IMG/VR virus record: IMGVR_UViG_3300044729_003129
Span: 62,001 to 126,000 of that record
Length of the DNA stretch: 64,000 nt
From: a virus
Direction: 5' to 3' (one strand)
Shown: positions 1 to 64,000 of the stretch, piece after piece
Layout of the letters: each line of letters opens with the position of its first letter
Numbering within the stretch: the first letter of the stretch is position 1
The notes under the pieces: generated by a model
The model's database searches: none
What the model was told of the DNA's origin: nothing
The model's input: only the letters and a program-made list of their open reading frames with translations
Made by a program: the position numbers and the translations under genes

Positions 1-425
1 AGATAGCAGTTTGCACCGCGGGTGTAGGCATCAACATCAATATCAAGTTTATATTTTTTGATAGTTTGAAGTGCAATACACTCGCAATGCCATTCCAATT
101 CTATTGCATCCTTTACTGCTTGTGAAACAACTTTCTTAGAATAGCGTTTACCGTCAAGCCAACTAAATAAGATATCGCATCCTTTTACCTTTGAGCTGAA
201 AAATTTACGGTGATGCTTCCATTGTAAGTAATGAGAATATTCATGCACAAATATTTCAAATGCACAGTCGCGTTTCATTGCGACTACAAATTCTTTTTGA
301 TTTTTACTATCATCAAACCACCCGCCATACTTTCCGTCTATGGCTTTTGTCATAATAAGCTTTAGTGAAAAGCCGTCATCAAGCAATTCATTTACTGCTT
401 TTGCTATAAAGGTATTTTTTTCCAT
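1..425 (-). CDS. HExxH putative zinc metalloprotein (3' end cut by window edge)
   Basis: An open frame starts at ATG 425 and runs off the left edge without a stop, giving at least 141 residues. Around residues 64-68 it has HEYSH inside a hydrophobic helix (FEIFVHEYSHYLQW), the HExxH signature of zinc metallopeptidases; a third ligand is not obvious in the visible part. A GWFD segment and several acidic/basic stretches precede it. Its start lies 4 bases past the stop of the next gene upstream, so it is probably translated in the same operon. Host-protein proteolysis or an inactive relative are both possible; the substrate cannot be told. Confidence 0.7.
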   Translation of the reverse strand, partial: MEKNTFIAKAVNELLDDGFSLKLIMTKAIDGKYGGWFDDSKNQKEFVVAMKRDCAFEIFVHEYSHYLQWKHHRKFFSSKVKGCDILFSWLDGKRYSKKVVSQAVKDAIELEWHCECIALQTIKKYKLDIDVDAYTRGANCY

Positions 426-429
426 GGCG

Positions 430-1158
430 TTAAATTTCTTCGTCTACTGGTTTATAACCTTCTTTCTGCGCTTCTTCATCACACAATGTAGCATACCACG
501 ATCCACGCTTGCATAGTTGTCCACGCTTTCCTGTATCTTGACAAGTGAGTGAAGAAAGATGTTCGGCATAACGAACCATACCTTTTACAACATCATTGCC
601 ACCATCATAATAAACACGTAGAGTGCCAAACTTTTCTTTGTATTGAGCTATCGTTACAGAAGGTGGAGAGACTCCAATATAAAGATCTAGACGATTAAAA
701 AGAATTTTATCAATCGTACTTACAATATTACGAATACGTGCAGCAAAAGTTTTGTTAATTTTCTCTCTCTCTTCATTGCTTGGAGAAGCAAACTTTGCAC
801 CTTTAGGCAGTCGCTTTTCAAAATCTCTATATGGATTGAACTTTCTATAAATTGGATCTCTTACATATTTCCAATATAGTTGACGAAACTTTAGACGAAG
901 CCTTTGCTTAGGGTTAATTTCAGTATGCTTATGATTAGACACATAGTCATCAATACAACCAAACAATGAATCTACAATATCTCTCCAACCATCTGGACAG
1001 TCATTCCAGCAACGTTGACTTTGTGGAAGTAGATGACCATCTTCATCTCGTGGAAAAAGCTTTGGATATTTGCCAAACAAATATGCTTCAAAATTGTCGT
1101 CTTCTTCTATAGCTTCCATAATTTTATCGTTTAATTCTTCTACTGATTTATATTTCAT
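430..1158 (-). CDS. Conserved phage protein with KEKFGTLRVYYDGG motif
   Basis: A 242-residue protein, function unknown. The motif KEKFGTLRVYYDGG near residue 178, followed by a helix and a Cys-containing tail (TCQDTGKRGQLC), is a recurring signature of uncharacterised phage and prophage proteins. In many relatives the tail looks like a zinc knuckle; here only two Cys are well placed, so metal binding is doubtful. The middle (residues 85-125) is strongly basic and aromatic. Start 1158 overlaps the upstream stop in an ATGA arrangement, supporting translational coupling. Confidence 0.8.
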   Translation of the reverse strand: MKYKSVEELNDKIMEAIEEDDNFEAYLFGKYPKLFPRDEDGHLLPQSQRCWNDCPDGWRDIVDSLFGCIDDYVSNHKHTEINPKQRLRLKFRQLYWKYVRDPIYRKFNPYRDFEKRLPKGAKFASPSNEEREKINKTFAARIRNIVSTIDKILFNRLDLYIGVSPPSVTIAQYKEKFGTLRVYYDGGNDVVKGMVRYAEHLSSLTCQDTGKRGQLCKRGSWYATLCDEEAQKEGYKPVDEEI

Positions 1159-1694
1159 AACTTATGAGTTTCACACGGTCCATCATTACTTCCGTGACTT
1201 GCCAAAGCGTCACACTCTGGACAACTTTGACTGTCTGTCGTTTGTTTTTCTTTTACGGCGGAGAGGGCTTCGCTGGCTAACATGTCAGCTTCGGCACTCA
1301 CACGACCATCTAACCTATAATCTGCCATTACAATCCGCAAAGCCTCCGCCAGCCTGTCGCGTTGCCCTAAAACAGTGTGATAAAGATCAGTGTTTTTTCT
1401 CCATCGTTCAGCTTCAGCAATCCAAAGGTCGCGCTCGCGTTTAACTCGCGCAAAAACTTCCCACGGCGGTTCTAATTTACCATCCGCACGATCCTTTGCT
1501 GGAATTGGATCGCATTCTAAAGCTACAGAAACTACCTTTGCATACATACTCTCTAGTGTTTCTGTTTTTAATTCTTCAAGAGACGATTCATAAACAGGAG
1601 TCGCTCCAAAAACCTTTAAGCATAGTTGCTCAATCGCTTCTGTTTTGGATTTAAAACGAATGCCATAGTTGTTGTCTGCAAAGTAGTTTTTCAT
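1155..1694 (-). CDS. Hypothetical early protein with C-terminal Cys/His cluster
   Basis: A 179-residue protein, not recognised. I chose ATG 1694 because it forms an ATGA overlap with the upstream stop; a longer frame to 1739 would overlap that gene by 49 bases. The body is helical (RVKRERDLWIAEAERW, then an acidic helix). The last 25 residues hold CPEC and CETH, a C-x2-C...C-x2-H spacing that could bind zinc. It is the second gene of an early operon read from the promoter at 2288-2316. Confidence 0.75.
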   Translation of the reverse strand: MKNYFADNNYGIRFKSKTEAIEQLCLKVFGATPVYESSLEELKTETLESMYAKVVSVALECDPIPAKDRADGKLEPPWEVFARVKRERDLWIAEAERWRKNTDLYHTVLGQRDRLAEALRIVMADYRLDGRVSAEADMLASEALSAVKEKQTTDSQSCPECDALASHGSNDGPCETHKL

Positions 1695-2281
1695 GTCCAC
1701 ATTTTTTGATAGTGTTTGACGATAGTCTTCATAGCCCACATATCTTTTTCTTCAATTAGCGCTTCAAGACGATGAACCTCAGCATATGCTTCTTTATATG
1801 ACATACCGTAAAGCTCTTCACAGCTTCTCATTGTACAATTGCCATCTTCCTCTTTAATGAAAAGATCATTGATTGCTTTTGAACTTGGTGTTGGATAAGA
1901 ATTCTCATGTTGTTTTTCAAGTTCGGGACGTTCAGTTTTAATATAATTATAAACTTCACGAAGTTCATTATCAGTGTTTTTAACACTATCAACATACTCT
2001 TGCGAGATATATCCTTTTTCAAGATCTTCAGTCCAATCAGTGTGATCTTGAAGACCTTTTTCGTCTTCTACATAGTGTGTGAGACAAGTAAAAAGCAAAT
2101 GAGGAATAAGAGCAGTCTTGTCACACCATGTGTTAGGAATAGTTTTTGTCAACCACTTTTGGCGTGGATTAAACCATGCTTTGATTTGGTATTTGATATC
2201 ACTCCAATAAAAGCTGTTAAACAGCAGCGAAGGATGTTTAAAAACTCTCCAAGGATTGGGACTGTATGTATCAATAATCAT
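1691..2281 (-). CDS. Hypothetical phage protein, first gene of an early operon
   Basis: A 196-residue protein rich in Trp and aromatic residues at the N-terminus (WRVFKHP, FYWSDIKYQIKAWF), then an acidic segment (HYVEDEKGLQDHTDW) and a C-terminal helix (YAEVHRLEALIEEKD). Similar uncharacterised proteins occur in large phages, but I cannot assign a function. The -10 box of an early promoter ends 6 bases before the ATG, so the predicted transcript starts on the start codon. Four genes down to the left window edge are linked by short overlaps or gaps. Confidence 0.8.
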   Translation of the reverse strand: MIIDTYSPNPWRVFKHPSLLFNSFYWSDIKYQIKAWFNPRQKWLTKTIPNTWCDKTALIPHLLFTCLTHYVEDEKGLQDHTDWTEDLEKGYISQEYVDSVKNTDNELREVYNYIKTERPELEKQHENSYPTPSSKAINDLFIKEEDGNCTMRSCEELYGMSYKEAYAEVHRLEALIEEKDMWAMKTIVKHYQKMWT

Positions 2282-2287
2282 AGCCTA

Positions 2288-2316
2288 ATTATACACTAAA
2301 ACTCGAAAAATGTACA
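2288..2316 (-). promoter_or_regulatory. Early promoter (TGTACA-N17-TATAAT)
   Basis: On the minus strand TGTACA (2316-2311) and TATAAT (2293-2288) are 17 bases apart, preceded by an A-rich tract. Only 6 bases separate the -10 box from ATG 2281, which places +1 on the A of the start codon. Confidence 0.85.
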
Positions 2317-2324
2317 CAAGTTTT

Positions 2325-2609
2325 TTAATTCCATTTGCGGTGTTTCTCAGCAACCCACTCAACTCCATCATATTCAGCAATTTCCCACTCAACATCATCT
2401 GGAATTTCGACAATTTTTAACTCAGAGAATTTTCCCCATGACTCATGTTCTAATTCTTCAATAACTGCTACTAAATTTTCGTCATTTCTAGGTATTGCCC
2501 AAGCATACAATGGAAAGTCAGATGTCATTTCAACTTTTTCCTTATATAGCGCCAAGCCCATTTCAGAAAGGTCAAATCCTCCGTGGCACACATTAATTGC
2601 AATCTTCAT
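2325..2609 (-). CDS. Conserved small phage protein (MKIAINVCHGGF)
   Basis: A 94-residue protein starting MKIAINVCHGGFDLSEMGLALY. This N-terminus (a beta strand, Cys, His-Gly-Gly-Phe, then a helix) recurs in uncharacterised phage proteins, and relatives begin at this Met, so I prefer 2609 to the upstream ATG at 2633, which would overlap the previous gene. The C-terminal half (LKIVEIPDDVEWEIAEYDG) is a typical beta-strand pair of that family. Function unknown. Confidence 0.75.
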   Translation of the reverse strand: MKIAINVCHGGFDLSEMGLALYKEKVEMTSDFPLYAWAIPRNDENLVAVIEELEHESWGKFSELKIVEIPDDVEWEIAEYDGVEWVAEKHRKWN

Positions 2610-2614
2610 ATGTT

Positions 2615-2899
2615 TTAAAATTCTTGTTTCCAATTATTTTGTTTAAAAGATCGGTATGTAATATTTTCATCTATGCTACAATCGTCGTTATCAGCGTCAT
2701 AACACGATTCGTCATAATCTCTATCAAACAATTCTTTTATCGTATCTTCTGCAAATGTCTGATGAATAAGAATAGTCTTGAATGTCTCAATCCATTCTTC
2801 TATCGTAGCATGTGGATGCATCGTAAGTTGAAGAGTCTTGTCTGGAGACAGACCACCTTCAACACTAATCTTAATAGGCTCTTGTTTATCGTAGTTCAT
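2615..2899 (-). CDS. Hypothetical small acidic protein
   Basis: A 94-residue acidic protein with no recognisable domain. The N-terminal half looks like beta strands and a helix (MHPHATIEEWIETFKTILIHQ); the C-terminal half is very acidic (FDRDYDESCYDADNDD). Closely spaced genes lie on both sides. Acidic small early phage proteins sometimes act as host-enzyme inhibitors, but nothing here shows that directly. Confidence 0.7.
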   Translation of the reverse strand: MNYDKQEPIKISVEGGLSPDKTLQLTMHPHATIEEWIETFKTILIHQTFAEDTIKELFDRDYDESCYDADNDDCSIDENITYRSFKQNNWKQEF

Positions 2900-2903
2900 A
2901 GTA

Positions 2904-3161
2904 TTATATATTGTTTATAGTTTGATCTGGATTTTGTATAAGAAACAAATAGTCTGCAAGATCTGCAATCTGTTGGTCATTCAAGATGATCATATCAGTG
3001 TATGGTCGTCCACACAGCGTTCGCCAAGCAAGACGTATTCTATTCCACCATGATCGTGAAACACAACGTTCAAACATTGCAAACTCTAAACCCCAATCTG
3101 GATCATACTCCATATAGAGCACACCACAATGGCATTCACATCTAAAATATTTACCTTCCAT
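2904..3161 (-). CDS. Conserved small phage protein, Cys/Trp-rich
   Basis: An 85-residue protein beginning with a CECHC cluster in a short beta-rich segment, then MFERCVSRSWWNRIRLAWRTL, then a C-terminal helix (DMIILNDQQIADLADYLF). This layout (Cys strand, basic-aromatic turn, final helix) occurs in a family of uncharacterised phage proteins. Metal binding by the Cys cluster is possible but not shown. Confidence 0.75.
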   Translation of the reverse strand: MEGKYFRCECHCGVLYMEYDPDWGLEFAMFERCVSRSWWNRIRLAWRTLCGRPYTDMIILNDQQIADLADYLFLIQNPDQTINNI

Positions 3162-3164
3162 AAT

Positions 3165-3335
3165 TTAAGATTTAAGTGCGATTATAATTGCAGCAATAAT
3201 AAATGCTATCACCCAAATTATAATTTTATTTTGTTTGGCGTCAGCATCCAAATTTTTTAATTTCTGCTCTAAATTTTCTAATTTGTTTAGCGCACGATCT
3301 GATGCCTCTTCAATTTTTTCTAGTTTTATTTTCAT
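3165..3335 (-). CDS. Small coiled-coil membrane protein
   Basis: A 56-residue frame. Residues 1-36 form a highly charged heptad-like helix (KLEKIEEASDRALNKLENL), and residues 38-53 form one hydrophobic segment (IIIWVIAFIIAAIIIAL) ending ALKS. This is a tail-anchored single-pass topology. It sits between two real genes with gaps of 3 and 1 bases, which supports it being coding. Function unknown; it could anchor an early complex to the membrane. Confidence 0.7.
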   Translation of the reverse strand: MKIKLEKIEEASDRALNKLENLEQKLKNLDADAKQNKIIIWVIAFIIAAIIIALKS

Positions 3336-3336
3336 A

Positions 3337-3639
3337 TTAATATTCTTCTTTCCAAGTATCGTGTAGATTATGCCTTAGCATACGATGAGATGCAAGCAAA
3401 AAGTTAATTGGGTCTTGAACGCCAATGTCTCCATTGTTACATTCATCAACAATATATGCTGTTACCGCTTCTTCTAGTGCAAAGAGACGATGCGCTTCAT
3501 TAACATAACGAGTAATTTTATCTGGCAATGCTGAATAAGACAGATCTTCACCCGCGATTGGAATACGCTCGTAAATATCAAACAGCAATTGTCGTACTTC
3601 TGCTTCAGTCAACTCAGATACAAATTGAATCTCTTTCAT
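3337..3639 (-). CDS. Hypothetical all-helical protein
   Basis: A 100-residue, predominantly helical, mildly acidic protein with no motif I recognise (FVSELTEAEVRQLLFDIYER at the N-terminus). Gap of 4 bases to the upstream PQ-loop gene. It is read from the same long early operon as its neighbours. Confidence 0.7.
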   Translation of the reverse strand: MKEIQFVSELTEAEVRQLLFDIYERIPIAGEDLSYSALPDKITRYVNEAHRLFALEEAVTAYIVDECNNGDIGVQDPINFLLASHRMLRHNLHDTWKEEY

Positions 3640-3643
3640 AATA

Positions 3644-3916
3644 TCATTTATATTTTGACCAACAAATTAGTACTATAGACTGAAGTATAATACCACTTAT
3701 ACCGTTAATTAACAACCACACTCCGTATGGACCAGTTAGTGTGTATATGAGTCCAGAGACAGCACATAGCAATCCAATACAAATACTATGAGGTGAAAGA
3801 TCTGATGCATGTTTTGTTTTAAACACTTTAAAAATTTGTGGTAAAGCTGCAGTCATACAGCAAATTGACATAATTGCTCCAGAACATTCTCTAACAAATT
3901 CAATTGTAGTTTTCAT
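3644..3916 (-). CDS. SemiSWEET / PQ-loop family three-helix membrane protein
   Basis: A 90-residue membrane protein with three hydrophobic helices, at about residues 12-30, 45-62 and 66-86. Helix 1 ends with AALPQIFKVFKTKHASDLS: the Pro-Gln pair (residues 26-27) followed by a basic loop and an SxLS-type turn is the PQ-loop signature of bacterial SemiSWEET transporters, which are about 90 residues with three helices and act as homodimers, typically moving sugars. I chose Met 3916; starting at 3934 would add six polar residues and a longer overlap. A phage copy may alter host metabolite flux or membrane traffic; the substrate is unknown. Confidence 0.8.
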   Translation of the reverse strand: MKTTIEFVRECSGAIMSICCMTAALPQIFKVFKTKHASDLSPHSICIGLLCAVSGLIYTLTGPYGVWLLINGISGIILQSIVLICWSKYK

Positions 3917-4094
3917 CTCTAAACAGTCTATCAATCTTTTCTAAGTTATCAACTATAGAATCTTGTGACAGCGTAATATTTCGTGCAATATACATGCGAT
4001 TGCAAATGTCTTTGAGAATCATAAGTTGAGTCAAAGAATCATATTTGTCGATTCTTTTTAAATCTTTTTTATCGGGTACAGTTGTCATAATCAT
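3900..4094 (-). CDS. Hypothetical small helical protein
   Basis: A 64-residue charged helical protein with no known domain (KDLKRIDKYDSLTQLMIL, then DNLEKIDRLFRDENYN). The start at 4094 overlaps the stop of the preceding gene (ATGA), and its own end overlaps the PQ-loop gene start by 17 bases, so the three are probably coupled. Confidence 0.65.
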   Translation of the reverse strand: MIMTTVPDKKDLKRIDKYDSLTQLMILKDICNRMYIARNITLSQDSIVDNLEKIDRLFRDENYN

Positions 4095-4411
4095 ATTTTA
4101 TCAGAGTTCCATTTCTCAATTGTTTTTAGAAATGCTTCGGCGCGTTGACGAGCGGTTGCCATATACATAGAGTTGTTCCCTTTAATTGTTAGATCGCAAA
4201 GCTCGTTAATATATCGACAATACAGTGCGGTATCAAATACCTTCTCCGCTTCGTGCATTGCGTTTAGGCAGTTGCAGTAGTCGGGGAGGTGATAAGCATC
4301 ACGGTCTTCTTGTGGCTGTGTTCCCATCCATTTACCGTGGATAGAATTGTAGCAAATAGAGGTCCACCCACACGCTTCTGCAATTGCTATGTTGATTTGT
4401 TCGTCTGTCAT
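4091..4411 (-). CDS. Phage ABA-sandwich domain protein
   Basis: A 106-residue protein. It begins MTDEQINIAIAEACGW and ends ATARQRAEAFLKTIEKW, with DYCNCLNAMHEAEK in the middle. This combination is the hallmark of the phage ABA-sandwich domain, a small alpha-beta-alpha fold common in tailed phages and of unknown function. Length is normal for the family. Start supported by the conserved MTDEQI N-terminus. Confidence 0.85.
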   Translation of the reverse strand: MTDEQINIAIAEACGWTSICYNSIHGKWMGTQPQEDRDAYHLPDYCNCLNAMHEAEKVFDTALYCRYINELCDLTIKGNNSMYMATARQRAEAFLKTIEKWNSDKI

Positions 4412-4420
4412 AATTATATT

Positions 4421-4588
4421 TTATTGTTTTTTCCAAACCCAACGCTTTGGTTTCTTTGATTCCAAATACGCTTCATACGCTTCACGATCTCTGTCAGCTT
4501 GGCAACCTTGTGGTCCTCTGCAAGCACTTCTCAAAGCTCCGTATTTTAAACACGAGCATTCATAAGTGACTTTAGGTTTTTTATTCAT
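4421..4588 (-). CDS. Small Cys-containing hypothetical protein
   Basis: A 55-residue frame with four Cys in the first half (YECSCLKYG...SACRGPQGCQ) and a basic-aromatic tail (KKPKRWVWKKQ). It fills the space between two real genes with gaps of 9 and 3 bases. The four Cys could form a small zinc ribbon; no specific family recognised. Confidence 0.6.
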   Translation of the reverse strand: MNKKPKVTYECSCLKYGALRSACRGPQGCQADRDREAYEAYLESKKPKRWVWKKQ

Positions 4589-4591
4589 ATT

Positions 4592-4816
4592 CTACTTTTG
4601 TTCCTTTTCGCTTAATTGAAATGAAATAATATCACCAATATGATAATCAACCATCTCTCTTCTTTCTTTGCGTGGATGAGATATAAATCCGTCACCAAAA
4701 CACCAGTATTCCACTCCTTCTATACAGGTTCCATCATGCAACTCAATATCATAAAGTTTCTCATCTTGATAATCAATAGGAGTACTACCTGCGTAATGTT
4801 TGTATTTTATATTCAT
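4592..4816 (-). CDS. Hypothetical small beta-rich protein
   Basis: A 74-residue protein, not recognised; contains EYWCFGDGFISHPRKERR and ends with an Ile-rich strand and acidic tail. I start it at Met 4816 (MNIKYKHYAG) because the longer frame to 4846 would overlap the conserved membrane-protein gene upstream by 26 bases. Confidence 0.65.
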   Translation of the reverse strand: MNIKYKHYAGSTPIDYQDEKLYDIELHDGTCIEGVEYWCFGDGFISHPRKERREMVDYHIGDIISFQLSEKEQK

Positions 4817-4820
4817 AATT

Positions 4821-4976
4821 TTACCAGTGTCGTATTGTATTTGCAATAATAAAAAAGCAAGTGATCAAATTCACAATCCAAAAAATTGTTCTTACTATTG
4901 CAGCGACATCAGACTCACGATCATCGTCGCTAATCTTTGATCCCATTGCTTTAGCCCATATTCTCCAAAGCTTCAT
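4821..4976 (-). CDS. Conserved short phage membrane protein (MKLWRIWAKAMGSK)
   Basis: A 51-residue protein of the form MKLWRIWAKAMGSK-acidic-RTIFWIVNLITCFFIIANTIRHW. This pattern (amphipathic Trp helix, acidic DDDRESD, then one transmembrane segment ending in His-Trp) is widespread in T4-like phages as an uncharacterised protein, and the length matches. One membrane pass at about residues 29-46. It could be missed because it is short, but the family match is strong. Confidence 0.75.
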   Translation of the reverse strand: MKLWRIWAKAMGSKISDDDRESDVAAIVRTIFWIVNLITCFFIIANTIRHW

Positions 4977-4977
4977 A

Positions 4978-5175
4978 TCAGCAAAGATTTCTCAATCCGT
5001 CTTGTTTAATTTGTTTTAATTCTTGCAACAGTTGCTGTGCTTTTTTTTCTAGTGCTTCACGACAATAGTTGTATGTACCATCTGGTCGTTTGCCATTTGA
5101 CACAAGCTCGACAAAACTCCGCAATTTCTCATACTCGATGAGAGAATAAATTTCAGTTGGACTTAGCGGTTGCAT
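4978..5175 (-). CDS. Hypothetical small helical protein, first gene of operon
   Basis: A 65-residue helical protein (TEIYSLIEYEKLRSFVELV, then EALEKKAQQLLQELKQIK). Not recognised. It follows directly the early promoter at 5182-5210, whose -10 box lies 6 bases before this ATG, so the mRNA is predicted to start on the start codon. The genes down to about 2325 probably belong to this transcript. Confidence 0.7.
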   Translation of the reverse strand: MQPLSPTEIYSLIEYEKLRSFVELVSNGKRPDGTYNYCREALEKKAQQLLQELKQIKQDGLRNLC

Positions 5176-5181
5176 AAGCTC

Positions 5182-5210
5182 ATTATACCACAGTTCCTTC
5201 GGTTTGTAAA
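5182..5210 (-). promoter_or_regulatory. Early promoter (TTTACA-N17-TATAAT)
   Basis: Minus strand GTTTACA (hexamer 5210-5205) and TATAAT (5187-5182), spacing 17. The -10 box is 6 bases from ATG 5175, giving a predicted leaderless mRNA. Confidence 0.9.
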
Positions 5211-5213
5211 CAA

Positions 5214-5873
5214 CTAAATGTATTTTAATTTAAATTTTCCATCAGGATAAATCTCGACATAAGAACAGCGATGCTCGCAAAATGAGCCAGAATTTATATA
5301 GGTGCAAGAATCAATCTTTCTTATTTCTGCATAGTGGGTGTGTCCAGCAAGAAGTACATCATGTTTTTTGCCATGTTTCTCGACAAATTTCTTACAAACA
5401 ATATCTTTTGCTTCAATCCACGATTTACTCAATCGCTTCAAAAATCTTGAAGTTTTATGAGTCCTATCAAACTTTTGTATCCAATAATATAAACCAGTAA
5501 AAAACCAAGTTAAAAATGGTCGGTGCTTTATCCAATGATCATATTTGTCACCGTGCTCAAAGAAAAATCTTTTGTTGTTGATTGTGGTTGTATAGTTTTC
5601 TAGCAATTCCATGCCAGTAATCGCACTTAAAAATTCTGCATTGCTGTCATGATTACCCTTAACTAAAATAACATTATGTGTTTTTGAAAGTTTACGAATC
5701 TTTCCAAGAATTTTCCAGTCACGCTTGTCATAGCGTTTGAAAGAATAGTTATCGAATAGGTCGCCATTGATTAGTAGTGTGTTAAAATCAAGCGAAAGAA
5801 CTTCTAATACCTTTTCTTTTTGGCTTACTGAAGTTCCAAGATGAATATCGCTAACTACTAAAATTTCAATCAT
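5214..5873 (-). CDS. Calcineurin-like metallophosphoesterase
   Basis: A 219-residue enzyme with all the metal-binding motifs of the family: SDIHLG near residue 7, GDLFD near 38, GNHD near 74, FEHGD near 103, and GHTHY near 180, followed by YINSGSF. These ligands bind two metal ions and cleave phosphomono- or diesters. The layout resembles small LpxH/YfcE-like phosphoesterases; it is unrelated in detail to gp47 at 26.8-27.8 kb, which has a capping domain. Start 5873 gives an ATGA overlap with the preceding gene. The substrate (nucleotide, lipid or RNA end) is unknown. It ends just ahead of the promoter at 5182-5210. Confidence 0.85.
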   Translation of the reverse strand: MIEILVVSDIHLGTSVSQKEKVLEVLSLDFNTLLINGDLFDNYSFKRYDKRDWKILGKIRKLSKTHNVILVKGNHDSNAEFLSAITGMELLENYTTTINNKRFFFEHGDKYDHWIKHRPFLTWFFTGLYYWIQKFDRTHKTSRFLKRLSKSWIEAKDIVCKKFVEKHGKKHDVLLAGHTHYAEIRKIDSCTYINSGSFCEHRCSYVEIYPDGKFKLKYI

Positions 5874-6148
5874 AACTCCCAAGTTTGCGTACTTACAGTA
5901 TCACCGCATTGATCGCAGGACTCGTCGTCATAGTGCCAACTGTCAGGTTGAAAGCATTTGATTAAATCGTCGAGTTGTACCGTGCATTGTTTGCGTTCTT
6001 CTTTGAATCGCTCGCAAAGATAATCAATAAGCTCATCAATTTCTTTTTCCGTAAAGTCGTATCGTGGATCTTCTCCACCGACAAATTTACCATTGATTTC
6101 TGTATAGAATGCCGTGCATCCTTCGCTAATTGTAATTTTATATTTCAT
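5870..6148 (-). CDS. Hypothetical small protein with Cys pair
   Basis: A 92-residue protein. Start MKYKITISEG at 6148 is chosen because the longer frame to 6253 would run through the end of the upstream gene. Contains a helical segment (EKEIDELIDYLCERFKEERK) and near the C-terminus CDQCGD, a C-x2-C pair. Not recognised. Confidence 0.7.
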   Translation of the reverse strand: MKYKITISEGCTAFYTEINGKFVGGEDPRYDFTEKEIDELIDYLCERFKEERKQCTVQLDDLIKCFQPDSWHYDDESCDQCGDTVSTQTWEL

Positions 6149-6152
6149 TTGT

Positions 6153-6392
6153 TTATCCTGCGTCATATAGTCTATTTCCTTTGTCATCTGATTTTGGTTT
6201 GACAACTGCAGCGTCGATAGAAAAATTAAATTTTGGTCTAAAGTCTCCGTCACCGTCTGAATAGATGCCTACCTCTCTGGAACCACCCAAACCTCCAAGT
6301 TGTTCCATATATTTTAGCATACTCATAAAATGTGGAACCCAACGTTCTCTCATTTTACATTCAATTGTAAATGTTATTTCTTCACTGCTCAT
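6153..6392 (-). CDS. Conserved phage protein (TFTIECKMRERWVPHF)
   Basis: A 79-residue protein. TFTIECKMRERWVPHFMSML followed by a Gly/Ser-rich turn, YSDGDGDFRPKF and a C-terminal GNRLYDAG form a conserved pattern of uncharacterised small phage proteins; I recognise the family but not a function. The order (strand, amphipathic helix, glycine loop, strand) suggests a compact alpha-beta fold. Overlaps the YopX-family gene upstream by 11 bases. Confidence 0.8.
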   Translation of the reverse strand: MSSEEITFTIECKMRERWVPHFMSMLKYMEQLGGLGGSREVGIYSDGDGDFRPKFNFSIDAAVVKPKSDDKGNRLYDAG

Positions 6393-6726
6393 TTTTTAAT
6401 AGTTCTGGATTCTCAAAGATATTTCCAACAACTTCAGGATATAATTTATCCGTGTACGTCCATTCTTGTAGGTTTGATCCAAAAGCAGATATTTTGATTT
6501 CACTGACAATTTGCGTTTCTCCTGCAGGTCCAAGGTCGATCCAATGCTTTACAATATCTCCCTCATAAATCTCAACTCCATTTTTATCTTTGAGTCCAGT
6601 GTATTGTTGAACTGGATAGCTATGTTGATACAAATATCTGTCCGAATAATCAAAATTTCCTAATTCAAAATAGGAAAACTTTTCATGATCTGGAATATAA
6701 ACTCTAAATTTAAGCTCTCTACTCAT
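6382..6726 (-). CDS. YopX family protein
   Basis: A 114-residue protein with the YopX-family signature: RELKFRVYIPDHEKF at the N-terminus, QYTGLKDKNGVEIYEGDIVK in the middle and VVGNIFENPELL at the C-terminus. YopX proteins are small beta-rich proteins common in phages of Gram-positive and other bacteria; their role is unknown. Length is typical. The start overlaps the upstream HAD-like gene by 4 bases. Confidence 0.9.
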   Translation of the reverse strand: MSRELKFRVYIPDHEKFSYFELGNFDYSDRYLYQHSYPVQQYTGLKDKNGVEIYEGDIVKHWIDLGPAGETQIVSEIKISAFGSNLQEWTYTDKLYPEVVGNIFENPELLKNEQ

Positions 6727-7247
6727 AGTCTCGCTTCAATCCACTTTTTAATTCCTTCAAAGAAATTATCTTCACTCAAATTGTTGCCATAATATTCTGG
6801 AGTCTGATAATAGTTTTTAGTGACAATACCCATCATGCTCATTTTTGAATCATTATAGCGAGGCGGCAAATTATCAATCAATACATTATCTGCATCAGCG
6901 ATAGGCAATGGAGTTGCACCTTCGCCGCCCCAACCCCATGTCACTCTATGTTGTTGAATGTCTTCACGAGAGAAGATATGATCATTATCCAAACCAAACT
7001 CACCAAGTCGATTTAATTCGTGAGCATAGTCACGAGTGGCGCTTGTAAGAATATAAACGTTTTCTTTGCCTACAATGCTATTGTAATATTCGAAAAGTTC
7101 TTTTGCGCATGGGCGAATGATGCTGCGATAGGTGTGCATATCTTCACTGAGCATAAACTCAACATACTTCTCACCTTCATAGGGCAGTGTGTTTACGAAT
7201 GTATGCAAGATGCATTCGTCTAGGTCTTGGAATATTCTCTTAATCAT
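6723..7247 (-). CDS. HAD-superfamily hydrolase-like protein
   Basis: A 174-residue protein with DLDEC at residues 8-12 (the HAD DxD motif I: Asp8 nucleophile and Asp10), a Thr/Ser-rich motif (VYILTSAT) and a later acidic motif (ADNVLIDNLPP). This fits small HAD phosphatases such as 5'-nucleotidase-like phage proteins. Replacement of the usual DxDxT by DxDEC is common in this phage group. Probable phosphatase acting on a nucleotide or other small phosphoester; substrate unknown. Coupled to both neighbours by very short spacing. Confidence 0.75.
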   Translation of the reverse strand: MIKRIFQDLDECILHTFVNTLPYEGEKYVEFMLSEDMHTYRSIIRPCAKELFEYYNSIVGKENVYILTSATRDYAHELNRLGEFGLDNDHIFSREDIQQHRVTWGWGGEGATPLPIADADNVLIDNLPPRYNDSKMSMMGIVTKNYYQTPEYYGNNLSEDNFFEGIKKWIEARL

Positions 7248-7248
7248 T

Positions 7249-7683
7249 TTAACAAATTTCTTTTAATGTGTTTTTAATTTCTTGTACTCCCCATTGATTT
7301 GCACTGTGTATATAAACGTGGGGAATATGAGGTGGTTGTAGTTCTTTATACTTTTGTACAAAATATTCTGCACAGTGTTTTCCAGTTTTTACTTTTAAAT
7401 TACCATACTCAATAACTCCAGTGCTTTCAGTTACTTTATAATAGTGACGTATATGTTCTTCATCCAGATCATGATCAAAACTTACTGCATTAGGAATACC
7501 CTTTTCTTCGATTGTTTGTACAAAATCTTCATAGGTACGAACAACAACCCAGTTGTCGTTAGGCACACCAGACATATTTTCTAAACTATGCGACGTTATA
7601 ACGATGCTATTACCATCGCGCTTAGGATGGATATATGCATGCTCTGGTTTGCGCATGTCATCTAGAAAAAGGTTATAGCTCAT
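7249..7683 (-). CDS. Cyclic-phosphate processing receiver-like domain protein
   Basis: A 144-residue protein starting YNLFLDDMRKPE, with WVVVRTYEDFVQTIEEKG, SFDHDLDEEH, TGKHCAEYF and a C-terminal HVYIHSANQWGVQEI. These segments match the cREC family, receiver-like (CheY-fold) domains found in RNA-repair and phage gene neighbourhoods and proposed to handle cyclic phosphates. The DD, DHD and HSAN residues would form the active site. The enzymatic role is a prediction for the family. Adjacent to thioredoxin (ATGA overlap) and the HAD-like gene. Confidence 0.8.
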   Translation of the reverse strand: MSYNLFLDDMRKPEHAYIHPKRDGNSIVITSHSLENMSGVPNDNWVVVRTYEDFVQTIEEKGIPNAVSFDHDLDEEHIRHYYKVTESTGVIEYGNLKVKTGKHCAEYFVQKYKELQPPHIPHVYIHSANQWGVQEIKNTLKEIC

Positions 7684-7919
7684 TGATCTTGCTTAATGCG
7701 TTTAATAATATCTTCAGTGCCTTGAACTGTTTCTACAACAGTTTTGCCATCAATGACTAACAAGCGAGGCACAGATTTGATGCCGTGATCTTTAAAGAAA
7801 GAGATATCGGTATCTGCATCTTTTACTTCTATTCTATCACTTAAATTTTCTGATTGCAATCGTGCCTTAACTACTTGACACGGACCGCACCAACTTGCAC
7901 TTGCTAAGATTAGTTTCAT
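7680..7919 (-). CDS. Thioredoxin-like protein
   Basis: A 79-residue thioredoxin/glutaredoxin-fold protein: the redox motif WCGPC is at residues 10-14, followed by a helix (QVVKARLQ), and the cis-Pro motif SVPRLLVID lies near residue 49. It is shorter than host thioredoxin (about 105) and close to T4 NrdC (87). The expected role is electron donation to ribonucleotide reductase or other disulfide exchange in the infected cell; no nrd gene is in this window. Stop/start overlap with the cREC-like gene. Confidence 0.9.
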   Translation of the reverse strand: MKLILASASWCGPCQVVKARLQSENLSDRIEVKDADTDISFFKDHGIKSVPRLLVIDGKTVVETVQGTEDIIKRIKQDQ

Positions 7920-7922
7920 ATT

Positions 7923-8132
7923 TTATCTATTGTTTCTAAAGTGTGTTCTAAATTCAGAATAGCTGACTGGTGTATGATATTCTTCTCCTTCAGCATCAAT
8001 GATAATGCCTTCATCAAGATACCATTTGTAGAGAGATTTTTTCTTAAATGCAGCATCAAAGTTTTCTCGACCTTGAGCTGAAAGCACTCGTGAAGCAATT
8101 GAGTCTCCAGTAATATCATTTGTTGCTGCCAT
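7923..8132 (-). CDS. Conserved small phage protein (NDITGD)
   Basis: A 69-residue protein beginning AATNDITGDSIASRV and containing GRENFDAAFKKKSLYKWYLDE. The NDITGD start followed by NFD/YD and a KK motif recurs in small uncharacterised proteins of T4-like phages. The frame at 7916-8119 overlapping it lacks this conservation. Function unknown. Confidence 0.75.
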   Translation of the reverse strand: MAATNDITGDSIASRVLSAQGRENFDAAFKKKSLYKWYLDEGIIIDAEGEEYHTPVSYSEFRTHFRNNR

Positions 8133-8134
8133 AG

Positions 8135-8338
8135 TTATTCAAAGATTTCTCTTCTTACCATCGCAGAATAGTCATCTTCAGTTGCGCAGTTGAAGACATA
8201 GTCATAGAGCCAGTCATTATCTAGATCTACCTCTTCGATGAGTTTGCTATAGATGATAGCTTCTGCATCTTGAAGTTGCTTGATTGCTGCTCTAGCAGTC
8301 TCAACTTTTTCTTGTTGTGTTTGGTTTAACTTCTTCAT
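8135..8338 (-). CDS. Hypothetical small helical protein
   Basis: A 67-residue helical acidic protein (QEKVETARAAIKQLQDAEAI, then DLDNDWLYDYVF). Start MKKLNQ at 8338 is preferred; the frame is open to 8371. It overlaps the next gene by at least 38 bases, unusual but not rare here. Not recognised. Confidence 0.6.
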   Translation of the reverse strand: MKKLNQTQQEKVETARAAIKQLQDAEAIIYSKLIEEVDLDNDWLYDYVFNCATEDDYSAMVRREIFE

Positions 8339-8462
8339 AACGTTCTTTTGCTCTGTTGTATGCGAGTGCAAGGTTTAGTTGACGAATGATAGATTCACTA
8401 CATTCAAAAACCTTGCCACGAAACTTATACCATTTACTTTCATTGTTCGTACCATTTATCAT
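8301..8462 (-). CDS. Hypothetical 53-residue protein
   Basis: A short basic protein (KWYKFRGKVFECSESIIRQLNLALAYNRA). I take Met 8462 as the start; an upstream ATG at 8531 would overlap the neighbour by more than 90 bases. Overlaps at both ends make this less certain than its neighbours. Function unknown. Confidence 0.5.
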   Translation of the reverse strand: MINGTNNESKWYKFRGKVFECSESIIRQLNLALAYNRAKERYEEVKPNTTRKS

Positions 8463-9159
8463 GTTTTTCTCTATATTCTTTAATAAAAATTCTAATGTTA
8501 GACAACGCATTTGATATGTCTTGCTCATCAAATATTGCGGTTGCTAGTTTGGTTTCACGTTCAATATTATCTATAAGCTGCTGTTCAGCACTAGGATATT
8601 TTTTACGATTCTCTTTAAAAGTTATTTCCCACTTTTCGCGATCTGCGGCCCATTCCTTTTGTCTGGCAGCATACTCTTCATCAGTATATTTTTTAGGCTC
8701 TCTATGCTCTACAAGCGTGATATCTTCAACGAGCTTTCCATTTTTAAACAATGCACAATATTCAATCCAACCAGATTCAAAGCGTCTCCAATCATCACTG
8801 TCATAATCCAACTCGGGAGATTTATATTCTGCATGATTATAGCTTTCATAAAAGTTGATAGCTCCTGTATATGGCTCTTTCTCATACCACTCCGCTTCGA
8901 CTACAAAGTGACCCATTGCGGCTATCTTTTCACTAAACGACGCGTCTTCAGCAACCTCTTCACCCTTTTCCCAACGACCTTCAACCTGCTTAAACCATAA
9001 TTGGCCATGCCCATCAATCCTATAGGTTGACATTGCTTGATTTGGTGTGTCTTTCGTTTGAAAGGCAATATCACTTACTTTATCTCCCCAATGAGAGATA
9101 ATCGCGTCTGGCAACTCTGGTAGAGTTGTTCCTACTCTTACATAATCGAACATTCCCAT
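8440..9159 (-). CDS. Conserved phage protein (MGMFDYV)
   Basis: A 239-residue protein. MGMFDYVRVG, then FQTKDTPNQAMSTYRIDGHGQLW, is the N-terminal signature of a frequent phage protein family of unknown function, rich in beta strands. The second half is a long charged helix (EEYAARQKEWAADREKWEI, EQQLIDNIERETKLA) that could be a coiled coil. The start at MGMFDY is fixed by the family. Five bases downstream of the stop of a small membrane-protein gene. Confidence 0.8.
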   Translation of the reverse strand: MGMFDYVRVGTTLPELPDAIISHWGDKVSDIAFQTKDTPNQAMSTYRIDGHGQLWFKQVEGRWEKGEEVAEDASFSEKIAAMGHFVVEAEWYEKEPYTGAINFYESYNHAEYKSPELDYDSDDWRRFESGWIEYCALFKNGKLVEDITLVEHREPKKYTDEEYAARQKEWAADREKWEITFKENRKKYPSAEQQLIDNIERETKLATAIFDEQDISNALSNIRIFIKEYREKHDKWYEQ

Positions 9160-9164
9160 AATTT

Positions 9165-9329
9165 TTATTTTGTTAGTGATTGCGCTACAATTAAGCCCAA
9201 GTTAGATACAGCGTACCCTCCCCAGACTACAGCCCACGCATAGTTTTGTTTATATGCATGAGCAATGCATACCATGGCATAGAGCCCGAATGCAATAAAT
9301 ACTACAACGTTTTCAAAATTTACTTGCAT
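9165..9329 (-). CDS. Small two-segment membrane protein
   Basis: A 54-residue frame, mostly hydrophobic: VVVFIAFGLYAMVCIAHAY and WAVVWGGYAVSNLGLIVAQ would make two membrane helices with a short loop. It directly follows an early promoter whose -10 box is 5 bases from the ATG, which argues strongly that it is expressed. Not recognised. Confidence 0.7.
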   Translation of the reverse strand: MQVNFENVVVFIAFGLYAMVCIAHAYKQNYAWAVVWGGYAVSNLGLIVAQSLTK

Positions 9330-9334
9330 AGTGT

Positions 9335-9363
9335 ATTATATATTATCTATAAGGGGTTGTACA
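9335..9363 (-). promoter_or_regulatory. Early promoter (TGTACA-N17-TATAAT)
   Basis: Minus strand GTGTACA (hexamer 9363-9358) preceded by an A-tract, 17-base spacer, TATAAT (9340-9335), then 5 bases to ATG 9329. The predicted transcript has essentially no leader. Confidence 0.85.
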
Positions 9364-9370
9364 CACTTTT

Positions 9371-9658
9371 TTACATCTTTTTCCAGCCGACCGGCAAGCA
9401 AATATACACTACATCATCAACAGCTACTACATCTCCGCTGGCAAGAATTTCCTGATTGTTGGCGAGATATTCTTCCTGAATCGCAAGTTCGTCATCTTGC
9501 AATTCAAAAGTTGCGGAGTTTATTATTTTATATGCTTCTTCTGCTGCATCCTCTCCAGACAATCGTGACTCATACTCGAACACGAGTCGGTTGTAGTTAG
9601 CAAACCGACCCTCGTAGAGGCTTATGCCACGATTCAAAAAGATTTCAACAGCAGCCAT
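9371..9658 (-). CDS. Hypothetical protein
   Basis: A 95-residue acidic protein (EIFLNRGISLYEGRFANYN at the start, ending VYICLPVGWKKM). No domain recognised. It ends just upstream of the early promoter at 9335-9363. Its start overlaps the previous gene by 14 bases. Confidence 0.65.
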   Translation of the reverse strand: MAAVEIFLNRGISLYEGRFANYNRLVFEYESRLSGEDAAEEAYKIINSATFELQDDELAIQEEYLANNQEILASGDVVAVDDVVYICLPVGWKKM

Positions 9659-9848
9659 AAAACTTATTTTTTAACCGAGTAAAAAAATTTAAACGTTTAG
9701 AATTTTTACAACGTATAGAATTAACTCGATGCTGCAATGCATAGAACAATGAATATTCGTCTTCATTGTCGATGAGTCCCAATTCTACTAATTTGTCTGG
9801 TACCGATAACACCAACACTTCTAATTCATATTGAGCACTATTTGTCAT
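9645..9848 (-). CDS. Hypothetical small protein
   Basis: A 67-residue protein with an acidic N-terminal half (LGLIDNEDEYSLFYAL) and a very basic C-terminal half (RCKNSKRLNFFTRLKNKF). ATGA overlap with the upstream 43-residue gene. Not recognised. Confidence 0.6.
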   Translation of the reverse strand: MTNSAQYELEVLVLSVPDKLVELGLIDNEDEYSLFYALQHRVNSIRCKNSKRLNFFTRLKNKFYGCC

Positions 9849-9976
9849 CTAAAAATTTGGTTAAAGTTTTCATACACTGCTTCCTGTTCAAATTCCATAT
9901 CAGCAATTCCTTGTGCATCTGAGGTTGTAAGACCTTCATCTTCAAGTTCTTGAACTCTTTTTTCGTATGTTGACAT
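9845..9976 (-). CDS. Short acidic protein, 43 residues
   Basis: A 43-residue acidic frame (STYEKRVQELEDEGLTTSDAQ) that looks like a helix-turn-helix-sized UBA-like bundle by composition only. It is linked to the next gene by an ATGA overlap at 9845-9848, which supports translation. Function unknown. Confidence 0.6.
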   Translation of the reverse strand: MSTYEKRVQELEDEGLTTSDAQGIADMEFEQEAVYENFNQIFR

Positions 9977-9984
9977 ATCGCTTT

Positions 9985-10104
9985 TTACTTATTTTTCGAT
10001 GATCGCATCAGATATGCAGTGACTGCTGCTCCAACGAGCCAACCTGCAGCAACCCAACTTACAAAGATAAATCCGTTTTGAATATATTCAACTGTAAAAA
10101 TCAT
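9985..10104 (-). CDS. Single-pass membrane peptide, 39 residues
   Basis: A 39-residue frame with one membrane segment (FIFVSWVAAGWLVGAAVTAYLM) and a basic tail (RSSKNK). Its ATG overlaps the upstream stop as ATGA. Such single-pass small peptides are frequent in early regions of large phages; the role is unknown. Confidence 0.6.
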   Translation of the reverse strand: MIFTVEYIQNGFIFVSWVAAGWLVGAAVTAYLMRSSKNK

Positions 10105-10253
10105 GGTAGTTGTTGCATCTGTTTACGTTGTGCTTCTGTGACGCGTCTTGAAAGATGAACGCTGTCATCAAGGGCAAAGATCGACCAACCATAGAGTGGT
10201 CTCGTATTCTTGCGCTTAGACTTATTGCCGAATAGTTTGGTTAGCAGTGTCAT
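10101..10253 (-). CDS. Short basic protein, 50 residues
   Basis: A 50-residue basic protein (LLTKLFGNKSKRKNTRPLYGW, ending TEAQRKQMQQLP). Linked to the following membrane peptide by ATGA overlap. Not recognised. Confidence 0.6.
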   Translation of the reverse strand: MTLLTKLFGNKSKRKNTRPLYGWSIFALDDSVHLSRRVTEAQRKQMQQLP

Positions 10254-10265
10254 TGTTTGGTGTTT

Positions 10266-10436
10266 CTATTTTGCTGGTTTAATTGAGACTAGATAGTTTC
10301 CAATTGGCAACATTTGGGTGGTCGTCTCGACTAGTGAATCTAAACTAAGACCTTCACAATTTTCTTGCATCCAGGGAAGCCATAGTGTTTGACGTTCTTT
10401 AACGTCATGCAGTGTTTCAGTTTTGATCTTGTACAT
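10266..10436 (-). CDS. Hypothetical 56-residue protein
   Basis: A small protein (MYKIKTETLHDVKERQTLWL, ending NYLVSIKPAK). I start it at 10436, two bases after the upstream stop; the longer frame from 10460 would overlap that gene. Not recognised. Confidence 0.55.
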   Translation of the reverse strand: MYKIKTETLHDVKERQTLWLPWMQENCEGLSLDSLVETTTQMLPIGNYLVSIKPAK

Positions 10437-10438
10437 AT

Positions 10439-10585
10439 TCAATGAGATTTGAGTCTGCACGCAAGCTTAGAACTTGCCTTTTTTCTGTCTGTAAAGAATT
10501 TTGTTGGAGGAGCAATCTTATGACGAGTCAGCGCTCTCAGAGCAATGGGTGAATAGTCAAAAGTTTTTGCTTTGATCTTTTTCAT
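10439..10585 (-). CDS. Hypothetical basic 48-residue protein
   Basis: A strongly basic small protein (MKKIKAKTFDYSPIALRAL, then TKFFTDRKKASSKLACRLK). The start overlaps the upstream stop as TAATG, a coupling arrangement. Could bind nucleic acid by charge; no family recognised. Confidence 0.55.
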   Translation of the reverse strand: MKKIKAKTFDYSPIALRALTRHKIAPPTKFFTDRKKASSKLACRLKSH

Positions 10586-10788
10586 TAGAGACTAATTGGA
10601 TTGAACGTAGAAGCTTTACGCACTCGAGCAAATTCGTCTTGAACGAGATTATCATAGTCACTTGAAACTTTAGTACTATCTTCAACTTCAAAGGACTTGA
10701 TCAATTTACGGTCAGCAGCATGACGCTGAGCGATGCTAGCGATGAGTGACTTACGGGCTTCGAGTTGTATTTTGGTTTGTGGTGTCAT
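10585..10788 (-). CDS. Hypothetical 67-residue protein, operon head
   Basis: A helical protein starting MTPQTKIQLEARKSLIASIA. The open frame extends to 10899, but the extension passes through the early promoter at 10807-10835, so 10788 is the likely start. It heads an early transcript of about eight very small genes running to 9371. Function unknown. Confidence 0.6.
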   Translation of the reverse strand: MTPQTKIQLEARKSLIASIAQRHAADRKLIKSFEVEDSTKVSSDYDNLVQDEFARVRKASTFNPISL

Positions 10789-10806
10789 ATTGTTGCTTAC
10801 ATGGTT

Positions 10807-10835
10807 ATTATAGCATAAAACCCACAGAAAGTACA
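10807..10835 (-). promoter_or_regulatory. Early promoter (TGTACT-N17-TATAAT)
   Basis: Minus strand TGTACT (10835-10830) after an A-tract, spacer 17, TATAAT (10812-10807). The ATG at 10788 is 18 bases beyond the -10 box, so this one leaves a leader of roughly 12 bases. Confidence 0.8.
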
Positions 10836-10902
10836 CAACTTTTTTCATAAAAGTGAAAAAAGGTCCCGGACAGTGTCCCCGTATAGAGAAACCGATCATC
10901 TA

Positions 10903-10975
10903 GAGGCCTCCCGGAGGTCAAAAATGTGAGAATTTACAATGTTTGGGAGGCAAATTCTATGGCCCGGGAGGCCTC
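10903..10975 (-). repeat. GC-rich nested inverted repeat at the end of the primase gene
   Basis: GAGGCCTCCCGG at 10903-10914 is matched by its exact complement CCGGGAGGCCTC at 10964-10975, twelve pairs around a 49-base interior. Inside it lies a second inverted repeat (AGAATTT / AAATTCT). The outer arms also hold short local palindromes (GGAGGCCTCC, CCTCCCGGAGG). One arm is within the last codons of the primase-like gene. The GC content is far above that of the surroundings. Downstream on the minus strand GGACACTGTCC and a run of six T follow, so the whole may end transcription; a replication-origin or processing role is also possible. Confidence 0.7.
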
Positions 10976-11875
10976 CAGTTCCATTGGACGGGATTTGTAC
11001 CATCCTCCAGTCTCGAGATCTATTTCTTTGCAAAGGGTTGCAACTTCAACTGGGGTAATAGGATAGCCTCGCTTCATTGCATTAGAAGAGATGTTGATCA
11101 TTATTTTGTACATTTGTGTGTACCACCCAGAATGTTGGATGTTGCGATAATCAGACACCATATTTTTATTTACGAAAGGACAGTCATGATATGACTTCCA
11201 TGTATATGAAGTATTTGTAAGCGATTCACGCCGGTGTTCTATGACTTTTAAACGTATGTGTTCTGGTAGTTTATCAAAAAATGTCGCCGCAGTCTCTTTA
11301 GCAACATAAGGATGTTTTTCCATCAATGCATATGGATCCAACAATGGAGCGTCATGGTGTGAGAATATAAAGCAGTGACTGTTAGGATAGCGAGCAGGCA
11401 CATAATACATACGAGACAGGTCCTTGGTTTGTGGATCTCCCAATGAGTTGTATTCTGTGTTTAGTGCATACCAAAAATGTTTTATGTTTTCTGCTGGCAC
11501 TTCGCATGTGAGTGGAAATACAACTCGAAACTTTGGCTTTTCAGGCGTACTGCTTGCAGAAGAATAACAGATGAAACGTGCGTTTTTAAACCCAACTATA
11601 GCATCTTCAAATGAACCACTATAGTCATCAACATCAAGTGCAGCCCACCCGCCCCATGAAATTACATTCACATTTTTGCGCGTTTCATTTTCAACAAAGC
11701 GAGCAGGACTTATAAGTGGAGAGCCTGTACGAAACTCTCCCTTTTTAGGTTTATACCCTGGTTGTTCACTAAGTTTATACAACAACTTTTCAAAGGCATC
11801 GACACTATCAAACGTCATTCGACGATGTGTCTTGTTGTCAAAGATAGAAGTGAATATCGTAAGACTGTATTGCAT
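10934..11875 (-). CDS. Archaeo-eukaryotic-type primase / PrimPol-like replication protein
   Basis: A 313-residue protein. Residues about 75-185 hold WAALDVDDYSG (acidic pair), CYSSASSTPEKPKFRVVFPL and DPQTKDLSRMYYVPARYP. Acidic DxD, the Ser/Thr-rich KxR strand and the late acidic-Arg motif are arranged as in the archaeo-eukaryotic primase superfamily used by plasmid and viral RepA/PrimPol proteins. The C-terminal third (RGYPITPVEVATLCKEIDLE) resembles a PriCT-like helical tail. Position next to DNA polymerase fits priming. A conventional T4 gp61 primase is not in the window. Catalytic activity is inferred from motifs only. Its promoter is at 11885-11913. Confidence 0.65.
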   Translation of the reverse strand: MQYSLTIFTSIFDNKTHRRMTFDSVDAFEKLLYKLSEQPGYKPKKGEFRTGSPLISPARFVENETRKNVNVISWGGWAALDVDDYSGSFEDAIVGFKNARFICYSSASSTPEKPKFRVVFPLTCEVPAENIKHFWYALNTEYNSLGDPQTKDLSRMYYVPARYPNSHCFIFSHHDAPLLDPYALMEKHPYVAKETAATFFDKLPEHIRLKVIEHRRESLTNTSYTWKSYHDCPFVNKNMVSDYRNIQHSGWYTQMYKIMINISSNAMKRGYPITPVEVATLCKEIDLETGGWYKSRPMELEASRAIEFASQTL

Positions 11876-11884
11876 TCGAAGACT

Positions 11885-11913
11885 ATTCTAATCTATTCTA
11901 AATAGAATGTAAA
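11885..11913 (-). promoter_or_regulatory. Early promoter (TTTACA-N17-TAGAAT)
   Basis: Minus strand TTTACA (11913-11908), spacer 17, TAGAAT (11890-11885), then 9 bases to ATG 11875. Predicted leader about 3 bases. Confidence 0.8.
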
Positions 11914-11918
11914 TGATT

Positions 11919-12347
11919 TTATAAACTACTTAATTTGCCATGATTGCCTGCATGAGATGGTGGTTTCCAATCGTATCCATGTGTTTCCATTGTCGGTTTT
12001 ATTAAATCTGGCAAGTTTAAAGGATTTGGTCGAGATTCTTTTACTCCAACCTCTTTGTTCATATTTGCTGTATGCACCGCACTCCATGCTGTATAGGCAT
12101 TAACTCCAAATGCGTCTAATGTGCCTATTGCAACGACACACAGATCAATTAGTCCGTCAACAACTTCTTCGGCGTCTATTTGTTCACTGGTTGCTGCAGT
12201 CTTAGTTTCATTAAGCTCTTCTTCAAGAAAACTCAAACGAAACTGTAGAAACTGTCTAAGTTTTTCCGCGTCAAAGTTTTCAATTGCCTTATGCACTCCA
12301 TACTTTGCATGCATATCATATATGTCTTTTACCCAATTTGTACTCAT
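11919..12347 (-). CDS. MazG-like nucleotide pyrophosphohydrolase
   Basis: A 142-residue all-helical protein with FRLSFLEEELNET (EExxE-type metal motif, about residues 37-49) and EEVVDGLIDLCVVAIGTLDAFGV (ExxD motif, about 60-82), then WSAVHTANMNK. This is the MazG/phosphoribosyl-ATP pyrophosphatase fold, which hydrolyses nucleoside triphosphates to monophosphates plus pyrophosphate. Phage copies are proposed to adjust nucleotide pools or lower (p)ppGpp. It lies immediately after DNA polymerase (21-base gap) and is probably cotranscribed. Confidence 0.8.
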   Translation of the reverse strand: MSTNWVKDIYDMHAKYGVHKAIENFDAEKLRQFLQFRLSFLEEELNETKTAATSEQIDAEEVVDGLIDLCVVAIGTLDAFGVNAYTAWSAVHTANMNKEVGVKESRPNPLNLPDLIKPTMETHGYDWKPPSHAGNHGKLSSL

Positions 12348-12368
12348 AATGTATTGTATATATTTGTT

Positions 12369-14930
12369 TCAATTAAAAAAATCTTCAAGACTTGCAACTG
12401 GAATTGCTTTCCAATGAACTGCATCAAGCACCAGTTGTAGCGGATCAGAAAATGTTTTTTCAAAAAGCAAGTCACGATCGATCCAACGATCCAATTCAAA
12501 CTCGGGAGGCAGAGTGTCTAGAAAGCCTATTACGTTTTCACCAGTAGGATTGCCTTTTTTAAGATAGACGTATTTCATCTTGTCACCGCCTTTGATGAGA
12601 TGATACTTTTGTGTTAACAGCTTTTCTTTTAGCAACGAGTTGTACATAATCGCAGCACGACTATTAATGGGAGTGCCGCTCTTGTACGGAATCTTAGAGC
12701 CGTTCGCACTGACTCGTTGACTCCATTTAGCGATGTCAGACACACCACGAGGAAACGCAATCTTTTCAACTGCTTCATAATCAAACTCTTCTCTGAATCG
12801 AGCCACTTCATGTTGTATGTCAGATTCATTTTTAGTTACAAGAGTTTTAAATATCTTTTTGAAAGCTTCACGACAGATTTTAGGAGTACTGCTCTTGATA
12901 GCTTCGATGCCTTTCATAACAATCTTTGGCTCTGCATATTCAACACCTTCACTGCTAAGAACATTTAGCAGATAGCGTTTCTTAGCTGTAAAGATAGCGA
13001 CACTGCTAATCTTTTCAACCTTCATAACCATTCGATTTTTATAGGCGTTTGTCTTGATTGCTAGAGAATCGTATGCTGCACGAATTACAGGTTCAAGAGC
13101 TTCTTTTCCAAACTTTACAAGAAACGCATGAGGATCTTTGGGTGAACATTGCTTTATGACATCTGAAAGGTTGATGTAGATAGAGTCTGTATCAGAAGCT
13201 GTCACACGATCTTTAGGCTTAACATCTTTTAATGCCTTAGACAGATATTCATTTACTGCACGCTCTGCAGTATGAATAGCGAGTTGACCTGCTAGCGTGA
13301 TGCCTTCAGCTACGTCGATACTAAAATATCTCATATATGGATTTGCGATAGCACCATAGAGACTGTTTAGCAGAATCTTGAGACACATCTGACGATTGTT
13401 TGCAAGATCAATTTTGATTTGAAGATCACGATATTGTTTGCTGTTTTTATCAACAAGCTCTGCTTGCTTTTCATAGTCAAGCATGCTCTTTTTTACATCA
13501 ACACGCTGACCATAGAGTTCTTCGATAATTTCAGGAACGATGCCCTGCTTGTCTCGTCTGAATGCTGCTCCGTTTGCTGCAATAGCAAGATTGTCTTCAG
13601 GAGCCCATTCACGATCGCTGTGTAGTATCTTTTCTACTCCGTCGTGTTGCAACTCTGCAACCTTCATGTGCGGCACAATAGTCTCTGGACTCATGTTGTA
13701 TTGTACGATGAGATTTGGATAGAGACTGTTAAGGTCAAAACTCATAACCCATTCGTGACGACCGACATGAGGATCTTTAACAAATCCTCCAGCATAGTCA
13801 GTCTTAAACGAACGAGAGTTCGGAGGAATTGCTATCTTACGACTCGCTAGCTTTCTAAAGATGATGCTGTCCCAGATTGCAACCGTTCCAAGTGTATCGT
13901 TATAGTTTACACCGCCAAAGTATGCAAGTGTAAAGACAAGACTGATTAGACCGAGTTTGGACTCTAGTCTTTCAATAAGTTCAATGTCAACAATGTTATA
14001 GTCAATAAATTTTTGATAGTCACGTTCATAAAGTTCAGTAAGTGTGCCATATTCACTATAATCAATCTTGTTTTGTCCAAGTACAACTTCAGCAATAAAA
14101 TCAAGACGATAAGACTCTTGAGCGCCATAGGTATTTGCTGCAAACTTTTTAAAGAGGTCAAGATAGTCTAATTGCTGAATTCCATATAGGTTGTATAAGA
14201 AATTCTCTTTACCTTTAATCATTACAGACTTTTGTTCAACAAAATTCCATGGCGACATCTTTTTTGCAGAGTCTTGACCAAGTACACGAGAGATGCGATT
14301 GACGAGATATGGAATATCAAACAAACGAATGTTCCAACCGGTAATTACATCTGGTGTGTTTAGTGTGTCTGACCACCAAGATAAAAAATCTGTCAACAAT
14401 TCAGATTCGCTATCAAATTGTTTAAATTGTTTTTTCAAATGAGGAATACTTGACTGCGAAGGGTCATAGTTCTTTAAGCCCCAAATGATATAATAGTCGA
14501 GCCGACTGCTCTTAAGTCCAATTGCTGTTATTTCTTGATCAGCCACCGATGGCTCTGGGAAACCGTTGTCAGACTTACACTCAATGTCAAGAGAAACGAC
14601 ATCAACTTTTTTAGGGTTATACTTAATTTCATTTGGAAATTCTGCCTGAATAAAAGCAGGTATATGACGATCATTTCCATAAATTTTAAAGTTATCAATT
14701 CCTTCATAGCTCTTAATAAACGCACGGCAATCAGACATGCTCTCAAACCGCATTGGTTCAAGAGGCAACCCGTCGAGAGACCGCCACTTTGCATTGCTAT
14801 CCTTACTTTCGAGATACATTACAGGACGAAACCTGTATGTTGTATAAATCTTTTGTCCGTCTTCGTCATATCCCCTGTATAGGAGAGTATTCATCTTTCG
14901 CTCGATGCAAGTATAGAATCCATTAATCAT
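12369..14930 (-). CDS. 43: DNA polymerase, family B (T4 gp43)
   Basis: An 853-residue replicative polymerase (T4 gp43 is 898). The proofreading exonuclease has VVSLDIECK (D115, E117), NIRLFD near residue 200 and YNIVD in motif III. The polymerase domain has motif A DLNSLYPNLI, motif B around KILLNSLYGAIANP, and motif C SDTDSIYIN. It copies the phage genome with the sliding clamp (19967-20641) and clamp loader (17797-19181). The start 14930 matches the T4 N-terminus in position and lies 8 bases after a -10 box. Its promoter shares sequence with the terminator of hsp20. Confidence 0.97.
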   Translation of the reverse strand: MINGFYTCIERKMNTLLYRGYDEDGQKIYTTYRFRPVMYLESKDSNAKWRSLDGLPLEPMRFESMSDCRAFIKSYEGIDNFKIYGNDRHIPAFIQAEFPNEIKYNPKKVDVVSLDIECKSDNGFPEPSVADQEITAIGLKSSRLDYYIIWGLKNYDPSQSSIPHLKKQFKQFDSESELLTDFLSWWSDTLNTPDVITGWNIRLFDIPYLVNRISRVLGQDSAKKMSPWNFVEQKSVMIKGKENFLYNLYGIQQLDYLDLFKKFAANTYGAQESYRLDFIAEVVLGQNKIDYSEYGTLTELYERDYQKFIDYNIVDIELIERLESKLGLISLVFTLAYFGGVNYNDTLGTVAIWDSIIFRKLASRKIAIPPNSRSFKTDYAGGFVKDPHVGRHEWVMSFDLNSLYPNLIVQYNMSPETIVPHMKVAELQHDGVEKILHSDREWAPEDNLAIAANGAAFRRDKQGIVPEIIEELYGQRVDVKKSMLDYEKQAELVDKNSKQYRDLQIKIDLANNRQMCLKILLNSLYGAIANPYMRYFSIDVAEGITLAGQLAIHTAERAVNEYLSKALKDVKPKDRVTASDTDSIYINLSDVIKQCSPKDPHAFLVKFGKEALEPVIRAAYDSLAIKTNAYKNRMVMKVEKISSVAIFTAKKRYLLNVLSSEGVEYAEPKIVMKGIEAIKSSTPKICREAFKKIFKTLVTKNESDIQHEVARFREEFDYEAVEKIAFPRGVSDIAKWSQRVSANGSKIPYKSGTPINSRAAIMYNSLLKEKLLTQKYHLIKGGDKMKYVYLKKGNPTGENVIGFLDTLPPEFELDRWIDRDLLFEKTFSDPLQLVLDAVHWKAIPVASLEDFFN

Positions 14931-14938
14931 GTAAGAGC

Positions 14939-14967
14939 ATTATAACATAAACCGGCAAAGATGTAAA
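14939..14967 (-). promoter_or_regulatory. Early promoter of DNA polymerase, -35 inside hairpin loop
   Basis: Minus strand GTTTACA (hexamer 14967-14962), spacer 17, TATAAT (14944-14939), 8 bases to ATG 14930. The -35 hexamer is in the loop and the spacer in the 3' arm of the hairpin at 14949-14986. Confidence 0.85.
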
Positions 14968-14986
14968 CAACAATCTTTGCCGGTTT
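14949..14986 (-). terminator. Hairpin after hsp20, overlapping the polymerase promoter
   Basis: AAACCGGCAAAGA (14949-14961) and TCTTTGCCGGTTT (14974-14986) form a perfect 13-pair stem with a 12-base loop. It lies 22 bases downstream of the hsp20 stop. On the minus strand the arm ends in TTT but no long U-run follows, so termination strength is uncertain; on the plus strand the following sequence is more T-rich. Confidence 0.65.
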
Positions 14987-15008
14987 AATTTTATGTATTA
15001 ATTTTTAT

Positions 15009-15416
15009 TTATTTGTTTATTACAATTTTGCGAGGTTTCTTCTCTTCTGGAACCTGTTTCTCAAGCGAGATTGATAGGATTCCATTTTGTAGAGAAGCCC
15101 CACTCACGACGACATGCTCTGCCAACGTGAAGCGCCGAGTAAATTTACGTGCGCTAATACCCTTGTGGGCATACTCTCTTTCGTCTTTTTCAGACTTTTC
15201 ACCAGTGATCACTAGCGAATTTTCTACAGTTTCGATATCGAGTTCCGACTCAGCGAATCCAGCGACTGCCAACTCAATGACAAACCTATCTTCGTCGAGT
15301 TTAACCACGTTGTGGGGCGGATAAACATTCGAATTTTCTTTGTTAATCGAATCAAACTCTTGAAAGAGTTGATCAAACCCAATGCCAAATGGCCTATACG
15401 TTGTACTTATTTTCAT
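15009..15416 (-). CDS. hsp20: Small heat-shock protein Hsp20
   Basis: A 135-residue alpha-crystallin-domain chaperone: NVVKLDEDRFVIELAVAGF begins the domain, LVITGEKSEK and RKFTRRFTLAEHVVV form the central strands, and GILSISLEKQVPEEKKPRKI carries the conserved C-terminal I-x-I-like tail. Hsp20 genes are typical of cyanophage-like T4 phages, where they probably protect assembling phage proteins. It is the only gene here with a textbook Shine-Dalgarno (AAGGAG about 8 bases before ATG). A late promoter lies about 90 bases upstream, within the stop codon of the Ntn-hydrolase gene, and a hairpin follows the stop. Confidence 0.95.
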   Translation of the reverse strand: MKISTTYRPFGIGFDQLFQEFDSINKENSNVYPPHNVVKLDEDRFVIELAVAGFAESELDIETVENSLVITGEKSEKDEREYAHKGISARKFTRRFTLAEHVVVSGASLQNGILSISLEKQVPEEKKPRKIVINK

Positions 15417-15505
15417 TTTCGTTTCTCCTTTTTAAGCGAGTTTTATATATGTTCAGCAGACCCATTTCTGGCATCTACTGGTACAACCACCATGGTTATA
15501 CAACT

Positions 15506-16420
15506 TTATTTATATTCAGGAAGTACAAATTCTTTGAAAGAAAGTAATTTTCTACTAGAAATTATTTCAAAGAATGTCTTTGCCTCTTCAGAGTTTAACT
15601 TTTTATAGTCAAACTCTACGGCAGAATATATAGGACGATAGTGAAGAGTACGTTCTTTAGCAACAAGTAAGAGCTGACCAGTAGTGACCATCTCAGCTTT
15701 TTTGATGTCTCCAGTTCGTATTGGATTCATGAATTTATCATCATTTGGTTTTTGGGACATTGCCTCGAGAAACTCATGAGGATCATTAATCGTGTTGTCG
15801 CGAAGATAATTATTTACAATTTCCCAGCGAGTCTCAGAACTCTTACGAGCTGCCTGAAGATGCGGGTCAGTTGCCTTTGCGCTATAGCCAAGCATCGTTA
15901 GATCGATGCCATGATTTGTACGAACACAATGATCTTCTTCTCGTGTTATCTCTTTAAGATTATAGACATACTTACGAGGATTTTCCTTTGTTGCATCTTC
16001 TTTTTTAACTGTAAATCCACCTTCGAGAAGATAACATTTTTCAGGGTTAAAAATAAATGTCGCTCCAGCAAGTTCTTTTTCAATTAGAAATTTTGCTGCA
16101 TCTTTAGGCTCCTGCAAACGAAGTGCATTGCGAATTGCGAGTCCGTCAGGAGAGACAATTGGAGTCTTCTTTTTATTTTTTGAAAGAACCTTTTCTCCTT
16201 CTTTCTCATCACTCTTTACGCTAAATGATGCAGAAATAATTGACAGACCATATTCGTTTACACCTTCGGTCCATCGTGTAGTTTGATCATCAATAAAGAG
16301 GCGTTGAATGCCACCACGGTTAGAGTTAACAACTTTGATTGACGTTGAGTAATTGCGGTCTCTATTTTTAGCACCGACCCAACCATATTTCTTAATGTAT
16401 TTTACTGCTACGACACACAT
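15506..16420 (-). CDS. Ntn-hydrolase, acyltransferase/choloylglycine-hydrolase-like
   Basis: A 304-residue protein beginning Met-Cys (MCVVAVKY). In the penicillin-acylase/choloylglycine-hydrolase and C45 acyltransferase Ntn families the chain starts with a catalytic Cys after Met removal. Supporting motifs are GWVGAKNRDRNY (NRD motif, residues 13-24), TRWTEGVNEYGLSI (the N-E-x-G-L strand), and CVRTNHG near 165. The enzyme would hydrolyse or transfer a linear amide bond. A late promoter (16441-16448) drives it, so it acts late; acyl-homoserine-lactone or peptide amides are possible substrates but unproven. Length is normal for the family. Confidence 0.75.
   Translation of the reverse strand: MCVVAVKYIKKYGWVGAKNRDRNYSTSIKVVNSNRGGIQRLFIDDQTTRWTEGVNEYGLSIISASFSVKSDEKEGEKVLSKNKKKTPIVSPDGLAIRNALRLQEPKDAAKFLIEKELAGATFIFNPEKCYLLEGGFTVKKEDATKENPRKYVYNLKEITREEDHCVRTNHGIDLTMLGYSAKATDPHLQAARKSSETRWEIVNNYLRDNTINDPHEFLEAMSQKPNDDKFMNPIRTGDIKKAEMVTTGQLLLVAKERTLHYRPIYSAVEFDYKKLNSEEAKTFFEIISSRKLLSFKEFVLPEYK
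15507..15514 (-). promoter_or_regulatory. Late promoter TATAAATA for hsp20
   Basis: An exact TATAAATA on the minus strand, overlapping the TAA stop of the upstream Ntn-hydrolase gene. Leader to ATG 15416 is about 85 bases and contains the AAGGAG ribosome-binding site, unlike most late genes here. Confidence 0.8.
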
Positions 16421-16440
16421 ATGAGATAATTGCTATATAC

Positions 16441-16448
16441 TATTTATA
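16441..16448 (-). promoter_or_regulatory. Late promoter TATAAATA
   Basis: Exact TATAAATA on the minus strand, 20 bases before ATG 16420 of the Ntn-hydrolase gene. Confidence 0.8.
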
Positions 16449-16459
16449 ACGTGGTGTTT

Positions 16460-17146
16460 TTACCGCGATTTAACCAGCTTTCTCAAACCGTTTAACACTG
16501 ACAACGCTAATTTTCCGCTTGTAGGTCCTGGCCATGGAAAGCTTAAACCAATTACTCCGGTAACAAATAGCAATAGCATTCGTGTACCCTCTGTGCCTGC
16601 AAAAAGTGTTGATAGCGCAAAATTTCCTGAAAGCGCAGCTAGTATATCAGAAGAGTCAAAGTCATATGACAAATCACCAGTAAATGACATATTCAACCAA
16701 ATATAGAGTAGCATTCCTGCAACAGCAAAGCCTCCTATTCTTTTTATGACAGGATGTTTTTGTAGCCAGCTGTCTAGATCACGAAGTGCCTCCTCTGTCC
16801 ATCTGCCAATTTTAGTTTTTGAAACATATTCTGCGATTGCCCGCTGTATTTGGGCGTATGCTGCAAAACCAGCCTTTATTGATTTCCAAAGATTAGCTAA
16901 GTTAAAACGTAGCGCACTAAAAAACTTAAAAACCCGACTGTCTTTAAAGAGTGTTAGAGTGTCTTGCAAATTTGCTCCAGCAGTTGATGCAAGAGTCTTT
17001 ATAAAGTCTAGTTTGGCTCGTACTCCAGAGGTCAAGCCATTTAAAACGTTTTCAGTCAGCTCGGCAGTTTCAAGAAGTGACAAAGCTTCGTAGTAGTCAT
17101 GCTTTTCTTGAATTGAACAGGCGTTATACTCAACGAAGCTTTTCAT
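16460..17146 (-). CDS. Membrane protein of unknown function
   Basis: A 228-residue protein. The first 140 residues are helical and soluble-looking (ALSLLETAELTENVLNGL, FKFFSALRFNLANLWKSI). The C-terminal part has hydrophobic segments GGFAVAGMLLYIWLNM and MLLLFVTGVIGLSFPW, with an Asp-rich stretch between them. No family recognised with confidence. Coupled to regA by a 4-base overlap, so it is probably made from the same transcripts. Confidence 0.75.
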   Translation of the reverse strand: MKSFVEYNACSIQEKHDYYEALSLLETAELTENVLNGLTSGVRAKLDFIKTLASTAGANLQDTLTLFKDSRVFKFFSALRFNLANLWKSIKAGFAAYAQIQRAIAEYVSKTKIGRWTEEALRDLDSWLQKHPVIKRIGGFAVAGMLLYIWLNMSFTGDLSYDFDSSDILAALSGNFALSTLFAGTEGTRMLLLFVTGVIGLSFPWPGPTSGKLALSVLNGLRKLVKSR

Positions 17147-17580
17147 ACCTTTTTCTTAACGTTGCCAATGCTATATTTTGAACGCAGGTCCCAGTTGAAT
17201 TTGTCTCTATGAGAGATAATTTTAATTTGTTTTAGACTAGTGGTATCTTTCACTTGATCTCTATTGACAATTTCAAGCAAACCCCAATCAGAAAGAAGAA
17301 TTGTAATTGTATTTCGGCGACACATGTCATCATACATAAATGTAGATGGCTTGCCGTCAAGCATAAAGAGTTCCTTAAAGTGCACAATAAAGTAGCGCCC
17401 TTGTTTATGCAAGATATGACAACTTTGAAAGAGTACATTCTCTTCTCGCTTAGAAGATACACCAATGCGAGAAAGAGTTTCTTTAATCTTTAAAAAGTCA
17501 TCAGGGTCATTCAAATATACCTCAAGCATCTGAGGCGGTGACCAATCAACGATATCTGTGGGGGAAAGTGGTACTGTCAT
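17143..17580 (-). CDS. regA: RegA translational repressor
   Basis: A 145-residue protein (T4 RegA is 122). Residues about 18-140 align with T4 RegA: LNDPDDFLKIKETLSRIGV, VLFQSCHILHKQGRYFIVHF, KELFMLDGKPS, RRNTITILLSDWGLLEIV and a C-terminal KYSIGN. RegA binds start regions of early mRNAs and blocks ribosome access. The N-terminus is about 15 residues longer than in T4. T4 order 44-62-regA is kept, with a 69-residue gene between 62 and regA. A late promoter TATAAATA at 17593 lies 12 bases upstream, so regA can also be expressed late. Confidence 0.95.
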   Translation of the reverse strand: MTVPLSPTDIVDWSPPQMLEVYLNDPDDFLKIKETLSRIGVSSKREENVLFQSCHILHKQGRYFIVHFKELFMLDGKPSTFMYDDMCRRNTITILLSDWGLLEIVNRDQVKDTTSLKQIKIISHRDKFNWDLRSKYSIGNVKKKV

Positions 17581-17592
17581 AACGATATACTA

Positions 17593-17600
17593 TATTTATA
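17593..17600 (-). promoter_or_regulatory. Late promoter TATAAATA before regA
   Basis: Exact TATAAATA, 12 bases before ATG 17580. Predicted leader about 7 bases. Confidence 0.8.
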
Positions 17601-17618
17601 ATATATCGTGTTTACAAT

Positions 17619-17828
17619 TTACCGCCCTCTACTTTTTCTAGCAGCCTTATTTTTCTTGCGACGTTTTTCTACTCTCCCTGGAGATAAATTCTTTTTGCTA
17701 GAAGATGTTCTCCAGCCTCCTGCCATCATACGTTTAATAAACTTAGACGGATCAATCTGAAGTTTTTCAACTGGGGCGTTTGACAATACTTCTGCTTCAA
17801 TTACTTTTTCGTGTGCTTCCTCCGACAT
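17619..17828 (-). CDS. Small protein with highly basic C-terminus
   Basis: A 69-residue protein: acidic N-terminal half (SEEAHEKVIEAEVL), FIKRMMAGGWRTSSS in the middle, and a strongly basic end (RVEKRRKKNKAARKSRGR). The tail suggests RNA or DNA binding. It overlaps the end of gene 62 by 32 bases and lies between 62 and regA, so it is part of the clamp-loader operon. Not recognised. Confidence 0.65.
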   Translation of the reverse strand: MSEEAHEKVIEAEVLSNAPVEKLQIDPSKFIKRMMAGGWRTSSSKKNLSPGRVEKRRKKNKAARKSRGR

Positions 17829-18249
17829 CTCTTTTGTTTTTTAGTTGTGTTAGTTGATTTTGAGTAAACAGGCTGAATACTGCTCGCGCCTTTTCGGCGC
17901 TATAAGAGTATTCATCCATAATACATTTTATATATTCAGAGTCATCTGACTTTTTTGCCCATTTGCTAAATCGCTTACGAGGACGTATACAATGTTTTAA
18001 AAAATCATACTGCATCTTGTGCGGCAAGAATGCTCGTCTATTCATTTCATTTGCAAGTAGTATAGTATCATTAAAGTATGACAGCCCGCGATTGATTATA
18101 AACGGCACATACTGTTTATCTAGACTATCATGATCAAGGCTTTCGCTGTTATCTGCTCGCGAAGCTTCTAGTAAATTTTTACCACTTTGTCCTTCATTAA
18201 TGCTATTAATAAAGTCAAATGGCGAGAGTTTTTTATTTTCTACACCCAT
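17797..18249 (-). CDS. 62: Clamp loader small subunit (T4 gp62)
   Basis: A 150-residue protein. YVPFIINRGLSYFNDTILLA, ANEMNRRAFLPHKMQYDFL and IRPRKRFSKWAKK are the conserved core of the gp62 family as seen in cyanophages; T4 gp62 (187 residues) shares the KRYGKWAK element. It forms a 4:1 complex with gp44 and loads gp45 onto primer-template. Its start overlaps the gp44 stop by 10 bases, the classical 44-62 coupling. Confidence 0.9.
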   Translation of the reverse strand: MGVENKKLSPFDFINSINEGQSGKNLLEASRADNSESLDHDSLDKQYVPFIINRGLSYFNDTILLANEMNRRAFLPHKMQYDFLKHCIRPRKRFSKWAKKSDDSEYIKCIMDEYSYSAEKARAVFSLFTQNQLTQLKNKRDVGGSTRKSN

Positions 18250-19181
18250 TCAATATTCACTAGTAATTCGGTCATACATGCAACCATGTTTAGTTCTTTG
18301 TCAGCCATAAATCCTGCTTTGTAAGAATAGTCGGCAAGAATAAGAACTGCAGACGGAATAGAAGATGGAGCGACAACATCATAGAGTGAATCATAGAGTT
18401 TACGAAAAACAACTGCACTATCGAGTGTGCTATTATTTACAACCCATGATCTCATCGACTTGAAGTCTTTGCTTTTAAGGTAACGAGCCAATTCAGCAAT
18501 ACTCTGATCTGACATACCAACCAAAATAGCAGTTGGAATCTCACCACTCGTGCTGTATCGTTGACACTCATTGAGCACTCTTCTCCAGTCTGGGGCATAA
18601 CGAATGATAAGTTCAGCAAGAGTCTGCTCATGATACTTGATTCCTTCAGTCTTAAGAATAAAGATCAACCGTTTCATAAAGTCACCAGCAAGAGAAGCCA
18701 ACGACTTTTTAGTAGTATTAAATTCAATTACTGAACAGCGGCTGTGTAGTGGTTCGATAATCTTATTCTTAAAATTGCAAGTGAGGATAAAGCGACAATT
18801 GTTGCTAAACTCTTCGATAAACCCGCGAAGTGCAGGCATTGTACTCTGGGGGTTAAGATAGTCAGCCTCATCAAGAATAACTACTTTGTATCCACCAGAC
18901 AACGACACAGTAGATGCAAACTGTTTAATCTTGTTGCGAAGCACATCAATACCACTTTCTTCAGAACCATTGATCAACATATAATCAAGGTTCAAGACAT
19001 TACACAGCGCACGTGCAACAGTAGTTTTTCCAAGGCCTGCAGAGCCAGCCAATAATAGATTGGGGAGTTGACGTCCTTGCACTATTTCATTGAATGTTTT
19101 CTTTAACTCTGCGGGAAGTACACAATCATCAATCGTCTGGGGACGATACTTTTCTACCCAAAGAAATTCATCAGTTTTCAT
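18240..19181 (-). CDS. 44: Clamp loader ATPase subunit (T4 gp44)
   Basis: A 313-residue AAA+ ATPase (T4 319). LWVEKYRPQTIDDCVLP is the classical RFC/gp44 start; Walker A GSAGLGKTT is near residues 46-54, Walker B VVILDEADYL near 100, and LHSRCSVIEF supplies the SRC arginine finger. It opens and loads the sliding clamp with gp62. An early promoter with a short 15-base spacer (19192-19218) lies 10 bases upstream of the ATG, within the 3' end of the DsbA-like gene. Confidence 0.96.
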   Translation of the reverse strand: MKTDEFLWVEKYRPQTIDDCVLPAELKKTFNEIVQGRQLPNLLLAGSAGLGKTTVARALCNVLNLDYMLINGSEESGIDVLRNKIKQFASTVSLSGGYKVVILDEADYLNPQSTMPALRGFIEEFSNNCRFILTCNFKNKIIEPLHSRCSVIEFNTTKKSLASLAGDFMKRLIFILKTEGIKYHEQTLAELIIRYAPDWRRVLNECQRYSTSGEIPTAILVGMSDQSIAELARYLKSKDFKSMRSWVVNNSTLDSAVVFRKLYDSLYDVVAPSSIPSAVLILADYSYKAGFMADKELNMVACMTELLVNIEWV

Positions 19182-19191
19182 ATGTGACTAT

Positions 19192-19218
19192 ATTATACCA
19201 AAGTGATTTGTTTGTACA
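19192..19218 (-). promoter_or_regulatory. Early promoter of the clamp-loader operon
   Basis: Minus strand TGTACA (19218-19213) after an A-tract, 15-base spacer (shorter than the usual 17), TATAAT (19197-19192), then 10 bases to ATG 19181. Lies over the stop of the upstream gene. Confidence 0.7.
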
Positions 19219-19447
19219 CACTTTTAATTTCTTCTGCTTCAGTTTCAAACTGTGCTGCAGTTTTCTTATGGTATAATTTAGCAACCTTACGAATCAGCGG
19301 CTTAGGCAAATCAAAGGCATCTGCGGTTGCAGAGATAATTTCTTTGATAGCATCTCGGCTCTCGTCTATTTTAGCGAGTTCGAGAGTAATTTCGCGAATC
19401 GCTCCAAGCAATTCCTGTTTTGTTTTATCGTCTTCAATTTCAATCAT
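19193..19447 (-). CDS. dsbA: DsbA-like dsDNA-binding / late-transcription protein
   Basis: An 84-residue helical protein. The C-terminal half LPKPLIRKVAKLYHKKTAAQ and FETEAEEIKSVYKQI match T4 DsbA in spacing (RLLALYHKDNRDVFEAETEEV in T4, 89 residues). T4 DsbA binds double-stranded DNA near late promoters and stimulates late transcription. Here it lies between the clamp-loader and clamp genes, consistent with the clamp-dependent late promoters in this genome. The homology is judged by eye over about 45 residues. Confidence 0.75.
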   Translation of the reverse strand: MIEIEDDKTKQELLGAIREITLELAKIDESRDAIKEIISATADAFDLPKPLIRKVAKLYHKKTAAQFETEAEEIKSVYKQITLV

Positions 19448-19453
19448 AATATA

Positions 19454-19687
19454 TTATTTTTCTCCAAAGTAATGCATATATGCAATAAATCCTGCTAATG
19501 CCCAAAAACCCAACGCATAGATGAAGGTCATGATGGGACTATTGGCACGGCGCTTAGACGCCGCTACTCCTGCCATTCCTCCCTTAGGATTCATATATTG
19601 CAACCATAACAGCACGCGTCCAGGAAATGCAAATATCTCGTATAGCATTCCGCCGCCACTAGTCCCATCAAGCCTATCTTTTGACAT
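19454..19687 (-). CDS. Small membrane protein
   Basis: A 77-residue protein with a Gly-rich start (DRLDGTSGGGMLYEIFAF), a central GGMAGVAASKRR, and one C-terminal membrane helix (MTFIYALGFWALAGFIAYMHY). Similar small proteins are found beside clamp genes in T4-like marine phages, but I cannot name it. Confidence 0.65.
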   Translation of the reverse strand: MSKDRLDGTSGGGMLYEIFAFPGRVLLWLQYMNPKGGMAGVAASKRRANSPIMTFIYALGFWALAGFIAYMHYFGEK

Positions 19688-19688
19688 A

Positions 19689-19955
19689 TTATTGTGTTAC
19701 AGTTTCTCCTTTAGCAAAATCAAAATTCAATTGATTGTCTGGTTGCTCATCAGAGGTATTAGAGGTTTCTGCATTGCCTTCTTCTTTTGCTGGAATATAT
19801 CCTTTAAGTTTTTCAAAAAGTGTTCCAACAATTTGGAATTCACTCGCTTCAAAACCGCCACGTCGAGATACTGTAGCAATAATGTTATGCATCAAAATAA
19901 GATCACCAAGAGTGATTTCATTTCCAGTTGTTTGTTCAGTTGTTTGTTCTTCCAT
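19689..19955 (-). CDS. Hypothetical protein with clamp-motif-like tail
   Basis: An 88-residue protein. The core EITLGDLILMHNIIATVSRRGGFEAS...IVGTLFEKL is helical and recurs beside gp45 in related phages as an unnamed protein. The acidic C-terminal region contains NQLNFDF, resembling a beta-clamp-binding QLxLF box. Together with its position beside gp45, this suggests a clamp partner, possibly a gp33-type late co-activator, but T4 gp33 similarity is not visible. Function therefore unassigned. Confidence 0.65.
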   Translation of the reverse strand: MEEQTTEQTTGNEITLGDLILMHNIIATVSRRGGFEASEFQIVGTLFEKLKGYIPAKEEGNAETSNTSDEQPDNQLNFDFAKGETVTQ

Positions 19956-19966
19956 AGTAATATATA

Positions 19967-20641
19967 TTAGTTATTAAACGTTGAAGTTTTTTCCAGAGCA
20001 ATATAGTATTGCACTGGAGTATTTTCATTTTTCCAGTGGCTAATAAGTTTTGACGAGATATTCACCACATAGTCACCAGGAAGCACTTTAAGATTATTAA
20101 TCAAAAATTGCAGGTCAAATGAACCATGTTGTGAGTTGTTCTCATCTAATACCACTGAAAATGTATTTGCTGAAGAGTTTTTAGGATCAACAACAGAAAG
20201 TGTAACAGTTCCGTCTTCGCCTTTCAACGAAACAATTGAATGACCAAGTACTCCAGCTGCTTTACGAACTTGAGAGAGTAGTTCAGAAGTAATGTTTACA
20301 GTTAAATCAGACTGCGGCATATTGATCTTATTCTTAGGACTTGTAAGAATACTTTGATCTGCAAATCGGTAAGAGGCACGAGTACGTCCAGACTTAAACT
20401 GTACACTATCATTTGTAAACTCAAGATCTGGATCCTGAAGTAGCGAAAACATTGAGATAAATTCATTTAGGTCATAGATACCAAAATCAGCAGAGAATTG
20501 TTCAGTAATATCTGCAATTGCCATAATATTTTTGGCTTCAGAAATTGTAGAGAGTGGTTCTCCTGCTTTTACAACAAGATTAGAGTTGATGCCTGAGAAA
20601 TTCTTTAGAATATCAATTGTTTGAGAGGATAGTTTAGTCAT
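19967..20641 (-). CDS. 45: Sliding clamp (T4 gp45)
   Basis: A 224-residue clamp (T4 228). KLSSQTIDILKNFSGINSNL at the start matches the gp45 N-terminus; YDLNEFISMFSLL, KNKINMPQSDLTVNI and DYVVNISSKLISHW follow the two-domain clamp pattern. Three copies encircle DNA, giving polymerase processivity; in T4 the clamp also activates late promoters through gp55 and gp33. Early promoter at 20653-20681, 11 bases from the ATG. Confidence 0.95.
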   Translation of the reverse strand: MTKLSSQTIDILKNFSGINSNLVVKAGEPLSTISEAKNIMAIADITEQFSADFGIYDLNEFISMFSLLQDPDLEFTNDSVQFKSGRTRASYRFADQSILTSPKNKINMPQSDLTVNITSELLSQVRKAAGVLGHSIVSLKGEDGTVTLSVVDPKNSSANTFSVVLDENNSQHGSFDLQFLINNLKVLPGDYVVNISSKLISHWKNENTPVQYYIALEKTSTFNN

Positions 20642-20652
20642 AATGTAAGTGT

Positions 20653-20681
20653 ATTATATATCAAAAAAGAGCGAGTGTAAA
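20653..20681 (-). promoter_or_regulatory. Early promoter of gene 45
   Basis: Minus strand TTTACA (20681-20676), spacer 17, TATAAT (20658-20653), 11 bases to ATG 20641. Predicted leader about 5 bases. Confidence 0.85.
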
Positions 20682-20686
20682 TGCAA

Positions 20687-20986
20687 TTATTTTTGCATTT
20701 GTAATTCATAGTAAAAAAGTATGCATGCCATTGCGTGTGCAGCATGATGCAATCCAGACTCGCGGTCATAGGGCTCTCCTTTGCGGAGAGCCCATAGGTG
20801 TCGTTGAGCGGCGGCGAAATAGCGATTTTCGGCGTCGTCGAGTAGTTTCCAATTATCCCTAGAATATTTGTTTTTGCCGTATGTGAGCGCCTTTACTGTT
20901 TCATCAAGAGCATGCGGAGGAATTAAACTATAGTCGGGTTTTTCCGAATCATATTTAACTCCAACTTCGGCATTTGTTTTTTTCAT
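20687..20986 (-). CDS. dATP/dGTP diphosphohydrolase-like protein
   Basis: A 99-residue protein with the helical MazG-related pattern VKYDSEKPDYSLIPPHALDE, ALTYGKNKYSRDNWKLL, RHLWALRKGEPYDRESGLHH and AAHAMACILFYYEL. These match the phage dATP/dGTP diphosphohydrolase N-terminal family (the K-Y-x2-NW and E-S-G-x-H-H-x3-A motifs hold the metal ligands). Expected reaction: dNTP to dNMP plus pyrophosphate; in 2-aminoadenine phages such an enzyme trims dATP/dGTP pools, but no PurZ is visible here. Start 20986 is chosen; the ATG at 21004 lies in the terminator hairpin. Confidence 0.8.
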   Translation of the reverse strand: MKKTNAEVGVKYDSEKPDYSLIPPHALDETVKALTYGKNKYSRDNWKLLDDAENRYFAAAQRHLWALRKGEPYDRESGLHHAAHAMACILFYYELQMQK

Positions 20987-20996
20987 AGGGAAGAAA

Positions 20997-21026
20997 TGCG
21001 GCAACAGCTTTTACACTGTTGCCGCA
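20997..21026 (-). terminator. Rho-independent terminator after the HTH gene
   Basis: TGCGGCAACAG (20997-21007) and CTGTTGCCGCA (21016-21026) make a perfect 11-pair GC-rich stem with an 8-base loop, 15 bases after the HTH stop. On the minus strand TTTCTTCC follows, a modest U-tract. Confidence 0.8.
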
Positions 21027-21041
21027 TATTTAACTTAGCAA

Positions 21042-21299
21042 TTAGCCGTTCTTACGTGGGGTACCAAGGCGATAGCGATTGATGCGCTCGCCAGTACGGG
21101 TCTTGCGTGGGTTAAGGTAGATTGCAAGACCGTGGTCGTTGCGAAGCGAGCTGATGACGCGACTTGGGTCAGCAATACCAGCCTTACGTGCTTCGGCAGC
21201 GGAGAATTCATGACCTGCTTCAAGGAAAGCAAAGAGAGCTTCCTTTTGAGTCATGTTCTTAACGAGACGTGCCAACTTAGTTGTTTCAATTTTAGTCAT
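21042..21299 (-). CDS. Helix-turn-helix (winged-helix) DNA-binding protein
   Basis: An 85-residue protein. KNMTQKEALFAFLEAGHEFS, then AAEARKAGIADPSRVISSLR, then a basic wing (YLNPRKTRTGERINRYRLG) fit the phage HTH_39-type fold: helix, turn, recognition helix with Arg, and beta wing. It probably binds DNA as a transcription regulator. Start MTKIETTK at 21299 is chosen over 21320. It is bounded by a terminator downstream and an RNA pseudoknot in its leader upstream (21337-21378), so expression or mRNA stability may be specially controlled. Confidence 0.75.
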   Translation of the reverse strand: MTKIETTKLARLVKNMTQKEALFAFLEAGHEFSAAEARKAGIADPSRVISSLRNDHGLAIYLNPRKTRTGERINRYRLGTPRKNG

Positions 21300-21336
21300 A
21301 TTATATGTTTTCTGTTTCAATTATGTTTATTCAGTT

Positions 21337-21378
21337 TTGGTCTATAGATTCATAGTTTAGCGTAGACCAACCGCTAAA
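21337..21378 (-). promoter_or_regulatory. H-type RNA pseudoknot between the AAA+ and HTH genes
   Basis: On the minus-strand RNA, stem 1 is TTTAGCG (21378-21372) with CGCTAAA (21362-21356), 7 pairs. The loop sequence TTGGTCTA (21370-21363) is fully complementary to TAGACCAA (21344-21337), 8 pairs. Loop 1 is a single G (21371), no base separates the two stems, and loop 3 is 11 bases. This is the geometry of compact H-type pseudoknots such as the one in the T4/T2 gene 32 mRNA leader. It starts 4 bases after the TAA of the AAA+ gene and ends 37 bases before the HTH start codon. Confidence 0.7.
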
Positions 21379-21382
21379 GTGT

Positions 21383-22558
21383 TTAAAATGGTGGTTCTTC
21401 TGGTGTTTGAGTTTCAGTTGCAGTTGCAGAGGTTGCTTCGGCCTGAATTTGGTTGCTGTCAATCTTGGTATAAAGATCGAGAAATGCTTCACGAGTTTCA
21501 GTTTCAAATCGAGCAATACACATTCCAATTGCAGTCAAACGATCGTGGAAGATGCTATAAGCCTTGACAATATGACACAAGCGACGAGTTGAGATGAGTT
21601 CATCGACCCCTTCCGCATCATATGTTTTGCGGATAACGCTACTCCATGCAACAAGCTTATCAACAAATTCATTGTCATCAACTTTGAAATACTCCATATG
21701 TTTGCTAATGATATTGCGTTCAACCTTGTAAGGAGGATATGGTTGATCAATTGTAGCCACAAATCGTTCAATAAAGGCTTCATCAATAATGTTTGCCGCG
21801 CTGTAGCGGCCATCATCTGACCCCCGGCCCTTGGTGTTTGCAGTAGCAATCACATTGAACCCTTGGGCCGGGGTGACGACTTCACCAACCTTTTTGATTA
21901 GAATTGGCTTACCTTCAAGCACCCCCTGAAGACACATAATCTTATTGCTGCCACGATCAAGCTCATCAATGAGCAAGATACAACCTCGCTCCATGGCTTT
22001 TACCACAGGACCTTTTTGGAATACAGTCTCGCCATTTATCAAGCGAAAACCACCAATTAGATCATCTTCATCAGTCTCAGGGGAGATTTGTACTCGAATA
22101 TACTCGCGTTTGAGTTTGGCGCAAGCTTGTTCAACCATCATAGTTTTGCCATTGCCTGACATACCAGAGATATAGAGCGGAAAAAACATTCGTGATTCAA
22201 TAATTTTTTGAATGGTTTTATATTCACCCCATTTAACAAAGGTATGGTCATTTTCAGGGATAAAGATTTCATCATTCGAGACCGAAGCCACTGCACAAGC
22301 AAGTTTCATTGCATGCTGAGGAACTTGCTGCACTGAGACTGGTGCGGTTGGAATGCTTGACTCTGTATCGAGCAGTCCAGAGATGTCAAATTTACCACGA
22401 CCAACTTTTCGCGCACGCTTGATAAAGACTTCATCAATTTCCCTAAACTTTAGGGAATGGGTCCGGCCAGCGTCAAAAATTGTCTTGCTAGAGACAGATT
22501 TTGGATCATTGTTAGCAAACAATTCTTTGAGGACAGATGCTTTTTGTTCGTTTGTCAT
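21383..22558 (-). CDS. cobS: MoxR/CobS-like AAA+ ATPase
   Basis: A 391-residue AAA+ protein. Walker A is GMSGNGKTMM (near residue 133), Walker B ILLIDELDRG (near 193), sensor NVIATANTKG (near 235), and the motif EAFIERFVATIDQPYP follows. This is the MoxR/CobS lineage; annotated cobS genes are widespread in T4-like cyanophages. CobS with CobT inserts cobalt in B12 synthesis, but MoxR AAA+ proteins more generally act as chaperones with a VWA partner. The adjacent gene 22659-24938 encodes such a partner. The N-terminal 60 residues (SLKFREIDEVF) resemble the CobS N-terminus. Early promoter at 22596-22624. Confidence 0.85.
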   Translation of the reverse strand: MTNEQKASVLKELFANNDPKSVSSKTIFDAGRTHSLKFREIDEVFIKRARKVGRGKFDISGLLDTESSIPTAPVSVQQVPQHAMKLACAVASVSNDEIFIPENDHTFVKWGEYKTIQKIIESRMFFPLYISGMSGNGKTMMVEQACAKLKREYIRVQISPETDEDDLIGGFRLINGETVFQKGPVVKAMERGCILLIDELDRGSNKIMCLQGVLEGKPILIKKVGEVVTPAQGFNVIATANTKGRGSDDGRYSAANIIDEAFIERFVATIDQPYPPYKVERNIISKHMEYFKVDDNEFVDKLVAWSSVIRKTYDAEGVDELISTRRLCHIVKAYSIFHDRLTAIGMCIARFETETREAFLDLYTKIDSNQIQAEATSATATETQTPEEPPF

Positions 22559-22595
22559 ATTTTTGTATGTTGTGGTTGCTTTTGCTTACAGGATG

Positions 22596-22624
22596 ATTAT
22601 ACACTAAAATTCACGATTTGTACA
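22596..22624 (-). promoter_or_regulatory. Early promoter before the AAA+ gene
   Basis: Minus strand TGTACA (22624-22619), spacer 17, TATAAT (22601-22596). The ATG is 37 bases beyond the -10 box, so this gene has a leader of about 31 bases, the exception among early genes here. Confidence 0.85.
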
Positions 22625-22658
22625 TAAGAAAATGATAAAAAACTCACTTTTTTCACTT

Positions 22659-24938
22659 TTATGCAATAAACTCAGCAAATTTATTCAAAAACACTCTAGA
22701 AACACGTTTTTCAGTATTGAATTTAGCAAAATCCTTGGCAATCTTATTTTGTGACGAGTTGTCAGTCACGTCCTTTGAGAAGCCTTCACTCACAAACTCT
22801 TCACCATCTTCGGTAATATCGAGTCCATTTTTAGAGTCAAAGACGAAATATGCATCATAGCCAAATCCATTTTGAATAGCAAGACACTTTTCTTTCCTAG
22901 CAATCTTTTGTAGTGCATTAAACTCGATCACAGCATCTGACCATGAAAGATCACGTTTGCGGCTACGAAGAGCAGTGATGCAGTTATTTTTATAGTCTGA
23001 CTTGTAGTTTGCTACAAAGAAACCAATTACTGTGGTATCACATGTCCTCTTGAGGCTCATGATGAGATCGCGGTAGAGGCTTCGGATAGAGTGATTAGTA
23101 GACATCTCGATATTCTTACCATAGAGTGGCAACACTTTGGTCGCGTTCCAGGGACGAGGGTTTGTGTGTTCATACTCTTCACCTACGTTATTTTTACGAT
23201 AGCGCGGAGGGCATGAATCGCCGTCAGTTAAAAAGATTGTGTTCATCTTTTGAACCTTGTAGTTGTCACGAAAGCGGCGAACAATCTCATGAGCAATAAT
23301 AATAGTTTCATTGAGAGGTGTACCATTCATAACTTCATATTTGCTGTTGAATGCAAGTTCGCCACGACCATAAGAATCACGATAGATAGTCTGAGCTTTG
23401 AGTTCGCGACACGCAGTTTCAAACTCAGAGCGAGCCATGCGTGAGTGCAATAGTTGAAATATGATGGTATCAGAAAAGTCAAGATTGTAGCCAGGCAATG
23501 GACACTGTGATTCACTAGGATTGTGATAGCGACTTGTGAATCCATAGACTTCAAAGGGGATGCCGACCGCTTTACAAAATGTCACAAGTTGAAGAGCCTG
23601 AACGATCACTCGACCTATTGTATCACGCATCGAACCAGAATAGTCGATAAAAAATACCATGCCGTGGTTTTTAGCGTCTGCGAGTCGTGTGACACTCTTA
23701 AAGATCTGATCTTCAAAGCGATAGGAATGCAAGCGATTAACGTCTAGCGCTCCAGTAGTAGACCGAGTTGCCCGGCTATATTGGTATGCTGCCTTGCGAC
23801 GTTCAAACTCTTTGACGAGAATCGCAACATGTTTTTTAGTAGATGCAGCAAACTCTGTCCAGTCTTGAACAACTTGTTCATTTGTCATAATGGCCGAGTA
23901 GCGATATTCATCATGACGACGAGCAGCCATAATCTCTTTTACTGGAATGATAGCTGACATCATGTCCTGGACATAAGGCTTGTTGCACATTATATGAGTT
24001 GTTTCACGAACCTGCATGTCTTGCAGATTTTTTTCAACCTCACGCATGGTTTTAGATTGTAGTTCTTGAACAACTGATGAATGACCTCCCTCATTTCCAG
24101 AGCCTTGTGAATCAGAAGAGTTGTCGTTATCAAGCGGCTTTGAACTCGACATTGGATTTTGGCCCTCTTGATCAGTTTGTTGAGAAGACTGTTCGTCACC
24201 ATTATCTGAAGATTCATTTGAAGATTCGTCTGAAGATGTGTCGCTGTCTCGTTCATTGCCTCGCGAATCTGAATTTGAAGAATCTTGACCTTGTGTAGGA
24301 TCAATCTCGGTGTCATCATCAGTTTTAAAATCTTCAGAGTCTTGGGATTCATGAGACTGCTGTGTCTGTGGTTTTTCTCCTTTGACCATTTCAGCAATGT
24401 CTGCACAAATTTGCAAAACTTCATCGTAAGTATTTGCAGAGAGGCATCGTTTGTAAATATCTGTCTCTTTTTCGTTGAGAGGCACATCTACTAGTTGGCC
24501 GATTTTGGCACGCAAATTGAGGCGATCAGCAAATCCAAGAGTTGATAAGTCAACACCAGAGATTTTAAAAAAGTCTTTTTCGATAAAGTGACGATAACCA
24601 TTTTTAAAAGAGAGAACAAGACCTGGATATGTGTCTCTCACAAGTCGTTCAATACGAACATCTTCAACAATGTTTCCAATATCAAATGGCAGAGTAGGAA
24701 ACTTCTCTTTGAAACGAGTCACTGCATCTGATGGAGTATATAGAGCATGTCCAACTTCATGACCAATAAGTAAGTCAGACACATTCTTATTGTCTGTATT
24801 CCAAGTTGGAAGACCAAGCACACGATTCTTGACATCAAAAAATGCTGTCTTATAGTTGCCAATTGCAACTTGAATGTTCTCTTTAGCCAAGAGTTTGGCT
24901 AGGACTGTTTGACTCTCACGATTTGCTACTGCAACCAT
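22659..24938 (-). CDS. Zincin plus VWA-domain protein (CobT-like partner of AAA+)
   Basis: A 759-residue protein of three parts. Residues 1-190 contain HEVGH (60-64) and NIVEDVRIERLV (88-99), a gluzincin-like metalloprotease pattern. Residues about 195-285 are a low-complexity Asp/Ser/Gln-rich acidic linker. Residues about 420-640 form a VWA domain with MIDAS motif DYSGSM and downstream TDGD. CobT-like VWA proteins pair with MoxR ATPases, and the ATPase gene is immediately downstream. A zinc-protease head on a CobT-like chain is seen in marine T4-like phages, but its target is unknown. An early promoter lies 9 bases before the start. Confidence 0.85.
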   Translation of the reverse strand: MVAVANRESQTVLAKLLAKENIQVAIGNYKTAFFDVKNRVLGLPTWNTDNKNVSDLLIGHEVGHALYTPSDAVTRFKEKFPTLPFDIGNIVEDVRIERLVRDTYPGLVLSFKNGYRHFIEKDFFKISGVDLSTLGFADRLNLRAKIGQLVDVPLNEKETDIYKRCLSANTYDEVLQICADIAEMVKGEKPQTQQSHESQDSEDFKTDDDTEIDPTQGQDSSNSDSRGNERDSDTSSDESSNESSDNGDEQSSQQTDQEGQNPMSSSKPLDNDNSSDSQGSGNEGGHSSVVQELQSKTMREVEKNLQDMQVRETTHIMCNKPYVQDMMSAIIPVKEIMAARRHDEYRYSAIMTNEQVVQDWTEFAASTKKHVAILVKEFERRKAAYQYSRATRSTTGALDVNRLHSYRFEDQIFKSVTRLADAKNHGMVFFIDYSGSMRDTIGRVIVQALQLVTFCKAVGIPFEVYGFTSRYHNPSESQCPLPGYNLDFSDTIIFQLLHSRMARSEFETACRELKAQTIYRDSYGRGELAFNSKYEVMNGTPLNETIIIAHEIVRRFRDNYKVQKMNTIFLTDGDSCPPRYRKNNVGEEYEHTNPRPWNATKVLPLYGKNIEMSTNHSIRSLYRDLIMSLKRTCDTTVIGFFVANYKSDYKNNCITALRSRKRDLSWSDAVIEFNALQKIARKEKCLAIQNGFGYDAYFVFDSKNGLDITEDGEEFVSEGFSKDVTDNSSQNKIAKDFAKFNTEKRVSRVFLNKFAEFIA

Positions 24939-24947
24939 TGTGAGACT

Positions 24948-24976
24948 ATTCTAGCATAAAAATCGGCACTTGTAAA
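24948..24976 (-). promoter_or_regulatory. Early promoter before the VWA gene
   Basis: Minus strand TTTACA (24976-24971) preceded by a T/A-rich tract, spacer 17, TAGAAT (24953-24948), 9 bases to ATG 24938. Confidence 0.8.
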
Positions 24977-25042
24977 TAAAAAAGTGAAAATTTATGAAAA
25001 AAGTGCGGAAGTTAAGCTACCAAAGACTTCGGGGGCCTTCAA

Positions 25043-26764
25043 TTAGGCCATTTCCTTGATTTTTGTGAAGTTTTTAACCTTTTGGAACTCGATTTTTTGC
25101 TCAAATTTGCCTTCTAATAGATCTTGCTTATGACTAATCACGAATATGCGAGTGTCTGCATCTAATGTACCCATAATTTTAAGTAGGTTGTCAATACCAT
25201 CAGAATCAAGACTTGCGTCAAATACTTCGTCGAGAATGAGTAGATTTGTATTGCTACTATTTTTCATCTTTGCGACTTGTCTCCATGCAAAGAGCAGACT
25301 CAAATCTATTCGTTGTTTTTCTCCTTCACTAAATGAACTATATGAAAAGTCATCGCGATGACGTGAGCGTATCGTCTCTGTAAAATTTTCATCAAGGTTA
25401 AATGAAACAAAAAAGTCAAGAGTTTGCAGATAATGATTGATAAGCTTGTTCATGACAGGAAGATATTGACGAATAATTTTTGTTTTTATTCCAGTGTCCT
25501 TTAAGAGTTCAGCAATAACTTCATTGTACATTCTCTCTTCGAGTTGAGTAGACTTGAGTTCTTGGAGTGTGTCTCTTTCAGAATAGAGAGAATCTAATAC
25601 ATGTTGAGCATCAGCTGTCTCGGACGTCTCATGATGTGTGTTCATAAGTGTGGTCAGGTCAGAGATACGTTTTTCAAATCCAGCGATTAAATTTTGATTG
25701 CTATGTATCTTATTGTGTAATTTATTCAAACGCGCTAACTCAAGTGTTGCTTCTTGAACAGCATCACCAGTTTGCGTCAATGATTCCTTGAGCTTCTCAT
25801 AGCCAGAATTTAATTCTTGCGCGCTATGCCTGCATTGAGAGATTTTATTTTCACGAATGTCATCACTAATGCTTTGATTGCATGTTGGACATTCAGTATG
25901 ATTTTCATAAAACTGCGAGTCAGACACTATCTTTTTGATGTTATCTTTAATTTGTCTCTCGTATGACAGCAACGAAGCTTTTGTTTTTTCATGTCGTTGC
26001 AACTGACTCTGTGTCTTGCCATAGGCATCGCTATACTCTGCGCCTAGCGTCAAATTTTCTGCATTCATAGCAGACACATTGGCTTTAAGACCATCTATCT
26101 CATCAAGATATTTTGCAGCATTGCTCTCATTTAGTTGTTGCAAATGCAGCATATGTTTCTTTTGCAACTCTATCTTTTCCTTTGTAGTAAATAGTTGGTT
26201 TTCTGTGTCCTTTAAATTATCCTTAAGCTTTGCAGTGTTCTCCTTTAACACTGCGTTCATTTTACTAAACACCCCAATATCAAGTAGGTCTTCAATAACC
26301 TCACGACGGTGATGACTGCTAAGTTGCATAAATGGAATAAAGTTGCTGCTACCAAGCACAACAACCTGGTGAAAACTCTTGTGATTCAACTTTAAGATAT
26401 TTGTCTCAAGTAACTTTTGATAGTCACGCGAATGTGACTCTTGATTTATGAGTATTCCGTTTTGCCAAATTTCAAAAATGTTTGGCTTTAGACCACGAAT
26501 AATCTTATATTGTGATGGCCCTAATTTAAACTCAACAGTCACAAGACAATTTTTGCCATTGATGCTATTGATAAGTTGTGGCTTGTTGATGTTACGATGA
26601 GGTTTACCAAAAAGTACAAATGACAGTGCATCAAGCATGAGTGACTTGCCTGAACCATTGTGCCCAACAATAAGCGTTGAACGAGTGCTGTTTAGGTTCA
26701 TCGTAATTTCATTGTCGCCAACGCTTAAAAAATTACGATAACTCAAAGATGTAAAGATAATCAT
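25043..26764 (-). CDS. 46: Recombination exonuclease ATPase subunit (T4 gp46, Rad50-like)
   Basis: A 573-residue SMC/Rad50-type protein (T4 560). Walker A GHNGSGKS (residues about 34-41), two long coiled-coil arms, the zinc hook CPTCNQSI near residue 290, the signature FSEGEKQRIDLSLL and Walker B LLILDEVFDASLD. With gp47 it resects DNA ends for recombination-dependent replication. Overlaps gp47 by 4 bases in the usual 47-46 order. About 100 bases after its stop, before the next early promoter, no further gene is seen. Confidence 0.96.
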   Translation of the reverse strand: MIIFTSLSYRNFLSVGDNEITMNLNSTRSTLIVGHNGSGKSLMLDALSFVLFGKPHRNINKPQLINSINGKNCLVTVEFKLGPSQYKIIRGLKPNIFEIWQNGILINQESHSRDYQKLLETNILKLNHKSFHQVVVLGSSNFIPFMQLSSHHRREVIEDLLDIGVFSKMNAVLKENTAKLKDNLKDTENQLFTTKEKIELQKKHMLHLQQLNESNAAKYLDEIDGLKANVSAMNAENLTLGAEYSDAYGKTQSQLQRHEKTKASLLSYERQIKDNIKKIVSDSQFYENHTECPTCNQSISDDIRENKISQCRHSAQELNSGYEKLKESLTQTGDAVQEATLELARLNKLHNKIHSNQNLIAGFEKRISDLTTLMNTHHETSETADAQHVLDSLYSERDTLQELKSTQLEERMYNEVIAELLKDTGIKTKIIRQYLPVMNKLINHYLQTLDFFVSFNLDENFTETIRSRHRDDFSYSSFSEGEKQRIDLSLLFAWRQVAKMKNSSNTNLLILDEVFDASLDSDGIDNLLKIMGTLDADTRIFVISHKQDLLEGKFEQKIEFQKVKNFTKIKEMA

Positions 26765-27825
26765 ATGCCGTCAATTAATTGAGATTCAAGATAGAGTTCT
26801 TGTAGTTTAGATTTTATGCGGGTCTTATCAAGGTCTGTTTCAATAGCATCAACATAACTGTTTAATAAAGAAGAGGTGTCAGATATTTCAATAGATTCAT
26901 CATCGATACTATCAGCAGAATATTCTACAAATGACTCAACTATTTTTAAGTCAAATGGTTCTGCAGTGTTTATTGAGTCAATATACTTATCAAAAGCATA
27001 TGGATCTTTTTTAGATGTGACAACTACCTTTATATATGTTCCAGAGACTTCACTTGGTTCAACTAGGGTGACAGGACCAAGGGTGTCGTCATAGGTCAAT
27101 CTTTTAAAGAGTGAAAGCGGGTTGCGAATCTCTGAAAGTTCACGGGTGTTTGTGTCTAATATATGAAAATATTTGGGGTCATTGCAGTCTGCCCAAGTAA
27201 TCTCATATGGCACACCAAGATAATGAATGTTGCCACGGCTGCTCTTTGTGTGATAGTGACCAGAGAGAACCATTTCATACCGAGAGAACAAATCTGCTGA
27301 CATGCCATGACTGACTGCTGGAGCGCCCTTCATCATCTCAAATCCAGCAAGTTCCAAGTGAGCTCCAATTATTGGTGCGTGCGCTTTTTCAATAAAGGCA
27401 CATGACTCTGCATAATTTTCAGGCGTAATCCATGGCAGCAACGCAACTGAGAGGCCATCATAGTCTCGCACCGTAGGGGACATAATCACATTTACATTCT
27501 TACTATGATATTGCAATAACTCAGTAAGGCTACAAAGTGAATTTGTATTTCTAAAAAATGTGTCATGATTGCCAGGAATAATATCCATGGTCATGCCATA
27601 CTCTTCAAGTTTGTCAAGAAACATGGCTCGGTTACGTGCCAATACTTTGTAGTTAAGATATTTACGATGATCAAAGTAATCACCGAGATGAAGTATCTGA
27701 GTTATGCCCTGAGCCTGACAGGCCGGAAAAAAGACCTCAGAATAGAACCGCTCAGTGTAATCTATAAAGACGTCGCTACCATTTTTAACACCGGTATGGG
27801 TATCAGTAAGTATTGCTATTTTCAT
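26761..27825 (-). CDS. 47: Recombination nuclease subunit (T4 gp47, Mre11-like)
   Basis: A 354-residue nuclease (T4 339). Metallophosphoesterase motifs: DTHTG (residues 8-12), LGDYFDHR, PGNHD near 85, GAHLE and SGHYHTKS near 190; a capping domain follows. It forms the gp46/gp47 complex, the phage Mre11-Rad50 analogue. Start overlaps the gp55 stop by 4 bases. Confidence 0.95.
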   Translation of the reverse strand: MKIAILTDTHTGVKNGSDVFIDYTERFYSEVFFPACQAQGITQILHLGDYFDHRKYLNYKVLARNRAMFLDKLEEYGMTMDIIPGNHDTFFRNTNSLCSLTELLQYHSKNVNVIMSPTVRDYDGLSVALLPWITPENYAESCAFIEKAHAPIIGAHLELAGFEMMKGAPAVSHGMSADLFSRYEMVLSGHYHTKSSRGNIHYLGVPYEITWADCNDPKYFHILDTNTRELSEIRNPLSLFKRLTYDDTLGPVTLVEPSEVSGTYIKVVVTSKKDPYAFDKYIDSINTAEPFDLKIVESFVEYSADSIDDESIEISDTSSLLNSYVDAIETDLDKTRIKSKLQELYLESQLIDGI

Positions 27826-28424
27826 GAGATAAAACTGTCAAGAGCACCAATCTTCTGTGATTCTTCTTTGACTTTTTTCTGTGCGCGTGGCTTTTCACTT
27901 GTCTCAGCAACTTCGTTACTTTCTTTGTAAAAAGCGTCATTACGCTGGCGCATCTTTTCAACAAGTGATTCACCATAGTCTGAATCGTCTTCAAACTCAG
28001 CAAAGTTTCCAATGCCACCTTTTTCGATTAGTAGTTGCTTGATATCAGCCTGCTTCTTTTCTTTTGCAATACGACGTAAAAACGCATACCATGAAATTTG
28101 TGTAAAATATGAAAATGCATTTGGATTGCCAGTGCGCGTTGGCTTATTGATGTCATAATTCATAATGGCCTTGATACAATTTTCTACTGCATCCATAACC
28201 ATGTCTTCACGATAACTATAATTCATAAAGTTTGGGCTGCGTGACAGTCCGTTTGCAATCTTCATAAAGCATTCACCAATATAGTTGGTAATTTGTCGAG
28301 GTTCTCGACCACTTGCTTTATCCTCTGTAACTGCACTTACATACTCAACAACAGCAGTAGAGAAATCTTTATTGTTGACATAGTCATCACCGCGTGATTT
28401 TCGTTTTGTCTTTTCAGTTTTCAT
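27822..28424 (-). CDS. 55: Late-transcription sigma factor (T4 gp55)
   Basis: A 200-residue protein (T4 185). DDYVNNKDFSTAVVEYV matches the T4 start YNYVNNKELLQAI; the region NFMNYSYREDMVMDAVENCI, NPNAFSYFTQISWYAFLRRI is the sigma region-2-like core that recognises TATAAATA. The C-terminal GALDSFIS resembles the T4 clamp-binding tail SLDFLYE. Start 28424 is preferred to 28451 because the promoter -10 box sits 6 bases before it; translation would then begin at the mRNA 5' end. Abundant TATAAATA late promoters in this window agree with its role. Confidence 0.95.
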   Translation of the reverse strand: MKTEKTKRKSRGDDYVNNKDFSTAVVEYVSAVTEDKASGREPRQITNYIGECFMKIANGLSRSPNFMNYSYREDMVMDAVENCIKAIMNYDINKPTRTGNPNAFSYFTQISWYAFLRRIAKEKKQADIKQLLIEKGGIGNFAEFEDDSDYGESLVEKMRQRNDAFYKESNEVAETSEKPRAQKKVKEESQKIGALDSFIS

Positions 28425-28430
28425 AGCTTC

Positions 28431-28458
28431 ATTATATACTATATTTTGCAAATGTAAA
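28431..28458 (-). promoter_or_regulatory. Early promoter of gene 55
   Basis: Minus strand TTTACA (28458-28453), 16-base spacer, TATAAT (28436-28431), 6 bases to ATG 28424. Predicted leaderless. Confidence 0.85.
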
Positions 28459-28488
28459 TACTTTTTTACATCTATGTGAATTTTGTTA

Positions 28489-28517
28489 TTTACATAGATT
28501 ATAAAAGAGTGTATAAT
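28489..28517 (+). promoter_or_regulatory. Plus-strand early-type promoter, antisense to late-region genes
   Basis: On the plus strand TTTACA (28489-28494), 17-base spacer, TATAAT (28512-28517). It points into the antisense strand of genes 28541-29002 and uvsW. The site is embedded in short inverted repeats (CATAGATT / AATCTATG). No plus-strand gene follows. Confidence 0.5.
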
Positions 28518-28540
28518 AATCTATGATTGTTTGATAGTCA

Positions 28541-29002
28541 TCATACATTCTTCCAACGATCTAAGAAAATATTCCATAATTCTTCGTCAGACTGTGATTC
28601 TTCTGGTGGATCAATTTCAGGAATGGGATAATTTAAATCTTCTGATTCATCCAATTCATTCTCATCTGTTTCTTTAGAAGAATTGGACATCAAGTGAAGT
28701 AGTCTCTGATATATAAGTGCTTCTGTATATTTACGTTTAACCTCATCAGATGTATCAGATTCTGTTTCAATACTACGATCATAGACAATACAATTTTCAC
28801 TGTCATTCCCAGCTACAAGTGGTAGCATTACTTGGGTATAGACTCCAGACTTTACAAGTGCTTTTCTTATTTCTAGTGGATAATTTAACTGTATGCCATC
28901 TTCATAGGCATGCACAACTTCTCCTATAAGAACTTTACCACTCGACAATGTAAAGACCCGTATGTCAAGATCTTTTACTTTTGAATATAAGCCATCAATC
29001 AT
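28541..29002 (-). CDS. Hypothetical protein with Sm-like N-terminal strands
   Basis: A 153-residue protein. DIRVFTLSSGKVLIGEVVHAYEDGIQL looks like the first strands of an Sm/LSm-type barrel; the C-terminal half is acidic and Ser/Glu/Pro-rich (DENELDESEDL, DPPEESQSDEELW). It lies between gp55 and the C-terminal piece of uvsW, a position where T4-like cyanophages carry a conserved unnamed gene. Start overlaps the uvsW stop (ATGA). The Sm-like idea is a visual guess. Confidence 0.7.
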   Translation of the reverse strand: MIDGLYSKVKDLDIRVFTLSSGKVLIGEVVHAYEDGIQLNYPLEIRKALVKSGVYTQVMLPLVAGNDSENCIVYDRSIETESDTSDEVKRKYTEALIYQRLLHLMSNSSKETDENELDESEDLNYPIPEIDPPEESQSDEELWNIFLDRWKNV

Positions 29003-29910
29003 TGCAGTGGTATTTCATATAGTTTATAGTTAAACCCTTCCTTTGCATACATTTTGGTACGCTCTATTGCGTGTTGCAGTGTGTAATTCTTTTTCTTTTT
29101 CCATGAGAAGTTGTCTGATATGTCATAGACTGTTGTTGGTCGACCATCATCAGATTTTCGTAGTCCTCGACCAATGCTTTGCAATACACGTATTTGACTC
29201 TTTGTTGGCGCAGCAAATATAATCTGGTGCAGATTTTTGATATTGATTCCTGTACTAAACGTACCAACACTCGCCACAATAATTGCATTGTTTTGTGTTT
29301 CAGTTAATTCACGTATGTGTTCTCTGTTTGTTGCGTCTACTTCTCCAGACACATAGAATATATGTCTATCAGAATCACCATTAATACTACTTATAAGTTC
29401 AAAAAGAGGTTTGCCATGTTTCTGAACGAGATTAAAGAGTATGAGTGTATTGCCCTTTTGGTCAAGAGCAAGGTTTGCTATAAAAGAGTTTCGACCAACA
29501 TGAGTCACAATTGCATCTATCTCAGTTTGATAGTCGGCTTTAGAGATTACCTTTTTAAGTTCATCACTGTGGTTGCATACAATACATTTAATTTTTAATG
29601 CAGCAAGAGTATCGTTATCAATAAGCTCTTTTGTTGTAATTACTCGATGAGTTGGACCAAAATTGCCAACAAGTACTCGTTCATTGCAAAGACTGCCATC
29701 AAGGGTGCCAGTAGTGCCTATGCGATAACATGCATTAACACATGCAGACATAATCGTATTTAAACTTTTTGCTTTGAAGAGATGTGCTTCATCTCCTATG
29801 ACCATGCCATAGCTTTTAAACCAGGATTTTTGTAATGTAATTGCGCTCTGCCATGTAGTAATAATAACAGGCGATGGAGTTTCAATGATATCAATTTTAG
29901 ATATTTTCAT
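28999..29910 (-). CDS. uvsW: UvsW helicase, C-terminal fragment
   Basis: A 303-residue piece of UvsW. It begins MKISKIDIIETPSPVIITTW; from TPSPVIITTWQ onward it aligns with T4 UvsW (NDAPVVVGTWQ). It carries helicase motif II GDEAH, TGTLDG (motif III), IFYVSGEVDATNREHIREL (motif IV region), FSTGINIKNLHQIIFA (motif V) and QSIGRGLR (motif VI). Walker A is missing because it is in the separate fragment at 30754-31506. The two would have to assemble into one enzyme. The start overlaps the end of the HNH gene by 14 bases. Confidence 0.9.
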   Translation of the reverse strand: MKISKIDIIETPSPVIITTWQSAITLQKSWFKSYGMVIGDEAHLFKAKSLNTIMSACVNACYRIGTTGTLDGSLCNERVLVGNFGPTHRVITTKELIDNDTLAALKIKCIVCNHSDELKKVISKADYQTEIDAIVTHVGRNSFIANLALDQKGNTLILFNLVQKHGKPLFELISSINGDSDRHIFYVSGEVDATNREHIRELTETQNNAIIVASVGTFSTGINIKNLHQIIFAAPTKSQIRVLQSIGRGLRKSDDGRPTTVYDISDNFSWKKKKNYTLQHAIERTKMYAKEGFNYKLYEIPLQ

Positions 29911-30727
29911 ATTTTTTTCTGCCTAACACCCATTCATTATTATCTATAATAGGAAACATCAACTTTGAAATTCGTAATTCATCATTATGATACCATTTCA
30001 TTCCTGTAGTAGTAGAATGTTTGGCTTTACGTTCTTCAGCGCTTAATAAGGAATTATTTTTTATTTTAGTTTTCGACATTTTGCGAACACGATCTGAATT
30101 TTCCTTTGTTTGACCAGTTCGTTCTAAACTAAACTTTTTTCTAACTTCATCAGACCATTCATGTCCAAATTTCTGTTTCCGCTCTTCTTTTGTCATCTTA
30201 GCAATAGTTTCATTGAATTTATTTCGCGAATCTCGTAGCCATTGTGAATTCTCAGCAGTATATTGTGATTTTTTTATATTAGCGATTCTAATATAATCAT
30301 GAGTTTCTTTAGTTCTCCCACTTAAAGCCTTACTAATTTTCTGTTTGGTATTATCATCAAATAATGGATTATTTTTCTGCATATGATCTATCCAAATCAA
30401 TTTATAATCAAGATATTGTCTTGAAGATTTAGATTTATTTCTGCGATTTAGAAAGAACATCGCTCTAACCATTTTTAACCTATTTTCTCCAAAAAACATC
30501 TTTGTTAAAAGTAAATGACAAATAAAATGTTCCCGAATCGTAAGAACTACTTTGTTATCATTTTTATTTTTCCAATCACGATTAAACGAAACTGGAAATA
30601 TATGGTGGTTTTCAATAGGATTATCTAATATATTCCTAGATATAGCGCGATTGATTAAGGCATTATACCATTTTGTATATTTATTGCTTATCGCAAGATT
30701 ATTAAGTTCATTTAAAAAGTAATTCAT
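29897..30727 (-). CDS. HNH homing endonuclease splitting uvsW
   Basis: A 276-residue HNH endonuclease. KWYNALINRAISR, then ENHHIFPVSFNRDWKNKNDN and VVLTIREHFICHLLLTKMF form the HNH core common in T4-like phages; the rest has repeats (KQKISKALSGRTKE, EVRKKFSLERTGQ) like NUMOD DNA-binding motifs. It sits precisely between the two halves of uvsW and has its own late promoter (30751-30758). Homing would insert it at the matching site of uvsW in related phages. Confidence 0.9.
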   Translation of the reverse strand: MNYFLNELNNLAISNKYTKWYNALINRAISRNILDNPIENHHIFPVSFNRDWKNKNDNKVVLTIREHFICHLLLTKMFFGENRLKMVRAMFFLNRRNKSKSSRQYLDYKLIWIDHMQKNNPLFDDNTKQKISKALSGRTKETHDYIRIANIKKSQYTAENSQWLRDSRNKFNETIAKMTKEERKQKFGHEWSDEVRKKFSLERTGQTKENSDRVRKMSKTKIKNNSLLSAEERKAKHSTTTGMKWYHNDELRISKLMFPIIDNNEWVLGRKKYENI

Positions 30728-30750
30728 ACCTACAAAGGTTGTTATAGGTA

Positions 30751-30758
30751 TATTTATA
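30751..30758 (-). promoter_or_regulatory. Late promoter TATAAATA of the HNH gene
   Basis: Exact TATAAATA; its TAA is also the stop codon of the UvsW N-terminal fragment. Distance to ATG 30727 is 23 bases. Confidence 0.8.
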
Positions 30759-31506
30759 CTATGTCATCTTTTAAAGTTAAATCACCAGCTTTAATTTTAC
30801 CTCTATTACTAGTATTTACTATATCATTTGGAAAATACGACTGTATTGATCCATCTTCCATAGTCAATTTAATTTTATTTTTTTGGGGATTTTTATCATA
30901 TCCGCTCATTATCATAGATACACTATCTTCAACATTAAATGTATCATCAGATTTAGAATACTCTTCAAAATCTTTTGTCATTTGGTGAACGAGTGATGTT
31001 GTAGGCACTACAATCAATATCTTTTGATCATAATGTTCTAAAAACCAACGAACACATAAGTAGATAATTAAACTTTTTCCAGAACCCGTAGGAGATATTA
31101 CGAGACTGCGTCCTTCAGTGCATGCATGCACGTATGCTTCAAGTTGATAGTCTCGTGGTGTTATCTGCGTTCCACCACTCGTTATATGTAAACTATTTGC
31201 ATAATCTAACAGCGATTGTGATGTTGGTACATCTCGTTCAGTTATGCTAGGATGCAATTCATAACTATAGCCATGAGAGTCAGCAAACTTTAACACTTCA
31301 AACAACAGACCATATGGTAGTGTTGATGTTTTAGTATTATATAATCTAATGCGTCCATCCCATAATTTATTTCTATACGATGGAACAAACTTATATCCTT
31401 CAGCAAAAAAAGTAAAATGTTCTGAAAGCTCCATAAGAATTCCAGAATCATTAGAGACTATTCTCAATGAAGTTTCGTCAATCTTATGTATCTTTAGATG
31501 AGACAT
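30754..31506 (-). CDS. uvsW: UvsW helicase, N-terminal fragment
   Basis: A 250-residue piece of UvsW. LRIVSNDSGILMELSEHFTF, FVPSYRNKLWDGRIRLYN and ITPRDYQLEAYVHACTEGRS match T4 UvsW; Walker A is SPTGSGKSLI and motif Ia ILIVVPTTSLVHQM. Similarity stops near NPQKN. The last 40 residues (KIKLTMEDGSIQSYF ... GKIKAGDLTLKDDIV) have no T4 counterpart and look like part of a Hint-type fold. Motif II onward is in the other fragment (28999-29910). Start 31506 fits the T4 N-terminus; the frame is open to 31530. It overlaps the GIY-YIG gene by 23 bases. Confidence 0.9.
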   Translation of the reverse strand: MSHLKIHKIDETSLRIVSNDSGILMELSEHFTFFAEGYKFVPSYRNKLWDGRIRLYNTKTSTLPYGLLFEVLKFADSHGYSYELHPSITERDVPTSQSLLDYANSLHITSGGTQITPRDYQLEAYVHACTEGRSLVISPTGSGKSLIIYLCVRWFLEHYDQKILIVVPTTSLVHQMTKDFEEYSKSDDTFNVEDSVSMIMSGYDKNPQKNKIKLTMEDGSIQSYFPNDIVNTSNRGKIKAGDLTLKDDIV

Positions 31507-32317
31507 TATCTTTATATTTGCAGTTATCAAAATGCCATCGTTTCATAGTATTTATTCCTCCATTTTTATTACAATGTGGACATATGATAATATTAGATTT
31601 TTTTCCAGTTAATGCTTTACTTATTTTTTCTCTAGTTTCTGGAGAATTAGTTAATCCTATTCTAGTTCCAATTTTACCAATATTAGCTAATCTAAGTTTT
31701 TCTTTAGTTTCTTCAGAGTGAACTTTTAATTTGAGTTTTAATGACCTTTCATTCCATATATGAGCTTTAATACTTTCAATATCTGAAAAATTACTAATAT
31801 CATTATTTCTTATAAATGTTATAACTGAAAAACTAATATTTAATTGTTTCATTGCGGATGTTATTGAATCATACGTTTCTCCAAGTATAGTTATTTGTTT
31901 TGATTTTTTAGATTTTCTACCAGACATTTTTATAGAATGCGCAAAGGCAGATGCTTTTTGTTTAGGTGATCGCAAATCTCCCTTTAAAGTTACTAGTGTA
32001 TTAGACATAATTTCACTAGTAATAATTGGGGGTGCAGGTCTATCTGTTTTATTTAAAAAATCTAAACGATTAACTGCATTTAATCTTTTTAATACTTTAG
32101 ATTCCCATTTACATGCTGCATCTTTATTTTTAAATGTTTTACGTATTTGAATAATATCAGGATTGCCATAGATATCAATATATGATTTTACGACTGATGA
32201 TGAAGTAAAATATGTGACAAATAAATCAGATGGATGACAATTGAAGGAATATCTAACTCCATAATAATATTTGTTTAAATTTTTCCAACCAATTAAATAC
32301 GTATATGGTATATTCAT
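31484..32317 (-). CDS. GIY-YIG homing endonuclease
   Basis: A 277-residue protein. TYLIGWKNLNKYYYGVRYS is the GIY-YIG-type start (strand, turn, YYYGVRY), and CHPSDLFVTYFTSSSVVKSY continues the catalytic module. The C-terminal half has NUMOD3-like repeats (EKLRLANIGKIGTRIG, TREKISKALTGKK) and a Cys-His ending (CPHCNKNG...HFDNC) that may bind zinc. Its 3' end overlaps the start of uvsW. It has its own late promoter 5 bases before the ATG. Probably a mobile gene inserted between uvsY and uvsW. Confidence 0.85.
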   Translation of the reverse strand: MNIPYTYLIGWKNLNKYYYGVRYSFNCHPSDLFVTYFTSSSVVKSYIDIYGNPDIIQIRKTFKNKDAACKWESKVLKRLNAVNRLDFLNKTDRPAPPIITSEIMSNTLVTLKGDLRSPKQKASAFAHSIKMSGRKSKKSKQITILGETYDSITSAMKQLNISFSVITFIRNNDISNFSDIESIKAHIWNERSLKLKLKVHSEETKEKLRLANIGKIGTRIGLTNSPETREKISKALTGKKSNIIICPHCNKNGGINTMKRWHFDNCKYKDNVSSKDT

Positions 32318-32322
32318 ATTAG

Positions 32323-32330
32323 TATTTATA
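32323..32330 (-). promoter_or_regulatory. Late promoter TATAAATA of the GIY-YIG gene
   Basis: Exact TATAAATA, 5 bases before ATG 32317, so +1 falls on the start codon. Confidence 0.8.
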
Positions 32331-32361
32331 ATAATACATTTTTAATGTACTGGTATCGCCA

Positions 32362-32811
32362 TTAAGCTCCTGATACAAATCGTCTATGATCTATAATATT
32401 TTTAATTGTGGTATGTCTCCACTTTATATTGTCCATAATATCTTTAAGAGCTTCAACAATTGTAGATTGATATTCTATTTGTCCTTGAAGTTTCATAATA
32501 TCAGAGTCAGTAGAGTAAAACAATTCCATGTCACTTTTAAGCGGTTTCGTCATACCAGAAAATGGATCATACTGCCATCCTTTGGCATCCATTTCGTTTT
32601 TAGTCATCTTACCATTATAGTAGAGCCATTTGTCTTTGCGCAAATGAGCCATAGAGAGTTCTTTCTTTTTGAGATTTAACTTTGCGATGCTATAGAGTTC
32701 TAGATATTTTGAATGTAGACTAGCACTTTTGACGCTCGTTTCATCTAAATTAATCTCATCAATAACGCTGTCAGTTTCCCATAATTTAAGTATATCTTCA
32801 AGTTGCATCAT
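32362..32811 (-). CDS. uvsY: Recombination mediator UvsY
   Basis: A 149-residue protein (T4 137). MQLEDILKLWETDSVID matches the T4 start MRLEDLQEELKKDVFID; LHSKYLELYSIAKLNLKKKE, HLRKDKWLYYNGKMT and the C-terminal HTTIKNIIDHRRFVSG follow T4 UvsY. It loads UvsX recombinase onto gp32-covered single-stranded DNA. T4-like order uvsY-uvsW is kept apart from the mobile genes. Confidence 0.93.
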   Translation of the reverse strand: MMQLEDILKLWETDSVIDEINLDETSVKSASLHSKYLELYSIAKLNLKKKELSMAHLRKDKWLYYNGKMTKNEMDAKGWQYDPFSGMTKPLKSDMELFYSTDSDIMKLQGQIEYQSTIVEALKDIMDNIKWRHTTIKNIIDHRRFVSGA

Positions 32812-32827
32812 AATATATTATATATCA

Positions 32828-33280
32828 TTATAAAAATTCAAAATAATCATAACGAAAAGTAACATCTACATAGGCATATTCTGATTCGGTTTGTTGTACA
32901 TTAAACTCTAGCCCTCCTATATTTGTAGGAAATGCATTTGCAAAACGTACACTGCGAGATATATTGTTATGATTTGTTAAAAAGTGTAACGTCATGTCAT
33001 GGTTAATTAGTGTGTTGGATGATGTATTAGCATAGATCCAATTAAAAATCTCTCGATATGATTCTAAACTTTCATCTATTGCAATGCGCACGGTTAATGG
33101 ATCATATGCTAATTTATCGCCTGGAACAAACCCTTGTAAGTTTCGAAATCCAGTTGTAACCTCTGGCAATGACACAGCAGGAAAACTTGCACTTACAGCA
33201 AAATATTGAGTGTGCTTAAAGTCTTCAGCATGTATGTATAGTTTGAACCCAGTTAATGCTAATAAATTTGAATCTATCAT
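32828..33280 (-). CDS. Tail tube-like (gp19-family) paralogue
   Basis: A 150-residue protein. Its C-terminal segment FANAFPTNIGGLEFNV parallels FVGAFPTNIGAIELNY in the tail tube protein at 38714-39253, and both end in VDVTFRYDYF / FTVELNYQYW strands. It is thus a gp19-family fold protein. Cyanophages have a tail gene (gp3-like position) between gp23 and uvsY, so it may be a tail terminator or tube-initiator of this fold. Variant late box CATAAATA lies 5 bases upstream of its start. Confidence 0.75.
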   Translation of the reverse strand: MIDSNLLALTGFKLYIHAEDFKHTQYFAVSASFPAVSLPEVTTGFRNLQGFVPGDKLAYDPLTVRIAIDESLESYREIFNWIYANTSSNTLINHDMTLHFLTNHNNISRSVRFANAFPTNIGGLEFNVQQTESEYAYVDVTFRYDYFEFL

Positions 33281-33285
33281 ACTAT

Positions 33286-33293
33286 TATTTATG
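33286..33293 (-). promoter_or_regulatory. Late promoter variant CATAAATA
   Basis: Minus strand CATAAATA, 5 bases before ATG 33280, directly after the capsid terminator. Confidence 0.6.
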
Positions 33294-33294
33294 C

Positions 33295-33325
33295 AAAAAA
33301 GAGGCTACCCGAAAGGGTAGCCTCT
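33295..33325 (-). terminator. Strong rho-independent terminator after gp23
   Basis: AGAGGCTACCC (33300-33310), tetraloop and GGGTAGCCTCT (33315-33325): a perfect 11-pair stem with a UUUC loop on the minus-strand RNA, followed by six T. It isolates the highly expressed capsid gene from downstream genes. Confidence 0.95.
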
Positions 33326-33355
33326 AATTTTAAGGTTATTACCTATTGCAACAAA

Positions 33356-34657
33356 TTATGCTGCGTTAGTGTAAGTAGAACCACCAATACCAGTTACTGT
33401 GAACTTACGGAAGTATGGGTTAGCTGCGTTAGCACCTGTACCGCCGTTAGCTGTTGGGTTACCAGCAAATGGGTTAGCAACGAGACCATAACGTGTCTTG
33501 AAGCCAATCTTTGGTTGGAATGTGTCTGGATCAACTGCACGAACCATTGTGAGTGGAACGTATGGGCAATAGAACATACCAGCGTCGTATGCGTTTGTAC
33601 CGCGATAACCAACAGTTACATAATCTTCGGATGCGAATGGGTCGATGAACACCTTGAGACGGCCATTTACCATACCAGCAAATACATTGCCAGTGTCGTC
33701 AACATTGAGGTTGGTTGCAAGAGCTGGAGCATAGTCAAGCACACCAGCTGCAGCAAGAGCACTTGCAACATTGCTGCTGCAAAGTACAAAGTTTGCCTTA
33801 CCACGACGTGTTGCCTTAGCAACTGCGTTAGCTTCAACTTCAATTTGGAAGAGAAGTGACTTGAACTTTTCAACAGCCCAACGACCGTCAGCATCTTGGT
33901 CAAGATCGAAAGTACCATTGATGCCAGCAACTTGTGCTTTTGTATTAACAGTGTCGATAACTTCACGGTTGATTTCTGCAAGAATCTCAGTGCTGAGGAT
34001 GTTTGCAAGTTCTGCTTCTGCATCGAGGCCATGAACAGCCTTAAGGTCTTGAGCAAGTTCCATTGAATATTCAGCCTTAAGAGCGCGTGTCTTAGCAGTA
34101 ACGGTTGTCTTGTCAACAGTGAATCCCATTTGACCAAAGCCAGTGCCAGTTGCACCAGTAGTACGACCAATTTGAACTGTGCCTACGGATGGATCTGGAT
34201 CAACATAGTTACCATCTACACCATTGCCAGTGAGAGCTTCACCTTGTGCAGTAGTAACTGGTTGACCACTGAATGCGGTGTCTGGCTTGTTGAAGAGAGC
34301 TTCAGCAGTATTTGCACCGGCTGCATTTTGATATTGACTGCGCATAGCGAAGATCAAGCCAGTTGGCATGGTCATTGGCTGAACACCAGCAATATCATAA
34401 GCAACGATGTTTGGCATCGCACGACGAACAAGGCTGATAAGAACTGGATCCCAGGTCTTAACTGCGCCGGTGCCGTCACCGATTGAGTTGCCTTCAGCAA
34501 GATATGCAGATTGTGCATTTTCTTCTCTGAGTGCTTTTTCTTGGTTTTCGAGAAGAACTGCAGTAATTGACTTACGATAGTTGTCCTTGAACTTAGGGGC
34601 GTCTTGAGCCTCAAGAATTGGGGCCCACTTTTTTTCTAGTGTTTCTGAATTAAACAT
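33356..34657 (-). CDS. 23: Major capsid protein (T4 gp23)
   Basis: A 433-residue capsid protein (T4 521). The N-terminal scaffold-like helix (KKWAPILEAQDAPKFKDNYR), LISLVRRAMPNIVAYDIAGVQP, GLIFAMRSQYQNA, and RALKAEYSMELAQDLKAVHGLDAE are conserved gp23 segments; the C-terminus ends KIGFKTRYGLVANPFA. In T4 the N-terminal part is removed by gp21. Strong late expression is expected; a terminator follows and an unusual CAA-repeat leader precedes it. Confidence 0.97.
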   Translation of the reverse strand: MFNSETLEKKWAPILEAQDAPKFKDNYRKSITAVLLENQEKALREENAQSAYLAEGNSIGDGTGAVKTWDPVLISLVRRAMPNIVAYDIAGVQPMTMPTGLIFAMRSQYQNAAGANTAEALFNKPDTAFSGQPVTTAQGEALTGNGVDGNYVDPDPSVGTVQIGRTTGATGTGFGQMGFTVDKTTVTAKTRALKAEYSMELAQDLKAVHGLDAEAELANILSTEILAEINREVIDTVNTKAQVAGINGTFDLDQDADGRWAVEKFKSLLFQIEVEANAVAKATRRGKANFVLCSSNVASALAAAGVLDYAPALATNLNVDDTGNVFAGMVNGRLKVFIDPFASEDYVTVGYRGTNAYDAGMFYCPYVPLTMVRAVDPDTFQPKIGFKTRYGLVANPFAGNPTANGGTGANAANPYFRKFTVTGIGGSTYTNAA

Positions 34658-34713
34658 AATAGTATTTTTTCTTTATTGTTTGTTGTTGTTGTTGTTTGGG
34701 GTTGGAACCTTTA
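34658..34713 (-). promoter_or_regulatory. CAA-repeat 5' leader of gene 23
   Basis: Between gp22 and gp23 the minus strand carries five uninterrupted CAA units (34694-34680) inside a G-poor, unstructured A/C-rich stretch. No TATAAATA and no Shine-Dalgarno are seen in these 56 bases. Confidence 0.6.
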
Positions 34714-36249
34714 TCAACGTACTGGAATAGTGGCTTCATTTGCCTTGTTCAGACGTGATAATGCGGTCAAGTATTTTTGCATTGCAGGCGAAACTGTTTC
34801 TTCTGCAATTGTTTCATTTTCTATAACTGTTTCGGTTGTTATATAGGAAGATTCATTGGCATTTTCTTCAACCAATGTTTCTGTTTCTTCGACTGCAGCG
34901 CCATTAAGGTAAAATTCCTTGATGGTAGCTACCTTCTTGCGAAATGATGTTTCTGATGTGCATTCGATATCTTCAAGTAATGACTTGAGTTTTTCAACTT
35001 GGGTGTCAGCAAGATCTGTTGTAGACTCAGAGATTACCTTTTCACGAGTAAGGCTATTAACCTTTTCGTTGAGGGCAAGCACTGTGTTTTCCAATTCTGA
35101 AGACTCAGTTTGAAGTTGAGCGATTGAAGTTTCCATCTCAGCGACCAAATCCTGCTTGGACTCAGGCACTTCAATATAGTTTTCAACAAATACTGTCTTG
35201 AGTGATTGAATGAAGTTTTCAGCAATTTGTGTACGGAGTCCGCCTTCGATTGCAACCTTGTTATCTTCTACCCAGCTTTCAACTGCATAGGTAAGATAGT
35301 TGTCAATCTTTTCAACGAGTTCTTCTTTGATTGTTTCTACTTCTTCAATAAGAGCGACTGCATAGCTTTCTTTAAGAGTTTCTTCAGTTTCTTTGAGTTT
35401 GCTCTTAACAGCAGCTTCAAAAATTGTAGTAGCTTTTTCTTTAAACTCTTCAGTCAATCCTGTTTCACTTTCAACGAGACGAGTAATGTCAGATGTATCA
35501 ATTGAGATTGTGTTTTCTTCGATAACTTCTTCAGTTTCTTCTTTCATGTCCTTTTTCTTGATTTCTGGATGATATTTTTCAGCTTCAGCTGCATTGTCGT
35601 AATGTGCAATAACTGCACTACGAACTTTGTTAAACGGACCAGATAAAGTAATTGCGCCTGCAGGATTTGCAGCTTTAACACCTTCTTTTGCTCTGGCTTT
35701 AACATAGTCTGCAAAATCATCAGGATCGACATCATCTAATGGATCAACTTTAATTCGAACGGTTAAGTTCTTTTGAGTTTCTTCTGCTTCTTTCATCTCA
35801 ACTTCTTTTTCGTCTTCCATTTCTTCTTCGCCAAGCCCACTGGTGATCATACCAATTGCTGAACCATAATCGCCGTCAGCCTTTTTAAGGATGCCTTCGA
35901 TTGCGGCCATTGCCTTGGCTTCATCATAGTTGTCTCCGTGAGCAGCCTTAAGAATACCCTTAGCGTATGCAGTAAACTCTTCATCAGAGCTTACTTCAGC
36001 TTCTTCAGATACCTTTTTAGCTTCAGTCATTTCTTCTTCGTCATCTTCACACTCTTCTTCATCCTCTTTTTCGTCTTCATCAGACTCTTCTTCATCTTCC
36101 ATGTCTTCTCCCTCTTTCTTACACTTGCCTTCTGCAATCTCAGTTTGTTCCTGATCAAGCTCTAAGGTTTCGTCAAGAGAAAGTAATGTTTCTTCGTTGA
36201 TGTCTTCAATGACGACATCTTCTGTGTTTTCAATTTGTGTATTTTCCAT
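34714..36249 (-). CDS. 22: Prohead core scaffold protein (T4 gp22)
   Basis: A 511-residue scaffold, nearly twice T4 gp22 (269). Residues 40-85 are extremely acidic (EDEEESDEDEKEDEEE). The middle has an added domain (VRIKVDPLDDVDPDDFADYV, FNKVRSAVIAHYDN), and residues 250-420 are long helices and coiled coil typical of gp22 (ESGLTEEFKEKATTIFEAAV, LQTESSELENTVLALNEKV). It fills the prohead and is digested by gp21. Position between 21 and 23 fixes the identity. Confidence 0.9.
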   Translation of the reverse strand: MENTQIENTEDVVIEDINEETLLSLDETLELDQEQTEIAEGKCKKEGEDMEDEEESDEDEKEDEEECEDDEEEMTEAKKVSEEAEVSSDEEFTAYAKGILKAAHGDNYDEAKAMAAIEGILKKADGDYGSAIGMITSGLGEEEMEDEKEVEMKEAEETQKNLTVRIKVDPLDDVDPDDFADYVKARAKEGVKAANPAGAITLSGPFNKVRSAVIAHYDNAAEAEKYHPEIKKKDMKEETEEVIEENTISIDTSDITRLVESETGLTEEFKEKATTIFEAAVKSKLKETEETLKESYAVALIEEVETIKEELVEKIDNYLTYAVESWVEDNKVAIEGGLRTQIAENFIQSLKTVFVENYIEVPESKQDLVAEMETSIAQLQTESSELENTVLALNEKVNSLTREKVISESTTDLADTQVEKLKSLLEDIECTSETSFRKKVATIKEFYLNGAAVEETETLVEENANESSYITTETVIENETIAEETVSPAMQKYLTALSRLNKANEATIPVR

Positions 36250-36269
36250 ATATTACTTTTTTCTATTGT

Positions 36270-36914
36270 TTAGAGTTTGGAGAGGAAATCAGTCCAGATT
36301 TTTGTTTGTGCTTCGGCAAGATTTGCAGAAGAGGCCTTTTTGATTTCTGTCTCATACTTTTCAAGCTGTTGCGCCTTTAACAAGCCATTGTCCCAGATCC
36401 ATTCTACAGATTCCATTATTCCATTTACAAAAGCAGATGGAGCACTTGGGTCTTGAACAATATCAACTGTTGACAACACAAAGTCGTCATTGACAAATGT
36501 TTGGCCGTTTTTACTCGCAACGGTTCCCATACCACGACTAGAGACGCCTAGTTGACAACCACCTTCTAAAAGTCCTTTCACAATTTTACCCATCGGTGTG
36601 TCAAGTATAAGCGCCTTTCCAACAACATCATTGCCGTTCCATTGCAGTTCGGTAATGCGATGTGAAACTTTATCAAGGTTAATAGTAGGACCTTCTGGGT
36701 GATTAAGTTCACCTACAGCTCGTCCTTTATTAACATATTCCGAGACGTATTTACGTACGGCTTTTTCTAAAACTGTTTTCGGATATATGCGGCGATTACG
36801 ATTCACCTGCTCAGCTTGCATAAAAATACCGTCAATGATGAATTTCTTTTCACCATTGTCAGCAGCTTCTGAGATATATCTTAAATCTTCTGAATGTTCA
36901 ATGATTAACTTCAT
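36270..36914 (-). CDS. 21: Prohead protease (T4 gp21)
   Basis: A 214-residue protease (T4 212). FIDGIFMQAEQVNRNRRIYP, GELNHPEGPTINLDKVSHRI and LGVSSRGMGTV are the conserved motifs; the His of NHPEG and the Ser of VSSRG are the predicted catalytic residues of this family. It cleaves capsid and core proteins during head maturation. A late promoter TATAAATA lies 16 bases before the start. Confidence 0.95.
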   Translation of the reverse strand: MKLIIEHSEDLRYISEAADNGEKKFIIDGIFMQAEQVNRNRRIYPKTVLEKAVRKYVSEYVNKGRAVGELNHPEGPTINLDKVSHRITELQWNGNDVVGKALILDTPMGKIVKGLLEGGCQLGVSSRGMGTVASKNGQTFVNDDFVLSTVDIVQDPSAPSAFVNGIMESVEWIWDNGLLKAQQLEKYETEIKKASSANLAEAQTKIWTDFLSKL

Positions 36915-36930
36915 TAGACTGTTGTGTATT

Positions 36931-36938
36931 TATTTATA
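36931..36938 (-). promoter_or_regulatory. Late promoter TATAAATA before gene 21
   Basis: Exact TATAAATA, 16 bases before ATG 36914. Confidence 0.75.
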
Positions 36939-36949
36939 AAAATTAACGT

Positions 36950-37120
36950 TTATACTTCACTTTGTGGCTGTGAAGCGTTATAGATATTTGCTGATAGTTC
37001 AACCTTTTTGATATCTAATACTGTACGAACTTTATCATGTATCATGCCAGAGAATAATGAATCTGAGGTCTCTTTTTGACCATTCATTAAGCTGTCAATA
37101 AATTCTTTTGTTTTTTCCAT
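36950..37120 (-). CDS. Small prohead core protein candidate (gp67/68 position)
   Basis: A 56-residue frame between portal and protease genes, exactly where T4 has the small prohead core genes 67 and 68. MEKTKEFIDSLMNGQKETSD and VRTVLDIKKVELSANIYNA form two helices; the KV..VLD.KKVE..ANIY pattern resembles the C-terminal motif of phage core proteins. It has its own late promoter 8 bases upstream. Assignment rests on position and this motif. Confidence 0.7.
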   Translation of the reverse strand: MEKTKEFIDSLMNGQKETSDSLFSGMIHDKVRTVLDIKKVELSANIYNASQPQSEV

Positions 37121-37128
37121 ACTTTAAC

Positions 37129-37136
37129 TATTTATA
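37129..37136 (-). promoter_or_regulatory. Late promoter TATAAATA
   Basis: Exact TATAAATA, 8 bases before ATG 37120. Confidence 0.75.
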
Positions 37137-37141
37137 TATTT

Positions 37142-38686
37142 TCACATTTCAACTTCGCCAAACTGATCGTCTGACGCTTCACCTTCAGGCGGCGTTTCAG
37201 CATCTGTTGGCTCTTCTTCAGGTTTTTCTTCAGAGATCTCGGTGTTCATGCGCTCAATATCAGCTTCAGACTGGTTAAGTACATTGCTGCGCACCCACTT
37301 GTCACTATAGTATTTGCCAATATGAGAGCTTATGGTATCAAGCATGTTTATACGTTCCCGCATAATCTCAAAGTCTTTTAATTCCGAAAAATAGTTGTCT
37401 TCAATATAGTCAACCGAAATGCCTTCGCGTATGGTTTCCCAGTCGTCTGCTGTACACACTCCTTTTAATAACAACTGCACTCGCAGTGCTTCAATAAAGA
37501 GCATTGAAAACTTTTTACGTAACCGGTTGATGAACTTTTGAAACTTGACCTCTTCACGTGATATCTCGCTTGCGCGACCAATATTAAATCCAGTTTCACT
37601 TTCAAGTCGATTAACTGGCACATTTAATGAACGATATAGTTTCTTTTGAAAGAAAATTACGTCTTCAATCTGGCTGAGATTGTCTCCGCCCGGGAGTGTA
37701 GTAATTTCTGTACCACGACCACCTTCACGACGAGGCAACCAAAAATCTTCAAGCATACTCATACTCTTGCGATCATCACGAATCTCGCCAGTATTTGCAT
37801 CATAAACAAGTTTGTTACGATACTTTGCCATAATGCCTTGAACATACTCTTCAGCCTTACCCTTTGGCAAGTTACCAATATCGATATAGAAGATACGACG
37901 TTCTGGTGCACGAGATATACGATAGATTACGAGGGCATCTTCCATCATACGCAACTGGTTTACCAATTTTACACTCTTGTGTAAATAAGAAACTGCAAAC
38001 TTATTGCTTTCGTCAAGCAATCCAGACGGCGCATAAACTATGCTGTTTGGATCAATCTTAAAACCACTGTTGCTATTAAAGTCATCTGAATACAAGAAGT
38101 ATTCTGCCGTGACATCTGAAGTTTTTACTCCAGTATTCTTATCTATCTTATTTGTTATTTCTTTAACCTTTTTGATCTTTAGCGGATCAATTGCTCTCAA
38201 CTCCTTTATGCCTTCTTTTGGCTTTTTTGGGTCAATCATCATGTGGTAATATAACTTACCGTCAATATACCACTTTCTAAAAATATCCTGACCGTTATAA
38301 TTAAACGACAACAACTTTGTTATTGTGTCAAACTCTTCAAGTATTTTTTTCTTTATACTTTCTGGTTGCTCTAGTTTATCAAGTACTAGATTGATTGGAG
38401 CGCCGTCAGAGTCAGAAACAATAGATGCATTTATAATGTCAGATATTGCGGAGTCGCACTCTGGTTGAGTAGCTGCTGCACGACATTTTAAGATTAAATC
38501 TTTTTCGTTTGTCAGCGCAGTGCCATCAATGTCAAGTACCTGTCCATAATAACCGGCAGTAGCCGATGACGTTATAACAGAAGTACCATCGTTTTCAATT
38601 GGAGCTGAAAACGATGGTACTGTATTAAGTTCTGAGGTATCTTTTTTATTGATTACCTTTGATATTTCATAGCCAAATAGCTTCAT
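37142..38686 (-). CDS. 20: Portal protein (T4 gp20)
   Basis: A 514-residue portal protein (T4 524). KLLSFNYNGQDIFRKWYIDG, LVNQLRMMEDALVIYRISRA, PERRIFYIDIGNLPKGKAEE and FNIGRASEISREEVKFQKFI are classical gp20 sequences, used as a marker in marine phage surveys. Twelve copies form the DNA entry gate of the head. Late box TATAAATA is 6 bases before the start. Confidence 0.97.
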   Translation of the reverse strand: MKLFGYEISKVINKKDTSELNTVPSFSAPIENDGTSVITSSATAGYYGQVLDIDGTALTNEKDLILKCRAAATQPECDSAISDIINASIVSDSDGAPINLVLDKLEQPESIKKKILEEFDTITKLLSFNYNGQDIFRKWYIDGKLYYHMMIDPKKPKEGIKELRAIDPLKIKKVKEITNKIDKNTGVKTSDVTAEYFLYSDDFNSNSGFKIDPNSIVYAPSGLLDESNKFAVSYLHKSVKLVNQLRMMEDALVIYRISRAPERRIFYIDIGNLPKGKAEEYVQGIMAKYRNKLVYDANTGEIRDDRKSMSMLEDFWLPRREGGRGTEITTLPGGDNLSQIEDVIFFQKKLYRSLNVPVNRLESETGFNIGRASEISREEVKFQKFINRLRKKFSMLFIEALRVQLLLKGVCTADDWETIREGISVDYIEDNYFSELKDFEIMRERINMLDTISSHIGKYYSDKWVRSNVLNQSEADIERMNTEISEEKPEEEPTDAETPPEGEASDDQFGEVEM

Positions 38687-38692
38687 AATATA

Positions 38693-38700
38693 TATTTATA
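38693..38700 (-). promoter_or_regulatory. Late promoter TATAAATA before gene 20
   Basis: Exact TATAAATA, 6 bases before ATG 38686; predicted leader one base. Confidence 0.8.
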
Positions 38701-38713
38701 GTGCAAAAACTAA

Positions 38714-39253
38714 TTACCCAATAGTACTATCAGAAGTCCAATACTGATAGTTTAATTCAACTGTAAATTCTTCTACAGTATCATTAGTTTCGTAATTAAG
38801 CTCAATTGCACCTATATTTGTTGGAAATGCGCCCACGAATGTATATTTTTTCGTAGGGTTTGCATTTTCACGCGTTAATTGTTTGATGTGTAGGTCTTTA
38901 TAGTAAGCAAGTGGAGCAGCAGTGTATGCACTTGTGTTTGAAGCATGACGATTAATCAGATTCATCCAGTTTTCAAACGCATTGCGAATTTCCATTTTAT
39001 TGTCATTAATTACCGTGATTGTCCATGGTTCAAATGTACGATCTCCAGCAACTTTTAATTTGCGTCCACGATATGGTACTTCAATAGGAGCAATGACGCT
39101 ACTTGGAAGTTGTGCAGCCTTAACTAAGAAACGTGACTTTAATGATGCCGTAGCACCACTGGCAACATTGCTTGGAAAATAAATTTCTGCTTCAAATAGA
39201 TTTGGACGAGCTCCACCTAAAAATTGATTTTTAAATTGTGATAAATTACTCAT
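38714..39253 (-). CDS. 19: Tail tube protein (T4 gp19)
   Basis: A 179-residue tube protein (T4 163). NLFEAEIYFPSN, AAQLPSSVIAPIEVPYRGRK, RTFEPWTITVINDNKMEIRN and FVGAFPTNIGAIELNY match gp19. It builds the inner tail tube inside the gp18 sheath. A paralogue is at 32828-33280. Confidence 0.93.
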   Translation of the reverse strand: MSNLSQFKNQFLGGARPNLFEAEIYFPSNVASGATASLKSRFLVKAAQLPSSVIAPIEVPYRGRKLKVAGDRTFEPWTITVINDNKMEIRNAFENWMNLINRHASNTSAYTAAPLAYYKDLHIKQLTRENANPTKKYTFVGAFPTNIGAIELNYETNDTVEEFTVELNYQYWTSDSTIG

Positions 39254-39274
39254 TGTATTTTTCTATATATTTAG

Positions 39275-39282
39275 TATTTATA
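39275..39282 (-). promoter_or_regulatory. Late promoter TATAAATA before gene 19
   Basis: Exact TATAAATA, 21 bases before ATG 39253. Confidence 0.75.
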
Positions 39283-39289
39283 CGTTTTA

Positions 39290-41005
39290 TTATGCTCCAA
39301 TTTCAGTGAATGATATACCAGTGCGTGTTGCAATAAAATTAAGTGAAATATAATTAATTGAACGAGCAGGTTTGATATAGATGTCAGCCACGAAACGATT
39401 GGTATCAATTACTTGTGGTGTATTATTTGTTTCATTACATACAACCTTATAGTCAGTAATACCACGACGTCCTTGAACGTCTCGTAAGTATGGATCAATC
39501 GTATTAATAAATGCATTACGAGTAAATTCATCGTTTAATTCAAACAACTGGAATTTAGCAGCTTGTGCACACACACGTTGTATTGTGATGAAAAGACGAC
39601 GCACGTTTATACGATCAAATGCACTTGGACGCGTTTGGCCGGTTTTGTCTCCATAGAGAATAATCCCTTGGCCAGTAACGTTCACAATTGGATTGATGTT
39701 AGAGTTGTATAAATCATCACGATCAATACTTTTTGGATTGTATGCCAACTTAGTGACTCCACGCAATTGACCACGATTAAATCCTGCTGGTGAGAACCAT
39801 GGATCAGAGATTTCATCAGTGTATGCACAGAGACCTGCCATATGACCGCATGCTGGAACCCACTCATAACGATCAGCATACTTATTGTACACATATACAG
39901 GAGTACTGTCAAATACTGTGTAACTTAAAACTGTATTACTTGTAGATGAAAATGAGTCCTTTGCAGTTTTAAGTGCAGTTAATTTTGCATCATCTGTTGA
40001 TAGTGTGTATAAGTTAAGTGGAGCTGATAAAAATGCAATAGAATCTTTGCGATTCTCAACAACAGAAATTAATGCTGCATTAATTTCATTTGCATTATCA
40101 CCAATAAATGCTTCAGCAAATATCAAATTAACATCAATATTATCAGTGTCTTCTAGTATGCTTAAAGAATTAACTACATTATCAATGTCTCTTGTTCCAT
40201 TAGCACCACCAACAAAGGAATAAAATCCAATTCCAGACAAAGAATATGTATCAGTTGATAATGATGCGACGTCAAGTGGAGCTGTTACATAGATAAATTC
40301 TGAACCGAGGTTAATTACATCAGCCCAATAGTTATTAGAACCATTTGAATTGCGCGCATCTGGATGCAATGAAAGACCTTGCCAGGTTTCAAGTACTGTA
40401 CCCTTTGTTCCGCTAATTAATCCTTTTTCATCATAAACTGCAATATGAATTTCGTCTGAAGCTAGTTGCGTTTCGGCAACTTCCTCTGCCCAAAGAGTAG
40501 TATCAGCTAAATTAGTGAAGAACTTTTTAGATTCTACTGAAGTAGTCCCTTGGTTGTCTTTATGAAAAATTTGTACACTTAATGAATTACCAAGTTCACC
40601 AGGGTAACGTGAGTACAATGGAGCTTGTAATTCATTTGTTGATAAATTATCAAATTGTGTTTTGTTTTTAATTAATGTGGCAAATTCAGATGTGCCTTCA
40701 TAACCAACAACGGCAGCAGCATTTTTTGCTGTAGCGCTATCAACTGTACGAATTGCTCTCAATGAATTTCCATATTTAAGAAAACTTTCTGCAGTTAGGA
40801 ATGACGCTGCATTGACATCATCACTTTTACTTGGTGTGCCAAAGAGTTTTCCTAATGCCGTTTCAGAACCAACATTAGTAACTTCGTCTGCTGGGCCCCA
40901 ATTAAAGTGGCCGACATACGCTCCGACTGATGCTGATACTGGTTGTGTTACTGGTGTCAAGTCTGTTTCTGTGACTTGCACTCCTACGCTTTGTAAGGTT
41001 GCCAT
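39290..41005 (-). CDS. 18: Tail sheath protein (T4 gp18)
   Basis: A 571-residue sheath protein (T4 659). It begins SVGVQVTETDLTPVTQPVSA and SVGAYVGHFNWGPADEVTNV, the usual sheath start; the conserved C-terminal domain includes GINRGQ-type sequence (AGFNRGQLRGVTKLAYNP), GIILYGDKT, and RINVRRLFITIQRVCAQAAK. It contracts to drive the tail tube through the envelope. Confidence 0.96.
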   Translation of the reverse strand: MATLQSVGVQVTETDLTPVTQPVSASVGAYVGHFNWGPADEVTNVGSETALGKLFGTPSKSDDVNAASFLTAESFLKYGNSLRAIRTVDSATAKNAAAVVGYEGTSEFATLIKNKTQFDNLSTNELQAPLYSRYPGELGNSLSVQIFHKDNQGTTSVESKKFFTNLADTTLWAEEVAETQLASDEIHIAVYDEKGLISGTKGTVLETWQGLSLHPDARNSNGSNNYWADVINLGSEFIYVTAPLDVASLSTDTYSLSGIGFYSFVGGANGTRDIDNVVNSLSILEDTDNIDVNLIFAEAFIGDNANEINAALISVVENRKDSIAFLSAPLNLYTLSTDDAKLTALKTAKDSFSSTSNTVLSYTVFDSTPVYVYNKYADRYEWVPACGHMAGLCAYTDEISDPWFSPAGFNRGQLRGVTKLAYNPKSIDRDDLYNSNINPIVNVTGQGIILYGDKTGQTRPSAFDRINVRRLFITIQRVCAQAAKFQLFELNDEFTRNAFINTIDPYLRDVQGRRGITDYKVVCNETNNTPQVIDTNRFVADIYIKPARSINYISLNFIATRTGISFTEIGA

Positions 41006-41085
41006 ATATTTTTATCTTTCTTTCAGTGTTGTAATTATAAGTTTAAGTTGCATAATAAGAAAATTTCAATCTATCGATATTTATA
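41006..41085 (-). promoter_or_regulatory. Late promoter and long leader of gene 18, with a 13-codon upstream frame
   Basis: TATAAATA (41085-41078) lies just after the gp17 stop. The predicted leader is about 66 bases, unusually long for this genome, and contains ATG 41053 followed by 12 codons and TAA ending at 41012 (MQLKLIITTLKER), 6 bases before the gp18 ATG. Whether the frame is translated is unknown. Confidence 0.6.
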
Positions 41086-41096
41086 AAAAGTCACTT

Positions 41097-42713
41097 TTAC
41101 AGCGCATTCCACTCCTGAAGTGACGATATTTGACGTTCATAGTCAACCATGCTTGGAGTTTGTGATGTTTGCGGAGTATCAAATATACCAAACGGTGGCA
41201 GGTCTTCTTCCATTTCTCGTATTTTTTCACTATAGAGTAAAGATTTTAATTCAATGTTACTCAGTCCACCAAACGCATCTGTACTTACAAACCATGCAAA
41301 TAGCACAAGATTCATAACCATATCGTCATGGGTGTTTCCACGAGCGGCATAGCTGTCTCCCTTTGGTTCAAAACTGCTGAGTTCAACTATTGTGTCGGCA
41401 TCACAAAGTTGAAGTTTGCCACTTTCAAGTAGGTCTTTTAAGTTGCTACAACCAATACGTTTTACGCGTTTTGTCATAGTCACCCCAATGCCACTGCTCT
41501 TTACTGAGCTTTGCACAAAAGTATTGTCATATTCATAGTCATAATAGATTGCATTACAAACAACTTGTCCCGCATCGTTGTTTTCAACTATTACAAGTGC
41601 ATCATTGTATGTTTTTGCAGCACGAACAATAAACTCTGGAAACATAAGCGGAGACACGAGATTGTCTCTATAGGTACAAACCTGTTTAAAAGCACCATCA
41701 ACACCTGATATATCAAACACAGTAAATGTGCTATAGTCTTGGCCTCGTCCTTTACTGACGTCTGCAGTTATTATATAGTCATGGCCTTCGACTGGTTCAA
41801 CGTAATAACGTATGCCATATTGCATTTGAAGTGGTTCATGCGACTGCAAACCAAGTAATGTGTCAGAGCCTATGAGAGTTTGACTACTGCCAATAAAGTT
41901 TACTTCAAACTCTTGAGCAAATTGAAGTTCACTGCTGTTTGCTATGGTCTGACGTTTCCATTCTTCATCGCGTCCAGGCACATCATTCCACTTAATTGTA
42001 AACGGCTTAAATTCATTTGCACTCTGTATTGCACCTTCCCATAGTTTATAGAACATATTGCCTATTCCATTAGGCGTGCTTGTAATTATAACCTTTGTGT
42101 CCTTACCAGAAGAAATAACAGGATATACGCCAGTGTAGAATTCACTAGCATTATCAACAAACGCAAATTCATCAAGAAACAAAAGTGATATACTCATACC
42201 ACGAATACTTGAGCTTGAAGTTGCTGCACAAATAATTCGTGAGTTGTTTGAAAAGTCGATATTTCCTTTATTTAATGCTTTACACCCCGGTTGCAACCAA
42301 AATGGAAGATTTTCAAGCATTAGACATATGCGAGACAACATTTCACGCGCAGTTGCTCCCTTGTTAGCCAAGATCGCAATTGTTTTTTCGCTATGAAAAA
42401 GTGCATACCAAAGCAAATAACCACATGTTGAAATTGATTTGCCACTTTGGCGGCAAGCTAATATTATATTAAACCTATGTGAATTGTAATGTTGAAATAT
42501 TTCCCTTTGATATCCATATAACTTAAATGGTACCAAGCCACGATCTAAATGAATAACTTTCAAATAGGTTTCACAAAAGTGTATAGGATCTTTACTGCAC
42601 TTGATATATTCATCAATTTGCTCTTTTGTAAAGTTAATGTTAACACCATCACGCTTTACATTGGGATTTCCAAGATATCCGTTTTCTTTGGTCTTTTGAT
42701 GATCAACAATCAT
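41097..42713 (-). CDS. 17: Terminase large subunit (T4 gp17)
   Basis: A 538-residue packaging motor (T4 610). Walker A is LACRQSGKSIS (near residue 84), Walker B LLFLDEFAFV, coupling motif ITSTPNG; the nuclease domain has TADVSKGRGQDYS, VIVENNDAG and NTHDDMVMNLVLFAW with the expected acidic residues. It cuts and pumps DNA through the portal. No obvious TATAAATA precedes it; it may be read from the promoters upstream with gp16. Confidence 0.96.
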   Translation of the reverse strand: MIVDHQKTKENGYLGNPNVKRDGVNINFTKEQIDEYIKCSKDPIHFCETYLKVIHLDRGLVPFKLYGYQREIFQHYNSHRFNIILACRQSGKSISTCGYLLWYALFHSEKTIAILANKGATAREMLSRICLMLENLPFWLQPGCKALNKGNIDFSNNSRIICAATSSSSIRGMSISLLFLDEFAFVDNASEFYTGVYPVISSGKDTKVIITSTPNGIGNMFYKLWEGAIQSANEFKPFTIKWNDVPGRDEEWKRQTIANSSELQFAQEFEVNFIGSSQTLIGSDTLLGLQSHEPLQMQYGIRYYVEPVEGHDYIITADVSKGRGQDYSTFTVFDISGVDGAFKQVCTYRDNLVSPLMFPEFIVRAAKTYNDALVIVENNDAGQVVCNAIYYDYEYDNTFVQSSVKSSGIGVTMTKRVKRIGCSNLKDLLESGKLQLCDADTIVELSSFEPKGDSYAARGNTHDDMVMNLVLFAWFVSTDAFGGLSNIELKSLLYSEKIREMEEDLPPFGIFDTPQTSQTPSMVDYERQISSLQEWNAL

Positions 42714-42766
42714 ATTGTTGTTTTAATTCAATTAATTTATTATATAAAAATATGGAATTGTAGTCA

Positions 42767-43222
42767 TTAAACATCAATTGAATCATCTCTATCAGCATCA
42801 CCACGCAATAACTTTTGTAGTTCTGTAGTGGTACCAACAAATATAGCATTATTTGTAGTACTTTGAGCAGCAGGTTGTCCACGATTATCTTCAACCTGTA
42901 TAATTTTTTTACGCTCTTTTTGTAATCCTAGCAATTGTCCATTTATATCAGCTGCAGTTTTTATCATGCCAGCAAGCACTTCAAATGCGCGAGGATGCTC
43001 AGCATCACTCGCAAGAGCATGCATTGTGCTTATAGCCTCATCACTTGTATCAATAAGTTTTTTAATACGCTCTCGTGCAAATTTATAATCTTCTTCGGCG
43101 TGCAATACAATTTCATCATGTGATGGCCCAACTGGAGATCCAGTTGAGACTGCAATTTCATGTTTTACCGGTAAGACGTTTTTTTCAAGAGATGCCAGTA
43201 TGGTATCTTTGTCTTTTTTCAT
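42767..43222 (-). CDS. 16: Terminase small subunit (T4 gp16)
   Basis: A 151-residue protein (T4 164). HAEEDYKFARERIKKLIDTS, AISTMHALASDAEHPRAFEV and LAGMIKTAADINGQLLGLQK are the gp16 helical core that forms ring oligomers regulating gp17. The C-terminal TTNNAIFVGTTTELQKLL is also typical. Position between 15 and 17 is as in T4. Confidence 0.93.
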   Translation of the reverse strand: MKKDKDTILASLEKNVLPVKHEIAVSTGSPVGPSHDEIVLHAEEDYKFARERIKKLIDTSDEAISTMHALASDAEHPRAFEVLAGMIKTAADINGQLLGLQKERKKIIQVEDNRGQPAAQSTTNNAIFVGTTTELQKLLRGDADRDDSIDV

Positions 43223-43224
43223 AA

Positions 43225-44001
43225 TTATGGGTCCTCATCAAATCCGTAGGTTGTAACTACTGTATAGTTTTCTGGAGTGTCAGTCTCTGGATTGCCTAGT
43301 TCAACACGCACACCATCAACTGGTAATGCGTCTGGTGTTATAGGCGTGTCATAGAGGTCAACGTCAACAACTTTAATAATTTTCGCTGGGCCAGACTGTA
43401 TGCCCATAAACTTAAACTTGATATCAAAATCAAGGGTATAAATGATTGTACGACGACTGTTTCCAAAGTCACCTTCATAGTCGTCCTGTAAATTTGTAGC
43501 TGTTAGCAGTATAGGCACATCTGTAACTGAACCAGGTCCTTCAAGATCTTTTACTGCTACAGTATAGTCAGGCGTAAAGTAAGGAACGATCTGTTCAAAC
43601 ACTTGGAGTGCATCATCTTGATGATGAGCAAGTATACTTAATTGAATGCTAACTTTATATGGAATACTTTGATATATTTTTGTTTTGCTATCAGAGTCTC
43701 CCTCAACAAGATACAATTTATTATTAAGTTTATTTAATTTACTTGTCGAGTCGTATGTTATTGAAGTAATTTCAAAACTCATACGGGGCAACTTAATCGC
43801 GACATCACCATACTTTTCATTTTGTTGGCTTGATAGACGCGCTAAAAACTTTTGGTGTGGGCCATATGATATAGGCACACGTTGTATACCAGTCATTTTA
43901 CCATTTACTTTTTTAGCAATAGAAATATCGTTGAAAATTGTACCAAAAACTGCTACAATTTTCTTTAGGTTTCCATTATAATAGTATGATGAATTTAACA
44001 T
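43225..44001 (-). CDS. 15: Tail completion / sheath terminator protein (T4 gp15)
   Basis: A 258-residue protein (T4 272). YYNGNLKKIVAVFGTIFNDI, PISYGPHQKFLARL, LPRMSFEITSITYDS and PYFTPDYTVAVKDL match gp15, which caps the tail and connects it to the neck. The C-terminal 40 residues are Pro/Asp-rich. Confidence 0.93.
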   Translation of the reverse strand: MLNSSYYYNGNLKKIVAVFGTIFNDISIAKKVNGKMTGIQRVPISYGPHQKFLARLSSQQNEKYGDVAIKLPRMSFEITSITYDSTSKLNKLNNKLYLVEGDSDSKTKIYQSIPYKVSIQLSILAHHQDDALQVFEQIVPYFTPDYTVAVKDLEGPGSVTDVPILLTATNLQDDYEGDFGNSRRTIIYTLDFDIKFKFMGIQSGPAKIIKVVDVDLYDTPITPDALPVDGVRVELGNPETDTPENYTVVTTYGFDEDP

Positions 44002-44004
44002 GTC

Positions 44005-44931
44005 TTATGACGGGTCTCCAAATGGGTTACTTTCACTAAAGTCAATATAGTCATTTCCTATTACTTCAAATGAACTATTTTGAGTCAAGGCATCATTGTT
44101 ATAGAGTGCGGCGTCTCCATCCTCTAATCCTATAAGAGATGTTATCGTTGAAGTTGTGCCGGTAGTTTGTCCTTCTATAGTAGTGTCAACTGTTAATGAG
44201 TGGAACTCACCATCATTAAATGTCAGCGTACCAAAGTTTGCGATTGTTCCATCTTCTGTATGTTCATATTGAAGCAATTCTGCCTCACCTGTAATTCCAG
44301 AAGGTAATGTAAAGACTAATGTTTCACCAAGATCATGCACATCTCCATCAAAGTCTAGTAGGGCGCGTGCACTTTGGGTCTGTCCAACTTGTATAAGATC
44401 GACTTCAGGCACTCCAGTATCAATTTCCTGACCGCTGTATTCGAAGAGTTCACATGTAAGTTTAAACGTAGGTATAGCCCCCTTTGTATCGCCACTGCCT
44501 CCAAGTTGGAAAAATGGACTCTTGTCTTCAACAAATTTAATTTCGAAGAGTCCACAGCTGAATGGTACATAGATCAGATCACCTTCACGCGGCCGAACGC
44601 TATCATTTGTATAACCATGACGACCTATAAGCGAGTTCCATCGACGACGACTGCACACAAGTGTCAATTGATCTCGTGTTTCAAGACCAAATTTTGTCAT
44701 GAGGTCGCCGTCACCTTCAAAGCCGTCGACACTTTCAACAAACATTTCAATAAGAAATGAAGCATCAAAACTTGAAATTACATCTTCGTTTAAGATAAAG
44801 TCCTGCTTTACAATCTTACGAGGAATATAAAAGACATCATGCCCCATAATTTTCATAGACTCGATAAGCAAATCTTCAAGAAGATTTTGCTCAGGTCTGT
44901 AACGTTCACTAAAATATACACTGCGTGGCAT
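44005..44931 (-). CDS. 14: Neck protein (T4 gp14)
   Basis: A 308-residue protein (T4 256). FSERYRPEQNLLEDLLIESM, GHDVFYIPRKIV, GFEGDGDLMTKFGLETRDQL and VRPREGDLIYVPFSCGLFEI are gp14 signatures. The C-terminal 90 residues (DLGETLVFTLPSG and following) are beta-rich and longer than in T4. It seals the head-tail joint with gp13. TATAAATA sits 5 bases before the start, overlapping the stop of the mobile HNH gene. Confidence 0.93.
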   Translation of the reverse strand: MPRSVYFSERYRPEQNLLEDLLIESMKIMGHDVFYIPRKIVKQDFILNEDVISSFDASFLIEMFVESVDGFEGDGDLMTKFGLETRDQLTLVCSRRRWNSLIGRHGYTNDSVRPREGDLIYVPFSCGLFEIKFVEDKSPFFQLGGSGDTKGAIPTFKLTCELFEYSGQEIDTGVPEVDLIQVGQTQSARALLDFDGDVHDLGETLVFTLPSGITGEAELLQYEHTEDGTIANFGTLTFNDGEFHSLTVDTTIEGQTTGTTSTITSLIGLEDGDAALYNNDALTQNSSFEVIGNDYIDFSESNPFGDPS

Positions 44932-44936
44932 AATTA

Positions 44937-44944
44937 TATTTATA
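44937..44944 (-). promoter_or_regulatory. Late promoter TATAAATA before gene 14
   Basis: Exact TATAAATA, 5 bases before ATG 44931; predicted leaderless. It shares the TAA stop of the HNH gene. Confidence 0.85.
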
Positions 44945-45551
44945 GAATTAGTTTATACCCATTATATTCAATACCAACTCTAATCTTATAATATGGTAAA
45001 TTATTATCACGACAATATTGTTTTAAATTAACAATTTCAAATTGGACATCGTCTTTAGACATAGTATATTTTACTAATTTAGTTGCTTTACCCATTCTAG
45101 CTTCGCTTAATGCTTTTTTATGTTCTTCAGATTTTGGTTTTCCTTTAAGTGCAGCAGATACTTTTTTAGCAAATTCCGGTCGTTTTTTACCATAAAATGG
45201 ATGATTTTCTCCGCTATTAATTTTTGATATAAACTCACGTGTTTCTTTAGAATGCTTTTTACCAAAAAATGGATTTTTATCGCCTACTCTTTTTTTATTT
45301 AATTCACTAATAACGCGACTAAGTTCTTTGGGATCATTAGTCATTCTTTTTGCGATTAAATGACATGCACCATAATCACCCTGTTCATAATGTATACGAT
45401 AATGTTCATCAATATTAATACACATTAAATTTTCTATGTCATTATTTGTATGATTGCCATCAATATGATGAATTTCATAACTACGACCATTTTCATCTTT
45501 GGGTATGGGGCCATAATGACTTTCCCATATTTTTCTATAATCATTTTTCAT
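44940..45551 (-). CDS. HNH homing endonuclease between gp13 and gp14
   Basis: A 203-residue protein. WESHYGPIPKDENGRSYEIH, HIDGNHTNNDIENLMCINID and EHYRIHYEQGD form an HNH nuclease core (EIHHIDGN...N...H). NUMOD3 repeats follow (NPFFGKKHSKETREFISKI, HPFYGKKRPEFAKKVSAAL). It sits between neck genes that are adjacent in T4 and has its own TATAAATA 5 bases before the ATG, marking it as a mobile cassette. Confidence 0.92.
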   Translation of the reverse strand: MKNDYRKIWESHYGPIPKDENGRSYEIHHIDGNHTNNDIENLMCINIDEHYRIHYEQGDYGACHLIAKRMTNDPKELSRVISELNKKRVGDKNPFFGKKHSKETREFISKINSGENHPFYGKKRPEFAKKVSAALKGKPKSEEHKKALSEARMGKATKLVKYTMSKDDVQFEIVNLKQYCRDNNLPYYKIRVGIEYNGYKLIL

Positions 45552-45556
45552 GATTA

Positions 45557-45564
45557 TATTTATA
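45557..45564 (-). promoter_or_regulatory. Late promoter TATAAATA of the HNH gene
   Basis: Exact TATAAATA, 5 bases before ATG 45551; predicted leaderless. Confidence 0.8.
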
Positions 45565-45581
45565 ATTTTAGGAGATTTATA

Positions 45582-46328
45582 TTAACCAAGAAAAAAGTCT
45601 GGGGGCATTTGATACTTAAGATCAAAATCTGTTTCAATCTTTTCAATATCATTAAGAGCATCTTCATACATAGCTCTACCATTGATTGTAACGCCACCTG
45701 GAAGTTGCATGCCATCAAATTTTAATAAATTTATTGACCATTGACGTTTCAACAATGCTGTAAGATATTTTTTAAGAAGCATATCATTGTATACGTCAGT
45801 AAAATCATTTGGGTTGATGGTTTGATAGCCCTCAATTATAATATACTGACCAATATTTACATAAGTTTTCCAGTCGTCTTGAATGCTCAGGCGATTCATG
45901 TGACGAGTAAATATAATCTGCTGAGTTGAGCCCGTAAGTATAAGCTCAATCGAGTTCATATACTGTTTTGTCATCTCATAGTTGATGAGTGAGTCGGGTT
46001 TGCGTAGTCCATAAAGATCATTTAAAAACATCTGATATTTAACACTAAACATATCAGCAGCATCACCGCTGCTCAAGTTTAGGACGCGAAGCACACTAAT
46101 AAGTTGATCAGGCAGAGTAATATAGTTGTTGTCATAGTCTGCTTGTGTGACCTGATGTTTTACGAAAGTGCGTACGACCGCGTCACTATGATATTCTTGA
46201 TAAAACTGAATCGCTTCATCAATACGATCTTCAATCTGATCTTCGTCAATATTAATTTCAAGCACTGGCGCACCAAGTGCTCTTAAACAATAGTCTGCTA
46301 ATTCTTGACGTGATGCTGGTTTTGCCAT
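45582..46328 (-). CDS. 13: Neck protein (T4 gp13)
   Basis: A 248-residue protein (T4 309). SRQELADYCLRALGAPVLEI, DEDQIEDRIDEAIQFYQEYH and LNDLYGLRKPDSLINYEMTK are characteristic; the C-terminal KQMPP-like ending (KYQMPPDFFLG) is also conserved. Works with gp14 as the head completion/neck complex. Confidence 0.94.
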   Translation of the reverse strand: MAKPASRQELADYCLRALGAPVLEINIDEDQIEDRIDEAIQFYQEYHSDAVVRTFVKHQVTQADYDNNYITLPDQLISVLRVLNLSSGDAADMFSVKYQMFLNDLYGLRKPDSLINYEMTKQYMNSIELILTGSTQQIIFTRHMNRLSIQDDWKTYVNIGQYIIIEGYQTINPNDFTDVYNDMLLKKYLTALLKRQWSINLLKFDGMQLPGGVTINGRAMYEDALNDIEKIETDFDLKYQMPPDFFLG

Positions 46329-46335
46329 AATATAT

Positions 46336-46343
46336 TATTTATA
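46336..46343 (-). promoter_or_regulatory. Late promoter TATAAATA before gene 13
   Basis: Exact TATAAATA, 7 bases before ATG 46328. Confidence 0.8.
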
Positions 46344-46349
46344 AGACTA

Positions 46350-48062
46350 TTATGGAACTGCTGGATAATTAGTTGTCTTCACATATGAGGAAGTAATCTT
46401 TGCGGCAGAGAAACCATTATTCCATGTTGTTACCAACCAAGGACGGCCTTCATAGCTATAAGCTCTGGCTATTTCTCCAAGAGTAGAATTTAAATAGAGC
46501 CAAACGCCAGTTTCATATCTTACAACTTCATCTCCATAAACATACGTTTCGTTACCATATGGTGCATATCCAATTGGAGCCATTTTGCGCCAACTTTGAC
46601 CGCCAATAAACCCAGAACTTGGATCTCCTGGAGTGTTGTACCATGGTCCGTCCATCAGCACCCATGCTGTAGCATCTGGTTCAGCAGCATTTGCTGGATT
46701 GTCACTGCCAAGAGTAACATTGCTAATTAATGGTATATTAATTCCTCCAAGCAAACCAATAAATCTTTCAAGGTGATTGCGATCAACCTCTGACATAACA
46801 TCAGTTTCTCCTGTATTTGATGCTAAGATGATTGCGGTTATATCTCCGTTAAAATTAATAGATGAACTTGTGGTTGCGCCAATATAAGAAGCAACTGAAC
46901 CACTATCGCTTAATGTAGAGCCAAAATCATCCCGAAATGCATCTTCACTACCATTGATTCTTAACGCCATTCTACCATCGGACCACAAACACTCGTTAAC
47001 TAAAACATTATAGTTGCTATTATTATTTGATCCATTAACCACTAAGTCACTAACAAAAAGTGTATTAGGTCTGGTTAGAGCTGTAAAAAGATTTGAAGTG
47101 TTTGATCTTGTTCTTAATCCTATTTTAGTAGTTGTTGAAGTTCTATTGATTGAAACTATTGAGTGAGATGCGTCTCCTCCAGTTGGATTGGAGTCTTTAG
47201 CACCAGCAAAAATATAACCCCATCTTTTGGCATTATATATGTTTCTTGCGGAGATTGGTACTGTATAAAAATCTGTAAAATCTGTACTATCAAATTTGAG
47301 AGATGGTGTTCCCAAGTCAGTATCTTCTTTGAGTGCAATATTTGCTGAAGAGGCAGTGGCTCTTTGATTTGAAATTATATCGTCCCAAGCTGGCACTGTT
47401 TGACCATCTGTTGCTAATGTATTAAGTGTTGTTGCTGTACCTGTTACAGTACCATCTGCCCAAGTCGCTTGCCACGGGTAAGTTGTATCTCCAATAGCAT
47501 ATTTTTCCACACTATCCCAATTATATCCTGAATCATCACTTTCCGCTTGATAATAAAGAGTCCATCTTGAATTTGTGCTATCCCAAAAAACTTCAATGGA
47601 ATATCTACCCTCATTTATAAAGCCAAATATATAAAAATTCTTTCCATTTCGTAAATCTTGGCGAACGAGTGTTTGATTTGGATTTATACCACTATAACCA
47701 GCCTCAAAAGCGGGAAACCCAGAAAGCTCGATAGTTCTATTCGCATCAGTAAAATCATTACCAATCAAGTTATAAGCATTTCTAGCAGCCCACCAAAAAG
47801 CTTTTACACTTGGTATGTCTCGTGGATGCCAAACTGTGGTTGTGTATGTTGTAGTACCACCAACTAAACAGGTGACAACTTCCCCAATATCATTGACAGT
47901 CGGGACAAAGGTTTGGGTTGTGCCTCTCGATGTGCCATTTACTGTCCATAAATAAGATGAACCAGATGGCGCGGTTAATGTTTCATTTGGATAAGCAAAA
48001 CCGACAATATCTAATTCAACACTTCCTCTAAAATAAGACAGGCTTAAACCTAGACCTAACAT
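46350..48062 (-). CDS. Putative adhesin / tail-fibre-like protein
   Basis: A 570-residue, Ser/Thr/Asn-rich protein. Residues about 20-75 look like an Ig-like domain (SGSSYLWTVNGTSRG, FVPTVNDIGEVVTCLV). Residues about 80-440 look like a concanavalin-type lectin fold (LKFDSTDFTDFYTVPIS, HLERFIGLLGGINIPL). The C-terminal 120 residues contain a Trp/Tyr-rich strand module (AWVLMDGPWYNTPGDP, GVWLYLNSTLG). Such mosaics are typical of phage receptor-binding or decoration proteins. Lies between gp13 and a small structural-like gene; exact role unknown. Confidence 0.6.
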   Translation of the reverse strand: MLGLGLSLSYFRGSVELDIVGFAYPNETLTAPSGSSYLWTVNGTSRGTTQTFVPTVNDIGEVVTCLVGGTTTYTTTVWHPRDIPSVKAFWWAARNAYNLIGNDFTDANRTIELSGFPAFEAGYSGINPNQTLVRQDLRNGKNFYIFGFINEGRYSIEVFWDSTNSRWTLYYQAESDDSGYNWDSVEKYAIGDTTYPWQATWADGTVTGTATTLNTLATDGQTVPAWDDIISNQRATASSANIALKEDTDLGTPSLKFDSTDFTDFYTVPISARNIYNAKRWGYIFAGAKDSNPTGGDASHSIVSINRTSTTTKIGLRTRSNTSNLFTALTRPNTLFVSDLVVNGSNNNSNYNVLVNECLWSDGRMALRINGSEDAFRDDFGSTLSDSGSVASYIGATTSSSINFNGDITAIILASNTGETDVMSEVDRNHLERFIGLLGGINIPLISNVTLGSDNPANAAEPDATAWVLMDGPWYNTPGDPSSGFIGGQSWRKMAPIGYAPYGNETYVYGDEVVRYETGVWLYLNSTLGEIARAYSYEGRPWLVTTWNNGFSAAKITSSYVKTTNYPAVP

Positions 48063-48066
48063 AAAA

Positions 48067-48351
48067 TTAGAATAATACTGTTACTGCAGCTGCAGATATA
48101 GCGGTTCCGCTTTGGACTATACGCTGACCACCAAGAGGCCATACTCCTGGACTCAATGTAAGTACACGTGTCTGGCCATTTACTCCTTCAATTTCAATGG
48201 TTCCATTAGCAGTACCAGGCGCAATATATAAACCAGCAAATACTTTGCCAACAGTTGGTGTGTAAAAGCCATCTGTAAAAGTCAGTGCTTCATATGCAAC
48301 AGCAGATGTGTTTTGGTGTATTAAACCCTTTTCGTAGACGTTAGTACTCAT
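48067..48351 (-). CDS. Small beta-rich putative virion protein
   Basis: A 94-residue protein of small residues and beta strands (VGKVFAGLYIAPGTANGTIE, TRVLTLSPGVWPLGGQRI). It looks like a compact beta-sandwich decoration or fibre-tip protein. Expressed from its own late promoter 5 bases before the ATG. Not recognised further. Confidence 0.65.
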   Translation of the reverse strand: MSTNVYEKGLIHQNTSAVAYEALTFTDGFYTPTVGKVFAGLYIAPGTANGTIEIEGVNGQTRVLTLSPGVWPLGGQRIVQSGTAISAAAVTVLF

Positions 48352-48356
48352 AGTCT

Positions 48357-48364
48357 TATTTATA
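48357..48364 (-). promoter_or_regulatory. Late promoter TATAAATA
   Basis: Exact TATAAATA, 5 bases before ATG 48351; one of the cleanest leaderless arrangements. Confidence 0.85.
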
Positions 48365-48520
48365 TTATTCTCTTATAGAGATTCCGGTGTATAATGAAAG
48401 ACCAAGCGCAATCAATACAACATAGTGAGAAATTACTTCATTTGGATTAATGACAGCATTAAATGATATTATTTGTATAATAGCAATAAGTGCTAGTGCT
48501 AACCATATTACAGTTTTCAT
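48365..48520 (-). CDS. Small membrane protein coupled to holin
   Basis: A 51-residue, very hydrophobic frame with two membrane segments (VIWLALALIAIIQIISF and VVLIALGLSLYTGISI). Its ATG overlaps the stop of the holin gene (ATGA at 48517-48520), suggesting coupled translation. It may be a lysis accessory or antiholin-like protein; this is inference from context. Confidence 0.6.
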   Translation of the reverse strand: MKTVIWLALALIAIIQIISFNAVINPNEVISHYVVLIALGLSLYTGISIRE

Positions 48521-48837
48521 GGTTTTTTAATATATTTTTCTGGTGAGCGCTCAAAGTGTTTTGCCAGTTTAATAATTCCATTAATAATTTCTGGAGAGAC
48601 AACACCTATGATGCCATAGGTAATCGCCTTGTACAGACTAGGAATATCAGTCTGTTCCAATATAAACCATGCTATTGCTGCAGCAAGGGCGGCAGATACA
48701 ATATTTTTAAGTTGCTCGAGAATTGTATATTGTTTTTGTGCTGTCATGAGTCGGGCAAGCATCCCCGCCGCTCCAACGAGAGGGATTATCCAACCACCCT
48801 CTAGAAACTCTTTTAGCATCGATCTTTCTGGTTCCAT
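48517..48837 (-). CDS. Holin (LydA-like)
   Basis: A 106-residue membrane protein. EGGWIIPLVGAAGMLARLMT, ILEQLKNIVSAALAAAIAWF and YGIIGVVSPEIINGIIKLAK give three membrane segments with a basic tail (KHFERSPEKYIKKP). This layout matches LydA/lambda-type phage holins, which permeabilise the inner membrane for lysis. No endolysin is seen next to it in this window. Late promoter at 48893-48900. Confidence 0.75.
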   Translation of the reverse strand: MEPERSMLKEFLEGGWIIPLVGAAGMLARLMTAQKQYTILEQLKNIVSAALAAAIAWFILEQTDIPSLYKAITYGIIGVVSPEIINGIIKLAKHFERSPEKYIKKP

Positions 48838-48892
48838 TTATAACTATACTTTTAAAGTGTGAAACATCACAATATGACTATCAATCTAAATG

Positions 48893-48900
48893 TATTTATA
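48893..48900 (-). promoter_or_regulatory. Late promoter TATAAATA before the holin operon
   Basis: Exact TATAAATA; the holin ATG is 55 bases further, so this transcript has a real leader of about 50 bases. Confidence 0.75.
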
Positions 48901-48912
48901 AAAAACATTGTT

Positions 48913-49590
48913 TTAACGGGTCAAGGCATGATCAACTGCATATTTATAAAAGAGTTCTTCCTGGAGGGCTCTTACCTTATATTTTTTAACAATATCATCT
49001 AAAGAATAATGAAACGCTGAAGTTATGTCATACATACTTTTTATGTCTCCTGCATAGTAGTTATCTATGCCCTTAAATTGTCTATAATATTGAGGATATT
49101 TTAAACTCAATCCATTTCCGGCTGTTGTCATTTTCAAGAGATTTTTAGTTGGTGTATAGCACACTTGCGTAGTAAATTTATCGTAACGTGTATTAACTAC
49201 AAGATCATAATCATAGGTATGATTATGATACAGGTGAGACACCAGTTTAAACTTTCCGGCCCACATACGTTTCCATGCCAATATTGGACAAGGACTGCCA
49301 GGAATGACACCTTCTAAGTTGCCGTGTAATTTTAAATGTGAGTCATCTTCAATACACACACGTTTTATAGTTTGATTATAGAAATAATCGGATAGATGAG
49401 TTTTTTCTACTGTAAAAATACTGCTATAGTCTAGTTTTCGGTATGAGCTTTTTGCCTCTGACTCACTCCATGTATGAAGAAAAAGATCAACCGTGTGACC
49501 GTTTTGTTTTAACAGATTTATATAGTCATTTAAGCGCGTGTCTTGTAACCCGCCTCTTAGGTGTCCACGAATACAAAATGCTAGTTTCAT
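48913..49590 (-). CDS. Glycosyltransferase-like protein, paralogue 2
   Basis: A 225-residue protein. LAFCIRGHLRGGLQ, VDLFLHTWSESEAKSSYRKL, CPILAWKRMWAGKFKLVSHL and YDLVVNTRYDKF correspond segment by segment to the neighbour at 49587-50258. The pair resembles unnamed viral and bacterial glycan-synthesis proteins of the WavE-like type, with the NTRYD motif as a possible donor-binding acidic site. Third gene of the UDP-galactopyranose mutase operon (ATGA overlap). Enzymatic activity is inferred. Confidence 0.65.
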   Translation of the reverse strand: MKLAFCIRGHLRGGLQDTRLNDYINLLKQNGHTVDLFLHTWSESEAKSSYRKLDYSSIFTVEKTHLSDYFYNQTIKRVCIEDDSHLKLHGNLEGVIPGSPCPILAWKRMWAGKFKLVSHLYHNHTYDYDLVVNTRYDKFTTQVCYTPTKNLLKMTTAGNGLSLKYPQYYRQFKGIDNYYAGDIKSMYDITSAFHYSLDDIVKKYKVRALQEELFYKYAVDHALTR

Positions 49591-50258
49591 AATAGGTTGT
49601 TGTCCACTGCATAACGATATACTATTTCTTCTTGGTGTTTAATCATTGGATATGCCTTTAAAATATCATCTAAAGAAACATAAAAGTCAGAGACTAATTT
49701 ATACATCGTTTCAATTTTTCCAATATAAAAATTATCAACACCAACTACATTTTTAGTGTATGTTGGATATTTAAATGCTATATTGTCTTTTTGTAAAATT
49801 AAACTATTCAGGGTTGAAGGAGGTGTATAGCATACTGGTGTAGTAAACATATCAAAGCGAGTATTAATGACTACATCATACTTTTCCTGACATTCATAGA
49901 CATGTGATAGTATTTTATGCTGACCAACCCACATACGTTTCCATGCTAATAATGGACATGTGCTCGCACTTACATGCCCTGTTTTTTTCCCGTATATTTT
50001 TATTTTTGAGTCATCATCAATGATTATTTTTTGAACAGTATAGTCCTTAAAATAATTCTGCAACAACTCTTCACTTACCTTAAACACATATTTTCGATCG
50101 AGTACTCGATAACTAGATTTTGCCTCTGACTCCTTCCATGTATGCAAATATAGCTGAACGTCATGACCCTTAGCAGTTAACTGGTCTATATATTGAGTTA
50201 AACCTCGGGTAAACAGTCCATCCCGAACGTGCCCACGTATGCATAATGCTAGTTTCAT
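49587..50258 (-). CDS. Glycosyltransferase-like protein, paralogue 1
   Basis: A 223-residue protein, clear paralogue of the next gene (shared IRGHxRxGL, LHTWxESEAKSSYR, LAWKRMW, NTRxDxFTTxVCYTP). Start overlaps the mutase stop by 4 bases. Because the operon begins with an enzyme making UDP-galactofuranose, the two proteins may transfer or modify Galf-containing sugars. The fold is not certain; no classical DxD is seen, only NTRFD. Confidence 0.65.
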   Translation of the reverse strand: MKLALCIRGHVRDGLFTRGLTQYIDQLTAKGHDVQLYLHTWKESEAKSSYRVLDRKYVFKVSEELLQNYFKDYTVQKIIIDDDSKIKIYGKKTGHVSASTCPLLAWKRMWVGQHKILSHVYECQEKYDVVINTRFDMFTTPVCYTPPSTLNSLILQKDNIAFKYPTYTKNVVGVDNFYIGKIETMYKLVSDFYVSLDDILKAYPMIKHQEEIVYRYAVDNNLL

Positions 50259-51253
50259 AGATCCTTTAACTTTAACATGACGTGTTTAATTGCCATCCAC
50301 ATGTCTAGGTATTTATAGGTTGCAAGTCGACCAACAAAAATCACTCCCTTTTCTGCCTTTGCTAGTGATTCATAGAGTCGATATGTTTCCTGTCCTTCAC
50401 CCCAAGGAATAGGATAAAACGGAATGTCCCCCGGCCCACATTCTTTCGGGTGTTCAGTGGTGACTACTGTTGGACCGACATGATCTGGCATAAAATAACT
50501 GTGATCATAGATTCGCGTATAGTCGGTTGTGCTATTGTTTTGGTTTACAATAAATGTGTCTTGCTTTTCACACAACACATGATGTTTAAACTCAAGTGAA
50601 CGATATGGCAGACGTCCATATATCGTGCCAAAATAACTGTCAATCTTGCCGGTATAGACAATCAAATCACCTGCCTCCCGCTTGTACGCCCAATCATCTT
50701 CTCCGCAATTTAAATGCACAATAATGCCTTCTAACATCTTTGTAAACATTGCAGAGTAACCATCTTTTGGAATGCATTGATACTTTTGACCTTCAAACCA
50801 GGTTGGATCTTCGCATTCTGCAGTCTTTGGAATACGATTTGTAATAGTCTTAGGAATCTCGTCGAATGGCACTCCCCATTGCTTTTCGCTATACTCCTTA
50901 AAGATATATTCTACAATCTCTTCTTGAGACAGCTCACGACCAAGTTCAGATACTGTTTTCTTGCTGTACGGCAAACTTATGCGGCCAAGTCGGGTGTCTC
51001 CCTTTGGGCGCAGCGCAAACGGAGTCCATTCGGTATAACGACTAAGAAACTCATAGACCTCTTCATCGTCGGTATGAAAAATATGAGGGCCATACTGATG
51101 TACAAGCGTATTGCAAATATAGGCATCAGCGCAATTGCCACCGATATGAGGTCGAGTCTCAAAAATCTCTACGGCGTATCCTTTTTCTTTTAGGAGCACC
51201 GCAGCAGTAATTCCAGATAACCCGCATCCAATTATTTTAGCACTTTTTTTCAT
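50255..51253 (-). CDS. glf: UDP-galactopyranose mutase
   Basis: A 332-residue flavoenzyme. The N-terminal FAD fold is IIGCGLSGITAAVLLKEKGY, with HIGGNCADAY (GGN motif) and HQYGPHIFHTDDEEV. YSEKQWGVPFDE, PKDGYSAMFTKML, VYTGKIDSYFGTIYGRLPYR and the C-terminal VGRLATYKYLDMWMAI are diagnostic for UGM, which converts UDP-galactopyranose to UDP-galactofuranose. Slightly shorter than bacterial UGM (about 370). It heads a three-gene early operon driven from the divergent promoter at 51262-51302, so it likely acts on host or phage glycans early in infection. Confidence 0.93.
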   Translation of the reverse strand: MKKSAKIIGCGLSGITAAVLLKEKGYAVEIFETRPHIGGNCADAYICNTLVHQYGPHIFHTDDEEVYEFLSRYTEWTPFALRPKGDTRLGRISLPYSKKTVSELGRELSQEEIVEYIFKEYSEKQWGVPFDEIPKTITNRIPKTAECEDPTWFEGQKYQCIPKDGYSAMFTKMLEGIIVHLNCGEDDWAYKREAGDLIVYTGKIDSYFGTIYGRLPYRSLEFKHHVLCEKQDTFIVNQNNSTTDYTRIYDHSYFMPDHVGPTVVTTEHPKECGPGDIPFYPIPWGEGQETYRLYESLAKAEKGVIFVGRLATYKYLDMWMAIKHVMLKLKDL

Positions 51254-51261
51254 ATTTTAAC

Positions 51262-51302
51262 ATTTTATCATAGTTTACGTCACCTGTAAACATAAATATA
51301 TA
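51262..51302. promoter_or_regulatory. Divergent early promoter pair (glf operon and plus-strand gene)
   Basis: Minus: TTTACA (51290-51285), spacer 17, TAAAAT (51267-51262), 8 bases to ATG 51253. Plus: TTTACG (51274-51279), spacer 17, TATATA (51297-51302), 5 bases to ATG 51308. The two -35 boxes form an inverted repeat GTTTAC...GTAAAC, so polymerases on the two strands would compete. CATAAATA (51291-51298, plus) could be a late box for the plus-strand gene. Confidence 0.7.
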
Positions 51303-51307
51303 TCTAT

Positions 51308-51490
51308 ATGAAATTAAATGAAAAAGTCTATATTAAAAGTGAATTTAAGGATCTACTCCGCAGCATGAATGTCGGAATTGTCGACTATATTGTGGTCTAT
51401 CGAACCGAAGGTGACAAGGTGTTTTTTAAAGCAAACTCTGCAAAACTACATCTCTCAAAAGAAGAGTTTGAAGAGGTCAAGTTACAATAG
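51308..51490 (+). CDS. Only plus-strand gene: 60-residue protein
   Basis: A 60-residue protein (KVYIKSEFKDLLRSMNVGIV, VVYRTEGDKVFFKANSAKLH), acidic-basic mixed, beta-alpha by composition. Supported by its own divergent promoter 5 bases upstream and by lack of any minus-strand frame over most of it. Converges with the minus gene at 51477-51659, overlapping its end by 14 bases. Function unknown. Confidence 0.65.
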   Translation: MKLNEKVYIKSEFKDLLRSMNVGIVDYIVVYRTEGDKVFFKANSAKLHLSKEEFEEVKLQ

Positions 51491-51659
51491 AATAATATTC
51501 AGTTGCCTCCTCTTCACTATCAAACCAATACCATCCATCTACTGGATAGTCATATTGATCTTTATTTTGTGCTACTAATGAAATATCTAAGCCTTCAACC
51601 CAATTTGGGGCATACAATATTTGTTCGTCTTCTTGTTTTTTATAGAATCCTGCTGTCAT
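51477..51659 (-). CDS. Conserved small phage protein (TAGFYKKQED...DGWYWFDS)
   Basis: A 60-residue protein. MTAGFYKKQEDEQILYAPNW and YPVDGWYWFDSEEEATEYY are the signature of a small protein often encoded next to tail-fibre genes of T4-like marine phages. Function unknown. Four bases after the stop of the repeat adhesin gene. Confidence 0.75.
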   Translation of the reverse strand: MTAGFYKKQEDEQILYAPNWVEGLDISLVAQNKDQYDYPVDGWYWFDSEEEATEYYSIVT

Positions 51660-51663
51660 AAAA

Positions 51664-54171
51664 TTATCCTGTTACAAGCCACCCTTTGAGGAAGGCTGTG
51701 CCTGTTCTTAATTGTCTAAATGTTAAACTATTTGCACCCCCCGCAGCCATTTGTCGTGATACTGTGATGCTTACGTTGGGGTTAATTGATACAACCTGTG
51801 TACGATAGCGTAAGGTTCCAGAACCGTTTGTCGTTAATGCTAGTGCTGGACCACCTAGAGTTGCCGCTACTTGAAATGTTCCAGCTGTAGCATTGACTAC
51901 ATAGTAGATTCTGTTAATAATAATACCAGTCGTTGTTACTCTAGTTGCAAAAGAAACTTCATCTCCATTACTTAATCCATGACTTGCAAGGTTGACTAAA
52001 TCACCTGCATCGGTAAATGTCACAGCTCTTGCTGTTGTAAGTGGTGATCCTGTTCCTGTAATTTGCATACCCACAGCAATACCAGTGGTGTCTGCCATTG
52101 TTATTGTTGTGCTTCCAGCTGTTGTAGTTCCTGTAAGAGTTACAGGTGTCGGCGCTCCCCAATTGTTTGTTACAGTTATTGTTTGAGAAGCAGCACCTAT
52201 TGTGTCTAGATAATTGAATATAGATTCTAATTCTTCTTTTGATAATTTACAACCACTATAACTTATTGAAAATTCTGAGCCATTTAATGCTGCTCTTGTA
52301 AGGTTTAGACAGGCACTAAATATACCATTAAATTTAAAAACGTCTGTACCTGCTCCTGAAATTAATAACGGTACAGTTACAAGAGAAGTACAATTATTAA
52401 ACATACTATTCATAGTAGTAACAGCCCCTGTATTGAATAGTGGTACACTTGTAAGAGAAGTACAACCATTAAACATACCACTCATGATTTGTACAGCCCC
52501 TGTATTGAATAGTGGTACAGTTGTAAGAGTAGTACAGCCACTAAACATATTACCCATAGTAGTAACAGCCCCCGTATTGAATAGTGGTACACTTGTAAGA
52601 GAAGAGCAACCAGCAAACATACTATTCATGAATTGTACAGCGCCTGTATTGAATAGTGGTACACTTGTAAGAGATCTGCAACCATTAAACATACCACTCA
52701 TATCAGTAACAGCCCCCGTATTGAATAGTGGTACAGTTGTAAGAGCAGTACAACCAAAAAACATACCACTCATATCAATAACAGCCCCTGTATTGAATAG
52801 TGGTACACTTGTAAGAGAAGTACAACCATTAAACATACTAGTCATATCAATAACAGCCCCTGTATTGAATAGTGGTACACTTGTAAGAGAAGAGCAACTA
52901 GCAAACATATTATCCATAGTAGTAACAGCCCCTGTATTGAATAGTGGTACACTTGTAAGAGTAGTACAGCCACTAAACATACTACCCATAGTAGTAACAG
53001 CCCCCGTATTGAATAGTGGTACAGTTGTAAGAGCAGTACAACCAAAAAACATACCACTCATATCAATAACAGCCCCCGTATTGAATAGTGGTACAGTTGT
53101 AAGAGAAGAGCAATTAACAAACATATTATTCATGAATTGTACAGCCCCTGTATTGAATAGTGGTACACTTGTAAGAGATCTGCAACCATTAAACATACCA
53201 CTCATAGTAATAACAGCCCCCGTATTGAATAGTGGTACAGTTGTAAGAGAAGAGCAACTAGCAAACATACCACTCATAGTAGTAACAGCCCCCGTATTGA
53301 ATAGTGGTACACTTGTAAGAGAAGTACAATTATTAAACATACTATTCATAGTAGTAACAGCTGATGTATTAAACAGCGGTACAGTTACAAGAGAAGTACA
53401 ACCATTAAACATACCACTCATACTAGTAACATTTTCAGTATTAAATAACGGTACAGTTGTAAGAGAAGAGCAACTCTGAAACATATTACTCATATTAGTA
53501 ATATTAGTAAGATCATTAAAAGATACATTTTTTAATGAAACTAAATTTGCAAATGAACTAGATAAGTTAGTTAATAATCCTATATTGACTCCAGTGAAAC
53601 TAACTAAATTTTTACAAAAAGCCAAAGAAGCGGTTGCATTATTAAGAGTTAAACCTGTTAAACTTGGGCAAGATAAAGCTATTTCTAATATAGGAGAAGA
53701 ATCAGGAAATGTAGATCCTGCTTGTGCATACTTTTGGTTAAAGTTTACACTTGTTATATTTTGACCAGCTTGAGGAGTAATGACTACAACTGCCATTTTA
53801 TAACCATCACTTGTAACGGTGGCATTTAAATCTGGGTCGGTATATGAATATTCATGTTGAGCTTTAACTCCAGATGCAACATTTTCTGTTACACCATCAC
53901 CCCAATCAACTGTATATGCTCCAGATATTGTAAAAGCAAGAAAGTTAGATCCTTGAGGATATACAGGCATCAACAAAGCTATTTTTTGCTCTGAAGATAT
54001 TATAGTCGGCATTGTTAGCCAATCAGCTGGACGAACCCATGGAGACGGTGTGGCTGGAGTTGCTGCTGCTGTTGGTCGTTTAATTCTAAGGCGATCAAAT
54101 CTATCCTTTTTAAAAAAAGAGGGTTTGCGTGAGACTAACGGTCCAACTTTATTTCCGTAACGAATACTCAT
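51664..54171 (-). CDS. BspA-type leucine-rich-repeat adhesin
   Basis: An 835-residue fibre/adhesin. Residues about 80-110 hold a PKD-like motif (AYTVDWGDGVTENVASG). Residues about 190-610 are tandem 24-residue repeats of the form MFxGCTSLTSVPLFNTGAVTT, the BspA/DUF285 leucine-rich repeat that builds a solenoid; 15 units carry PLFNT. Residues 680-835 form another beta-rich module (TTITMADTTGIAVGMQITGT and following). Repeats differ mainly at TxM and xGCxxL positions, as expected for a binding face. Probably a receptor-binding tail-fibre protein. Confidence 0.8.
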   Translation of the reverse strand: MSIRYGNKVGPLVSRKPSFFKKDRFDRLRIKRPTAAATPATPSPWVRPADWLTMPTIISSEQKIALLMPVYPQGSNFLAFTISGAYTVDWGDGVTENVASGVKAQHEYSYTDPDLNATVTSDGYKMAVVVITPQAGQNITSVNFNQKYAQAGSTFPDSSPILEIALSCPSLTGLTLNNATASLAFCKNLVSFTGVNIGLLTNLSSSFANLVSLKNVSFNDLTNITNMSNMFQSCSSLTTVPLFNTENVTSMSGMFNGCTSLVTVPLFNTSAVTTMNSMFNNCTSLTSVPLFNTGAVTTMSGMFASCSSLTTVPLFNTGAVITMSGMFNGCRSLTSVPLFNTGAVQFMNNMFVNCSSLTTVPLFNTGAVIDMSGMFFGCTALTTVPLFNTGAVTTMGSMFSGCTTLTSVPLFNTGAVTTMDNMFASCSSLTSVPLFNTGAVIDMTSMFNGCTSLTSVPLFNTGAVIDMSGMFFGCTALTTVPLFNTGAVTDMSGMFNGCRSLTSVPLFNTGAVQFMNSMFAGCSSLTSVPLFNTGAVTTMGNMFSGCTTLTTVPLFNTGAVQIMSGMFNGCTSLTSVPLFNTGAVTTMNSMFNNCTSLVTVPLLISGAGTDVFKFNGIFSACLNLTRAALNGSEFSISYSGCKLSKEELESIFNYLDTIGAASQTITVTNNWGAPTPVTLTGTTTAGSTTITMADTTGIAVGMQITGTGSPLTTARAVTFTDAGDLVNLASHGLSNGDEVSFATRVTTTGIIINRIYYVVNATAGTFQVAATLGGPALALTTNGSGTLRYRTQVVSINPNVSITVSRQMAAGGANSLTFRQLRTGTAFLKGWLVTG
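52370..53520 (-). repeat. 72-bp tandem repeat array inside the adhesin gene
   Basis: A 72-base unit with core TATTGAATAGTGGTAC is repeated at least 15 times with few changes; neighbouring units share whole blocks (for example the pairs at 52730-52800 and 53020-53090). The antisense strand stays open through the array, producing a spurious long frame. High DNA identity implies recent expansion or gene conversion. Confidence 0.9.
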
Positions 54172-54172
54172 A

Positions 54173-54538
54173 TTAACTTATTCTATTCACATATCCAAAA
54201 ATATTAATCCCACTTGCAACACTAGCATTGCCATAAATTGAAGATCCTGCAGTTCCGTTTCCCTTTAATATCAAACCGGGACAGATTAATGTATTTCCAG
54301 CATAAGCCTCAATAACACCTTCAAATAAAATATCAGTTGAAAAATCAGTTCCTCCATACAATACATTTAATGTAACATCTGCTGCTGTAGAATTTGTAGC
54401 ATACAACCATACCTCGTCCATTATATCTGATGATGCTTGTGTTGTGTGTATTGTTGTAGTGTTAGCACCAGTGGCAGTTATAACAATAGACTTGCCATTT
54501 GTGCTTTGCGATAATAATTGCTTTGTATATGTTGCCAT
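54173..54538 (-). CDS. Conserved small virion protein (YTKQLLSQSTNGKSI)
   Basis: A 121-residue protein. YTKQLLSQSTNGKSIVITAT, TTIHTTQASSDIMDEVWLYA and the C-terminal INIFGYVNRI match a frequent unnamed structural protein of cyanophage-like genomes, beta-rich and located among fibre genes. Variant late box AATAAATA 5 bases before the start. Probably a decoration or fibre-associated protein. Confidence 0.75.
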   Translation of the reverse strand: MATYTKQLLSQSTNGKSIVITATGANTTTIHTTQASSDIMDEVWLYATNSTAADVTLNVLYGGTDFSTDILFEGVIEAYAGNTLICPGLILKGNGTAGSSIYGNASVASGINIFGYVNRIS

Positions 54539-54543
54539 AATTT

Positions 54544-54551
54544 TATTTATT
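54544..54551 (-). promoter_or_regulatory. Late promoter variant AATAAATA
   Basis: Minus strand AATAAATA, 5 bases before ATG 54538. Confidence 0.6.
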
Positions 54552-54553
54552 TT

Positions 54554-54826
54554 TTATAAAAAGATTGAAAGACCTATAATTGTGCTTGAGTCATCGAGAG
54601 ATACTGCATTTGGATTTAGTGTAAGTACTCCAGCCGAATTTATAGATGCATCTCCAGATAATGTGCGTGCAACAAATTCGTTTGTGTCATATATCAATAG
54701 CGAACCATTGGTTACGCCTTGCAAGTCAATGTCTGTAAGTTCTGAAAGTGTACGTCCGCCTTCAGATAAAGTAGAAACACCAATTCTAGATGATGCTGAT
54801 ATTGTAGCAATTATGTTTTCGCTCAT
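54554..54826 (-). CDS. Small fibre-like protein
   Basis: A 90-residue protein (RIGVSTLSEGGRTLSELTDI, GVTNGSLLIYDTNEFVARTL, SGDASINSAGVLTLNPNAVS). These TL/SGDASIN-type stretches are common in phage fibre proteins and suggest a short trimeric fibre segment. One base separates its start from the preceding stop. Confidence 0.65.
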   Translation of the reverse strand: MSENIIATISASSRIGVSTLSEGGRTLSELTDIDLQGVTNGSLLIYDTNEFVARTLSGDASINSAGVLTLNPNAVSLDDSSTIIGLSIFL

Positions 54827-54827
54827 A

Positions 54828-55166
54828 TTAACTTGGTCGTGTTGAGGCTGGTGATATTTCTACCTGTCCTTCAGCTATACGTATGACATGTCCGCCCGAA
54901 TTGTATATTTCAACATCATATACATATCGACCAGGTTTCATGCCGCGTGTTTGAGTTGCCGTTAATGATACACCAACTTTACCTTCTAATGGAAGGTTTA
55001 TAGATGTTGCAAAAGATATTGCGGTGTTTGAAGAATAGCTCTTACGTATCTGTCCACGAGAAAGATAGCCTGTAAGGTTAAACGGTAAGCCATTAGAGTC
55101 TTTTACGTCTATAACAGACGCGTAGGTGCTGCCCTGATCGATATAAATGTTACTATACGTCGCCAT
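54828..55166 (-). CDS. Conserved small virion protein (Ig-like, IDQGSTY)
   Basis: A 112-residue protein. YSNIYIDQGSTYASVIDVKD, RGQIRKSYSSNTAISFAT and MKPGRYVYDVEIYNSGGHVI are the conserved parts of a small beta-sandwich protein found in many T4-like and other marine phages near fibres. Late promoter 6 bases before the start. Likely structural. Confidence 0.75.
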   Translation of the reverse strand: MATYSNIYIDQGSTYASVIDVKDSNGLPFNLTGYLSRGQIRKSYSSNTAISFATSINLPLEGKVGVSLTATQTRGMKPGRYVYDVEIYNSGGHVIRIAEGQVEISPASTRPS

Positions 55167-55172
55167 ATAGTC

Positions 55173-55180
55173 TATTTATA
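55173..55180 (-). promoter_or_regulatory. Late promoter TATAAATA
   Basis: Exact TATAAATA, 6 bases before ATG 55166. Confidence 0.8.
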
Positions 55181-55187
55181 AAACAAA

Positions 55188-56402
55188 TTAATTACTAAAT
55201 GCGCCTTTAGATTTAGATCGTACAAATGTTCTAGTACCAAGTTGATCTGTTATATAAAAGGTATAATTTGTCATTTTACTATAATCAAAAGAATCCATAA
55301 ATAAGAAGAGTGAATAGTTTGGTTGCATATCACCTCTACGTTTATTTGGAATATTTAGTGGCACTTGTTTTCTTACTGTTCGGATTCTAAAATTACGATT
55401 CTCAAAATATGATTCAATAATGTCAAGTTCTAATTTTATAACATTTGTAGTTGTGTATATAATATCAATAAGCGTAGTGCGACCGGATTGATATGAATAA
55501 ATTTCTCCTTGAATAGTTCCACGTACAAGAGGTGTTGTTGAAGTATCGGCTATAGAAACTGCTGTGCTCGTCACAAGTATTCCACCACCTATACTTCCAG
55601 TACGTAAACTTGCGGTAAAGCTTGTAGGCCCTTCAGTTGTACTATCTAAGTTTGCAGTTACTGCAAAAGAATTACTGCCGCTAGAAACAACAAAACTCCC
55701 GTTATTAGGTGTCAAATCTGTTCTAGACGTAGTCCAATATAGTGTAGTTCCAGGGTTAACATTTGTAGTAGAGACATTAAATGTTACCGAACCTCCTTCA
55801 TTAATAGCAGATAATGAAGGCGCAATAGAATATGTAGGAATTGGAATCGAAGAATCAATTAACCCAATTGCATTGCTACGACCAACTTCTATTCCAGTCT
55901 GCGAGTCTTTACGTAAAATTGCTTGAAATGTAACATATCCTTCGGCAGTTGCATCAGTAGATGCAGTCGCACTAAAACTTGCTGTGCTAGAGTTTACTGT
56001 AATTGTACTTGCGCTTAATGTTAAGTCAGTTCTAGACAGTGACACATACAGGACTGTTCCATTAGGCACATCAGTCGTGGTTAATGTAAAGGTGACAGTT
56101 CGGTCAGTCGTTTCATTGATTGAAGTTTTATTCGCAACAATTGTGTATGTAGGAATAATTTCAAAGCCACCATTCATAAACAAATCGCGCAAGTCAACGC
56201 CAGCAGAATTTTTAAGTCCTGTAAGTTCAAATATTCGATCCCCTGCTCCTCGACTAGGCTCGTATCGGCTCGCTAAATCTTGAGTCGTATATGGGTTTGT
56301 AGAGGTCACTACATTATAACCACACGCTGCCCCAGCAGTTCCTACACGTAGTTTAAATAGATTATCAAAGTCAATGCCATTTACTGTATAACCTGATGAC
56401 AT
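55188..56402 (-). CDS. Structural protein with two Calx-beta-like repeats
   Basis: A 404-residue protein. Residues about 88-185 and 190-285 are two parallel modules (TYTIVANKTSINETTDRTVT and TYSIAPSLSAINEGGSVTF, each followed by GTxLYxxxSRTDLT and a TxEGxxxFxAxLR strand), resembling Calx-beta or Ig-like domains. The C-terminal 110 residues form a different beta domain (DIIESYFENRNFRIRTVRKQ). Probably a fibre or baseplate-associated structural protein. Confidence 0.7.
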   Translation of the reverse strand: MSSGYTVNGIDFDNLFKLRVGTAGAACGYNVVTSTNPYTTQDLASRYEPSRGAGDRIFELTGLKNSAGVDLRDLFMNGGFEIIPTYTIVANKTSINETTDRTVTFTLTTTDVPNGTVLYVSLSRTDLTLSASTITVNSSTASFSATASTDATAEGYVTFQAILRKDSQTGIEVGRSNAIGLIDSSIPIPTYSIAPSLSAINEGGSVTFNVSTTNVNPGTTLYWTTSRTDLTPNNGSFVVSSGSNSFAVTANLDSTTEGPTSFTASLRTGSIGGGILVTSTAVSIADTSTTPLVRGTIQGEIYSYQSGRTTLIDIIYTTTNVIKLELDIIESYFENRNFRIRTVRKQVPLNIPNKRRGDMQPNYSLFLFMDSFDYSKMTNYTFYITDQLGTRTFVRSKSKGAFSN

Positions 56403-56405
56403 AGT

Positions 56406-57980
56406 TTATCGTTGTTCTAATTGTTTTTCGAGTGTCTGCACACGACCAGTCAACTCTTTTACTGCTTCAATGAGTACTGCAGTCAATTTTCCATAATCTA
56501 TGCCCTCAACTTCGTCAGTCTCTGTCTTATGCACAAGTTCTGGATAAACCTCATACACTTCTTCTGCTATTAATCCAAGATCAGCCTTTTTAGTTTCTTT
56601 CCAAACATATGAAACTCCGTTTAACGAGTTTACTTTAGCCAGCGAATCTTGTAGTGGGCGTATGTCTTTCTTATAACGAATCGAAGAACGAGATGTAAAT
56701 GAAGCAGCATTTACATCTGCACCAAAGGTCGCATTATTGGTCTCTAAGTTAATGTCTAATGGCCAACGACCATTAAGATCCTGCATCGTTGTAGAATTAT
56801 TGCCAGACGAGCGACGTATAGAAAATATATTGTTGTCTACATATATCATCGAACCACGATGATTTGTGTCTTGAAGATATATTGTTGGAGTTTCGTAGTT
56901 TAAATAGAGCGCATTATTACCTGTAAATGTTGAAGCCTTCAGCGGAGCAAAGGCGGTGTCTCCCGCGTCACGTATTTCTAATCCTGATCCACCACGAACA
57001 TGTTTTAATAGAGTTGCAGTTGAACCAACTGCATGTAATGCTAGCAATGTATTTCCAGATGTGCTGCGTGTTTCAAGTCCAGCGGTAGCCCACCCAACTT
57101 GTCCGTTTGTTACTGAACGACACGGCCCATATGTTTCAAGTGTTTTTGTGTCACCAAAAAACTTTGCAGAAACTTCATGCTTGCCATTGAATATTGTAGT
57201 GTTTAAAAAGTTTGTAACTGTGCTATCACTATTTTCATAGTTAAGCGCAATTTCTGCATTATTTGCAAAAGTCGTATTAATTTGATTTCCAATAATTTCT
57301 ATGGCTCCAATTATTTGACGCGATGATGTCACAGTATTGTCTGGCGCTACTGACAGCCCTCGAATATTTATTGCTCCATTTCCAGCATTAAGTATGCTTA
57401 ATGCTCCATCTACCCCAGGGCTGCGTATAATGCGGGCGTCATAATCGATGATTGGTGACGATGAATGAAAATCAATAATAGATTCGCTGTTGGACGTAAT
57501 TCCTGTGCCTAATTCAATTGCTTGATGAAAAATACCTATTGAACCAGTACCACTCCAGTTAGGTGCTCTAGCTGTTAATTTTGCTGGGGTAATTTCACCA
57601 TCTTTTATTTTTATAGCAACTACAGCGTCTGTTGCAAGTTTAGATTCAGTAATTGCACCAGCATTAATGCTTATTGGTATATTAATATTTTCGGTGCCAT
57701 CAAAAAGAGGAATTGGAGAAGATGTAGTAACTTCTCCAGTGACATTTATGGCACGAGCAAAACGTAAGCGATCCGCCACTGCAGATCCAAAAAGAGTCTT
57801 ATCAAGAATAATACTACGCGTAGAGTTGGTGGGGTCAGTAAATTTTAATCTATTGATGTCCAAAAATTCCCCCTGTAGGAGTGATGCAGATCCAAGATCT
57901 AAACTATCACGTATATGCCCCTTTTCAACTTCTGTGGGAGCATTTAGTAAATATGGACCTAAATTAATTGGTGTTGACAT
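56406..57980 (-). CDS. Tail-fibre protein with Peptidase_S74 chaperone domain
   Basis: A 524-residue fibre. The body has repetitive beta-prism/helix-like sequence (GAINIRGLSVAPDNTVTSSR). The C-terminal 100 residues are the Peptidase_S74 intramolecular chaperone: RSSIRYKKDIRPLQDSLAKV (Ser-Lys catalytic pair), YVWKETKKADLGLIAEEV, and a final coiled coil (LIEAVKELTGRVQTLEKQLE). It trimerises the fibre and cuts itself off before the Ser. Late box 7 bases before the start. Confidence 0.85.
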   Translation of the reverse strand: MSTPINLGPYLLNAPTEVEKGHIRDSLDLGSASLLQGEFLDINRLKFTDPTNSTRSIILDKTLFGSAVADRLRFARAINVTGEVTTSSPIPLFDGTENINIPISINAGAITESKLATDAVVAIKIKDGEITPAKLTARAPNWSGTGSIGIFHQAIELGTGITSNSESIIDFHSSSPIIDYDARIIRSPGVDGALSILNAGNGAINIRGLSVAPDNTVTSSRQIIGAIEIIGNQINTTFANNAEIALNYENSDSTVTNFLNTTIFNGKHEVSAKFFGDTKTLETYGPCRSVTNGQVGWATAGLETRSTSGNTLLALHAVGSTATLLKHVRGGSGLEIRDAGDTAFAPLKASTFTGNNALYLNYETPTIYLQDTNHRGSMIYVDNNIFSIRRSSGNNSTTMQDLNGRWPLDINLETNNATFGADVNAASFTSRSSIRYKKDIRPLQDSLAKVNSLNGVSYVWKETKKADLGLIAEEVYEVYPELVHKTETDEVEGIDYGKLTAVLIEAVKELTGRVQTLEKQLEQR

Positions 57981-57987
57981 ATAAGCT

Positions 57988-57995
57988 TATTTATA
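57988..57995 (-). promoter_or_regulatory. Late promoter TATAAATA
   Basis: Exact TATAAATA, 7 bases before ATG 57980. Confidence 0.8.
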
Positions 57996-57999
57996 AAAT

Positions 58000-58239
58000 T
58001 TAATTAGACTCTGGTGTCTGTAATACAACCTCATCACTTATATGATATACAAGATTGTTGTCTACTATATATTCTTCGCACTCTTCTTTTGTGCCGACAA
58101 ATAGATTTACTGATGTAGATGTCGTCGTCGTCGACTCAAAAAATTCAATTACAACTTTGTCGTCGTCGAAGAGCAGATGCCATAATCCGATATGAACTTC
58201 GTCGCTGTATGACCAACCATTATTTTTAGGACGTAACAT
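58000..58239 (-). CDS. Hypothetical small protein in the fibre region
   Basis: A 79-residue protein (GWSYSDEVHIGLWHLLFDDD, VNLFVGTKEECEEYIVDNN). No domain recognised; composition unlike fibres and more like small regulatory or chaperone proteins. It starts one base after the stop of the large beta-repeat adhesin gene. Confidence 0.65.
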   Translation of the reverse strand: MLRPKNNGWSYSDEVHIGLWHLLFDDDKVVIEFFESTTTTSTSVNLFVGTKEECEEYIVDNNLVYHISDEVVLQTPESN

Positions 58240-58240
58240 A

Positions 58241-61200
58241 TTATGAGTTTATTGTTAGTGTTGAATTTGTAGAGTTGTATGTCGCGGTACGCGTGCCAGC
58301 ACCAGTTAGAATAATACTCGTATAGCTTTGTGCTGTCGATCCTGGGAAAAATCTGTATGTACTTCCAACGGTTGGTACAGACGAGAAGGAAACGCTCAAT
58401 GAAGTGTCTCTAAATGTCGCGGTAGCGATTGATTGAGCTACTACTAGCGCACCGTCCTGTATGTCTGTGACGCCGCTGTATGTATTAGTGCCAGACAGTG
58501 TAGCGGTGCCGGTTCCAGTTTTCGTTAGTGCTAGATTACCAGTTAAACTGTTACTTGCCGTAAAATTGTTGCTATTGTTAATCGTCAGCGTAGCAAGTGT
58601 GGCACTGCGGTTTGTAATGATGTTTTGAGTTGGATCAGATCCGGTCGCAATCAGACTTGTCGCAGTTTGATTATAACCGTTTAGATCTACTCGACCATAA
58701 GCGGTGCCGGTTCCAGATCCTAATGAGAGTCCAACCGAGGACCAAACGTTTGCGCGATTTGTAATTAAGTAGGCAGTTCCGCCTCCAAGTATATTAAATG
58801 TTGTGGTGCCTACACTTGTGATGTTGCAGTCAAGACGTATATCTCCTCCACTATGATTGAATAGGTTAGAATAAGCAGTTGCTGTAACCAGATTGATGCC
58901 ACCAGTAATGGAAAGAGTAGCACCAGTCGATACGCTGATACGAGTCACTGAATCAGCAATTGTAATAGCACCAGCATAGATGTTGTTACCCATATTGCTT
59001 TGCAATGCACCTCCATAACCATTGTATCCTTGACCTGCAAGTGTTATATTATTTGATACAGTTATGTTGTTTTGCAGAAGCAGAGCACCTCCCCAACCGC
59101 CTTCGGTACTTGCAGCGAGTGTAGATGAAGGTGCTCCGCCTCGCATCATCGTAACAGGACCAGAACCAAGGGCTCCTGAGGCGGTTATGATAACTCGTCC
59201 ATTTATTATAACTGTGCCGCCAGAATAGCTATTCGCGCCATTTGACAGTGTTAAACCTAGGACAGCCGAGTTTGTTTGCTGACCAACAACTAGTTTACAG
59301 GTGTTGCTTGGACTGTTGTTTGACAGCACACCAGATATTGTAAAGTTATTGTTTGCTGGAATGACTACAAGTTCGCTGTTTGACCCATTAGTTATATTAC
59401 CGGACAATGTTACTGTTCCGGTTCCCACATTTAGCAAGCCATTTGCCTTTAGCGCTCCTGCTATTGTGCCACTTCCGCCATTAAATCGCAGTGTGTTAAC
59501 TGATGCATTTGCAGCAAAGGTTGAACTGTTTGTTGTGATGCTATAATTAGACGTGCCTGTTGTATCAACTACTCCTGAACCGTTTGTTATGGTTGTGCCA
59601 TCAAGTCCGTAAACATTATGGACAGTATTGACAGCAGCATATCGGGTTGAAGTTCCAACGCCATAGAGTGCCCATGGACCTAATATTCCATTATTACTAA
59701 GCGTTGTAGGATAGTCTAACCCAGACAATGTAGATGAAATGGTTCCTCTTAAATTTAAAATAGCAGAATCATTTCGTGTAAACGTTCCGCTGGTGCCGAG
59801 GGGATCGATTAGCGCGATGCCAAGTATCAATCGATTCGCCTGATCACCATTAATTATTTGCAGGTGATTGATAGTAATATTTGAATTTATTGTTCCGTCA
59901 CCACTTAATATCGACACTACATTCATAGTGATTGGAGCGGTTAGCGGAGTAGTTGAAGTATAGACTAGTTTTGATAAGTATGTCCCGCCTACTAGTCCTC
60001 CCATTATAATCCCACTTGTAGAATTTATAGAGGCGCTAGGACGCAATTGCAGTGTGCCATTAGTTATTGTCGTAGATCCAGTATAACTATTTGTGTTTGA
60101 CAACCACCAAGTTCCAGCATTAGTTTTAGACAACGATGTACGTTTACCGCTTGCAGCATCCTCATCTCCAATAATACCAGAAAATTCACCGATTCCAGTT
60201 CCTCTAAGTGATAAATCACGAGTGGTGCTGTTTAGACTGTTTGCAAAACCCAAATTTGATGTGAAATTTAATATGGTTCCGGCTGTTCCATTTGCATTGA
60301 TTGCCGCCCCACCACCAGACCGCCCATATAAACATATTTGACGATCGGTGCTGGCTTCTCCTCCAGTATATGTCAGTGTTCCAATTGAGCTTCCTGTAGG
60401 ATTGCCAAGTCCTATAATTCCATTTGCTGTGATGCTTGCTGTGCCTAGTGAACTCGCGCCGTTGCCAGAACCAACATTATTGATAGAAGAGATTGTTAGA
60501 GATCCTTCTTGAATTTCAGTACGAGCATCATATGTATTAGAGGAGCCAAGCGTGAGGTTGCCAAATCCTCTTTTAACTATTGGTCCTCCGTTGTATACAC
60601 CTGAAAAATTAATATTGCTAGAAGAGAGACTACTAGTAACAATACAACCATTGCTGAGTGTTGCTATATTTCCAGACAGCGTAAAGGTAGACAGCTCCGC
60701 GGCATTTCTAATTGTGACTGGAAAAAGATTTGTTCCTGTTGCAGTAACGGTTCCGGACCACGTGTTGTCTCTTGCAATGCTTTCGAATATTGCGGAGGAT
60801 GGACCACTAGTGTCAATAGTTAACGGTTTATTTGCAACACTAAAACCACCAGAAAGAGACAAAGTTGAAGCGCCAGAAAGTGAAAAACTTGATGATGACG
60901 TGATTGCTGTACTTGATGCAGCAATCAGGCGCCCATTGTTTATGACTGTAGAACCAGAATATGAATTGTTTCCTGAAAGAGTGAATGTTCCAGTTCCAGT
61001 CTTAGTCAAAGAACCTGTTCCAGACAAGTTTCCAGAAAACGTACTCGTCACGCCGTTAGAACCGACAATTATGCTATTGCCTCCAATATTTAGCGGGGCA
61101 CTTCCAGACAAACCTCCAATAGCATACGCGTTGGTTCCACTTACTCCAAACGATAGCGTTCCGGAGTTTAGCGTCAGTGTAGAATTTTGAAGTGAATTTA

Positions 61201-62083
61201 TGTTGTTTAGTGCCAACCCACCAGAATTTAGTGCAAGTGTACCTGTGTATGCAGTAGCGGTTGAAAGTGTAAGCGTTCCAGAGCCAGTTTTATTTAAAAT
61301 CATGCTGCTAGCATCATTTGTTATATTAGACAGCATTATATTTCCTGGACTACAGTTTATAACTTTTTCATAACCGATTGGAAAATCAATTGTAGCTGAA
61401 ATTGTTTGAGTATTGCTTGAATAGTTATGTATGCCATTATATGTTAAAGAAAGCGAGTTTCCAGACAACGTGTATGATCCAGATGTGTTGTTGAAAGTTA
61501 ACCCATTGATATAGGCGATTGATGTATCGTTTGTCATCGCTAATCCCGTCGTTCCGCTAAAGTATAGCGCGTCATATGGCAGCGGCGCAAGAGTATTGCT
61601 CCAGTTGCTAGCATTACTAAACAGACCGTTTAATCCAAGACCTGACCATATTTGTTCAGTCTCGCCATTTACACTATAAGAGACATTAAAATTAAACCCG
61701 TCCAAAGCTGCAACATGGGCATTAACTTTAGACACACGCGTTGTGCGATTTGGTGTACCCATAGACGTGCCGGACAGCGATATATCTATTGTCTTATCTA
61801 AACTAGAAGTTATAAAACCACGATTTCTATCAATGTCTGTTATTATGGTTTCTATATCTGCCGCTGATGATATATTATTGTCCTCAAGACGTATCTTTTG
61901 TAGCAGCGGGTTTCTTCGCAGTGAAGAAACTGAAGTAACTCCGTTATTTGCTCCTGTTACTCCTACAAGGTTTGGAAAATTTGAAATGTCTAGCGTCCCG
62001 CCTAAAGAAGGAGACGAAGATCCAAAATTTATAGACGTAACATAACCAAGTCTGTTATCTGGAGACAGTGAAATTGATGGCAT
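58241..62083 (-). CDS. Large adhesin with autotransporter-type beta-strand repeats
   Basis: A 1280-residue protein. The N-terminal 110 residues have an LRR-like segment (LDISNFPNLVGVTGANNGVT, NPLLQKIRLEDNNISSAADI). The rest consists of many autotransporter-associated beta-strand (PATR) repeats such as LSKTNAGTWWLSNTNSYTGS and LTKTGTGTATLSGTNTYSGV followed by TxIxxGxLxL, which stack as a long beta-helix stalk. A phage use as tail spike or fibre is inferred. Its first Met is in the same frame as the gene upstream, separated by two stop codons. Confidence 0.8.
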   Translation of the reverse strand: MPSISLSPDNRLGYVTSINFGSSSPSLGGTLDISNFPNLVGVTGANNGVTSVSSLRRNPLLQKIRLEDNNISSAADIETIITDIDRNRGFITSSLDKTIDISLSGTSMGTPNRTTRVSKVNAHVAALDGFNFNVSYSVNGETEQIWSGLGLNGLFSNASNWSNTLAPLPYDALYFSGTTGLAMTNDTSIAYINGLTFNNTSGSYTLSGNSLSLTYNGIHNYSSNTQTISATIDFPIGYEKVINCSPGNIMLSNITNDASSMILNKTGSGTLTLSTATAYTGTLALNSGGLALNNINSLQNSTLTLNSGTLSFGVSGTNAYAIGGLSGSAPLNIGGNSIIVGSNGVTSTFSGNLSGTGSLTKTGTGTFTLSGNNSYSGSTVINNGRLIAASSTAITSSSSFSLSGASTLSLSGGFSVANKPLTIDTSGPSSAIFESIARDNTWSGTVTATGTNLFPVTIRNAAELSTFTLSGNIATLSNGCIVTSSLSSSNINFSGVYNGGPIVKRGFGNLTLGSSNTYDARTEIQEGSLTISSINNVGSGNGASSLGTASITANGIIGLGNPTGSSIGTLTYTGGEASTDRQICLYGRSGGGAAINANGTAGTILNFTSNLGFANSLNSTTRDLSLRGTGIGEFSGIIGDEDAASGKRTSLSKTNAGTWWLSNTNSYTGSTTITNGTLQLRPSASINSTSGIIMGGLVGGTYLSKLVYTSTTPLTAPITMNVVSILSGDGTINSNITINHLQIINGDQANRLILGIALIDPLGTSGTFTRNDSAILNLRGTISSTLSGLDYPTTLSNNGILGPWALYGVGTSTRYAAVNTVHNVYGLDGTTITNGSGVVDTTGTSNYSITTNSSTFAANASVNTLRFNGGSGTIAGALKANGLLNVGTGTVTLSGNITNGSNSELVVIPANNNFTISGVLSNNSPSNTCKLVVGQQTNSAVLGLTLSNGANSYSGGTVIINGRVIITASGALGSGPVTMMRGGAPSSTLAASTEGGWGGALLLQNNITVSNNITLAGQGYNGYGGALQSNMGNNIYAGAITIADSVTRISVSTGATLSITGGINLVTATAYSNLFNHSGGDIRLDCNITSVGTTTFNILGGGTAYLITNRANVWSSVGLSLGSGTGTAYGRVDLNGYNQTATSLIATGSDPTQNIITNRSATLATLTINNSNNFTASNSLTGNLALTKTGTGTATLSGTNTYSGVTDIQDGALVVAQSIATATFRDTSLSVSFSSVPTVGSTYRFFPGSTAQSYTSIILTGAGTRTATYNSTNSTLTINS

Positions 62084-62089
62084 AATGTA

Positions 62090-62097
62090 TATTTATT
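62090..62097 (-). promoter_or_regulatory. Late promoter variant AATAAATA
   Basis: Minus strand AATAAATA, 6 bases before ATG 62083. It coincides with two consecutive in-frame TAA stops of the upstream gene. Confidence 0.6.
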
Positions 62098-63001
62098 AAG
62101 CAATGTATGTATGAGATTTAACTTGACCTGAACTTATAGTTTCACTGCTGCCGTCACCCCAATCTACAGTGATGTTGTCTATTGTGGTGTCTGCCGAAAA
62201 ACTGCTATAGGTGAGTCCGTTACCTTCATTATACAGGTCAACAATTTCAATTTCAGTTAGTGGGCGCAGCCACAATCCCGTAGAGTCGACTGATCCAGTA
62301 TATCCAAATTCACCACCATTATCAATTGATCCAAGTTTGAAAGTTGCAGAACCGTCTAGGGGGATGTTTGCCGGCACTCCAGTAGAGGTACTGCGTAAAA
62401 CTCCATTGATATACAGTCGTGCAGACGCTGTTACTGGATCATAGACGCCAACAACATGATTCCAACCTCCAGTATTTGGAAATTGAGTGAGCCAATAGTT
62501 TGGGTCGTTGCCTAAAACAAATATAATATCATTTCCCGTACCGCTGCCGCCGGCAGCATTAACAAATGGTGCTGTACTGATGCCTATCAAAAATCCTTTA
62601 CCGGTTTGCCATTGCGAAACTGCAGGTCCTATGTTTGCTGGTGATCCATTTAACCACGTTGACACTGTAAAGCCATTAGGCGCTAAACTATAGGTAAAAT
62701 TATTCGTTAACCATCCGCCGGCGCCGGTGAAGAGTACTGCGGTGCCGAGTTGGATCGGCAATGCACCCGAGCCGAAAAACGCAATATTGCGATTGGCGTG
62801 AGAGTCACTACCTGCGGCCGCGGAATCTAGTTCCCAGAAACCAGTTAGACCCGTCAACAGACTATTTTTATTGCCAAACTTCAAAGAGAAGTTGTTTAAA
62901 ACTGTAGTTGTACTATAGCTAAATGACCAGATTCTATTAATTTTTTGAATGACTTGCAAAACTTGAGCAAGTGTCGCACGCTTAAAGTCTTGAATATTCA
63001 T
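62096..63001 (-). CDS. LamG-like lectin-domain protein
   Basis: A 301-residue protein. An N-terminal helix (RATLAQVLQVIQKINRIWSF) is followed by a concanavalin/LamG-like domain: LTGFWELDSAAAGSDSHANR, GFTVSTWLNGSP, WNHVVGVYDPVTASARLYIN and LDGSATFKLGSIDNG are the usual strands. The last 25 residues (TVDWGDGSSETISSGQVKSH) start a PKD-like domain that stops abruptly at two TAA codons, with the same frame continuing in the next gene. Likely a carbohydrate-binding fibre component. Confidence 0.8.
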   Translation of the reverse strand: MNIQDFKRATLAQVLQVIQKINRIWSFSYSTTTVLNNFSLKFGNKNSLLTGLTGFWELDSAAAGSDSHANRNIAFFGSGALPIQLGTAVLFTGAGGWLTNNFTYSLAPNGFTVSTWLNGSPANIGPAVSQWQTGKGFLIGISTAPFVNAAGGSGTGNDIIFVLGNDPNYWLTQFPNTGGWNHVVGVYDPVTASARLYINGVLRSTSTGVPANIPLDGSATFKLGSIDNGGEFGYTGSVDSTGLWLRPLTEIEIVDLYNEGNGLTYSSFSADTTIDNITVDWGDGSSETISSGQVKSHTYIA

Positions 63002-63003
63002 AA

Positions 63004-64000
63004 TTAATTTAACACGCCAATTGCAATAAATTTATTAGCTATATCTGATTTATAGATATAAACTGATGACCATTTAACTGTATTATTAAATGTAATGTTG
63101 TCGTTAACTGTGTTTCCAGATCCGCTCGCGATGTTAACTGTAAGTATAGCTCCTCCAACATTTACGATACCCACGCTCCATCCAGAGTTTGCCGAAGCAT
63201 ATGTTGGGAGTGTTAAGGTATTTGCTCCTGTGACATGAAATATTTTACCATCATCAGCGTTTGTAAAAGTTTTACCACTTCCAGTTATGCTTGAATCAAA
63301 TGTAGTATTTGTGCCAGAAGTAACACGACCGTATGCATCGACAGTTACATTTTCATATGTGCCGGCTGACACTCCAGTCGTAGCAAGATCAATTGAATCT
63401 GCATTCGCAACTATGCGGCCACTTGTACCTCCAACGTTCAAGATTAATCCATCAGCAGACAAACCAGCACCGGCTACAGGCGTGCCTGCTCCAGAAAATT
63501 GAATAAAGTTTACAGGTGAAACCCCAACTGATGCTACAGCTTCACCGAGCACCCAACCAGTATTTGCGTATGTTGAACCATGAGTAACAAATACGAAATC
63601 TCCGCCAGCCATTTCAACCGGAGTATCAAAATCAGTAGCACGATCTAAACGTGTCGTCGATGCGATAACATAGATACCGTTGCGTAGCGCCTGACTTTGA
63701 CCATTTACTATAATACGCGCGCCAGCCCCAAGATCAAGATCACCTTCGAGTCCAGTAGTAAAATTAATTGGGTTGCTGAGTGTTAAGTATGCTCCAACAC
63801 CATCAGTTCCATTATTATACTCAACACTGCCGCCTGTAATAGTTTCAAGCGATGTGTTTAGTATAACATGCACTGAGGCATGAACATGCAGTCCTTCAGC
63901 AAGTGTGTCGACGTAACCTTTAGTCGCGAGTATCTGATTGTTCGCATAGACATTTCCACCAGCATAGATGTCTCCACTTACGCCAACTCCACCAGTCACT
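63004..64000 (-). CDS. Tail-fibre/structural protein, N-terminus outside window
   Basis: The frame is open to the right edge (331 codons visible); the real start lies outside. DIYAGGNVYANNQILATKGY, EGLHVHASVHVILN, NGIYVIASTTRLDRATDFDT and DFVFVTHGSTYANTGWVL are typical of long fibre and structural proteins of cyanophage-like genomes; the C-terminal part (GKTFTNADDGKIFHVTGANT) has beta-rich knob-like sequence. Two bases separate it from the lectin gene. Confidence 0.75.
   Translation of the reverse strand, partial: VTGGVGVSGDIYAGGNVYANNQILATKGYVDTLAEGLHVHASVHVILNTSLETITGGSVEYNNGTDGVGAYLTLSNPINFTTGLEGDLDLGAGARIIVNGQSQALRNGIYVIASTTRLDRATDFDTPVEMAGGDFVFVTHGSTYANTGWVLGEAVASVGVSPVNFIQFSGAGTPVAGAGLSADGLILNVGGTSGRIVANADSIDLATTGVSAGTYENVTVDAYGRVTSGTNTTFDSSITGSGKTFTNADDGKIFHVTGANTLTLPTYASANSGWSVGIVNVGGAILTVNIASGSGNTVNDNITFNNTVKWSSVYIYKSDIANKFIAIGVLN

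What the first reader, a model, noticed from the sequence alone, without database searches (positions are those of the whole stretch)
29910..30754. uvsW helicase encoded in two pieces split by an HNH gene
Seen: the N-terminal piece (30754-31506) has motifs I and Ia (SPTGSGKS, VVPTTSLVHQM) but stops before motif II. The C-terminal piece (28999-29910) has GDEAH through QSIGRGLR. An HNH endonuclease (29897-30727) with its own late promoter lies between. The break is inside the first RecA lobe, so neither piece can hydrolyse ATP alone. Known: phage Aeh1 nrdA is split by a homing endonuclease and its parts still assemble. Inference: UvsW may work as a two-polypeptide helicase here.
Basis: partly seen in the sequence, partly recalled or inferred. 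Interest (0 to 1): 0.8.

Follow-up and report, generated by a model that had tools for sequence, protein, structure and literature searches.

The report
Phage helicase split, joined by intein-like tails
A phage DNA-repair helicase gene is cut in two by a selfish endonuclease gene, and the two protein pieces carry matching end-tags that look like a non-splicing half of a split intein, apparently a built-in clip that holds the broken enzyme together; the tag on phage T4's split topoisomerase looks related.

Summary
In detail: uvsW lies in two ORFs (N 31506-30754, C 29910-28999) with an HNH homing-endonuclease gene between, and the genome record holds no second uvsW. It is not an artefact: independent contigs carry it, and relatives have intact uvsW with a 5-aa loop at exactly this point. 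The last ~43 residues of the N piece and first ~13 of the C piece are not UvsW. The same tail and "MKIxKI" head recur in about a dozen diverse splits at this loop, with HNH or GIY-YIG-like endonucleases or none, so tail and head persist while endonucleases come and go. Joined by stop read-through, tail plus head is modelled as a partial Hint (intein) domain: all 50 listed PDB fold matches are inteins or Hint domains (gp41-1: 1.7 A rmsd). The nucleophile, block-B histidine and terminal Asn/+1 nucleophile are missing, so canonical splicing is excluded. Best reading: a two-chain UvsW docked by a splicing-dead split-intein remnant. T4 gp39 (split from gp60 by mobA) ends in a similar tail (1 of 20,000 shuffles scores as well). 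Docking and activity are inferred, not shown.

The parts
30886..31506 (-). UvsW N piece, helicase part (residues 1-207: UvsW_N domain, motif I SPTGSGKS, motif Ia)
   Evidence: alignment to intact relatives
30757..30885 (-). Foreign tail of the N piece (residues 208-250, QKNKIKLTMEDGSIQSYFPNDIVNTSNRGKIKAGDLTLKDDIV), intein N2-like
   Evidence: absent from intact relatives; recurs in other splits; partial Hint by fold
30754..30756 (-). Stop codon of the N piece
30751..30758 (-). T4-type late promoter -10 element TATAAATA, overlapping the N-piece stop
   Evidence: 19 copies in the window, all minus strand, 6.2 expected
30725..30752 (-). Hairpin (11-bp stem) that would cover the start region of the HNH gene in read-through mRNA
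   Evidence: -12.1 kcal/mol, z -3.43; much weaker if the 5' arm is removed
29897..30727 (-). HNH homing endonuclease gene (276 aa)
   Evidence: phrog_655 homing endonuclease 2.6e-30; motif ENHHIFP
29872..29910 (-). Foreign head of the C piece (MKISKIDIIETPS), like the start of a C-intein; its ATG overlaps the end of the HNH gene
   Evidence: head forms a strand in the AlphaFold2 models of the homologous L237 pieces
28999..29871 (-). UvsW C piece, helicase part (PVIITTWQ..., motif II GDEAH to motif VI QSIGRGLR) and stop
   Evidence: 94-99% identical to close intact relatives
31484..32317 (-). Second free-standing endonuclease-like gene (NUMOD3, I-TevI DNA-binding-like) overlapping the uvsW start; passenger, not part of the split
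   Evidence: absent in intact relatives such as L005

Best explanation
uvsW was fractured at one surface loop between helicase motifs Ia and II by a mobile cassette of three parts: a ~43-residue tail in frame with the N piece, a homing-endonuclease gene, and a ~10-13-residue head in frame with the C piece. Tail and head together form part of a Hint domain, the fold of inteins: the tail matches the second half of an N-intein and the head the first strand of a C-intein, the two segments through which split inteins first bind each other (established knowledge). The splicing residues are absent, so the two chains are not ligated; the module most likely docks them non-covalently so that the first RecA lobe closes around both and the ATP site (Walker A on one chain, DEAH on the other) is rebuilt. 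The endonuclease is a replaceable passenger that can be lost while the split and tails remain. Shown here: anatomy, recurrence, conservation, lack of splicing residues, predicted partial Hint fold, co-conversion trace. Inferred: docking, activity and origin from a split intein.
For: Intact close relatives read IYSGKEKHNIESRVIITTWQ at the break; the window reads MSGYDKNP + tail, then head + PVIITTWQ. L008 is split at the same loop by a different, GIY-YIG-like gene with a 27%-identical tail and head MKIKKITKVE. A pattern scan gave many more splits at this loop, heads MKIxKI; L361 adds another. Endonuclease-free splits: L262, L263, the L237 group (21-codon relic) and L225 (relic). Tails: L234/L262 second-site pair dN 0.086, dS 0.81; L220/L232 dN 0.28, dS 1.04. 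AlphaFold2 of the L237 read-through: tail pLDDT 81-87, head strand 74-88; best PDB match T4 UvsW 2oca at 4e-36, and 1rif TM 0.85 by target. Tail+head alone: all 50 listed PDB matches are inteins or Hint domains, gp41-1 at 1.7 A; intein-rich matches among viral proteins. By sequence, the tail profile finds NrdJ-1 (0.029) and gp41-1 (0.24) inteins in the PDB. Splicing residues absent in all splits. No second uvsW. T4 gp39 tail: 12.6 bits, 1/20,000 shuffles.
Against: No biochemistry or proteomics. The fold rests on AlphaFold2 models of a read-through chain (three stops read as Gly), which forces tail and head into one chain; the small model has mean pLDDT 64.5 (about 80 in tail and head) from 3 sequences, and its Foldseek E-values are only 0.007 and weaker. 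Sequence E-values to inteins are marginal, and one unrelated beta-rich protein scored higher (0.0098). Splits are a small minority of uvsW genes (154 of 160 further loci intact), so a mild fitness cost is possible.
Confidence: 0.72

Rival explanations
1. A working split intein: the two pieces trans-splice into one full-length UvsW, as in the fractured genes with split inteins known from marine metagenomes.
For: Same gene layout (gene piece, intein part, free-standing endonuclease, intein part, gene piece); tail and head resemble N2 and the first strand of C-inteins by fold and weakly by sequence.
Against: Tails start directly after the helicase sequence with no block A and no conserved Cys/Ser; the block-B histidine is D, Q or other; no head carries HN or a +1 nucleophile. 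The module is about half the size of a minimal intein.
Confidence: 0.04
2. uvsW is simply broken by the endonuclease gene and the pieces are decaying; the phage does without UvsW or uses a host enzyme.
For: Intact uvsW is the common state; L234 and L262 share a one-base frameshift in their third piece.
Against: Both pieces keep all motifs, and the C piece is 94-99% identical to close intact relatives; synonymous excess in tails; splits recur in many diverse lineages and persist where the endonuclease is gone; tails and heads keep their pattern although only an assembled protein would need them.
Confidence: 0.1
3. Two-chain UvsW assembles through its own RecA-lobe surfaces; tail and head are passive leftovers of insertion with no docking role.
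For: Aeh1 NrdA-a/b make a working enzyme (PMC2988022) and show no such module; split proteins often self-complement.
Against: Tail and head occur together in every split with enough sequence, across tails down to about 24-30% identity, also after endonuclease loss, and a related tail sits at the gp39 break.
Confidence: 0.12
4. A group I or II intron carries the HNH gene and RNA splicing joins the exons.
For: Phage HNH genes often sit in introns.
Against: No Rfam intron match in 26000-36000 even at E up to 5; endonuclease-free splits have gaps of 5-66 nt, far too short for an intron; the reading frame runs through a conserved protein tail into a stop.
Confidence: 0.02

Closest known systems
T4 topoisomerase II large subunit gp39/gp60 (split by mobA)
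   Same: Gene broken by an HNH endonuclease gene, pieces assemble into a known enzyme (PMC2988022; PDB 8yo3 holds both). gp39 ends in a tail that scores with the UvsW-tail profile (12.6 bits, 1/20,000 shuffles); gp60 starts MKFVKI. Similar tails in Proteus, Acinetobacter, Salmonella, Aeromonas and Campylobacter phages.
   Different: Different enzyme and site; tail shorter, without the D-D/E-I end; T4 gp60 also has a translational bypass. Its tail's fold was not examined here.
Fractured genes with split inteins (gp41-1, NrdJ-1 type, phage metagenomes)
   Same: Gene piece, intein part, free-standing endonuclease, intein part, gene piece; tail and head match gp41-1 and NrdJ-1 in fold and weakly in sequence.
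   Different: Half-sized module; no nucleophiles, block-B His or terminal Asn, so no splicing; pieces stay separate.
Aeromonas phage Aeh1 NrdA-a/NrdA-b (split by mobE)
   Same: HNH gene breaks a metabolic enzyme gene and both parts make a working enzyme (PMC2988022).
   Different: Its tail does not score with this module.
T4 UvsW (2oca, 1rif)
   Same: Same helicase, all motifs present; the modelled two-piece protein matches it best.
   Different: One chain in T4; in T4 the endonuclease SegE targets uvsW from outside the gene (PMC2988022).

Membership tests
UvsW helicase | UvsW_N domain plus SF2 motifs I-VI | tested here: met
   UvsW_N 1e-17, ResIII, DEAD, Helicase_C; helicase PHROGs; motifs read directly
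Split intein (splicing) | Block A N-terminal Cys/Ser nucleophile | tested here: not met
   Helicase sequence runs straight into the block-B half; no block A in any split
Split intein (splicing) | Block B TxxH histidine | tested here: not met
   Position is D in the window tail, Q in L008, other residues elsewhere
Split intein (splicing) | C-terminal HN and +1 Cys/Ser/Thr | tested here: not met
   No head has it
Hint fold | Structural similarity to inteins or hedgehog Hint domains | tested here: met
   Partial fold only: all 50 listed PDB matches of the predicted tail+head are inteins or Hint domains, prob 0.84-1.00, E 0.007-0.45
Gene fractured by a homing endonuclease | Endonuclease gene between two pieces of one gene; intact relatives without it | tested here: met
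Gene fractured by a homing endonuclease | Pieces assemble into an active enzyme | not testable with these tools
   Needs co-expression and assays
T4 gp39-type tail | Tail homologous to the gp39 C-terminus | tested here: met
   12.6 bits; 1/20,000 shuffles; no C-terminus among about 3,400 control ORFs scores as high apart from the split uvsW pieces
Aeh1 NrdA-a-type tail | Tail homologous to the NrdA-a C-terminus | tested here: not met
   No score
Group I/II intron | Match to an intron RNA family | tested here: not met
   None in 10 kb at E up to 5

The most novel reading that the evidence does not exclude
T4-like phages carry a class of homing-endonuclease cassettes whose ends encode a two-part, splicing-free half-Hint clip. 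When the cassette breaks a gene, the clip holds the two polypeptides together, so the host enzyme survives without protein splicing. The class would include uvsW (two sites, one lineage with three pieces) and the classical T4 gp39/gp60 topoisomerase, with fused descendants in Aeromonas phages 65 and CC2. It would be either a decay product of split inteins or a relic of the half-Hint from which inteins may have arisen.
Probability: 0.55. Interest if true: 0.88.

Novelty: new variant of a known kind. Interest (0 to 1): 0.78.

Why it matters
[quoted passage not shown] A shared docking module would give one testable answer for UvsW and possibly for T4's topoisomerase, explain why a selfish gene can break an important enzyme gene without destroying its function, and show an intein fold kept for binding rather than splicing. 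It would also be a natural small non-splicing protein clip.

Tried and rejected
Rfam intron search: nothing credible. Pfam, NCBIfam and phmmer-PDB searches with single tails: no significant hit; the only weak NCBIfam hit of the L008 tail was an intein-containing RtcB model (0.12), and the only phage-genome hit of the window tail (E 3) fell in a dnaX-like intein. Tail alignment as a viral-contig query found only the window phage and L215. No split with this tail was seen among 50,697 phage records; uvsW split elsewhere in P-HM1 and one ACG-2014d isolate lacks it. The first structure alignment A3 misplaced tails and was replaced by A4. Aeh1 NrdA tail: no relation found. gp39 in this genome: not found. 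Literature: no paper on docking-only intein remnants found; the fractured-gene paper of 2009 is not held, so it is cited from memory.

Full report
1. The N piece (31506-30754) carries motifs I and Ia and ends before motif II; the C piece (29910-28999) carries motif II to VI; an HNH homing-endonuclease gene (30727-29897) lies between. The record is an IMG/VR virus contig of 173,760 bases and holds no other uvsW. The same split is on an identical contig and on a separate one, L004. Close relatives (L005, L006, L007, L009 and others) have one intact 500-residue uvsW with a short loop, IYSGKEKHNIESRVIITTWQ, exactly where the window is broken.

2. What lies at the break. After SGYDKNP the N piece runs on for 43 residues that no intact UvsW has, and the C piece starts with 13 residues that no intact UvsW has. 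L008 shows the same thing at the same loop with a different endonuclease-like gene (GIY-YIG-like by its YLIG...YYGVR motif only; no PHROG match), a tail only 27% identical and head MKIKKITKVE. A DNA pattern for 'MKIxK, short spacer, TWQ' found many more C pieces of UvsW starting this way. Wherever the upstream DNA was present, an N piece with a recognisable tail lay there. Distinct forms with both sides seen: window/L004, L008, L218 group, L220 and L361, L225, L232, L234/L242/L262, L237 group, L253, L260, L263. L250 and L256 show the head only.

3. The endonuclease is the variable part. Most gaps hold HNH genes of family phrog_655; L008 and L234/L242 hold GIY-YIG-like genes. L263 has a 5-nt gap (TAAAT then ATG), L262 24 nt, the L237 group 66 nt. 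The L237 gap read in another frame ends MKPETIDVSIWKLGRVFYEDS, close to the end of the L260 HNH protein (MNPKDVVLECEWKLGRKRYEN), so it is a relic; the 264-nt L225 gap likewise holds HNH fragments. So the break outlives the endonuclease. In L234, L242 and L262 the gene is broken a second time, between motifs IV and V, with the same kind of tail.

4. What the tail and head are. Before any test I noted that the tail resembles the second half of an N-intein. Tests: (a) a profile of ten tails searched against the PDB gave NrdJ-1 (E 0.029) and gp41-1 (0.24) inteins in the expected register, although one unrelated protein scored 0.0098. (b) A profile of twelve tails scores the dnaX-like intein of L147 above all of 20,000 shuffles. 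(c) AlphaFold2 of the L237 pieces read through as one chain (stops as Gly) gives tail pLDDT 81-87, head strand 74-88 and a floppy linker; the whole best matches T4 UvsW. (d) The tail+linker+head alone, 89 residues, gives 50 of 50 listed PDB matches to inteins or Hint domains, including gp41-1 at 1.7 A rmsd and 23% identity, NrdJ-1 and hedgehog, and intein-bearing viral proteins plus a topoisomerase fragment. The module is the inner part of a Hint domain: block-B half of the N-intein plus the first strand of the C-intein. Block A, the block-B His and block G with its +1 nucleophile are all missing, so canonical splicing is excluded.

5. Selection and mobility. In tails, synonymous change exceeds amino-acid change (dN 0.086 / dS 0.81 for the second-site tails of L234 and L262; 0.28 / 1.04 for L220 and L232). 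In the window, identity to intact L005 drops to 58-71% in the ~180 nt before the break and is 100% just after it, while L004 and L085 match the window at 96-100% there: the N-side flank came in with the cassette. The flank resembles L260 (DDTF..ED....IMSGY.K.P), pointing to that kind of donor. The HNH gene has its own TATAAATA and a hairpin over its start region, a pattern like the regulated late expression of T4 endonucleases (established knowledge; inference for this gene).

6. T4 topoisomerase. T4 gp39, split from gp60 by mobA, ends EWFTFELNGDTIIVNENDEVQINGKWITVGELRKNL, and gp60 starts MKFVKIDSSSVDM; intact Aeh1 gp39 has neither. The UvsW-tail profile gives the gp39 end 12.6 bits; 1 of 20,000 shuffles reaches it, and the best unrelated C-terminus listed among about 3,400 control ORFs is 10.8. 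Relatives of this tail occur in Proteus, Acinetobacter, Salmonella, Aeromonas and Campylobacter phages, several with an endonuclease gene or a relic after it; in Aeromonas phages 65 and CC2 the tail lies inside one fused gene. Aeh1 NrdA-a shows no relation.

7. How it most likely works (inferred from here on). Translation gives two chains; the acidic tail and the lysine-rich head pair as split-intein halves do, but no bond is made; this brings the two parts of RecA lobe 1 together and rebuilds an ATP site with Walker A on one chain and DEAH on the other. The module sits as a bulge in a surface loop, so it need not disturb the helicase.

8. How common. Splits are a minority: of 160 further loci from two distant-relative scans, 154 are intact, one split (L361) and five incomplete. 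None of 50,697 phage records was seen to carry this uvsW split, which may be why it has not been noticed.

9. Limits. All functional statements are inference. Model evidence uses a read-through chain and small alignments. Origin from a split intein is likely but its direction (decay or precursor) is open.

Noticed in passing
L234 3757-5746, L242, L262 (minus strand): uvsW is broken twice into three pieces, with the same kind of tail at the second break; L234 and L262 share an extra base (TTTCTCCAC) in the third piece at GTF/STG, a conserved frameshift of unknown meaning.
   Followed up: partly
window 31484-32317 (-): A free-standing endonuclease-like gene (NUMOD3, I-TevI DNA-binding-like) with its own TATAAATA (32330-32323) overlaps the uvsW start; its position recalls T4 segE, which targets uvsW.
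   Followed up: partly
L272 558-2561 and L277 582-2585: In Aeromonas phages 65 and CC2 the topoisomerase large subunit is one gene with the gp39-type tail inside it, a possible natural re-fusion.
   Followed up: partly
L275 2123-2335: Aeromonas phage Aes012 has a relic endonuclease between gp39 and gp60, with tail and split kept: the same state as the endonuclease-free uvsW splits.
   Followed up: no
L147 3437-5350: A 485-kb uncultured phage (LR745208) encodes a clamp-loader-like (DnaX) protein with a full-looking intein, whose block-B half resembles the window tail.
   Followed up: partly
L270 783-2262; L271 801-2356: Prochlorococcus phage P-HM1 and one ACG-2014d isolate have uvsW in two ORFs at another place, without endonuclease or tail; frameshift or sequencing error possible.
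   Followed up: partly
G000:C1:24841-24916 (L002): A 74% match to the end of the endonuclease-like gene before uvsW, perhaps a shared zinc-finger end of another endonuclease in the same genome.
   Followed up: no
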